From the IMG/VR virus record IMGVR_UViG_3300048026_000404, positions 1 to 27,316 of that record: a DNA stretch of 27,316 bases; one strand, 5' to 3'. Origin of the DNA: a virus. Positions 1-27,316 of this stretch are shown here, in pieces; the first letter of the stretch is position 1; each line of letters begins with the position of its first letter. A model generated the notes under the pieces. That model did not search any database and was not told the origin of the DNA. It saw only the letters and a list, made by a program, of their open reading frames with translations. The position numbers and the translations under genes are program-made.

Positions 1-158
1 GTGTAGTTCTCAGAGAAGTCAATCTCACCAGCTTTGATATTCACACAAAGAGTTGAGTGGTTGCGAACAGAAATACTGCCCTTCATGCCGAACTCTTTCA
101 GAACTGCTTTGATAGCAGGAGCGAGTTCTTTCTTCATTTCTTGTGATACGTAAGCCAT
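1..158 (-). CDS. Conserved small phage protein, C-terminus cut by window edge
   Basis: The first 52 codons of a gene that runs off the window start. The protein begins MAYVSQEMKKEL and contains an SVRNHSTLCVNI stretch, a pattern I associate with a small conserved phage protein of unknown function. The start is set by GGAG eight bases before ATG. A consensus promoter (193-220) lies directly upstream, so this gene opens its own transcription unit. Function cannot be inferred. Confidence 0.75.
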   Translation of the reverse strand, partial: MAYVSQEMKKELAPAIKAVLKEFGMKGSISVRNHSTLCVNIKAGEIDFSENY

Positions 159-192
159 AATTTTTTCTCCGTTTCTTTTGATTACAGATATA

Positions 193-220
193 TAATAGCA
201 GGTTGGACCACATTGTCAAC
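193..220 (-). promoter_or_regulatory. Sigma70-type early promoter
   Basis: On the minus strand: TTGACA (215-220), 16 bp, TATTAT (193-198), followed by the ribosome-binding site of the gene at 1-158. A/T tracts precede the -35. One of ten matching promoters in the window. Confidence 0.8.
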
Positions 221-221
221 C

Positions 222-241
222 ACTTTTTTCAAAAAAAGTGA
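222..241. repeat. A/T-rich inverted repeat between two genes
   Basis: CACTTTTTT and AAAAAAGTG form a perfect inverted repeat with a 2-base centre, between the stop of the gene at 250 and the -35 box at 215-220. It could act as a weak terminator for the upstream gene, or its A-tract as an UP element for the promoter. The sequence does not decide between these. Confidence 0.4.
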
Positions 242-249
242 AATTATTT

Positions 250-432
250 TCAACTTTTTTCCCACAGCTTATCTAGAAGTTGCCAATCATAGGTGATCTT
301 CTTAGTCTTACGACAACGGTCATAAGCCATCTCAATACCAGTGTACTCTTCTAAGTACGCTACTGCTTTCTTGACATCTTCGAATTCTTTGATGCCGTTA
401 TTATTGTTCAGATTCGGTTTAGCTACCCACAT
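250..432 (-). CDS. Hypothetical 60-residue protein
   Basis: No family recognised. The protein is small and charged, begins MWVAKPNLNNNNG and has a middle that reads as amphipathic helix. GGAGAC lies five bases before the ATG. Its start overlaps the last 14 bases of the 56-residue gene at 419-589, which suggests translational coupling in the operon that begins with the HD-domain gene at 586-1104. Confidence 0.7.
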   Translation of the reverse strand: MWVAKPNLNNNNGIKEFEDVKKAVAYLEEYTGIEMAYDRCRKTKKITYDWQLLDKLWEKS

Positions 433-589
433 AGTTTGTCTCCATTTTATACACTTTATAAGCTTCAGTTACAGTCAGGTTCTCATCAAAGCCCTTATCC
501 ATAGCATCAACAAGCCACTCAAAAGTTTTGCCGTAGAACTCGGTTGCTCTACGGGTCAAAACAGTTATTGCACGATTATACGTCATCAT
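419..589 (-). CDS. Hypothetical 56-residue protein
   Basis: A short gene begins ATGATG, overlapping the TGA of the HD-domain gene (ATGA overlap), with GGAGG just upstream. If the second ATG is used, the start is 586. The protein (MTYNRAITVLTRRATEFYG...) has features of a soluble, mostly helical polypeptide, and its last codons overlap the next start at 432. The good ribosome-binding site and the overlaps on both sides support a real gene. Function is unknown. Confidence 0.7.
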   Translation of the reverse strand: MMTYNRAITVLTRRATEFYGKTFEWLVDAMDKGFDENLTVTEAYKVYKMETNYVGS

Positions 590-1104
590 TCTTCCTCCAA
601 AGTTATCAATTCTAATAAGACACCTGTAGTGTCCATTGCAGTCAACAAGGCTTTGGTCTCTGTCTTGAACAGTTCCCAGAAGTTGGCATCGTACTCTTCG
701 ATGCTCTTGCTGTTGTGATGCATGTCACACGTTTTGATGATCTTGATGATTTCAGGCGCTTGGGCTAACCGTGCTTCGCACAGTGCTTTCCGTTGAGCCC
801 GATTTCCCACGAAAGCGGGAGTCTTGGTAAGAAACCAGACACCTTGAGCAACATCAGCACCAAAGAGTTCTTCGATCTCTTCGATGGTAACGTCACAGTC
901 TTCTACAGTGTCGTGGAGTATAGCAATTTGCATAGCAGTTTGAATCTGCTCTTCTGTATAGCACTCTTTGCTATCTAAGTAATGTTCGACCATATCTGCA
1001 ACAGCAACAGGGTGAGTGATGTATTCTTCACCAGTATATTTCCGAACTTGCCCTTCGTGCGCTTTAGTCGCAAACTTTAGGGCTTCATAAACATTCATAG
1101 TCAT
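586..1104 (-). CDS. HD-domain hydrolase, RelA/SpoT (MESH1-like) type
   Basis: A single-domain HD phosphohydrolase of 172 residues, like the hydrolase half of SpoT and the stand-alone MESH1 enzymes that remove pyrophosphate from (p)ppGpp. Visible motifs in order are AHEGQVRKY and YITHP near the N-terminus, HDTVED in the middle (metal-binding HD plus ED), FGADVAQGVWFLTKT, then KTCDMHHN, matching the K..D...N signature of the family. All expected catalytic positions appear present and there is no synthetase domain. ATG at 1104 is chosen because GAGAGG precedes it; an in-frame TTG lies farther upstream and another ATG two codons later. It is the first gene after a consensus promoter (1127-1154). 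Substrate is inferred; a generic HD nucleotidase is the alternative. Confidence 0.85.
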   Translation of the reverse strand: MTMNVYEALKFATKAHEGQVRKYTGEEYITHPVAVADMVEHYLDSKECYTEEQIQTAMQIAILHDTVEDCDVTIEEIEELFGADVAQGVWFLTKTPAFVGNRAQRKALCEARLAQAPEIIKIIKTCDMHHNSKSIEEYDANFWELFKTETKALLTAMDTTGVLLELITLEEE

Positions 1105-1126
1105 ATTTCCTCTCAATTACTAGTAC

Positions 1127-1154
1127 ATTATATATGGAAATACAGAGATGTCAA
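1127..1154 (-). promoter_or_regulatory. Sigma70-type early promoter
   Basis: TTGACA (1149-1154), 16 bp, TATAAT (1127-1132) on the minus strand: both hexamers match consensus perfectly. Two long A-tracts lie just upstream of the -35, like an UP element. It would start transcription about 20 bases before the HD-domain gene. Confidence 0.9.
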
Positions 1155-1173
1155 CCCTTTTTTTGAACTTTTT

Positions 1174-1368
1174 TTACTTTTTTTCGCTCTCTAGGTCTTC
1201 ACCATAACGACCTCTATCACGATTTCCATCGCCATTGAGTTCAGTCATGTCTTGCTGTTTATGTCTCTGATTCTTCTCACCAAAGATCCTATCCCAGTTA
1301 TCTCGGCCTTGCTGAGACAGTCCTTTAGACTTGATGGAATCGCCAGTGATGTCGTTCTTTGTTGCCAC
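1174..1368 (-). CDS. Hypothetical 64-residue hydrophilic protein
   Basis: No family recognised. The protein is very hydrophilic (many K, R, D, E, N, Q), with no membrane segment and a likely disordered middle (GDGNRDRGRYGED). A GTG start at 1368 fits GAGGAAG upstream, and its G is shared with the TAG stop of the preceding small membrane protein gene (TAGTG overlap), suggesting coupled translation. Last gene of the unit headed by the nuclease at 1517. Confidence 0.6.
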   Translation of the reverse strand: MATKNDITGDSIKSKGLSQQGRDNWDRIFGEKNQRHKQQDMTELNGDGNRDRGRYGEDLESEKK

Positions 1369-1520
1369 TATTCGTCTTCCTCGATTTTGTTGCCGTAATA
1401 ATCGTGGGTGCCTGCTCTGTATGCTTTCTTACGTTCATCGTTGATGAGTGTGGATACCCACAGAATTTTCGCACCTACAGCGACTAATACAATACCGACT
1501 AAAGTTTCTATAAACGTCAT
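1368..1520 (-). CDS. Small single-pass membrane protein (50 residues)
   Basis: This short gene starts with ATG overlapping the TGA of the nuclease gene (ATGA) and ends in TAG shared with the next GTG. Residues 4-24 (IETLVGIVLVAVGAKILWV and on) form one hydrophobic segment, followed by a charged tail with RKKAYRAG and a terminal EEDE. AAAGG lies a few bases upstream. Likely an inner-membrane peptide of unknown role. Confidence 0.7.
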   Translation of the reverse strand: MTFIETLVGIVLVAVGAKILWVSTLINDERKKAYRAGTHDYYGNKIEEDE

Positions 1521-2188
1521 ATACCTTTTACCTCTGCGTACTCGATTCTTATTTCCAGTAACTCTTTGAGATAGTCAAAGGTGTTACCCGTAAAGACTTG
1601 TGGTTCATTATCATCTACTGCAATGATAATAGCAAACTTCTTGATAGGAACACCAGTTCTCTCATAGAAGGCCGCCGCATAGAAAGCCGCTTGAGTGAAG
1701 TAGCCTTGAATCCACTCCTCTTTCTTTGGCTTACGTGATGTCTTGAAATCGATGATTGTCAGTTCATTATCGAACTCGGCAATACAGTCTACTCGACCAG
1801 CTATCTTGAACTTGTCAGAATATAATGGAACTTCTTGTGCCCAGATATTGTTGACTCGCTCATCTAAGATGGGCTTGATCTGATTGAACGAGAAGATATT
1901 TGCTGGCATAGCTTTCTTAGCCCAGTCTTCTTTATTGTTCAAATAGTCTTCTGCCAGTGTGTGTACCGCAGTACCACGTGTAGCGGCTTGCCGACTGATC
2001 TTATTAGCAACTTCTTCTCCCACTCTTTTTCTCCAAGCGAGAATACCTTCTTTGCCTCTGAGACTCAGAACTGTAGTGATCGATGGGTACTTGTTGCCCT
2101 CTGGTGTTTGATATGTCCGACCAGTAGGAAGAGTTTCGCACTCTAACTCTGGGACATTGCTTTTATCTAACTCTACGTGTGTGAACAT
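1517..2188 (-). CDS. PD-(D/E)XK superfamily nuclease (RecB/Cas4-like exonuclease fold)
   Basis: A 223-residue nuclease of the PDDEXK type. Visible: RGTAVHTLAEDYL (H76, E80) as the helical N-terminal motif, GRVDCIAEF with D134, then TIIDFKTS with D147 and K149 as the metal-binding D...DxK core, and QGYFTQAAFYAAAF (Q161 onward) as the C-terminal Q/Y motif of RecB-like members. No helicase domain or cysteine cluster is present, so it is a stand-alone nuclease, probably acting on phage or host DNA during replication or recombination. ATG at 2188 has AGGA a few bases upstream and directly follows a consensus promoter. The two small genes downstream overlap it and form its operon. Confidence 0.85.
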   Translation of the reverse strand: MFTHVELDKSNVPELECETLPTGRTYQTPEGNKYPSITTVLSLRGKEGILAWRKRVGEEVANKISRQAATRGTAVHTLAEDYLNNKEDWAKKAMPANIFSFNQIKPILDERVNNIWAQEVPLYSDKFKIAGRVDCIAEFDNELTIIDFKTSRKPKKEEWIQGYFTQAAFYAAAFYERTGVPIKKFAIIIAVDDNEPQVFTGNTFDYLKELLEIRIEYAEVKGI

Positions 2189-2214
2189 AATAATCCTAAT
2201 TTATTCTATGCTAT

Positions 2215-2243
2215 AGAATAACACATTGGTCCGTAAATGTCAA
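2215..2243 (-). promoter_or_regulatory. Sigma70-type early promoter
   Basis: TTGACA (2238-2243), 17 bp, TATTCT (2215-2220) on the minus strand in the 59-base gap before the PD-(D/E)XK nuclease gene. Confidence 0.85.
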
Positions 2244-2247
2244 GCTT

Positions 2248-2466
2248 TTATTCGGGAATTGATTCCAGCTTCTCACGAATAGCAAGAAGTAGTTGTGGAT
2301 CGCCAACAGAAGTAAACGCTCTAGCAAGGGCTAAGTCATATATACCTACCTGACGAATGATGCCTTCTGCCACTTCCTCAGTCAATGCGACTTGTGCTAG
2401 TGATGTTCGTTCTACGTTGTTTGCGGCAAATCGTAGGATACTGATTTCATAATTGTCTATATTCAT
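2248..2466 (-). CDS. Hypothetical 72-residue protein
   Basis: No family recognised. The protein looks soluble and helical (MNIDNYEISILRFAANN..., ending IREKLESIPE). Its ATG has AGGAG eight bases upstream, and a perfect TATAAATA box (2495-2502) lies about 30 bases before the start. It follows the tail genes and may therefore be expressed late with them or separately from that box. Its stop is just before the early promoter of the nuclease operon. Confidence 0.7.
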   Translation of the reverse strand: MNIDNYEISILRFAANNVERTSLAQVALTEEVAEGIIRQVGIYDLALARAFTSVGDPQLLLAIREKLESIPE

Positions 2467-2475
2467 AATAATCTC

Positions 2476-2997
2476 CTATACGTCTAGATAACGATATTTA
2501 TATAATTCCCAATCAAATGAGAGTGTTGGTGCAGTCATACCCTGAGAGGATGCATACAATGGGTTAGCATAGCCTAGATTTGTTCCATAATAATGGAGTC
2601 TCACTAAGTATCCGAATTTACCATGAGGAGCGATAGATAGTGTTGTTTGATCTGAGGCTGGTGTGTTACCGCTAGGATATCCCCTAATGTAAATAGGCAC
2701 TACAGCATTCGCAGGCTGTCTTACGTTATTCAGCGCAGAGGCTGGATCTCCAAAATCAGATGATCCTGTGATGGTGATATACAGAACGGGCACTTCATTG
2801 TCTTCGATTGCCGATGCCAATTGTATGTAGTGCTGTTGTACAAAAACTGTTGAGCCGGCACTGTTTGTGCCTGTTCCCATATCTATAGTTCCGTATTCAT
2901 ATCCAGCAACATAGAGTAGAGGCTCATCGGCACTAAACTTAGTTACTCCAGAGGAGTTCAGAATTTCTATATTACTTGATGTTACTTTTAGTGTCAT
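2476..2997 (-). CDS. Putative tail/fibre structural protein (173 residues)
   Basis: The last gene of the coupled tail block; its ATG overlaps the TGA of the preceding gene (ATGA). The N-terminus TLKVTSSNIEILNSSGVTKFS reads as beta strands of a virion-attached repeat, and the rest is rich in G, S, T, Y and N with few charges, typical of phage fibre or baseplate-decoration proteins. No enzymatic motif is seen. Position directly after the large fibre proteins supports a virion role; the exact part is unknown. Confidence 0.6.
   Translation of the reverse strand: MTLKVTSSNIEILNSSGVTKFSADEPLLYVAGYEYGTIDMGTGTNSAGSTVFVQQHYIQLASAIEDNEVPVLYITITGSSDFGDPASALNNVRQPANAVVPIYIRGYPSGNTPASDQTTLSIAPHGKFGYLVRLHYYGTNLGYANPLYASSQGMTAPTLSFDWELYKYRYLDV
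2495..2502 (-). promoter_or_regulatory. Candidate T4-type late promoter (TATAAATA)
   Basis: A perfect TATAAATA on the minus strand, inside the last codons of the gene at 2476-2997 and about 30 bases before the ATG at 2466. Spacing fits a late promoter for the 72-residue gene, but the codons for Tyr-Lys-Tyr would produce the same bases. Confidence 0.45.
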
Positions 2998-4637
2998 GGT
3001 GTCACCGCAAAGTCAAAAACTAGTGGGTCAATTTGTCCGTAAACGGTGTTGAAGTCCTCGGGAGCACCGAAACCAGAAGTCACACCCGAGTTAGTAATAT
3101 CAAATCTGTCTGACCAATTGCTAGGAAGATCCCACTCATTGTAGCCAGACCGCATTAAACCAAAATCTACTCTCCACTCTATAACATCAGAATCAGATAA
3201 TCCAACTCCAAATCCTGACATTTGACCAGTACCGCCATCTGTAAGTCTATCGTGTAGATTGTTGTAGTTTAGGGAGCCACCCATGATCATAGATGCATAC
3301 AGAGTAGTGTGATATAATATATTTCCAGGCACGCCAAAATATACTCGACCTTTCTTCAAAACTTTTTGACCATTCACTGTAGTAGCAAAGTAATCCATCT
3401 TAGGTCTAAATGACAACGCCTGGGCTGAGTCTGTATTTGAAAGTTGATGACCGGATTGTCTTTGCATGATAGTGAATTTTTCTTGTCCACCATTTGAGGA
3501 GTACTGAGTGCTATTAGAAACGCTTAGTGTCTGTACATTTCCAGCTTCATCATACGCTTTATATTTGAATGTTGGTGCAGGCGCCCAATACATATTGTCG
3601 AATAAATTGATAGGTGGCGCAATATATCCAGTACTAGGTATTTTCACGTCTTGGTGAACAAGCCCGCTGAACCAATATGTACTAGTACTATTCAAGTCGC
3701 ATCTAAATCTACGAGAGTATGTCACTGGTGGGTCTTCTGGATAATATACAGGCGCAATTTCTCCGTGACCCAATTGTGCATTGTCTGGTATATAGCCAGT
3801 ACCACTTGATCCGTTGAACACAGGACATCTTTTTAGACCACCTGTTTGAAACTGACCTGCGGGATCTTTCTTTAGATACAGTTTAGATGTAGTGAATCCT
3901 GTTTGAGTGTACTCGTATTCTTGATACTCAGTGTTGCTATTTGGACTTATAGCTTGAAGTTCAAACGTGTATATGCCGCTAGGACGCATTATCATATTCT
4001 GAAGTATCATTGGCTTGAATAGATTATTTGCGTGTGCGTATCTTTTTCTAACTTCGTACTCTGACCATTGGGCACTAGTAGCTACGCCACCATCTAGCGT
4101 AACGAATGATCTCCACTTCTGCGCTAAAGAAGTACTAGGCGAATAGTACCCAGGCATCTGCCAGAATTTCCAGTTACCAGGAAAAAGAACTCCGTTCATT
4201 ATCTGATACAGATCGTTCAGAAAGCCGTCAGTGCTACCACCAATCTGATCTTCGATAACATCTGCGATAAGATAACAATTCAAAGCCGTAGCCATTCCGT
4301 AAGACTGTACTTGTGCAGTAGTAGTTGGGTTTGCAGTTTTGAAATCTTCCATCAACTGCGCCACATACTCTATAGAATCCATCGCTCTATTGAACGTGGT
4401 GCTGTATGCGTTTGATGAAGTAATTATGCCATTTCTTATTTCAAGAAAGCGCAAAGCGTCAGTAAATGAGGGCAAGCTAGAATCGTTGGCTGAAATTCTA
4501 CCCACTCTTCTGCTAGTTCCTGGTATAATCAATCTAGAGGTATTCAGTTTATCGCCTGAGTAACCAAAGTCAGAGTCTATACTACCTCTGGCCATGTTCA
4601 TCAGAGATACGCCTTTATAGTTCTTTATTCCAGACAC
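2994..4637 (-). CDS. Large tail/fibre structural protein (547 residues)
   Basis: Rich in S, T, G, N, Y and aromatic residues with few cysteines and no catalytic motif, as in phage tail-fibre or baseplate wedge proteins. The N-terminal 50 residues (NYKGVSLMNMARGSID...) look like a short attachment module; residues 60-150 are helical; the remainder reads as beta-rich. GTG at 4637 is preceded by AGGAG and shares its G with the TAG of the upstream gene; the end overlaps the next ATG. Coupling to the NlpC/P60 and gpJ-like genes argues for a virion location. I do not recognise a named family. Confidence 0.6.
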   Translation of the reverse strand: MSGIKNYKGVSLMNMARGSIDSDFGYSGDKLNTSRLIIPGTSRRVGRISANDSSLPSFTDALRFLEIRNGIITSSNAYSTTFNRAMDSIEYVAQLMEDFKTANPTTTAQVQSYGMATALNCYLIADVIEDQIGGSTDGFLNDLYQIMNGVLFPGNWKFWQMPGYYSPSTSLAQKWRSFVTLDGGVATSAQWSEYEVRKRYAHANNLFKPMILQNMIMRPSGIYTFELQAISPNSNTEYQEYEYTQTGFTTSKLYLKKDPAGQFQTGGLKRCPVFNGSSGTGYIPDNAQLGHGEIAPVYYPEDPPVTYSRRFRCDLNSTSTYWFSGLVHQDVKIPSTGYIAPPINLFDNMYWAPAPTFKYKAYDEAGNVQTLSVSNSTQYSSNGGQEKFTIMQRQSGHQLSNTDSAQALSFRPKMDYFATTVNGQKVLKKGRVYFGVPGNILYHTTLYASMIMGGSLNYNNLHDRLTDGGTGQMSGFGVGLSDSDVIEWRVDFGLMRSGYNEWDLPSNWSDRFDITNSGVTSGFGAPEDFNTVYGQIDPLVFDFAVTP

Positions 4638-4912
4638 TACTGAACTCCTATAACTAAGACTTCAACATTCGATAGTGATGTGGTGGGCATATTTGTGCCG
4701 TGAGCAATATCAATGGATGTTATGTAGATATTGTTATTTGTGGCGTTATATGTTGGAAATATTCTACGAGTGTAATTAGTGTTTACCAAATCGTAAGCGT
4801 CACCATAAATCACTCCACCAATTTTCAATAGTAGAGATGTAGGATTTGATATCGGACTAGTTCCTATTAGAACTGTATTTGTCTGTAGTGTTGGTATAGA
4901 TGCTGATGGCAA
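4637..4912 (-). CDS. Small putative virion protein (91 residues)
   Basis: The composition (S, T, N, I rich, almost no acidic residues until the C-terminus) resembles small beta-structured tail proteins. The start is TTG at 4912, with GGAG six bases upstream; no in-frame ATG fits. It ends sharing one base with the next GTG. The sequence has no recognised domain; a role as a small fibre-associated subunit is inferred only from position. Confidence 0.55.
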   Translation of the reverse strand: MPSASIPTLQTNTVLIGTSPISNPTSLLLKIGGVIYGDAYDLVNTNYTRRIFPTYNATNNNIYITSIDIAHGTNMPTTSLSNVEVLVIGVQ

Positions 4913-4913
4913 A

Positions 4914-5471
4914 TCATTCTCCTAGATAACCTTTAGCCACATCACACATTGATCTGTATGTATGGAGTGCTTCTTCATTCTGATCATTCTCTATTTCGGT
5001 TACTGCTTTCATAATATATTTATGATAAAGTTCGCTATATGCTTCTATAGGATTCTCTAAACTGTTCATGGCATCTACAACACCAGGTGCCATTTCATAA
5101 TACTCTTCTACAAGCTTTTTACCTTCTTCTGTTTCAGACATCCAACCATCACGATAATCTCTTAGAGTTTGCAAAGCTGGACCGTAATCGTCTAGTCCCA
5201 TGATCTCACATGCCGCAGTTGAGATAAAGCATTTACCGCCACTACTCCAACTATGCACGTTTCTAGTGTAAGCTGGTAATGTTACTGTAGCCTGCGTTAC
5301 TGTGCCAACGATTGTCAAGAAGTTGAAGTCGCTGTGGAAGATCAAGTCTTGGTTCGTAGTCGATGGACTATTTGCTAAGTTTTTCAGAGATGTCTGCGTG
5401 TCACTGCTATCATAATTCTTGATAAGCATTTTACCAGATTCGGCTGATGTAAAAAATGTGTGATTAGGCAT
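4914..5471 (-). CDS. Tail-block protein with CFI-box-type domain
   Basis: 185 residues. The first 75 (MPNHTFFTSAESGKM...) are beta-rich and fibre-like. From residue 81 the protein reads CFISTAACE, then LQTLRDYRDGW, then EEYYEMAPGVVDAM. This order matches the CFIATAAYG ... LR.FRD ... YY...P domain (CFI-box) known from the C-termini of various secreted bacterial proteins. Two cysteines (81 and 88) are in the motif. In the tail block it follows the NlpC/P60 gene with an 8-base overlap (ATG inside the stop region). Biochemical role of the CFI-box is not established; here it could serve in attachment or assembly of a virion part. Confidence 0.65.
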   Translation of the reverse strand: MPNHTFFTSAESGKMLIKNYDSSDTQTSLKNLANSPSTTNQDLIFHSDFNFLTIVGTVTQATVTLPAYTRNVHSWSSGGKCFISTAACEIMGLDDYGPALQTLRDYRDGWMSETEEGKKLVEEYYEMAPGVVDAMNSLENPIEAYSELYHKYIMKAVTEIENDQNEEALHTYRSMCDVAKGYLGE

Positions 5472-6000
5472 GAATGCACCTATATATTCTGATTACTTTG
5501 TTTCTGTCTAACGGGTCTTCAGAAGACATCTTCCCAGGATCGATTGTAAGCAACTTCTCATCTCCGATATAGACTCCTATGTGTGGGCTTTGTAGATCAT
5601 CAATATCCCATAGCTGATATACAAGGACATCATATTTTCTAATATCATTATTATCTTCGACAATTTGAAAGTCAGGCATATGCTCATCAAAGTATCCTGC
5701 AATACCACTGTGTAAGTGATTTCGATAGAACTCACCCTTCACTTCGTTCATATAGTATTCCCAGTAATTAGTACCGAGACCCTCATCAATATATTCTGCG
5801 GCAAGACTAACACAGTCTACTTTTCTAAATTGCCATGCTTTACCTGACCACTTCTTAGTACATAGTATGCCAGAACTCAAGTGAATAGTATCTTCGATAC
5901 CTGATTTCTCAACAACTTCAAAGTCGCCGTTCACGTCATCTTGTTCCCACTCACCATATACCACGGACCATTTTTGTCCTAATTCGAATTCTATAGCCAT
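5464..6000 (-). CDS. NlpC/P60-like tail-associated hydrolase
   Basis: 178 residues. A catalytic-type Cys is in KVDCVSLAAEYI (C63) at a helix N-terminus and a catalytic His in SPHIGVYIGD (H140), with GDEKLLTIDPGK after it; this Cys-helix, strand-His order is the NlpC/P60 arrangement. Such proteins in tail operons usually cleave peptidoglycan during DNA entry or process tail-tip components. It lies directly after the gpJ-like fibre gene, matching the lambda-type order of tail-tip genes. ATG at 6000 has GAGG upstream. The third catalytic residue is not obvious, so activity is probable rather than certain. Confidence 0.75.
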   Translation of the reverse strand: MAIEFELGQKWSVVYGEWEQDDVNGDFEVVEKSGIEDTIHLSSGILCTKKWSGKAWQFRKVDCVSLAAEYIDEGLGTNYWEYYMNEVKGEFYRNHLHSGIAGYFDEHMPDFQIVEDNNDIRKYDVLVYQLWDIDDLQSPHIGVYIGDEKLLTIDPGKMSSEDPLDRNKVIRIYRCIHA

Positions 6001-6010
6001 AATTTTTACC

Positions 6011-9000
6011 TCATACTGAAATTGTTATTGTACCATTATTTAGATCGATGAAAAATGTACCTGAAGCGTTTGACAAAGTACCTGCTGTAATCGTTCCTAA
6101 GTCTGCATATAAACTAGATAGATTGATCGCATTGATCGATGCGGCTGTGATAGACCCTGGTTTGATAACAGCACCGTTCACGTAAACACCAGCATCTGTC
6201 CCACTAGTGATAACAGCAAATGGAGCTATCTGATCGGTGGTATCATTTGGATTGATAATGTTGAATTTATCAGCCGCAACTGTGAATTCTGAAGTAGCGT
6301 TTGATGAGTCTTCTGCAAGTGTTGATACTAATGAGAAGCCTGAAATGAATCCGTTATTGTCTACAGAAATACCATAGCTACCTTTGATACCGTCTACAGA
6401 ACTTGATAGAGTAGTTACTGATGTGTTCATGCCGTCGAAAGAAGTACTCAGACTAGAGAAGTCTGAAGCAAGTGACGTGTTGACATTAGATATCAGTGTA
6501 GATAATGTGGATATCTCGCTAGAAATAACTCCTCGTAATGCAGTGTTTACAGCGCCAGCGGCTGCGGCTGCGGCTGCCGCACCAGCGGCTGTAGCGGCAG
6601 TCTGTGCGTTATCGGCGGCAGTGGCAGCGGCAGAGCGAACTGAAGTATTCATCGTTGCAACTTCTGTTCTCATTGTAGACAGAACGCTCACTGAAGCGGA
6701 GTTTGCGTTAGAAGCAACTGTTGCTAATTCCGTCTTTGTAGCATACGTGTTTGCAAAACTTGTCTGTAGTGTTGTCAAAGAAGATGCTGTAGAAGACTCT
6801 AGGTTAGAAACTGCATCTTGAACAGTAAGAATAGTTGCTTTGTTGTCTTCTGCTTCTGTCACGTCCTCAAGAGTCAACTCATCTACCAGAGTAACGTAAG
6901 AGTCATTACCTTGAAAGTTTAGAATCATCATAGGCACAGCGTATGCGGTACCACTTCTAAATTGATTGTGTGTGCTGGAACCTGTTCCAGTAAACAGTCC
7001 TTCATAAACACGCCATGTGTTATCAGAAGGAAGATATATATTGTTTGCGGCTCCATATCTATGTGTGCCAGGTGAAGATGTCTGTAGTCCTCCTGATCTA
7101 TCGAAAGTCGCAACACCAGCGTACATTCTAGCGTTAGTGGTACCTATTGATTTCACTCTGATACGAACTTTATACGTTCTAGTTGTGTCTACTGGTAGAT
7201 GATATCTATAGAAAAGCTGTGCAGGACCTACAACTCTAAGTGCTTCGCCACCAGTGACAACATCAGGCGTTGAATCATCTGACTCAAGTTTGAATTTACT
7301 GGTTTCAGATGGAGCATCGAAACTACTAGGATTCTCTGAATAGTGATCGTATCCAAAATCAAAGTGTGCATTCAAGTTTAGACCACGAACATTACTACCT
7401 AACTGAGTTGTGAGTAAAGTAGTGGCAGTAGTTCTTGCCTGTTGTTCATTACTGATCGCTGTAGTCAAAGAGGTCTGAGTTGCATATGTATTCGCAATAT
7501 TTGACGATAAAGTACTGAAGTCTGTGGCGACAGAACTCTCTAAGTTAGCAACCAAGTTCTGTACACTCGTAATCTGTCCACTAATGGTATTTGATAGAGA
7601 CGTTTCTAGATTATTGATCTGTGTGACTAAAGCAGTGTTTGCTGTTGACTCTGCGGTCTGCAAGTCTGTGATAGTCGCATACGTATTGGCTACAGTAGCT
7701 AGAATGTCACTTGCTCTAGTTCCTATAGCGGTGTTTACTGTAGAGATAGCAGACTCAAGCGTAGACACTTCTGTGGAAATAGTATTCGATAGTTGCGTAT
7801 TCAGATTTGTAATAGAATTTGCAAGTGCCGTTTGAGCATTAGACAAGCTGGTCTGTAGATTACTAATCTCACTTGAGATGGTGTTACCTAATGCAGTATC
7901 AACCGCACTAATGCGTTGACTTAGTGCAGTGTTGGTAGTTGATATTGTGGTCTCAAGTGTACTGATATCTGCCGCATTGTTTGCCACGCTAGAAGATATT
8001 GTAGATAATGCTGATGCCCTAGAACTAGATTCATTTGCGATAGCATTTGATAACGTAGTCACACTAGCCGATATAGTATTGCTTAGTGTTGCATCAAGAT
8101 TTGTTATTCGTTGTGATAGTGCAGTATTGGTGCTACTGATAGCACTCTCAAGCGTAGAAACAGAACTTGAAATATTGTTGCTCAGTGTCGCATTTAGCTG
8201 ACTAATCTGAGTTGTCAATGCGGTGTTTTGAGTTGCAACAGTATTTGCTAAGTTCGTAATCTGAGCAGTAATGGTATTCGATACAGATGACTCAAGTGTA
8301 CTAATACGACCCACAAGGGCAGTGTTCGTAGTCGCTAGTGCAGTCTCTAGTGTGTTGATCGATGCGGTAATATTGTTACTTACTGTAGAACTCAATGAAT
8401 TGATCTGTTGAGACAGTGCGGTGTTCTGAGTTGCGATTGCGGTCTCTAGTGTTGTGACCTCTGCGCTAATAGTATTGCTGATTGATGCCTGCAAATCTGT
8501 TACTGCTTGTGCAGAAGTGGACTCTGCGTTAGCGATGGCATCAGTCAATGTGGTTACAGAAGAAGACAGTGATTGGTTAGTTGTGTTTACTTGTGCTTCT
8601 AACTGCGTAACCGCATTTGAAATTGCAGTCTGTAAGCCTGTTTGTGCAGACGTTAGATCGGTAATTGTGGCATAGTTTTCTGCCAAGTTTGCTTCGATAG
8701 CAGTGATCGATGATGCGAGAGTTGTGTTTGAACTCGCAACAGTAACGAGAATTTCACCGATACGTGAGTTGATCGTATTGTTTACGCTTGTAGAGAGGTT
8801 CGACACTCGCTGTGTCAATGCAGTATTCACATTACGTATAGCAGTATCAGTAGTAGAGATAACAGCCTGAATCTGAGTGTTTACATCATCACGCAATGAA
8901 GTATCCAGACTAGTAATGCTTTGTGAAAGACCAGTAGTAGTATTTGCGAAAGTCTCTTCTAGCGTGGTGATAGAAGATGTGATGTTATTCGTAACACGGC

Positions 9001-9730
9001 TTTCTACTTGTGAAAGGTCTAGTGATCTAGCGGAGTTGATAGATGTTACTGTACTCTCTAGTTCAGTTTGTGTGACATAGCTAGCCGCAGTCTGAGAGAC
9101 AACATTTGCCTTTGCCACTAGGATTGCTTGCTGTAACGTATTAGCAGAATCGGCAATAGCAGTGTTTAGCGTTGCTATGGATCCTTGTACTAGACTGTTT
9201 GCATAATCTCTTGAACTCTGAATACTTTGATTGATCGTATTAGTGGCAGCCGCAATCGATGTAGTAATAGTAGTATCAACACCAGACGATAGTGTCTGAA
9301 TAGCATTATTGATTGCTACCTGTAGATCGCCTCTTGCGTCTGTAACTTCTGTGTTCACAAACGATCTTAGTTCTACAACTTCTGTATTTACCTGTGCGAG
9401 AATAGAGGCTTCGGTAGCTTGTAACTCAGCAATGGTATTTGCGATGAGAACATTTACTGCCTGAATCTGTGTGTTCACCGCCGCTTGTTGTGCCGCAACA
9501 GCATCAGTAAACTCTGCAAAGTTGTTCGAGGATAATTCTACGTCTGCAACGAGATCGTCTAAAAGAATTTGTAGGTTACCAATAGTAGCGCCACTCACTA
9601 GATCAAGGTATCTAGCAATAGTACGGACGTTGAAGTCCATCTCATCAAACGTAAGTGCGGTGCCCTTCGATGATCGTTGTACGATTAGGTCTTCTACTAG
9701 TACGTTATTTGCCGCCGCATTAGCCGTCAT
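6011..9730 (-). CDS. Long trimeric-type tail fibre with gpJ-like C-terminal domain (1239 residues)
   Basis: Residues 1-60 form an attachment module (LTFDEMDFNVRTIARYLDL). Residues 60-770 are almost wholly low-complexity coiled coil (A, S, T, N, I, L, V), with eight near-perfect 33-residue repeats at 418-680. About 779-955 is a beta-rich, lectin or carbohydrate-binding-like module (NLNAHFDFG... to VDELTLEDV). More coiled coil with a poly-alanine tract near 1045 follows. About 1115-1215 matches the DUF1983 region of lambda tail-tip protein J (YGISVDNNGFISGF, ADKFNIINP, YVNGAVIKPGSI). It is likely a tail-tip or long side fibre that contacts the host. The start shares one base with the preceding stop (TAATG). 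NlpC/P60 gene downstream fits a tail-tip operon. Confidence 0.8.
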   Translation of the reverse strand: MTANAAANNVLVEDLIVQRSSKGTALTFDEMDFNVRTIARYLDLVSGATIGNLQILLDDLVADVELSSNNFAEFTDAVAAQQAAVNTQIQAVNVLIANTIAELQATEASILAQVNTEVVELRSFVNTEVTDARGDLQVAINNAIQTLSSGVDTTITTSIAAATNTINQSIQSSRDYANSLVQGSIATLNTAIADSANTLQQAILVAKANVVSQTAASYVTQTELESTVTSINSARSLDLSQVESRVTNNITSSITTLEETFANTTTGLSQSITSLDTSLRDDVNTQIQAVISTTDTAIRNVNTALTQRVSNLSTSVNNTINSRIGEILVTVASSNTTLASSITAIEANLAENYATITDLTSAQTGLQTAISNAVTQLEAQVNTTNQSLSSSVTTLTDAIANAESTSAQAVTDLQASISNTISAEVTTLETAIATQNTALSQQINSLSSTVSNNITASINTLETALATTNTALVGRISTLESSVSNTITAQITNLANTVATQNTALTTQISQLNATLSNNISSSVSTLESAISSTNTALSQRITNLDATLSNTISASVTTLSNAIANESSSRASALSTISSSVANNAADISTLETTISTTNTALSQRISAVDTALGNTISSEISNLQTSLSNAQTALANSITNLNTQLSNTISTEVSTLESAISTVNTAIGTRASDILATVANTYATITDLQTAESTANTALVTQINNLETSLSNTISGQITSVQNLVANLESSVATDFSTLSSNIANTYATQTSLTTAISNEQQARTTATTLLTTQLGSNVRGLNLNAHFDFGYDHYSENPSSFDAPSETSKFKLESDDSTPDVVTGGEALRVVGPAQLFYRYHLPVDTTRTYKVRIRVKSIGTTNARMYAGVATFDRSGGLQTSSPGTHRYGAANNIYLPSDNTWRVYEGLFTGTGSSTHNQFRSGTAYAVPMMILNFQGNDSYVTLVDELTLEDVTEAEDNKATILTVQDAVSNLESSTASSLTTLQTSFANTYATKTELATVASNANSASVSVLSTMRTEVATMNTSVRSAAATAADNAQTAATAAGAAAAAAAAGAVNTALRGVISSEISTLSTLISNVNTSLASDFSSLSTSFDGMNTSVTTLSSSVDGIKGSYGISVDNNGFISGFSLVSTLAEDSSNATSEFTVAADKFNIINPNDTTDQIAPFAVITSGTDAGVYVNGAVIKPGSITAASINAINLSSLYADLGTITAGTLSNASGTFFIDLNNGTITISV
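6037..6044 (-). promoter_or_regulatory. Weak candidate late promoter (TCTAAATA)
   Basis: One mismatch to TATAAATA, in the last codons of the fibre gene and about 40 bases before the NlpC/P60 start. It could add a late transcript for the downstream tail genes; a chance match is equally possible. Confidence 0.2.
7691..8479 (-). repeat. Eight tandem 33-residue coding repeats in the fibre gene
   Basis: Residues 418-680 of the fibre are eight units of 33 residues (one of 32), typically beginning SNTIS, with TLE at position 10-12 and NTAL at 19-22. Hydrophobic core positions 4, 8, 11, 15, (18), 22, 26, 29 and 33 are spaced 4,3,4,3,4,4,3,4,4, which is three 11-residue hendecads. DNA copies are diverged, so this is protein-level repetition. 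Confidence 0.85.
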
Positions 9731-10113
9731 TAGGAATACTCTCCGGTATTAGGGTTTGGATACGAACCGAGATAACTTACCCAGTTATTTGAGGAGTCGA
9801 ATCCAGGGTTGTTCTCAATATAACCTCTAGGTACGAAGTTGAATAAATCTTCTTCAGCTTGAGAGAGTGGAGCAGTAAATCTATATGCTTCAGCAGTCAA
9901 CTTTTCTTTTACAGTAGCGTCTGGCTCACCTGCCGCCAATGGCAGTAGATTAGCATAGTCTGGCTTTGCATTTACTTCTTCATCGGCAATAGCCTGATCT
10001 AGTTCTGCTTTCAGTTCAGCGACCAAAGCCAACTTAGAAGTATTAGACAGTGATCTCGTTGGAACGTCTGCTTTTAGCAACTCCACGACTTGTGAATATC
10101 TACTTGTTGGCAT
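9730..10113 (-). CDS. Putative tail protein upstream of the fibre (127 residues)
   Basis: The N-terminal half is helical and charged (LVAELKAELDQAIADEE); the C-terminal third is aromatic and Asn/Gly/Pro rich (GFDSSNNWVSYLGSYPNPNTGEYS). AAGG stands upstream of ATG and the stop is fused to the fibre start. Between the PAAR spike tip and the long fibre, it is likely a baseplate or fibre-connector component. No named family recognised. Confidence 0.6.
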   Translation of the reverse strand: MPTSRYSQVVELLKADVPTRSLSNTSKLALVAELKAELDQAIADEEVNAKPDYANLLPLAAGEPDATVKEKLTAEAYRFTAPLSQAEEDLFNFVPRGYIENNPGFDSSNNWVSYLGSYPNPNTGEYS

Positions 10114-10122
10114 ATAGTCACC

Positions 10123-10419
10123 TTATGACGCAAAGACTTTTACAGAGCCACTGGCAGATGCATTAGGCACCCATGATCCATGACCACCAGTAGCATCACC
10201 AATTCTATGAACTGGTTGACCTTGAGCATATACTTTAGCAGATGCTCCTACAACAGGGTCACCACAAGCAGTTGAATCTCCTAAGCGAATCACAAATATT
10301 CCATCCGCCATTACTTTACTAGTAGTGGGGACATAAGCAGTTTTGTGAAACGGGTTAGGAGTTGGGGACGCATGTCCAATATGCGTGTCTCCTGCTCTAG
10401 TGATTCCTTTACCTGGCAT
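10123..10419 (-). CDS. PAAR-domain spike-tip protein
   Basis: 98 residues, the usual size of a single PAAR domain that forms the sharp cone at the tip of the central tail spike (as T4 gp5.4) and helps pierce the outer membrane. Visible signatures: GKGITRAGDTHIGH at the N-terminus, VIRLGDSTACGDPVV in the middle, and VHRIGDATGGHGSW near the end; the histidines and cysteine supply metal-binding candidates at the tip. ATG overlaps the TAA of the preceding 40-residue gene (TAATG). Its presence implies a contractile-tail (myovirus) particle. Confidence 0.9.
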   Translation of the reverse strand: MPGKGITRAGDTHIGHASPTPNPFHKTAYVPTTSKVMADGIFVIRLGDSTACGDPVVGASAKVYAQGQPVHRIGDATGGHGSWVPNASASGSVKVFAS

Positions 10420-10541
10420 TATCGTACCAGTGTAAGATCAGGGTTATCCGCAACGAAAGCGTCACACTCTGCTTGTGTCAACTGCTTTACGAAACGCTCA
10501 CCGTTAGCCCTTTGAAATACTCTCAGTCTTGTCTCTGCCAT
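10419..10541 (-). CDS. Small hypothetical protein (40 residues)
   Basis: Starts MAETRLRVFQRANGE at an ATG with GAGAGG seven bases upstream, and ends with TAA overlapping the PAAR start. It overlaps the end of the gene at 10504-10707 by 38 bases in another frame. It is soluble and charged with one cysteine. The overlap with PAAR suggests it is translated together with the spike protein; function unknown. Confidence 0.65.
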   Translation of the reverse strand: MAETRLRVFQRANGERFVKQLTQAECDAFVADNPDLTLVR

Positions 10542-10707
10542 TTTTTGCCTCTCTTAGCGTTATTTCTTCTTCGTCAATGATCCACTCAAGCATTGTCTCT
10601 TCATCCCAACCCATTTGATTGAGTGTTTCAACATCGAACTCTAACAGCAATTCGCCGTCATCGTCCTCTACTACTTTCGCAGTACCAATATATGTACCTG
10701 TACTCAT
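10504..10707 (-). CDS. Small acidic protein (67 residues)
   Basis: The body is strongly acidic (EDDDGELLLEFD, DEEEITLRE) and ends in a basic tail (GRDKTESISKG); no cysteine or membrane segment. I associate the TYIGTAKVVEDDDGE and MGWDEETML patterns with small conserved proteins of T4-like phages, function unknown. AGGA precedes ATG. It directly follows phoH with a 2-base gap. Confidence 0.7.
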   Translation of the reverse strand: MSTGTYIGTAKVVEDDDGELLLEFDVETLNQMGWDEETMLEWIIDEEEITLREAKNGRDKTESISKG

Positions 10708-10714
10708 ATTTATA
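10707..10714 (-). promoter_or_regulatory. TATAAATA box overlapping a start codon
   Basis: Perfect late-promoter octamer on the minus strand whose last A is the A of the ATG at 10707. Initiation a few bases downstream would bypass that start, so if active it serves the small gene at 10419, PAAR and the tail block. Confidence 0.35.
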
Positions 10715-11462
10715 GTCCTAATTTATCACGCTGTATTATATATGACTTCACTAAGCGGCTTCTGACAATATCATCAATTTCAAACTCAATAAAATCAAAC
10801 TCGTCCATTCGGCTAATTACTCTCATAAAGTCACGTAAGCCAGACTCTTCTTTCAATCTCTCTGAGGTAAGATCATCTTGCTTGATGTCTCCACAGAAGA
10901 TGATTCTAGAGTTCTCACCTACACGTGTCATTATAGTATGTAATTCACCGTCACTCATGTTCTGCACTTCATCTACGAGTATAGTGCAATTCTCAAAAGT
11001 GCATCCTCTAAGATAAGAGGTAGAAGCAAACTGGACCATCGACTTCTGTTTTAGTATCTGATAGGCATCTCCCCTAGCAAATATCTTACTTGCAATATCA
11101 TAATAAGGCTCTTCGTACACAGCTTCCTTTTGTTTCTGACTACCAGGTAAGAAACCCTGGTTACGGGATGGGACTGTCGATCTTACGATGAAGACTTTGT
11201 CCCTATTGTTAGATTGTTTACTAATATCTTTGAGTGCAAAGTACAACCCTAAAAAGGTTTTACCTGTACCTGCTATTCCATGCATCATTAGATTATATCC
11301 GTCTTGCCATGAATCGAATGCTATTCGCTGATTCTCAGTCATTGGCCTTATGTTTGGACTGATATGAAAGTTTGATGTTAGTTGATTTGTTTCGTCTAAA
11401 ATTCCCTGTTGTCTAAGTACTCTACGTTGCTTTTTGCTGATACGTTGATTGGTTGCAGGCAT
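10710..11462 (-). CDS. phoH: PhoH-like P-loop ATPase
   Basis: 250 residues. Walker A is GIAGTGKT (residues 62-69), followed by PhoH-type FIVRSTVPSRNQGFLPG and Walker B TILVDEVQNMS (D164, E165), then IIFCGDIKQ. This is the standard single-domain PhoH of phages; the family has nucleotide-dependent RNA helicase or nuclease-related activity in some members, and is widespread in marine phages. No PIN domain is fused. The start has AAGGA nine bases upstream. It lies between structural genes and the replication block, overlapping neither. Precise role in phage growth is not known. Confidence 0.92.
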   Translation of the reverse strand: MPATNQRISKKQRRVLRQQGILDETNQLTSNFHISPNIRPMTENQRIAFDSWQDGYNLMMHGIAGTGKTFLGLYFALKDISKQSNNRDKVFIVRSTVPSRNQGFLPGSQKQKEAVYEEPYYDIASKIFARGDAYQILKQKSMVQFASTSYLRGCTFENCTILVDEVQNMSDGELHTIMTRVGENSRIIFCGDIKQDDLTSERLKEESGLRDFMRVISRMDEFDFIEFEIDDIVRSRLVKSYIIQRDKLGL

Positions 11463-11480
11463 CTAATGTCCTTATTGTTA

Positions 11481-11732
11481 TTATCGGGTTTTTATTGTTG
11501 ACTCCGTAGTACCCTTGGAATTTCCCTTCTTGATATGCTTTAGTAGCGAGTTGAAGTTATCGTCGGTCTTACGGGCACCTAGTCCCACAGAATCGTAACT
11601 AAAGGCGGGTGCTTTAGTTATAATTTGTTTCATGTGGGGGTTCTTTTTTAGCCAAGTTTCTTTATCGGCTATCTTCATCATCATATCAAATTGTTCACCG
11701 CTTTCGGTGTCTTCAAAACTGTATATTGGCAC
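11481..11732 (-). CDS. Conserved small phage protein, FmdB-like N-terminus without zinc cysteines
   Basis: Begins MPIYSFEDTESGEQFDMMMKI, like the N-terminus of FmdB-type regulators and of related small phage proteins, but has no cysteines, so no zinc ribbon. The middle LKKNPHMKQIITKAPAF and the basic C-terminus ending in STIKTR also recall phage homologues. GTG at 11732 is chosen because GGAG lies 8 bases upstream; the nearby ATG is in another frame. An intrinsic terminator (11748-11775) and a TATAAATA box (11797-11804) precede it. Function unknown. Confidence 0.75.
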   Translation of the reverse strand: MPIYSFEDTESGEQFDMMMKIADKETWLKKNPHMKQIITKAPAFSYDSVGLGARKTDDNFNSLLKHIKKGNSKGTTESTIKTR

Positions 11733-11747
11733 TTTTCATTCTCCTAT

Positions 11748-11775
11748 AAAAAAAGCAGCCCTAGATGGACTGCTT
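11748..11775 (-). terminator. Intrinsic terminator after the HAD-family gene
   Basis: On the minus strand AGCAGTCC, a five-base loop, GGGCTGCT (8-bp stem with one G-T pair), then seven T. It ends the transcript of the HAD-family gene (stop at 11800) just before the ribosome-binding site of the next gene. Confidence 0.85.
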
Positions 11776-11796
11776 CAATACTTACCATCACTTTGG

Positions 11797-11804
11797 TATT
11801 TATA
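11797..11804 (-). promoter_or_regulatory. Candidate late promoter (TATAAATA) ahead of a terminator
   Basis: Perfect octamer on the minus strand over the stop codon of the gene at 11800. A transcript from it would meet the intrinsic terminator within about 20-40 bases, before reaching the gene at 11732. Confidence 0.4.
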
Positions 11805-12384
11805 TCATCATTTCATAGATTTCCTTCCATGAAGATACTTTTTGCACATCTTCGTGATAAAAATCTTTGTTATGATCATGTTCAATCAAAACAGATTGAA
11901 GACCAAAGTTGGCGCCACATACGGCGTTCTCAGGCTTATCTTCAACCCAGAGGCAGCCAGTATCTTTGTACTTAGCCAACTCTTCATCTTTATCTGCACC
12001 AGTGTCTAGATAGACATACTTCTCAAATGCAGTTGGTCCGAATAGTTCGATCAAGTTTTTAGTTCTGAGATGACATGCATACTGATCTTTACTCAAGCTA
12101 GTAATAGCGTGAAAGATAATACCATGTTCTTCGTGAAGTTTCTTTATGTACTTCATAGCATCTCTGAGAGGTGGTAGCTTTCTAATAGCGGCACTCTCAT
12201 TGAACATTCTTACGAGCCTCTTAGACTCTGCTTTGTTGATATTGAACCTAGTGTGAATATCGTAGCTGTCTTCACAACCGTTGCACTTGTAACCGTGCCT
12301 AATCATCCATTGAGTGAAAGCGTATTCCCAATCAAGAATAACACCATCACAATCTGTCAATATCAACTTTTCACTTATTTTCAT
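11800..12384 (-). CDS. HAD-superfamily hydrolase, 5'(3')-nucleotidase-like
   Basis: 194 residues with the full HAD motif set: LTDCDGVILDW (nucleophile D11, acid D13), FHAITS (T95) as motif II, lysines at 132 and 138 as motif III candidates, and WVEDKPENA (E148, D149) as motif IV. The order resembles 5'(3')-deoxyribonucleotidases and related phage phosphatases that dephosphorylate nucleotides. Two CxxC-like cysteines in the cap (KCNGC) are unusual. It has its own consensus promoter upstream and terminator downstream, so it is a single-gene transcription unit. Substrate is inferred; a polynucleotide 3'-phosphatase is a less likely alternative because there is no kinase domain. Confidence 0.82.
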   Translation of the reverse strand: MKISEKLILTDCDGVILDWEYAFTQWMIRHGYKCNGCEDSYDIHTRFNINKAESKRLVRMFNESAAIRKLPPLRDAMKYIKKLHEEHGIIFHAITSLSKDQYACHLRTKNLIELFGPTAFEKYVYLDTGADKDEELAKYKDTGCLWVEDKPENAVCGANFGLQSVLIEHDHNKDFYHEDVQKVSSWKEIYEMMI

Positions 12385-12412
12385 ATTATACCTCTTTCTT
12401 TATTTCACAGTT

Positions 12413-12441
12413 AGTATAACACTACTGATCCAAATTGTCAA
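12413..12441 (-). promoter_or_regulatory. Sigma70-type early promoter
   Basis: TTGACA (12436-12441), 17 bp, TATACT (12413-12418) on the minus strand, about 30 bases before the HAD-family start. Confidence 0.88.
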
Positions 12442-12449
12442 GAGGTATT

Positions 12450-12620
12450 TTACGATAAAAGTGAATTTTTTTGTTTTGCCTTTTGCTTTCTAGCCCGTTG
12501 AATGGCAGACTTCTTTGCATCATATCGCTTGGAGTCTTTCTTTCGAAACTTCTCCTCATCTCTGCGATCCTCAACATCCTCGTCCTCGTACCAATTCCGG
12601 AATTTCTTGCGCTTGGACAT
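12450..12620 (-). CDS. Small highly charged basic protein (56 residues)
   Basis: The ATG at 12618-12620 has a weak GAAGA upstream. The product is dense in K, R, D, E: MSKRKKFRNWYEDEDVEDRR, then lysine/arginine-rich helix and a C-terminus of KQKAKQKNSLLS. No hydrophobic segment. Such proteins often bind nucleic acid, but nothing specific is shown. It sits at the end of the exonuclease operon (13067 and 12636 upstream), and the next promoter begins right after its stop. Confidence 0.65.
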   Translation of the reverse strand: MSKRKKFRNWYEDEDVEDRRDEEKFRKKDSKRYDAKKSAIQRARKQKAKQKNSLLS

Positions 12621-12635
12621 TTGTATCTTCTCTTC

Positions 12636-13064
12636 TCATGAACTCTTTACGGGAATGAAATCACCTAATGCTTCCTGCAATACTTTAGCAGTCAGACCTT
12701 TGAGTGGTTTCTGTTTTAGCATTTTCAACAGCAATTGAGAGTCTTGTTTATCTACAGACTCAAGCATCTGAATAAACAGTTGTTCTCTACGAACGGGCTT
12801 GATGTGGTCACCACCAAAGCCTTCTACGAAGTACTGTAGCTTACGAGATTCACGATACAACAGACCATGAGACTCAGGCATTTCAGACGCCACGTATGGT
12901 GGCTCTGAATTAGGTATGTTTAGCTTCAAGCTTTTATCATACATAATTTTCATTATGTTGCGTAAAGGTTTAGAGTTGTGCTTTTGTAACCAAGCAACTT
13001 TCTCTTCCTTTGTTTTCATTTCACAGGCTGTGTTTACGATTTCAGCCAAGGATATTGTACTCAT
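12636..13064 (-). CDS. DUF6433-like conserved phage protein
   Basis: 142 residues. Segments recognisable from a conserved T4-like phage family (DUF6433): an N-terminal helical part with VAWLQKHNSKPLRNI, then SEPPY, YRESRKLQYFVEG, RREQLFIQMLESVDKQD, and LKGLTAKVLQEALGDFIP at the C-terminus. Its function is not known to me; in phages it is often close to replication genes. Here it follows the 5'-3' exonuclease with a two-base gap, with GGAG upstream of ATG, so the two are probably co-expressed. Confidence 0.78.
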   Translation of the reverse strand: MSTISLAEIVNTACEMKTKEEKVAWLQKHNSKPLRNIMKIMYDKSLKLNIPNSEPPYVASEMPESHGLLYRESRKLQYFVEGFGGDHIKPVRREQLFIQMLESVDKQDSQLLLKMLKQKPLKGLTAKVLQEALGDFIPVKSS

Positions 13065-13066
13065 AA

Positions 13067-13924
13067 TTAGAACTCCGAGATTACTTCCATAAGGTTTTTT
13101 AGTTTGTTGTGAATGAAATAATTCAACAACTGCGAACGGTCTTTCTCATTCTCACTTGTCCACTCATCAAGGACTTGATTTCTGATGTAATCAGGTATTT
13201 GTCCAAGATCGATGAGGGACTTGTTACGCAGGTAGTTACGCTTCACTTCATCTTTCATGTTATTTATGTCTTGCCATTCTTCTAGTCGCTTTTGCGTAAT
13301 TGGTCGCTGTCGCTCACCGATTACAAAGCAATTGTCTGGTGACAAGATATTTGGTACTCCATCACCTGCATCACCCTTGATGATATGCTCATAGAGATAC
13401 TTTTCTGGTGATGAGTGTGTTACCCAACGCTTACGTGTTGGATCATACTGCTTTACGTTAGCGTACTTGTGAAGTTGAATGTAATCTTTATCACCCGATA
13501 GTACAAGAATAGGTTCTGCACTAGGAATGTTTAGATCGACACCCTCTCTGTGTACGATAGTACCAATGATATCATCTGCTTCAGCAGTTTCAATTTGTAG
13601 CACTCTGTACGGGAAGTATACTTTGAGTTCGTCTCTAATTTTATTGAGAGACGTGAAGATTGCATTCCAATCTAACTCTGATTCTTGACGATGTTTCTTA
13701 CGATTAGCCTTATAGTAAGGGTAAGATTTTCTTCGCCAATAGTTTTTGTCATCTGCACAGATGACTAGTTCGCCAAACTCAGCATGAAATTTCTTGCGGT
13801 TGGCTCTCAGTGTATTGAGGATCATGTGCCGTAGCATATTCTCATCAATCATTGCGTTTTTATGGTTACCGATCTGCGCCATCATGTTGCTGATCATAAC
13901 CTGGTTTAGGTCTACTAAGATCAT
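13067..13924 (-). CDS. 5'-3' exonuclease, T4 RNase H / FEN-like
   Basis: 285 residues. Acidic metal-binding residues appear in the FEN order: D5 (ILVDLNQ), D58-D59 (CADDKNYWRR), E115/D117/D118 (AEADDIIG), D145/D147 (LSGDKDY) and D185/D188 (IKGDAGDGVPNI), the last forming the helix-hairpin-helix-type motif. Basic residues in the arch region (KSYPYYKANRKKHR) are also typical. In T4 the homologue removes RNA primers from Okazaki fragments and degrades 5' flaps. A short insert from about 194 to 215 follows the GDGVPNI motif. ATG with GGAG upstream, preceded by a consensus promoter. Confidence 0.9.
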   Translation of the reverse strand: MILVDLNQVMISNMMAQIGNHKNAMIDENMLRHMILNTLRANRKKFHAEFGELVICADDKNYWRRKSYPYYKANRKKHRQESELDWNAIFTSLNKIRDELKVYFPYRVLQIETAEADDIIGTIVHREGVDLNIPSAEPILVLSGDKDYIQLHKYANVKQYDPTRKRWVTHSSPEKYLYEHIIKGDAGDGVPNILSPDNCFVIGERQRPITQKRLEEWQDINNMKDEVKRNYLRNKSLIDLGQIPDYIRNQVLDEWTSENEKDRSQLLNYFIHNKLKNLMEVISEF

Positions 13925-13952
13925 AATAATTTCTCCATATCTATGATTTTAT

Positions 13953-13981
13953 ATAGTAACATAGAATAGGTCGGTTGTCAA
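13953..13981 (-). promoter_or_regulatory. Sigma70-type early promoter overlapping a stop codon
   Basis: TTGACA (13976-13981), 17 bp, TACTAT (13953-13958) on the minus strand before the exonuclease gene. The TGA stop of the gene at 13978 is the centre of the -35 box. Confidence 0.82.
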
Positions 13982-14340
13982 GTAAAAATTTCTGTATCTT
14001 GTAAGAAATCTTGGAGTACTTCTTCGCACTTACGTTCATCCCAGGTAAATACACCATCTGTGACATCGTGAAATGCAGTACGTTCTCCTTTTGTCCTATT
14101 CAATAATGATGATACTGATTCCATCAACATCATGATATCTCGAATAGCAATAGGGTCTTGTGTAACGTCAAAGCCACATTCATATGAGGCTTCGACTATA
14201 TCGATTGTTGCGCCCATAGCGAAGTCTGCTATAAAGTCTTCACGCTCGACCAGTTCTTCGATCTTACGCTTTCTCACTTCTATAGCTTCTGCTAAACGCT
14301 GTTCCCTACGGGCACGAAAGTCGATAACATTATCAGACAT
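13978..14340 (-). CDS. Conserved phage hypothetical (120 residues)
   Basis: The sequence begins SDNVIDFRARREQRLAEA, a basic amphipathic helix, followed by an acidic helical body (VEREDFIADFAMGATIDIVEA) and IRDIMMLMESVSSLLNRTKGE. I recall similar proteins among T4-like marine phages, without known function. Its start overlaps the end of the next upstream gene by 8 bases, and its TGA is embedded in the -35 box of the exonuclease promoter. Confidence 0.72.
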   Translation of the reverse strand: MSDNVIDFRARREQRLAEAIEVRKRKIEELVEREDFIADFAMGATIDIVEASYECGFDVTQDPIAIRDIMMLMESVSSLLNRTKGERTAFHDVTDGVFTWDERKCEEVLQDFLQDTEIFT

Positions 14341-14890
14341 AATCTACTTCTTCGATTACGCCGTCACGCTCTATCCTTCCTGGGCCTAAGTAAGTCGCAC
14401 CGAGGTCAGGATACCACACGCCGTATGAACGCTTAGGTGTACCATCAGGATGGTATGCCATAACGTGACACACTTTCTTGATTCGGTTCTGTTGATGCTC
14501 ACCATAGAACATGTCTAAGTAAACACCGTCACGAATGTAACGCTCAAGATTACGAATGTACCCTTCGTGTCGTAATGCTTTTGCTACAGCACCCTTCACG
14601 TTAGCACGTACTTCTTGACGGGCAGCCGACAACAAGTCTTTTTGCGTTTTGATCCAGCTACGGACATTCTTCACAGATAGCGTGTCATCTTCTGGCAACG
14701 CAAGAACATCTGGATGGATATTCTTAGGTGGGCCTGATTTAGCCGCACGTTTAGCACGTGCCGCAGCCAGTCTTTCAACGGCAGCCGCTTTCTGTTCTTC
14801 AGTCATGGGCTTGCGCTTTCGCTTGGCCTTTGGTAAGGGTCCACGATCTTTAGCGATCTGCTCACGAATTTTTTGTTTTTGTGAAGCCAT
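14333..14890 (-). CDS. Conserved phage protein with basic N-terminus (185 residues)
   Basis: The first 55 residues are strongly basic and alanine-rich (KAKRKRKPMTEEQKAAAVERL), resembling a nucleic-acid-binding or disordered arm. The rest holds conserved-looking segments: KNVRSWIKTQKDLLSAARQEVRANVKG, YIRNLERYIRDGVYLDMFYGE and ending in VDYV. Similar proteins occur in marine T4-like phages with no assigned role. GGAGG before ATG; a promoter with an inverted repeat in its spacer lies upstream. Confidence 0.72.
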   Translation of the reverse strand: MASQKQKIREQIAKDRGPLPKAKRKRKPMTEEQKAAAVERLAAARAKRAAKSGPPKNIHPDVLALPEDDTLSVKNVRSWIKTQKDLLSAARQEVRANVKGAVAKALRHEGYIRNLERYIRDGVYLDMFYGEHQQNRIKKVCHVMAYHPDGTPKRSYGVWYPDLGATYLGPGRIERDGVIEEVDYV

Positions 14891-14918
14891 GTGCTCCTCC
14901 TATTTTGAATTACAAGTC

Positions 14919-14947
14919 ACTATAGCATGGTTCAAAACCATTGTCAA
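14919..14947 (-). promoter_or_regulatory. Sigma70-type early promoter with spacer palindrome
   Basis: TTGACA (14942-14947), 17 bp, TATAGT (14919-14924) on the minus strand. The spacer bases 14927-14941 are a perfect inverted repeat, ATGGTT-TTG-AACCAT, placed as an operator would be. Confidence 0.85.
14927..14941. promoter_or_regulatory. Candidate operator in promoter spacer
   Basis: A perfect 6-3-6 inverted repeat filling nearly all of the spacer between the -35 and -10 boxes. A repressor bound there would block RNA polymerase. No repressor gene is evident in the window. Confidence 0.35.
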
Positions 14948-14950
14948 CCC

Positions 14951-15901
14951 CTAATTCAATAATCTTTTCAATAAATTGTTCCATTCTAGCTTTCTGGTTG
15001 TCCAATTATGATGAAAGTCACATATGACCTTATCATTGGCTAACCGTTTTGTGATAGCTTTTCTCTGGTTCTTATTTTTATATAGCAAGATGGAAGTTCT
15101 AAGTTCACTGTAGAACTGATTGGCGTGTTGCTGTGGATCTTCGTTGTAGTCGTACATAGCAGTCATACCAAACGAAGTCTCTGGTAATGCACCCAGTGAT
15201 GAGTGTAGACAGTATAGACCTGCACTCATTGCTTCGATCAGTGTGAGACAAGATGTCTCTTGCCATGTAGAAGGATAAGCCAGTATGTGATTTTGCTTCA
15301 ACGCTTCACGTATCTTATCATTAGATACTGACTTGTGGTAGTTGATGTGTCTGTGATCACGTAACTGTTTGAATAGATCAGCGTATGGTTTGTCATTAGC
15401 TTCCCAGCCATAGAGACCAAAAGATGAGTAGACGTTTAGTTCTAACTCATTCTCGAACTCTTTTGACAACTGCTTATATGCCGCAAACAAAAGGTCTAGA
15501 CCACGATGAGGCGTAGAGAAGTATATTAGACGTATCTTATCTGTAGGCTTCTCATGTACCTCAATAGGCTCAATAGCATTACGAATGACAGTGCCAGCAG
15601 AGTAAGGTACTCCACGATAGGCATTGAACATTTGTTGTTGCCAGTAGCTTACGAATACAATCTTATCAAACTGTTCCCACCCACCATTGGCTAGCTTGTC
15701 ATACATACTGTCTTGTGGCAGATCGTGTACAACAAGTATTTTCTTTTTAGTGGGATCTAACTCTACGTCTGCAAAACGTGAGTGTATGATCTGAAACTGG
15801 TTTAGGAGTGATTGATTTACATCTTTGAAAATGCGGGCAGCCATAAGTTCTGTGCCGCCCATGCCATTTTCGTTTACTCCAGTAGTTTTATTGAACGCCA
15901 T
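14951..15901 (-). CDS. Glycosyltransferase, GT-B fold (GT4-like)
   Basis: 316 residues. N-terminal GMGGTELMA (14-21) is the glycine-rich loop of GT4-like enzymes. The C-terminal donor-site motif is YPSTWQETSCLTLIEAMSAG with E215 and E223, the EX7E pattern. RLIYFSTPHRGLDLLF marks the start of the second Rossmann domain. Likely retaining transfer of a nucleotide-sugar residue; phage enzymes of this kind modify DNA bases, virion proteins or host surface sugars, and the target here cannot be told. The start overlaps the SH3-barrel gene by 14 bases; a GGAG lies rather far upstream. Confidence 0.88.
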   Translation of the reverse strand: MAFNKTTGVNENGMGGTELMAARIFKDVNQSLLNQFQIIHSRFADVELDPTKKKILVVHDLPQDSMYDKLANGGWEQFDKIVFVSYWQQQMFNAYRGVPYSAGTVIRNAIEPIEVHEKPTDKIRLIYFSTPHRGLDLLFAAYKQLSKEFENELELNVYSSFGLYGWEANDKPYADLFKQLRDHRHINYHKSVSNDKIREALKQNHILAYPSTWQETSCLTLIEAMSAGLYCLHSSLGALPETSFGMTAMYDYNEDPQQHANQFYSELRTSILLYKNKNQRKAITKRLANDKVICDFHHNWTTRKLEWNNLLKRLLN

Positions 15902-16166
15902 TGGGCAAGTCTACTCCGTCAACATAACGTAGTCTGTCCCAACGAAACGATCTCCAATCAGCCGCATCCATATCAAAGACAGCGAGTGATGTCGTAGGTG
16001 TCGGACGAGTTTTGACTGCATCTGCATTGTCACTTGCAGGTGGTACTGGTGGTAGTGATTCCTCTTGTAAAGTGGCAAGCATTACTCTACGAGTACCGTC
16101 TACTTTGTCAAACTCAATGCTAACAAAGCCTTCTTTCAATTTTGCGATTATATCTTCACGTGTCAT
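15888..16166 (-). CDS. SH3 beta-barrel fold protein (WYL_2/DUF2693-like)
   Basis: 92 residues. The N-terminus MTREDIIAKLKEGFVSIEF and VDGTRRVMLATL, followed by a variable Pro/Thr linker and AVFDMDAADWRSFRWDRL near the C-terminus, match the small Sm-like SH3-barrel family found in T4-like phages. The W..FRW strand is the most diagnostic piece. Function in phages is unknown. ATG overlaps the TGA of the glutaredoxin gene (ATGA), and the end overlaps the glycosyltransferase start. Confidence 0.8.
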   Translation of the reverse strand: MTREDIIAKLKEGFVSIEFDKVDGTRRVMLATLQEESLPPVPPASDNADAVKTRPTPTTSLAVFDMDAADWRSFRWDRLRYVDGVDLPNGVQ

Positions 16167-16417
16167 ATTCTTTCTTCTCCATATCCATTTATTGTGTTTT
16201 CAATCTCAGAACAAAAATCATTATAAGATTTTATGTGTCTGCCATTCCATTCGATTTGAGGCATAACATTGATACCAGGGAACTTCATAAAGAAGTCCAT
16301 CTTAGCATCCATATTAGCTTCAATATCGATGAACTCATAGTCTAACTTATATTGCTCACATAGATTTTTACTTTCTATGCATTGCAAACAATTGTTAGAT
16401 CCCCAAATTTTCACCAT
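16163..16417 (-). CDS. Glutaredoxin
   Basis: 84 residues, the usual length for a phage glutaredoxin. Active site is CLQC (C10, C13) after a VKIWGSNN strand; cis-proline motif is NVMPQIEW, followed by NGRHIKSYNDF, which matches the glutathione-binding G/SY-D region. It would reduce disulfides with glutathione, classically for ribonucleotide reductase. The ATG at 16417 is chosen because AGGA lies 8 bases upstream; an in-frame TTG 11 codons earlier would add a basic extension with no ribosome-binding site. It overlaps the preceding 56-residue gene by 23 bases. A peroxiredoxin at 25285 is a possible partner. Confidence 0.88.
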   Translation of the reverse strand: MVKIWGSNNCLQCIESKNLCEQYKLDYEFIDIEANMDAKMDFFMKFPGINVMPQIEWNGRHIKSYNDFCSEIENTINGYGEERI

Positions 16418-16565
16418 CGCTTTTTTTCCTATGCTTCTTTTCAAATTCAACTAATTCTTCAAAACGATCTGCCATCGATGTCCAAGGCTCTTTAGTCACC
16501 CAATGAGCCATAGTTCTCAGCTTAGATATAATGCCTTGATCGCTCTTCAATGGTTCTGTTCCCAT
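16395..16565 (-). CDS. Small hypothetical protein (56 residues)
   Basis: Starts MGTEPLKSDQGIISKLRTMA at an ATG with a strong GGGAG site, reads through AHWVTKEPWTSMADRFEEL and ends in a basic patch KKHRKKSDG. It overlaps the upstream 97-residue gene by 44 bases and the glutaredoxin start by 23 bases. No family recognised. Its ribosome-binding site is the main support. Confidence 0.65.
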   Translation of the reverse strand: MGTEPLKSDQGIISKLRTMAHWVTKEPWTSMADRFEELVEFEKKHRKKSDGENLGI

Positions 16566-16815
16566 TTTCTTTCTCCCGCTTTTCTCTATGAAATGTTTCT
16601 ATAGCAGTCTTTCGAACTTGCCAGTTTACCCAAGACCCCAAACAATGTTCAGGATCAGTATAGAAGATCATATCGATGAACTCTACTAGATGTAACTGAC
16701 CGCTTCGCTTTCGCTCATAGTTTCGGGCAGAAAACGTTTGGTTACAGCTTCCCCCTAGTATCACGTTGAATAAGATCGACAGTGCGGTGAACACTCTCAT
16801 CAAATAATCGCTCAT
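16522..16815 (-). CDS. Conserved small membrane-associated phage protein (97 residues)
   Basis: Residues 5-21 are hydrophobic (LMRVFTALSILFNVILG), followed by GGSCNQTFSARNYERKRSGQ, LVEFIDMIFYTDPEHCLGSW and NWQVRKTAI. I recall this NQTFSARN...HC..SW pattern in a small protein family of marine and T4-like phages. One membrane segment or signal anchor is likely, with two cysteines after it. GGAGG and GAGAG lie upstream of ATG. The C-terminal 14 residues overlap the next gene in another frame. Function unknown. Confidence 0.7.
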   Translation of the reverse strand: MSDYLMRVFTALSILFNVILGGSCNQTFSARNYERKRSGQLHLVEFIDMIFYTDPEHCLGSWVNWQVRKTAIETFHREKREKENGNRTIEERSRHYI

Positions 16816-16833
16816 TCTCTACTCTCTCCTCCC

Positions 16834-17232
16834 TCAGTCTTCTGAGGACGTATTCGTGGTATCGCTCTTGGCGCTCGTATGTTTCAGGCGTATCTCTTCG
16901 AACTTCGCCTCTTCCTCTTCCGAGGGCTTCTGTTTCCAATGATTTATCCATGCTAGTTTGAATTCCTCGTCCCACTCTGTTAGATAATCGTTATCAGCAT
17001 CAAAGAACTGTAGTACCTCGGGCTCACGTAAAACCTGAGCGTCAATTATTTGTTCGCCGATATGACGTTGACTGAACTCTTTCACTTCTTCACAAGTCAC
17101 TGAATCTAATGCCCAAGAGGGATCCACAGGCATATCTGGATTCATCTTCTGTAACTCATCTACAGGAATGACGTATCTATTACGAAATTGTGATACACAC
17201 GTTACAACAACATATTCTGGTTTACGTTTCAA
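16834..17232 (-). CDS. Conserved phage hypothetical (132 residues)
   Basis: The sequence runs EYVVVTCVSQFRNRYVIPVDEL, then DPSWALDSVTCEEVKEFSQRHIGEQIID, DADNDYLTEWDEEFKLAWINHWK, and a charged disordered tail. I recall this FRNRYVIP ... DSVT.EEV.EFSQ.H.GE pattern from T4-like marine phages, without a function. Start is taken as TTG at 17232, with GAGGA upstream, overlapping the previous stop by 11 bases; there is no ATG before residue 30, which would lose the conserved N-terminus. Confidence 0.75.
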   Translation of the reverse strand: MKRKPEYVVVTCVSQFRNRYVIPVDELQKMNPDMPVDPSWALDSVTCEEVKEFSQRHIGEQIIDAQVLREPEVLQFFDADNDYLTEWDEEFKLAWINHWKQKPSEEEEAKFEEIRLKHTSAKSDTTNTSSED

Positions 17233-17455
17233 TTTTTGGTTCCTCTAAAGTGATATGCTTACCATAGTATGCAAGCACGTTTTGCATAGACTTAGCTGTA
17301 TCATATATCTCAAGATAATCTTGTAAGTCTCTAGGTTGACTGACTTTAGACTCAATGAGTTCTAAGTCCTCTTTCAGATATTGAAGGTGTTCCAACATAG
17401 ATGCGATAGCAATTTCATCTGCTTGCTCGTAACTAATTTTCAAACTATACGACAC
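17222..17455 (-). CDS. Conserved phage hypothetical (77 residues)
   Basis: A small helical protein (MSYSLKISYEQADEIAIASM, LQYLKEDLELIESKVSQ, LEIYDTAKSMQNVLAYYG). Two long amphipathic helices suggest a coiled-coil or helical hairpin. GTG at 17455 has GGAG upstream and follows the previous stop without a gap. I recall similar proteins in T4-like phages of aquatic bacteria; role unknown. Confidence 0.7.
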   Translation of the reverse strand: MSYSLKISYEQADEIAIASMLEHLQYLKEDLELIESKVSQPRDLQDYLEIYDTAKSMQNVLAYYGKHITLEEPKIET

Positions 17456-17878
17456 TTAGTTTCTCCTCATAGTGGCATACTCTACTGGGTCTTGATTTCT
17501 TGTGACCGGAACGAGATTGGACTTATGCATTGTGGCGATACCGACGATGTAATCTCCTGTGTAGACGGGTGATTCTTTTTTTGTTCCTCCCGCTGGGATT
17601 CCATGAACTGTGCCCGTCTTCGTGTTTGATGGATAATCCTGTTTTGAAACTGTTGTCGTCGGTTCATATGGCACAAATTCCTTCTTCTTTGGTTTTAGCT
17701 TACCAGATATATATGCAACGTAATCATCAAGGGTTTCGAACTGACAAGAGTGCATATGCTTGCGCCTCATGTCTTTGTTATATCTACGCCAATCGATCTC
17801 TGCTTTAGCCATATTGATCTTTACAGCCTTGCGTTTTTTGACTGGCGCTCTAACGCCTTGAATCATATGCATACTCAT
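17456..17878 (-). CDS. Conserved phage hypothetical (140 residues)
   Basis: Basic N-terminal third (APVKKRKAVKINMAKAEIDW, RRYNKDMRRKHMHS), a flexible Pro/Thr/Lys-rich middle, and a C-terminal motif YTGDYIVGIATMHKSNLVPV followed by YATMRRN that I associate with a conserved family in marine phages. Possible nucleic-acid binding from its charge; not shown. ATG overlaps the preceding TGA (ATGA) and has GAGGAG upstream. Confidence 0.7.
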   Translation of the reverse strand: MSMHMIQGVRAPVKKRKAVKINMAKAEIDWRRYNKDMRRKHMHSCQFETLDDYVAYISGKLKPKKKEFVPYEPTTTVSKQDYPSNTKTGTVHGIPAGGTKKESPVYTGDYIVGIATMHKSNLVPVTRNQDPVEYATMRRN

Positions 17879-18195
17879 GTCTCAATCTCCTCTAGACGAT
17901 CTAGAATAATACGCCGATACGAATTGGCTTCTTGCTGTGCGTCTACTACTTCTGGATCATCAGAACCAAAGTGAAACTTTTTCAATTCGAATTTGCGTTG
18001 CTTCTCAATGTACTCAAGAAACAATTCTCTTAGACTTGTCTCGTTCATAATTTTGCCGTCTCTAAAATTTGAGGTTACTGGATATATCATACCACATTTT
18101 GTACAGAATGTCAAGACATATCTGAAACAAAAGTCACCGGCATATGTTATGCCTTCTGTACGTGCTACCTTAGTATCAGGGCAACAAGTGGTCAT
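17875..18195 (-). CDS. Putative zinc-ribbon protein (106 residues)
   Basis: Cysteines at 4, 5, 23, 31 and 34 (TTCCPDTK ... FCTKCG) suggest a zinc-binding N-terminal domain of about 40 residues, followed by a helical, charged C-terminal part (SLRELFLEYIEKQRKFELKKF, EANSYRRIILDRLEEIE). AGGAG precedes ATG. It is the first gene of the leftward operon from the promoter at 18218-18246. A second perfect TTGACA/TATGAT pair lies inside the zinc-ribbon coding part; a shorter 57-residue product could start at an internal ATG after it (MNETSLREL). Confidence 0.75.
   Translation of the reverse strand: MTTCCPDTKVARTEGITYAGDFCFRYVLTFCTKCGMIYPVTSNFRDGKIMNETSLRELFLEYIEKQRKFELKKFHFGSDDPEVVDAQQEANSYRRIILDRLEEIET
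18086..18114 (-). promoter_or_regulatory. Promoter-like sequence inside a gene
   Basis: TTGACA (18109-18114), 17 bp, TATGAT (18086-18091) on the minus strand, within codons for the zinc-ribbon segment of the gene at 17875. As good a match as the intergenic promoters, but it may be coding coincidence. Confidence 0.5.
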
Positions 18196-18217
18196 ACCGT
18201 TCTCCTATTATTATGCT

Positions 18218-18246
18218 ATTGTACACGACAAAACCTTGTTTGTCAA
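18218..18246 (-). promoter_or_regulatory. Sigma70-type early promoter
   Basis: TTGACA (18241-18246), 17 bp, TACAAT (18218-18223) on the minus strand; it drives the leftward operon beginning with the zinc-ribbon gene. It is divergent from the plus-strand lipase island. Confidence 0.85.
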
Positions 18247-18257
18247 GACACTTATTT

Positions 18258-18265
18258 CATAAATA
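18258..18265 (+). promoter_or_regulatory. Candidate late promoter (CATAAATA) for the lipase island
   Basis: CATAAATA on the plus strand, 30 bases before the lipase ATG; fits the NATAAATA late consensus of T4-like phages. No sigma70-type pair is visible on this strand here. Confidence 0.5.
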
Positions 18266-18294
18266 TCTGATAGATTCCAATTATGGAGTAATAT

Positions 18295-19032
18295 ATGAAC
18301 TACGAATCACAATGTCATCGAATGGCTTTGATGGCACAATATGCTTATCTTGACGGCAAGGAAGCAAAGAAACTATACACTCCCCTAGGCTACAAGAACT
18401 ACAAATTCATAGAGAACGATGGCGCTCAGTGCCACATCATGTGGAACAAAGAAGAGTTCATCATAGCATTTAGAGGAACTGAACCGTCAGAGTTTTCTGA
18501 TATCAAGGCAGACCTAAACGCTTTGCCAGATAGAGCCAACAACGGCTCTGGTTGGGTACATAATGGATTTCAAACTGAAGTAGATAAAATCTGGGATAGC
18601 ATCAACGAACTTCTGTCAAACGCAGAAGGTAAGAAAGTATTCATTTGTGGACACTCTCTTGGTGGTGCAATGGCAACTATCGCTACTAGTAGATTAGATA
18701 GCATGGTAGATGCACTGTATACTTATGGCTCACCCAGAGTAGGAACTAGAAAGTTTACAAAAAGCTTTTACACTCCACACTTCAGACATGTCAATAACAA
18801 CGATGTTGTACCTTCTGTACCATTTGCTGTTATGGGATATGTACACCACTGTCCATCTAGATACATCAATTACTACGGCAACATTAGAAACATGTCGTGG
18901 TGGCAGAGAGTAAAGGATAAGTGGCGTGGTAGAATTCGTGCATGGCAGAAAGGCGTTCCATTTGATGGAGCATATGACCACGGTATGAATCACTACGTAA
19001 AGTATACGGAGTGTAACGATGGAACTGATTGA
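18295..19032 (+). CDS. Class 3 lipase (alpha/beta hydrolase)
   Basis: 245 residues, one of few plus-strand genes. FRGTE (60-63 region) is the oxyanion-hole motif of Lipase_3 enzymes; GHSLGGA holds nucleophile S121; NNNDVVP holds D170; and YDHGMNHYVKY supplies the catalytic His (H229 or H233). No signal peptide is seen, so it acts in the cytoplasm unless released at lysis or via a holin. It probably cleaves acyl chains of phospholipids or related lipids. GGAG precedes ATG. It overlaps by 14 bases the first of three small membrane protein genes, suggesting a membrane-disrupting or lysis-related cassette. Confidence 0.9.
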   Translation: MNYESQCHRMALMAQYAYLDGKEAKKLYTPLGYKNYKFIENDGAQCHIMWNKEEFIIAFRGTEPSEFSDIKADLNALPDRANNGSGWVHNGFQTEVDKIWDSINELLSNAEGKKVFICGHSLGGAMATIATSRLDSMVDALYTYGSPRVGTRKFTKSFYTPHFRHVNNNDVVPSVPFAVMGYVHHCPSRYINYYGNIRNMSWWQRVKDKWRGRIRAWQKGVPFDGAYDHGMNHYVKYTECNDGTD

Positions 19033-19384
19033 TAGACTATTAGGCGACACCCTTTGGATCTATACAGCGATCTTAGGATCTGTATTTGGTGCCGCTTTTC
19101 TCGCATACTTCAAAGACACTAGAGCAGGACTATGGTGCTATGCCAAGTTTGATAGTGTATTAGATTTTGTGAGAGATCGTTATGGGTGGACATGGTTTGA
19201 TCAGCCAACGGATGCATGGAGAAAAAAGTATCCGCATGTCACCAAAAAAATTGATGACTTAGAAGACCGTATTGAAGAGTTAGAGGAGATGGCACATCCA
19301 TCTAAAGACCTCTGTGAATTTGCGGGCTTCGATGATTTAGAAACTAGAATAAAGGAGTTGGAAAATGAACTGGCTAAAAGGTAG
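19019..19384 (+). CDS. Membrane-anchored coiled-coil protein (121 residues)
   Basis: One hydrophobic segment at residues 12-30 (LWIYTAILGSVFGAAFLAYF), then a Trp/Tyr-rich linker, and a C-terminal coiled coil (KIDDLEDRIEELEEM and LETRIKELENELAKR). This layout of membrane anchor plus coiled coil is shared with i-spanins and other lysis accessory proteins but is not specific. ATG lies inside the end of the lipase gene, GAG upstream. Role unknown; expressed with the lipase. Confidence 0.7.
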   Translation: MELIDRLLGDTLWIYTAILGSVFGAAFLAYFKDTRAGLWCYAKFDSVLDFVRDRYGWTWFDQPTDAWRKKYPHVTKKIDDLEDRIEELEEMAHPSKDLCEFAGFDDLETRIKELENELAKR

Positions 19385-19526
19385 ATTACGTGAGCGTACA
19401 ACGCTTGATGGAGTTGCTTTGGTTGTTGTGGGTGGTATCATTCTACTTGCAAGTCCGCTGGCAACAATCGCCGCTTGGTGTGCTGTCGCATATGGCGCAT
19501 GGACTATCATCAAAAAGGAAAAATAA
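19365..19526 (+). CDS. Small membrane protein, possible holin-type (53 residues)
   Basis: Starts MNWLKGRLRERTTLDG at an ATG with AAAGGAG upstream and ends KKEK. A long hydrophobic stretch (VALVVVGGIILLASPLATIA and on to WTII) could form two membrane segments separated by a Pro. Basic residues flank both ends, which suits small class II/III holins, but sequence alone cannot assign this. It overlaps the coiled-coil gene by 20 bases and precedes the EF-hand membrane protein by one base. Confidence 0.7.
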   Translation: MNWLKGRLRERTTLDGVALVVVGGIILLASPLATIAAWCAVAYGAWTIIKKEK

Positions 19527-19527
19527 G

Positions 19528-19845
19528 ATGTCTGAAGAAGCAAAAACTTATCACCCAGCCGATAGTAACGGAGATGGGAAAGTGTCTAAGGCAGAAGAAG
19601 CAATGTATCTTGAGTTCAAGAGAAAAGAACTTGAAGATCAGGATGCAATGAGAGATGCACAACGTAAGATGGCATGGTTCTCATTATATGGTATGCTGGC
19701 TTATCCAGTGTTAGTAGTAGGCTCTAGCGTAATTGGTCTAGAGAAAGCTGGTGACATTCTAGGAGATATGGCAGGGGTATACTTTATCGCTGTTGCCGGT
19801 ATTGTCGCCGCATTCTTTGGCGCACAAGCTTGGACTAAGAAATAA
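19528..19845 (+). CDS. Membrane protein with an EF-hand-like loop (105 residues)
   Basis: DSNGDGKVSKAE at residues 12-23 is a canonical EF-hand calcium loop pattern (D-x-N-x-D-G...E). It is followed by a charged amphipathic helix (FKRKELEDQDAMRDAQRKMA) and two hydrophobic segments (FSLYGMLAYPVLVVGSS and AGVYFIAVAGIVAAFFGAQA). I recall this architecture from conserved proteins of marine phages. With two membrane segments it is another holin candidate. ATG at 19528 has AAGGA upstream; earlier in-frame start codons exist but lack a site and overlap the preceding gene. Ends at a bidirectional terminator. Confidence 0.8.
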   Translation: MSEEAKTYHPADSNGDGKVSKAEEAMYLEFKRKELEDQDAMRDAQRKMAWFSLYGMLAYPVLVVGSSVIGLEKAGDILGDMAGVYFIAVAGIVAAFFGAQAWTKK

Positions 19846-19869
19846 GAAAAGGGGCTTTCGCCCCTTTTC
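19846..19869. terminator. Bidirectional intrinsic terminator between convergent genes
   Basis: GAAAAGGGGC, loop TTTC, GCCCCTTTTC: 10-bp perfect stem with T-rich 3' arms on both strands. It stands exactly between the plus-strand stop (19845) and the minus-strand stop (19870). Confidence 0.9.
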
Positions 19870-20094
19870 CTACACTTCCTTTTTACCCTCAATCCAATCT
19901 ACACACTTCCACGCAGTGGGCGACCATTTTTGATTAGTAATTGGATCTTTACCATGAAATACTTTACCCTGTACGCCTATCGCTATCGTTTCTATGCAAG
20001 AGTCTCTTGATTTGAAAATAACTGGATGCTTCGATACGAAACACTTATCGTCTATATCTCCATTCAGACATATTAGTACTAGTGCAGTAAACAT
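19870..20094 (-). CDS. Small cysteine-containing secreted-type protein (74 residues)
   Basis: The N-terminus MFTALVLICLNGDIDD is a short hydrophobic segment like a signal sequence, followed by a body with three more Cys (DKCFVS, DSCIET, WKCVDW). Short proteins of this design recur in marine phages; they may be exported and disulfide-bonded. AAAGGA precedes ATG. It lies downstream of the structured region and tRNA-Leu and ends at the bidirectional terminator. Confidence 0.65.
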   Translation of the reverse strand: MFTALVLICLNGDIDDKCFVSKHPVIFKSRDSCIETIAIGVQGKVFHGKDPITNQKWSPTAWKCVDWIEGKKEV

Positions 20095-20163
20095 AAATTA
20101 TCCTTTCATAATTCGGGGCGCCCTATCTTCACTCTATTGATGTTGGTAGCAAAGATTCCATTC

Positions 20164-20240
20164 GACTTATACCGACGCCCAATATAAGTCTAGTCTGCCT
20201 TACCCTAGTCCCTCTGACACGTGACAGACTACGCTCAGAG
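20164..20240 (-). ncRNA. Possible structured RNA downstream of tRNA-Leu
   Basis: The 150 bases between tRNA-Leu and the gene at 20094 lack a convincing gene but contain strong pairings: an 8-bp perfect hairpin (20164-20171 with 20183-20190), a 7-bp helix (20191-20197 with 20225-20231) directly abutting it, and a 6-bp helix (20212-20217 with 20235-20240) that interleaves with the second, as a pseudoknot would. Not a tRNA: no T-arm or acceptor stem found. Could also be a processed tRNA trailer or 5' leader. Confidence 0.3.
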
Positions 20241-20244
20241 TATT

Positions 20245-20329
20245 TGGTACGAGTGAGAGGACTTGAACCTCCACGTCTTGCGACACTAGAACCTAAATCT
20301 AGCGTGTCTACCAATTCCACCACACTCGC
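20245..20329 (-). tRNA. tRNA-Leu (anticodon UAG)
   Basis: 85 bases with acceptor GCGAGTG paired to CACTCGT (G1-U72 at the end), D-arm TGGAATTGGTAGACAC, anticodon arm CTAGA-TTTAGGT-TCTAG giving UAG, a long variable arm as in Leu, T-arm GGTTCAAGTCC, and encoded CCA. It starts three bases after the stop of the gene at 20333. It would read CUA/CUN codons. Confidence 0.93.
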
Positions 20330-20332
20330 TCA

Positions 20333-20590
20333 TTACACTTCTCGTAATAGTGCTGAGGCTAACATGATCAACATAACACTATTCAATACTATAAGTGATC
20401 GATCTTTCCATATGATCGATACCCATAACCACAGTGCGGTGCCGACAGCACCAAAACCTAGATCAAGTAAACGCCAGTCAACACCAGCTTGACGAAATGT
20501 AACTGATACTAAAATAGCAACCGTGGCTGCCCATTTCACGTACCATGCAAAGTGTTCTCCATACCAAAAATCGTCAGGCTTCTTTCTCAT
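20333..20590 (-). CDS. Small DUF6552-like membrane protein (85 residues)
   Basis: Three hydrophobic segments (WAATVAILVSVTF, LDLGFGAVGTALWLWVSIIW, LIVLNSVMLIMLASAL) with KW and IIWKDRSLIVLN motifs resemble the small membrane family DUF6552 found in phages and bacteria. ATG has GGAT upstream; the stop is three bases before tRNA-Leu, so the gene and tRNA are probably on one transcript. Function unknown. Confidence 0.72.
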   Translation of the reverse strand: MRKKPDDFWYGEHFAWYVKWAATVAILVSVTFRQAGVDWRLLDLGFGAVGTALWLWVSIIWKDRSLIVLNSVMLIMLASALLREV

Positions 20591-20596
20591 AAAATA

Positions 20597-20800
20597 CTAT
20601 CCAGGAAAGTGTTTATTTAGCATATCAATGCGATCACTCGCTGTTGCCATTTTATCCAATTCTACTTGAATGGCTTCAATCACATCACTGTGTTCGCCAA
20701 TACCTGCAGGATTGCAAAGATAGATTTGCACGTTTACTTTTGCTTTTTCTAATTCGCCTTTGGCATGATGTAATGCCGCTTCTCTAATCATATCTTCCAT
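20597..20800 (-). CDS. Conserved small phage protein (67 residues)
   Basis: The sequence has AALHHAKGELEKAKVNVQIYL, CNPAGIGEHSDVIEAIQVELDKMA and DRIDMLNKHF, a pattern I recognise as a frequent small protein of T4-like phages (NP.GIGEH), often near tail-completion or replication genes, with no established function. Helical. GGAG five bases before ATG; directly downstream of tRNA-Arg(ACG). Confidence 0.78.
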   Translation of the reverse strand: MEDMIREAALHHAKGELEKAKVNVQIYLCNPAGIGEHSDVIEAIQVELDKMATASDRIDMLNKHFPG

Positions 20801-20820
20801 GGTTACTCCTTTACCACTGT

Positions 20821-20896
20821 TGGTGCGCCTGAGATGATTTGAACATCTGACTTTCGGTTTCGTAGACCGATACTCTATCCGCTGAGTTACAGGCGC
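20821..20896 (-). tRNA. tRNA-Arg (anticodon ACG)
   Basis: 76 bases; acceptor GCGCCTG paired perfectly with CAGGCGC, D-arm AACTCAGCGGATAGAG, anticodon stem TCGGT/ACCGA with loop CTACGAA (anticodon ACG), T-arm GATG-TTCAAAT-CATC, encoded CCA. A consensus promoter is 15 bases upstream. Reads CGU/CGC (with A34 edited to inosine, also CGA). Confidence 0.95.
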
Positions 20897-20910
20897 ATGT
20901 CAATGTAGTA

Positions 20911-20939
20911 ACTATACTATATTATATTAGGGTTGTCAA
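20911..20939 (-). promoter_or_regulatory. Sigma70-type promoter for tRNA-Arg and following genes
   Basis: TTGACA (20934-20939), 17 bp, TATAGT (20911-20916) on the minus strand. The -35 contains the TGA stop of the gene at 20936. A-tract and AAAAAAGTG upstream match the promoter at 193-220. Confidence 0.87.
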
Positions 20940-21154
20940 GCACTTTTTTGATTATTTCTAAATCTTTTTTGCCTTAGAAGTCTTCGCTTTGCACGTACTC
21001 GTTCTTTAGCCTCTTTCTCTCGCTTGAAAGATTTTACAGTTTTAGTTAGCTTTACATTGCGCCGTCTCAGTCGGGCGGCTATAGATTTTCGGAGTCTTTC
21101 ACCTCTACTTGCTCTGATAATTAGGGGTGAATTGGTTTCTTGTAAGTCTTCCAT
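20936..21154 (-). CDS. Small strongly basic protein (72 residues)
   Basis: The protein has about 24 Arg/Lys in 72 residues (SIAARLRRRNVKLTKTVKSF, RVRAKRRLLRQKRFRNNQ), with a short acidic start. No motif identified; composition suggests RNA or DNA binding. GGAG before ATG; it follows the glycine-rich fibre gene and ends in the promoter of tRNA-Arg. Confidence 0.65.
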   Translation of the reverse strand: MEDLQETNSPLIIRASRGERLRKSIAARLRRRNVKLTKTVKSFKREKEAKERVRAKRRLLRQKRFRNNQKSA

Positions 21155-21174
21155 ACAATATCTCCTTCTTGTGT

Positions 21175-22803
21175 TTATGGGCTCTGTATTGCCCTCAGTG
21201 TAACTTCAGTACTAGCAAGTACTAGCGTGGATGTGGCATCTCTAATAGAGAATGTGCCACTGGTAAAACTTGGTTCTCCACTATTGCCATCATCAAAGAC
21301 CCGCCAAGTTCTGGTAGTCGATAAGTTCAGCCAGCCCGTGCCCGCATCTTCTTCCATCTCACCGCCTCTAATAGACTCAACGTGTAAGAACCTAACTTCA
21401 TAGTCAATAGCATTTCCACTCAATAACCAAGTGAAGTCATCTGGCTCACTTCCTCCGCCTTGAGCAGATGAACTGACTGCAAATGTTACTAAGCCACCGC
21501 TAGTAATTTCAATTTCTGCCGTACACGTTCCGCTCAGGGTACCAGAGAATGCTGAAACCTGATATGCTGGAAAGGGTAACTGGACTCTAGCAGGTGCAGT
21601 AGTAGGCAATTCTGGTAAATCATAATCAACGACTGTAGCATTAGGTAATCCATAATAAGTAACGATGACGCCACCTTTTGATCCAGTTCCAGAAGAAGTG
21701 CTAGAATTTAGTCTAGCACTACCTCCACCACCAGCACCAATAGGGGTGCCATTGCCAACTAGAGATTCGTTTGCTTTTGATGTGCCGCCTTGGAATGTAC
21801 ATAAGACGTTGACGCCTCTGTGATCTTCTGCAATCACATGATTTTCCCATTCGAATGGTATTACTGGTTGAGGTGCTATTGAGAATAAGTCAACCTCTGC
21901 TTCTAGTCCTTGAAAATCTAAATACTCATTCGAAGTGCCTGCATTTGGATTTACTCCACCCGCAACACCAAATCCTAAGTTGACTGAACCTCCTGAAGAA
22001 ACAGCCGCACCATCTCTGTTAGTCGTATCTGCGGGATATGTTACTCCGTCTATCGTAAAGGCGCTTCCGGCATATGGATATACAGTCGGACTACCACCAC
22101 TTATGTAATTCTGTTCTCCACCTAGACCACCCATAGCAACAGCACCATGTGCAAATCCCCATCTGCCGATATCACTCATGCTAGTACTGCCGGAGAGAGA
22201 ACCTATTCCTTGTCTGCCACCTCTACCACGTTGACCACCGCCACCGGACATCATATATGTTATATCGCCATCAGAATCGTATGATATAAACGTAGTTGTA
22301 CCACCGTCACGACCAGTTTTCGAATTTCCACTATTAGAGGCTGTTGATACAGCCGCACCACCATCGCCTACGGTAATTACAGCTTGTACTAGTTCTTCGG
22401 GCGTATATCGTCTGAATGCAACCCCACCTGCGCCGCCGCCAGAGCCACCTTTTTCTCGACCGCCATCAGCAGTTGAAGCACCACCAGAACCCCCACCGCC
22501 AATAGTATAGACGTGAAGTTGAACTGCGTCTGGTTGTCTAGGTGCCCAGGAACTACTATCGCCTTCTGTAATCGTATCTGTGATACCCATCTTTACTAAG
22601 ATTCTATTCTTAGTTCTGAAATCAGAAACAGATATCTCTTCCTCTACTTCAGGTAAAGTATCTGGCACAGTAATCGTAGACTTATTCAGCGATCCACTCA
22701 AAGACACAGGACCAGTAATTCCATAGTAATCTCTCATTTGACTGAAAGATACTGAAGTTGTACCGTCGCTTAGTGTGTCTTTAGATGTTGTTGTGATTGG
22801 CAT
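21175..22803 (-). CDS. Glycine-rich tail fibre/adhesin-type protein (542 residues)
   Basis: N-terminal 80 residues (VSFSQMRDYYGITGPVSLSG, EISVSDFRTKNR) are the S.SQ.R/ISVSDFR anchor seen in many phage structural proteins. From about residue 95 to 390 the chain is Gly-rich in clusters (IGGGGSGGAS, GGSGGGAGGVAFRRY, SGGGGQRGRGGRQG, GGGGSARLN), like polyglycine-II sandwich adhesins; the C-terminal 130 residues read as an Ig-like beta domain (CTAEIEITSGGLVTFAVSS, TFSIRDATSTLVL). It likely sits on the virion and binds the host. AAGGA before ATG, preceded by an inverted repeat and a promoter. Confidence 0.8.
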   Translation of the reverse strand: MPITTTSKDTLSDGTTSVSFSQMRDYYGITGPVSLSGSLNKSTITVPDTLPEVEEEISVSDFRTKNRILVKMGITDTITEGDSSSWAPRQPDAVQLHVYTIGGGGSGGASTADGGREKGGSGGGAGGVAFRRYTPEELVQAVITVGDGGAAVSTASNSGNSKTGRDGGTTTFISYDSDGDITYMMSGGGGQRGRGGRQGIGSLSGSTSMSDIGRWGFAHGAVAMGGLGGEQNYISGGSPTVYPYAGSAFTIDGVTYPADTTNRDGAAVSSGGSVNLGFGVAGGVNPNAGTSNEYLDFQGLEAEVDLFSIAPQPVIPFEWENHVIAEDHRGVNVLCTFQGGTSKANESLVGNGTPIGAGGGGSARLNSSTSSGTGSKGGVIVTYYGLPNATVVDYDLPELPTTAPARVQLPFPAYQVSAFSGTLSGTCTAEIEITSGGLVTFAVSSSAQGGGSEPDDFTWLLSGNAIDYEVRFLHVESIRGGEMEEDAGTGWLNLSTTRTWRVFDDGNSGEPSFTSGTFSIRDATSTLVLASTEVTLRAIQSP

Positions 22804-22813
22804 CTGTTATTCC

Positions 22814-22828
22814 TTGTAAGAGTTACAA
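22814..22828. repeat. Inverted repeat before the glycine-rich fibre gene
   Basis: TTGTAA-GAG-TTACAA, a perfect 6-3-6 palindrome between the promoter and the AAGGA of the fibre gene. It could be an operator or an RNA hairpin next to the ribosome-binding site. Confidence 0.4.
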
Positions 22829-22841
22829 ATAATTATACTCT

Positions 22842-22849
22842 TATTTAGC
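22842..22849 (-). promoter_or_regulatory. Weak candidate late promoter (GCTAAATA)
   Basis: GCTAAATA on the minus strand, 40 bases before the glycine-rich fibre start; one to two mismatches to TATAAATA. Would add late expression of the fibre. Confidence 0.25.
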
Positions 22850-22857
22850 TATAAATA
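22850..22857 (+). promoter_or_regulatory. Candidate late promoter (TATAAATA) for the hydrolase
   Basis: Perfect octamer on the plus strand, about 42 bases before the hydrolase ATG at 22899. It physically overlaps the -10 box of the minus-strand promoter at 22854-22882, so the two probably exclude each other. Confidence 0.6.
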
Positions 22858-22882
22858 TACTGCAATGCGTATGGGTTGTCAA
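22854..22882 (-). promoter_or_regulatory. Sigma70-type promoter for the glycine-rich fibre
   Basis: TTGACA (22877-22882), 17 bp, TATATT (22854-22859) on the minus strand, upstream of the fibre gene at 21175-22803 and overlapping the plus-strand late box. Confidence 0.82.
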
Positions 22883-22898
22883 GTAGAAAGCTAATGTT

Positions 22899-23417
22899 AT
22901 GGTAAAAAAATTTATTGTATTCTTCACTCTTGCTGGTTGCTCCTACGCAACTGTTGAAGCTAGATTGCCAAGATCGATAGACTTGGCTGAAGAACTTATT
23001 GGTCTACACGAAGTCAACGATAGAGACTATCTACGTGAGTATCTGGGAGTAGATCCAGTATACAATGAATGGTGTGCCGCTTTCGTCAATGCAGTGTTAG
23101 CAGAGCATAACATACCTGGGTCTGAATCTGTATCAGATTATCCTCTAATGGCTAGATCGTTCTTGTACTGGGGCGAAGAGGTAGATTCACTATTCATAAA
23201 ACGTGGCGATATCGTTATCTTTCCACGTGAAGGCTGGCAAGGTCACGTAGGCTTTTACGAAAAGACTGTACTGTTTGATGGAGTCCCATACTACAAGATA
23301 CTAGGCGGGAATCAGAAAGACAGTGTACAGTACGAATTCTATAAAGAGAGTGATGCTATAGCAGTTCGACGGCTTGTACTCCAAAGTAAAGGATCAATAA
23401 CCATATCAAGCCTTTAA
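22899..23417 (+). CDS. Lipoprotein-type CHAP/NlpC-like peptidoglycan hydrolase (TIGR02594-like)
   Basis: 172 residues. N-terminal signal with lipobox LAGC (C14), then a hydrolase domain: NEWCAAFVNAVL (catalytic-type C59), DYPLMARSFLYWG, KRGDIVIFPREGWQGHVGFY (H116) and ILGGNQKDSVQ (N138). This order matches the TIGR02594 group of amidase/endopeptidase-like proteins used as endolysins. Export by the host Sec/Lol system would place it in the periplasm tethered to a membrane. The ATG at 22899 has only a weak AGAAAG site. It is alone on the plus strand and its end overlaps an opposing small gene. Confidence 0.82.
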   Translation: MVKKFIVFFTLAGCSYATVEARLPRSIDLAEELIGLHEVNDRDYLREYLGVDPVYNEWCAAFVNAVLAEHNIPGSESVSDYPLMARSFLYWGEEVDSLFIKRGDIVIFPREGWQGHVGFYEKTVLFDGVPYYKILGGNQKDSVQYEFYKESDAIAVRRLVLQSKGSITISSL

Positions 23418-23469
23418 TTGTGAAGAACAGTATCGCTAAGATACTGCCGTACTTTGCAAATTTCTTCAT
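23356..23469 (-). CDS. Small membrane protein overlapping a convergent gene (37 residues)
   Basis: ATG at 23467-23469 shares a base with the TAA of the preceding gene (TAATG) and has GAGG upstream. The product is MKKFAKYGSILAILFFTIKG followed by a hydrophobic segment and a short tail: one or two membrane segments. I recall similar FFTIKG peptides in marine phages. Its last 62 bases are antisense to the 3' end of the hydrolase gene (22899-23417). Confidence 0.68.
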   Translation of the reverse strand: MKKFAKYGSILAILFFTIKGLIWLLILYFGVQAVELL

Positions 23470-23738
23470 TACACCTCAAAGTCAATGTTGCTACCAGCAC
23501 TAGCAGTGCTTGGACTAATACTACCGTCTTCTCTATATTCAGCGATAGCTTTCTGCTCTCGGGCTTCTTGGTCACGATCTAACCTATCGTTCCATTTTGC
23601 CATCATGTCGGCAGATACTTCTGTGCGAGTAGCGGGCTCTACGACCCGCTTTCTCACTTTTTGTACAGGTGGTCTAATGTTTTCACTATTGGGATAGTTG
23701 ATTGGATGACCATAAATATTATCCGTAAGTCTCATCAT
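23469..23738 (-). CDS. Hypothetical hydrophilic protein (89 residues)
   Basis: The start is taken at ATGATG (23738; the second ATG is 23735), with AAAGGA directly upstream and overlapping the preceding gene by 20 bases. An upstream in-frame TTG lacks a site. The protein is basic then acidic (IRPPVQKVRKRVVEPATRTE, KWNDRLDRDQEAREQKAIAEY) and probably mostly helical with a disordered tail ending NIDFEV. No family recognised. Confidence 0.65.
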   Translation of the reverse strand: MMRLTDNIYGHPINYPNSENIRPPVQKVRKRVVEPATRTEVSADMMAKWNDRLDRDQEAREQKAIAEYREDGSISPSTASAGSNIDFEV

Positions 23739-23919
23739 CGTTCCTTTGTATACAGAGGGCTTGTTGCCCAAGAGGAAAAGTACCTGGTCTAGGTCCCTCT
23801 TGTGTTATTGATAGTTGTTCTCTCATAACAAAACAGTCCATCATATTATCGAAGGAATCTACTTTCATTGCAAAGGGGTTACCCTCGTACAAATAGATGA
23901 AGACAAGCACCCACTTCAC
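23719..23919 (-). CDS. Small exported-type protein (66 residues)
   Basis: GTG at 23917-23919 overlaps the previous TGA by four bases (GTGA). The N-terminus MKWVLVFIYLYEGNPFAMKV is a short hydrophobic segment; SFDNMMDCFVMREQL and QALCIQRNDD supply two cysteines. The W..V......F..M..CF..R pattern recurs in small phage proteins I recall from marine myophages. Function unknown. Confidence 0.65.
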   Translation of the reverse strand: MKWVLVFIYLYEGNPFAMKVDSFDNMMDCFVMREQLSITQEGPRPGTFPLGQQALCIQRNDDETYG

Positions 23920-24182
23920 AGAACATAGTCCTCGTTCTCAGATTCCCACCAGCGAACAACATTGAAGAAACCTAAAGATATAAAATCTCCATAGTCTTCA
24001 TCTAGTCTGTCTGCTTCAGAGGCAACCTCTTCTATTTGATCACGGGACAGTTCAGTTACTTCTTCGACACCATAGTGTTCAAAGACGATACCTTGGGCCC
24101 ACTCAGTAACCTCATTCTCAATCCAGTCCATCATCTTATGGGCACGATGAACTCTGAATCCTACTTCTACTTCTTCACTCAT
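23916..24182 (-). CDS. Acidic helical hypothetical protein (88 residues)
   Basis: ATG at 24182 is selected because GGAGG lies 5 bases upstream and the ATG overlaps the TGA of the preceding membrane protein (ATGA); an earlier ATG exists without a site. The protein is very acidic (SEEVEVGFRVHRAHKMM, LSRDQIEEVASEADRLDEDYGD) and aromatic near the end (FFNVVRWWESENEDYVL). No family recognised. Confidence 0.68.
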   Translation of the reverse strand: MSEEVEVGFRVHRAHKMMDWIENEVTEWAQGIVFEHYGVEEVTELSRDQIEEVASEADRLDEDYGDFISLGFFNVVRWWESENEDYVL

Positions 24183-24496
24183 TTGTTCCTCCATTCTTGA
24201 ATCCATTTAGCACCATCACGTTCAGCATCGATAAAGACACCATTAGTAATAGCAATAGGAATTAGAATAGATACGTGTACCCAGATACTTGTTACGATAT
24301 CATATCCCATGAAGCCCATGTGATAGATTGCGACCATGCCAAAGAATGCACTCCACATGATAAAGAGTACGAGCATGAAGTAAGTCTGCATGACGGGATC
24401 TGGAATAAAACGTAAAGGATTATACTTCACATTCATTATAAGTCGCCAACAGTCTACGGCAAATACAATGCCTTTTTTCGCTAAATCACTCATCAT
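24179..24496 (-). CDS. Conserved phage membrane protein (105 residues)
   Basis: Two or three membrane segments (MQTYFMLVLFIMWSAFFGMV, YDIVTSIWVHVSILIPIAIT) lie between PLRFIPDP and the C-terminal FIDAERDGAKWIQEW. I recall this LRFIPD ... IDAERDGAKW pattern from conserved phage membrane proteins. It starts ATGATG overlapping the 42-residue gene by 11 bases, with GGGAG upstream. Function unknown. Confidence 0.75.
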   Translation of the reverse strand: MMSDLAKKGIVFAVDCWRLIMNVKYNPLRFIPDPVMQTYFMLVLFIMWSAFFGMVAIYHMGFMGYDIVTSIWVHVSILIPIAITNGVFIDAERDGAKWIQEWRNK

Positions 24497-24614
24497 CCCA
24501 CTCCCTATTCAGATTGATATCGATACCCATTTCTTCAAATAAGTTTTCGATGCTTTCATCTGAAACGTTGTCGAGCATTTCTACATACTCTTCGATTGTT
24601 TTTGGATCGTTCAT
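24486..24614 (-). CDS. Small acidic protein (42 residues)
   Basis: ATG has AAAGG upstream. The product (MNDPKTIEEYVEMLDNVSD... ending REWDDE) is acidic and helical with no membrane segment. Overlap with the start of the next gene supports translation in a chain of small coupled genes. No family recognised. Confidence 0.65.
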   Translation of the reverse strand: MNDPKTIEEYVEMLDNVSDESIENLFEEMGIDINLNREWDDE

Positions 24615-24626
24615 AATATACCTTTC

Positions 24627-24920
24627 TTACAATTTGAAACTAGGGTCGGGCTTAGTAATCAGTCCCGACACTGCTTGTCTATATGCGCTTACCACTTCTG
24701 GATTAGTGTCTACAACAAACGATACATTATAAAGAGTTACCTCTTTAGGATCTTGTACCCCTGTCATAGCAATACCATTAGTAAAGCCCATACCACCTTC
24801 TTGTGTCACTGTGATGAACTTAGGGTCAGTAAGGGTAATACTACTAGCGTCTTGACGCTCTAGTTTACCAACAAACTCACCACTAATGGTCATCACTGTA
24901 ACGATATCTCCGTTCTTCAT
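24627..24920 (-). CDS. Conserved phage protein, possible Sm-like barrel (97 residues)
   Basis: Begins MKNGDIVTVMTISGEFVGKL, then beta-strand-like SSITLTDPKFITVTQEGGMGF, MTGVQDPKEVTLY and EVVSAYRQAVSGLI. The early GDIVTV..I.GEFVGKL..... region looks like a small beta barrel; the AYRQA.SG motif recurs in phage homologues I recall. ATG at 24920 is chosen because it overlaps the TGA of the 32-residue gene (ATGA) and removes an uncharacteristic N-terminal extension that is simply that gene read in another frame. Confidence 0.75.
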   Translation of the reverse strand: MKNGDIVTVMTISGEFVGKLERQDASSITLTDPKFITVTQEGGMGFTNGIAMTGVQDPKEVTLYNVSFVVDTNPEVVSAYRQAVSGLITKPDPSFKL

Positions 24921-25015
24921 ATACAGGTTCCCCATGTTGAAATCGCTACGAGAGCGATCATTATCAAATAATACAACGCCACGATCTTTACACCGAACCA
25001 TAAAAAACGTAACAT
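24917..25015 (-). CDS. Very small membrane protein (32 residues)
   Basis: AGGAGATATC before ATG is among the strongest ribosome-binding sites here. The product MLRFLWFGVKIVALYYLIMI continues hydrophobic to the end (about 25 residues). One membrane segment; ends in TGA overlapping the next ATG. A read-through alternative in another frame exists but lacks a site. Function unknown. Confidence 0.68.
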   Translation of the reverse strand: MLRFLWFGVKIVALYYLIMIALVAISTWGTCI

Positions 25016-25023
25016 GATATCTC

Positions 25024-25281
25024 CTATTCGCCTTCTTGCTGAGTCATTGCCTCATACAAAACTTCTAACTCTTCACGTTCTTGTTGAACTTCGTTGTAGT
25101 TTTGTTTGTGAAAAATCACTGCAAGCTTACGTACATATTTCTTTTCAAGATCCAATTTATCTGCAATTGCAGTGATGGCATCTTTCTGAAAATCACGTTC
25201 CGCATCAGCCCTAGTCATTGAATTAGAAATTTCTTTCACTGCGCTCAACAACTTCTTTCGATCTTCTGGACTACTAATCAT
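25024..25281 (-). CDS. DsbA-like dsDNA-binding late-transcription protein
   Basis: 85 residues, same length as the T4 DsbA family. The pattern LLSAVKEISNSMTRADAERD, ITAIADKLDLEKKYVRKLAV, FHKQNY and EREELEVLYEAM agrees with that family's helical fold (KEISDS.......DI...... K.....K....LA..YHK). In T4 the protein binds DNA near late promoters and modulates late transcription. GGAG upstream of ATG. It fits with the TATAAATA-type boxes seen in the window. Assigned from pattern similarity only. Confidence 0.75.
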   Translation of the reverse strand: MISSPEDRKKLLSAVKEISNSMTRADAERDFQKDAITAIADKLDLEKKYVRKLAVIFHKQNYNEVQQEREELEVLYEAMTQQEGE

Positions 25282-25284
25282 AAT

Positions 25285-25854
25285 CTATTCTCCGTTTAAA
25301 TGTTCTTTCAATTTATTGAAAACGTTAGTTGGATCTGAAACTTCGTAAGGATCTACTGGGCACAATGGCATGTAGTGGTCCTCTTCGTAAGCCTGCTTGA
25401 TCGCCAAGTTATCAACATACATAGCGTAACGCCAACTCCGCTTACCAAAGCCTAGATTACTCTTATCAACAAGATAACCTAGTTTGTCTGCGAACTCACC
25501 ATTACCGTCTGGTAACATCTTGACGTTAGTAATTCCCAAGTCTTTAGCCCACTTGTTCATCACAAAAGCATCGTTTACAGATGTACACCAAATTTCGTCA
25601 ACGCCTAATTTAGAGAAGTCTTCGAACATCGAATCAAATCCAGGCAATTGATTGTTTGAACAAGTAGGTGTAAATGCACCTGGTAGTCCAAAGATAATAA
25701 CTTTCTTACCTGTAAAAAGTTCAGACGTTGTTTTAGTCGCCCAATCGAAAGGACTAGGTCCCTCAATCACACAACCACCAAGTCCATTAGCGTCTTCAAT
25801 CTCTTGACGCATATGAACCACTACGTCTGGTATATAACTTTCCATAAAAAACAT
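25285..25854 (-). CDS. Peroxiredoxin (Prx5-like, AhpC/TSA superfamily)
   Basis: 189 residues. KKVIIFGLPGAFTPTCSNNQLPGF is the PxxxTxxC active-site region (peroxidatic Cys at residue 65), followed by VDEIWCTSVNDAFVMNKW (a second Cys) and MLPDGNGEFADKLGY, as in Prx5. It reduces peroxides, probably with glutathione or thioredoxin. ATG at 25854 is chosen for GAGGAG upstream; a GTG two codons earlier lacks room for a site. An auxiliary gene not needed for virion structure; the glutaredoxin at 16163 may reduce it. It stands between tRNA-Arg(UCU) and the dsbA-like gene. Confidence 0.9.
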   Translation of the reverse strand: MFFMESYIPDVVVHMRQEIEDANGLGGCVIEGPSPFDWATKTTSELFTGKKVIIFGLPGAFTPTCSNNQLPGFDSMFEDFSKLGVDEIWCTSVNDAFVMNKWAKDLGITNVKMLPDGNGEFADKLGYLVDKSNLGFGKRSWRYAMYVDNLAIKQAYEEDHYMPLCPVDPYEVSDPTNVFNKLKEHLNGE

Positions 25855-25873
25855 ATTCACTCCTCTATTATAT

Positions 25874-25950
25874 TGGCGTCCCCGACAGGATTCGAACCTG
25901 TGACCTACGGTTTAGAAGACCGTTGTTCTATCCAGCTGAACTACGGAGAC
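25874..25950 (-). tRNA. tRNA-Arg (anticodon UCU)
   Basis: 77 bases; acceptor GTCTCCG/CGGGGAC (one T-G pair), D-arm AGTTCAGCTGGATAGAAC, anticodon arm ACGGT-CTTCTAA-ACCGT (UCU), T-arm CAGG-TTCGAAT-CCTG, encoded CCA. Its first base is the last base of the stop codon of the gene at 25950. It reads AGA/AGG. Confidence 0.95.
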
Positions 25951-26360
25951 TATTCAATTTCAACAGCATCTTCTAATGCATCATCAGCCGCTTGGTAATA
26001 TACCTCGTAAGCATTGATGATCGATTGCTGTTGCATTATAAATGCCCGTAGATCGGACAAATTCAGTCCAAGGTTTTCGTACCCTTGATCTGTAATGGCA
26101 AAGAAGACCATCGGTCTTCCGTCTGCTTTTAGTTTTTCGACTTCTTCATCGAAATTTTCTGGCGTGAGAAGAGTCCACTTTACGTCACGGCTTTGTAATT
26201 CATCCGCACGTGGAAGAGTCAGCTTAGGCTTCTCAATTGGCTTAGTCGTTACTTCAATCTGTTTTACTGGTGGCTGTAGAAGACTGCAACCGCCCAGAAG
26301 CAAGATAAGTATCGTAAAGCCAAGGGCATTCGCTATTGAACGATTTTGCGCTTTTAGCAT
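25950..26360 (-). CDS. Spanin-like outer-membrane lipoprotein (o-spanin candidate, 136 residues)
   Basis: A signal peptide ends in lipobox LGGC (C25), then a short Pro/Thr/Lys linker (PPVKQIEVTTKPIEKPKL), and a body with VKWTLLTPENFDEEV and MVFFAITDQGYENLGLNLSD. The gene begins inside the upstream coiled-coil membrane protein gene, overlapping it by 107 bases in another frame, as Rz1 does in Rz. The 136-residue length exceeds typical Rz1. GGAGAAAGAG precedes ATG. A conserved family of this type is known to me from marine T4-like phages; spanin role is inferred from the pairing. Confidence 0.6.
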   Translation of the reverse strand: MLKAQNRSIANALGFTILILLLGGCSLLQPPVKQIEVTTKPIEKPKLTLPRADELQSRDVKWTLLTPENFDEEVEKLKADGRPMVFFAITDQGYENLGLNLSDLRAFIMQQQSIINAYEVYYQAADDALEDAVEIE

Positions 26361-26754
26361 TTATCTCTTTCTCCGTCAATTCGGCACCAGACAATAATTC
26401 GAAACAACGTCCCGCTTTATCTGATGCACTGTTTATAACACGTTCTACAAGGCCCGGCTTTGCCGCACCGAGAACACCTAAATCATGTTCGCTGAGTTTA
26501 TCAGCCAGTACTGAATTCTGTCTTCGTATATTTCTAAACTCGGTATTCAATTGTTCGTTGGTTTTCATTGCTAACTCATAGTCAGCCGCCATCGTCTTTA
26601 TTGTTTCCTCGTTAGTAGCTACTGCCACTTCTAACTGAGCGTTGTTCTCATTGAGAACCCTCATACGCTCTTGAGTGTCATTGTAATACCAGTAACCTAC
26701 ACCAGACATCATTGCAATAACTAACATCAAAACTCCTGCTAGTTTGAGTCCCAT
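26254..26754 (-). CDS. Spanin-like inner-membrane coiled-coil protein (i-spanin candidate, 166 residues)
   Basis: One N-terminal membrane anchor (residues 4-24, LKLAGVLMLVIAMMSGVGYW) and a periplasmic coiled coil (residues 28-95, RVLNENNAQLEVAVATNEET, LNTEFRNIRRQNSVLADKL), as in Rz. The C-terminal 60 residues include RCFELLSGAEL and NSECPW. GGAGG lies upstream of ATG and an AATAAATA late box is 25 bases further up. The lipoprotein gene at 25950 starts within it. Together they fit a two-component spanin that fuses inner and outer membranes at lysis. Confidence 0.65.
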   Translation of the reverse strand: MGLKLAGVLMLVIAMMSGVGYWYYNDTQERMRVLNENNAQLEVAVATNEETIKTMAADYELAMKTNEQLNTEFRNIRRQNSVLADKLSEHDLGVLGAAKPGLVERVINSASDKAGRCFELLSGAELTEKEINAKSAKSFNSECPWLYDTYLASGRLQSSTATSKTD

Positions 26755-26778
26755 AATACCTCCTTAGTTTTACCTAAG

Positions 26779-26786
26779 TATTTATT
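26779..26786 (-). promoter_or_regulatory. Candidate late promoter (AATAAATA) for the spanin pair
   Basis: AATAAATA on the minus strand, about 25 bases before the i-spanin candidate's ATG; agrees with NATAAATA. It lies at the stop of the gene at 26785. Confidence 0.45.
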
Positions 26787-27000
26787 ACTTCACCCAAACG
26801 TGGTGATACTTAGATGGTAGGGTTTCACATGAGTACTCAGTAGTCCCAAAGAAAACTGTGGGGTAGTTGAGTACTTGTACACATTCATTGGTCGCATACG
26901 ACATGTGGACATCAGGAATAGTTCCTGCGTAATCTAGAAGCACGAAGGCAAAAAAGCCAAGTACAGTGCCAAATAAAATACCTTTGAATGCATTTACCAT
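26785..27000 (-). CDS. Conserved small membrane/exported protein (71 residues)
   Basis: N-terminal hydrophobic segment (FKGILFGTVLGFFAFVLL), then MSYATNECVQVLNY, TTEYSCETLPSKYHHVWVK with two cysteines that may form a disulfide in the periplasm. The C-terminal P.KY.HVWV pattern is shared with small phage proteins I recall. GGAG upstream; overlaps the preceding stop by seven bases. Function unknown. Confidence 0.72.
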   Translation of the reverse strand: MVNAFKGILFGTVLGFFAFVLLDYAGTIPDVHMSYATNECVQVLNYPTVFFGTTEYSCETLPSKYHHVWVK

Positions 27001-27155
27001 TCATTATCTCCTTCGTAGAATCTATCTAACTCTTCTGCAACTTCTTCGACCCAGTCTAGAGGCACGCTGAACTTCTCAGCAATTTGTGAGAAGGTCAACT
27101 CTTGTGCCTGGACTTCTTCCTGTAGGTCGAAGATTAGTGAACTCATCTTGCTCAT
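26994..27155 (-). CDS. Small helical hypothetical protein (53 residues)
   Basis: ATG at 27153-27155 overlaps the TGA of the upstream partial gene (ATGA); a TTG farther upstream would sit inside that gene and has no site. The product MSKMSSLIFDLQEEVQAQEL contains TFSQIAEKFSVPLDWVEEVAEEL, resembling a small helix-turn-helix (IAEKF.VP..WVE), so DNA binding is possible but unproven. Ends acidic. Confidence 0.65.
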   Translation of the reverse strand: MSKMSSLIFDLQEEVQAQELTFSQIAEKFSVPLDWVEEVAEELDRFYEGDNEW

Positions 27156-27316
27156 AAGTAAGCAGGACCAGTCCATTGAACCCAAGACAAGTCAGTGAAG
27201 ACATTGCCTCTAGGCTTGTTTCTGGCAGGGGTAGCCCAACCAGCGGCTTTCAAAATATCACCAGCTTTGAACATCTTGTCATCGGCTTTCATAATGAAGC
27301 CCCAAACACTGCCACC
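27152..27316 (-). CDS. Partial conserved phage protein (C-terminal 54 residues)
   Basis: The gene's N-terminus lies beyond the window end. The visible part has VWGFIMKADDKMFKAGDIL, KAAGWATPARNKPRGNVF and ends WVQWTGPAYL. This KAGDILKAAG..APARN..RGN...WTGP.YL pattern recurs in small T4-like phage proteins I recall, without a known role. Its TGA overlaps the next ATG. Confidence 0.7.
   Translation of the reverse strand, partial: GGSVWGFIMKADDKMFKAGDILKAAGWATPARNKPRGNVFTDLSWVQWTGPAYL

Follow-up and report, generated by a model that had tools for sequence, protein, structure and literature searches.

The stretch of DNA analysed here, hereafter the window, is an IMG/VR virus record of 27,316 bases from a marine virus infecting bacteria. 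Most of its genes lie on the minus strand, and it encodes PhoH, exonucleases, a DsbA-like late transcription regulator (PF11126; 25024-25281, minus strand), tail-like proteins and three tRNAs, a content that would fit a T4-like myovirus. Also on the minus strand are a possible further membrane protein matching DUF6552 (50.6 bits; 20333-20590), situated between tRNA genes, and a peroxiredoxin-like gene (phrog_2281; 25285-25860). Between 18295 and 19845 the plus strand carries four small genes in the order LIP, CC, S53 and EF: a class 3 lipase of 245 amino acids (LIP, 18295-19032); a protein of 121 amino acids with one N-terminal membrane segment and a charged, helical or coiled-coil tail (CC, 19019-19384); a membrane protein of 53 amino acids with basic ends (S53, 19365-19526); and a protein of 105 amino acids with a calcium loop at residues 12-23 and two membrane segments (EF, 19528-19845). 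An earlier note on this DNA had described these genes as coupled by overlaps, which holds for LIP and CC (14 nt) and for CC and S53 (20 nt) but fails for EF, the start of which, at 19528, lies 1 nt past the end of S53. A longer ORF of 151 amino acids, beginning with GTG at 19390, was rejected as an alternative start for EF because it is a mechanical extension. Shine-Dalgarno-like sequences, GGAG or AAGGA, precede each of the four starts, and all four genes appear to be under purifying selection, judging from dN/dS values against a single relative (0.11 for LIP, 0.05 for CC, 0.41 for S53 and 0.18 for EF, versus L008). The identities that the note had given to the products, namely a complete class 3 lipase without signal peptide, a coiled-coil membrane protein, a 53-residue membrane protein and a two-segment membrane protein with an EF-hand loop, are all borne out by the protein analysis.

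LIP matches the Pfam profile Lipase_3 (PF01764) with 79 bits against a cut-off of 22, and its profile retrieves the solved class 3 lipases of the PDB (E 5e-25). Residues Ser121, Asp170 and His229 are invariant in 26 divergent aligned rows, which include the lipase of Prochlorococcus phage P-SSM2; among the matches listed, all 74 distinct full-length lipases have the motif GHS[LM]G and 71 have the Asp motif as written. Profile and triad together mark LIP as a genuine class 3 enzyme, with predicted lipolytic activity. LysB, the lipolytic enzyme of mycobacteriophages, is cutinase-like; no cutinase-type or LysB family occurs among the 13 Pfam matches of LIP, of which Lipase_3 alone exceeds its cut-off. 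A hydropathy scan detected no hydrophobic N-terminal segment, and LIP, having no export signal, would therefore start its life in the cytoplasm.

The product of CC has one hydrophobic segment, at residues 12-28, followed by a charged helical tail in which residues 66-121 are 48% K, R, D or E. A simple hydropathy scan found a single N-terminal membrane segment in 41 of 44 aligned CC rows, in which the mean number of K and R is 1.0 ahead of the segment and 2.7 over the 15 residues that follow; because of this enrichment, the topology is likely to be N-out, C-in. The structural model is poor (pLDDT 68, pTM 0.28), with the tail helical, and weak coiled-coil matches to MYRF_ICA, HSBP1 and XhlA, all below cut-off, were rejected as chance matches between helices. 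S53 shows a strong hydrophobic stretch at residues 17-33 and a weaker one at 33-49 (mean 1.5), within an uncharged stretch of 34 residues that contains a conserved proline and is flanked by basic ends. Searches with family profiles gave no match of CC, S53 or EF to a described holin family, and single-protein tblastn of CC and S53 against our phage collection returned nothing.

The loop of EF, D-x-N-x-D-G-x-V-xxx-E, is of the canonical 12-residue type, with ligands at positions 1, 3, 5 and 12, glycine at 6 and a hydrophobic residue at 8. It is present in 49 of 50 EF rows and, under a slightly stricter pattern, in 87 of the 92 distinct EF proteins among the matches listed; of the five exceptions, three are ORF calls truncated at the N-terminus. 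Mean entropy is 0.35 bits at the ligand positions, 1.95 at other loop positions and 1.09 in the remaining protein, so that calcium binding by this loop is well supported by conservation. The EF profile also matches calcium-binding EF proteins (E 5e-9), and the Pfam model EF-hand_5 scores 14.6 bits, under its cut-off of 25.9. Two hydrophobic segments are found in 44 of 45 rows; because K and R lie outside the segments and the loop between them is negative, the predicted topology is N-in, C-in. In the structural model (pLDDT 74) the calcium loop is joined to one long helix that runs into the first membrane segment, and residues 1-20 are unstructured, at low confidence; since the model has no helix ahead of the loop, the modelled protein would be at best half an EF-hand. 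Fold searches of the PDB gave nothing useful, and those of the viral library gave a single close match, an unnamed protein, with noise after it; no named holin rose above noise in either. The family is also found in bacterial genomes, at 19 loci mostly titled MAG or bin, which from those titles we have taken as binned phage contigs.

Two further sets of genes in the window are relevant to these proteins. On the minus strand, the gene at 26254-26754 encodes an Rz-like i-spanin (phrog_739, E 4e-13) with an N-terminal membrane segment at residues 3-19, and it overlaps at 26254-26360 the gene of a candidate o-spanin (25950-26360) that has the lipobox LGGC, has no Pfam match, and is the partner of the i-spanin in relatives also; an Rz-like protein anchored at its N-terminus and an overlapping lipoprotein gene are the make-up of a two-component spanin. 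As these spanins are of Rz type, the hosts are presumably Gram-negative. On the plus strand, the gene at 22899-23417 encodes a CHAP/TIGR02594-like enzyme with a lipobox-like N-terminus, a candidate peptidoglycan hydrolase that scores under both cut-offs (PF05257, 20.9 versus 26 bits; TIGR02594, 61.4 versus 70.55) and has a homologue within a lysis run of a relative (locus L169). Among the window proteins scanned, none is recognisable as a holin of the lambda S, S21 or T type.

The three lysis-gene starts of the window, those of LIP, CHAP and the i-spanin, all have a T4-late-type box. The box CATAAATA (18258-18265, plus strand) lies 29 nt ahead of the ATG of LIP, the box TATAAATA (22850-22857, plus strand) lies 41 nt ahead of the CHAP gene, and ATAAATA (26779-26785, minus strand) lies 24 nt ahead of the ATG of the i-spanin; this heptamer we take to be the core of the T4 late promoter. 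As a signal across the window ATAAATA was rejected, with nine copies found versus 6.4 expected; only its placement is informative. It occurs within 80 nt upstream of four of 50 genes in a greedy gene set, and three of the four are LIP, CHAP and the i-spanin. Among the matches listed, the box is found at the operon starts of relatives in 13/35 cases for LIP, 6/8 for CHAP, 10/19 for CC, 15/25 for EF, 14/32 for S53 and 1/7 for the i-spanin, to be compared with 162 among 877 operon starts of other genes and 351 among 20,000 stretches taken at random; as the sequences are related, no probability is attached to these counts. The operon thus has its own late-type box, as had been proposed. The bidirectional terminator proposed along with it is in part confirmed: a strong hairpin stands between the converging operons at 19842-19873 (-17.3 kcal/mol, z -4.0), and its action on both strands is plausible, the T-tract having been flagged for the minus strand only.

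Gene neighbourhoods in relatives bear on function. Four scans of IMG/VR yielded 32 loci for LIP and at least 80 each for EF, CC and S53, families that have hundreds of matching stretches in that database, and the ORFs of the resulting loci (L001-L278) and of the window were searched with profiles of seven genes: LIP, CC, S53, EF, i-spanin, o-spanin and CHAP. Because homology scans supplied the loci, and many of these are closely related, the counts are not independent. In the LIP scan one locus was dropped because the contig end cuts its lipase (L031); of the remaining 31, 29 have CC no more than 3 kb away on the strand of LIP and 29 likewise have S53, or 12 of 13 each after removal of near-duplicates, the exceptions being L032, which has EF, and L033. 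EF was that close in 10 of 31. The co-occurrence of all four genes, which had been suggested as a check, is seen in nearly all of these loci for LIP, CC and S53 and in about a third of them for EF; S53 and EF often occur free of a lipase. Among the matches listed, the 74 distinct full-length lipases have CC nearby on the same strand in 67 cases, S53 in 52 and EF in 22, and 26 of them have a spanin gene that is encoded on their strand at a distance of up to 3 kb; the commonest orders are LIP-CC-S53 (16) and LIP-CC-S53-EF (14), followed by i-spanin-o-spanin-LIP-CC (9) and S53-i-spanin-o-spanin-LIP-CC (7). Where a locus has both an o-spanin and a lipase gene, the two adjoin or overlap in 23 of 32 cases among the matches listed, a contig present twice being counted twice. 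Of 80 loci of the CC scan, 50 include a spanin or CHAP gene no more than 3 kb away and 75 include at least one of the other six genes; spanin and lipase are the most frequent neighbours of CC (again among the matches listed). Two runs illustrate this association: in L169 the order is GH19-like endolysin (a member of an endolysin cluster that has a peptidoglycan-binding domain and matches GH19 weakly), i-spanin, o-spanin, CHAP, CC, LIP and EF; in L183 it is phage lysozyme, S53, i-spanin, o-spanin, a nuclease-like gene, CC, EF and LIP. Small membrane proteins are thus part of these lysis runs, CC and EF in the former and all three in the latter, and of others too.

How should this arrangement be interpreted? 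The likeliest explanation, to which we assign a probability of roughly two in three, is that the four genes belong to a lysis set and are transcribed late; in this set at least one of the small membrane proteins would serve as holin or holin partner, the lipase would escape through the lesion, the CHAP enzyme and the spanins would complete the work, and calcium could possibly exert a gating effect. A role in exit from the host, already suspected in the earlier note, is strongly supported by the neighbourhoods, because in many relatives LIP and CC share a run with genes for i-spanin, o-spanin and endolysin. The same note's view of the module as self-contained is not supported, since the cassettes of relatives hold spanins and endolysins, counterparts of which lie 3-7 kb from the operon in the window, where spanins and CHAP are scattered, and since S53 and EF so often occur without a lipase. 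It may then be asked whether only LIP and CC form one functional unit, with S53 and EF being independent membrane proteins, for instance a general holin or a calcium-handling protein, inserted beside them by chance. This explanation we regard as possible, if rather unlikely. Among the matches listed, none of the other six genes lies within 3 kb in 51 of 80 loci of the S53 scan and 48 of 80 of the EF scan (29 and 32 having at least one), and after removal of near-duplicates any of the six is present for CC in 38/40, for S53 in 18/44 and for EF in 7/26; the S53 and EF families are much wider than the lipase module. Counting against the lysis reading itself, S53 often neighbours a HesB-like gene where nothing recognised as a lysis gene is within reach. 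EF is found in many other gene settings among the loci listed, and in the Kyanoviridae isolates HTVC008M and Melnitz it lies among tail genes, between gp51 and the tape-measure gene, outside any lysis run. Against chance insertion, S53 directly precedes the i-spanin in several relatives, abutting it in 9 of the 22 loci with both genes; for EF and CC the corresponding count is 32 of 62, and for EF and S53 it is 28 of 55 (all among the matches listed). EF relatives in other isolates also have lysis genes as neighbours: a gene annotated as lysozyme in CRP-207, a spanin2 protein and an endolysin in CRP-345, and a GTA-type holin with a GH108 enzyme in CRP-810. In the last case EF adjoins a true holin, and therefore it need not be the pore itself. 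As a separate observation made by eye, EF lies near exported, curli-like operon genes in L078, L087 and L116 (c8, c34, c27, c16 and c17).

That the lipase is instead an auxiliary metabolic gene, freeing fatty acids and glycerol from host lipids, with the membrane proteins serving only for its anchoring or localisation, seems improbable to us. Such a role would suit an enzyme that begins in the cytoplasm, and the class 3 lipases of two other phages have neighbours of a different kind, a dCTP deaminase gene in Cylindrospermopsis virus RM-2018a and no recognised lysis gene in Xanthomonas phage XacN1. However, lipase genes that overlap o-spanin genes and share runs with endolysins, together with late-type boxes ahead of the operon starts, argue for expression in the late rather than the metabolic phase of infection. 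Some phages do change the envelope of the infected cell by means of small membrane proteins and esterases that act on lipid or LPS, but an envelope alteration of this kind, directed against superinfection or host defence and not leading to lysis, is very improbable here, given the synteny with spanins and endolysins and the negative outcome of a PADLOC search with LIP, CC, S53 and EF. In its available text, a review mentions a lipase or esterase that alters O-antigen (PMC10975011).

Cultured phages can be re-read with these gene families. In the Methylophilales phage Melnitz (MZ577097), S53 corresponds to gp32, the i-spanin to gp34 and the o-spanin to gp35, all annotated as 'hypothetical'. S53 thus lies two genes before the i-spanin, which likewise speaks against chance insertion, the two spanin genes overlap, and the block gp32-gp35 spans 3170-4409 of L279; it was a divergent S53 (from L183) that, used as query, matched Melnitz in the phage collection. 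The EF homologue of Melnitz is gp108. Searches of the phage collection found neither a class 3 lipase nor CC in this phage, and gp33 was rejected as a CC homologue by profile comparison. The paper on Melnitz reports one lysin-like gene and proposes the CsgG curli pore as a pinholin analogue, with no mention of a holin in its available text (PMC9004378). Our matches to S53 and the spanins point to unannotated lysis genes in this methylophage. The class 3 lipase of P-SSM2 lies at 3705-4319 of L281, upstream of gp61 and nrdA; also upstream of these two genes are the spanin block of Melnitz and the i-spanin match of HTVC008M. By this shared position, the P-SSM2 lipase may indicate that a cyanophage has its lysis site at this place too; in P-SSM2, searches of the phage collection found no homologue of CC, S53 or EF.

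Among known systems, the nearest functional parallel, judged by analogy, is that of mycobacteriophage LysB with LysF1a and LysF1b. In their cassette (LysA, LysB, LysF1a, LysF1b), according to the available portions of PMC13056207 and PMC5707550, a lipolytic alpha/beta-hydrolase is encoded beside holin-like proteins, as here. One of the holin-like pair has two membrane segments with N-in, C-in topology and the other a single segment with N-out, C-in topology, which EF and CC, respectively, match in prediction. The one-segment protein, required for efficient lysis (PMC13056207, in part), has basic residues past its segment and a charged helical tail; CC is alike in these respects and could pass as a LysF1b-type protein, a likeness of hydropathy and charge only. 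In contrast, LysB acts on mycolic esters, in a third, spanin-like step of lysis (PMC5707550, in part), and the present set combines a class 3 lipase with Rz-type spanins and an EF-hand protein. No LysB family match was found for LIP among its Pfam matches, and the resemblance is read as functional and non-homologous. With Gram-negative lysis of the lambda or T4 type the set has in common the spanin pair, endolysins and small membrane proteins, and it goes beyond that type in its lipase and calcium-loop membrane protein. The scattering of spanins and CHAP in the window is likewise seen in the lysis genes of T4 and P1 (PMC13056207, in part). In a siphophage of Pseudomonas syringae pv. actinidiae, a lipase gene lies upstream of holin and endolysin, and its authors propose a lysis cassette (PMC12173070, in the available text); that lipase is of the GDSL family with a carbohydrate-binding domain, hence of another family and with other neighbours. 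We read the lipase set as a new form of Gram-negative phage lysis set. A search of openly available literature brought up no account of an EF-hand holin in a phage, nor one of a class 3 lipase within a spanin cassette, which does not prove their absence.

The lysis reading may be put as a sequence of steps. LIP, CC, S53 and EF would be transcribed late, as part of the lysis set, and one or more of S53, CC and EF would act in the inner membrane as holin or holin partner. Once the membrane lesion is triggered, the lipase, having no export signal of its own, would leave the cytoplasm through it and hydrolyse membrane lipids, while the CHAP enzyme, with any endolysin encoded outside this fragment, would cut the wall and the spanin pair would remove the outer membrane. 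EF would bind calcium by a loop that caps the long helix leading into the first of its membrane segments, and calcium entering from seawater could for this reason gate or stabilise the lesion. Carried to its furthest point, EF would be a cytoplasm-facing switch that turns a first small leak of calcium into full lysis, and the lipase, alongside holin, endolysin and spanins, would add a fourth step of lysis that attacks membrane lipids, all this in marine phages that are abundant and infect Gram-negative bacteria; we consider this version doubtful and offer it as speculation. It does raise the question of calcium control of lysis in the sea. Lysis by marine T4-like phages of streamlined heterotrophs is poorly known, and S53, CC, EF and the unannotated spanins are concrete candidates that can be tested, while phage class 3 lipases gain a likely role.

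Two further observations concern neighbouring genes. S53 is repeatedly found near a HesB/IscA-like gene (L238, L229, L019, L023 and others), LIP-CC-S53 loci included. In L124, at 3519-4910, a gene for an IscU-like Fe-S scaffold of 463 amino acids lies between the spanin and CC genes, and it seems, from an impression of its sequence, to be split after the first cysteine region by an intein/Hint-like insertion.
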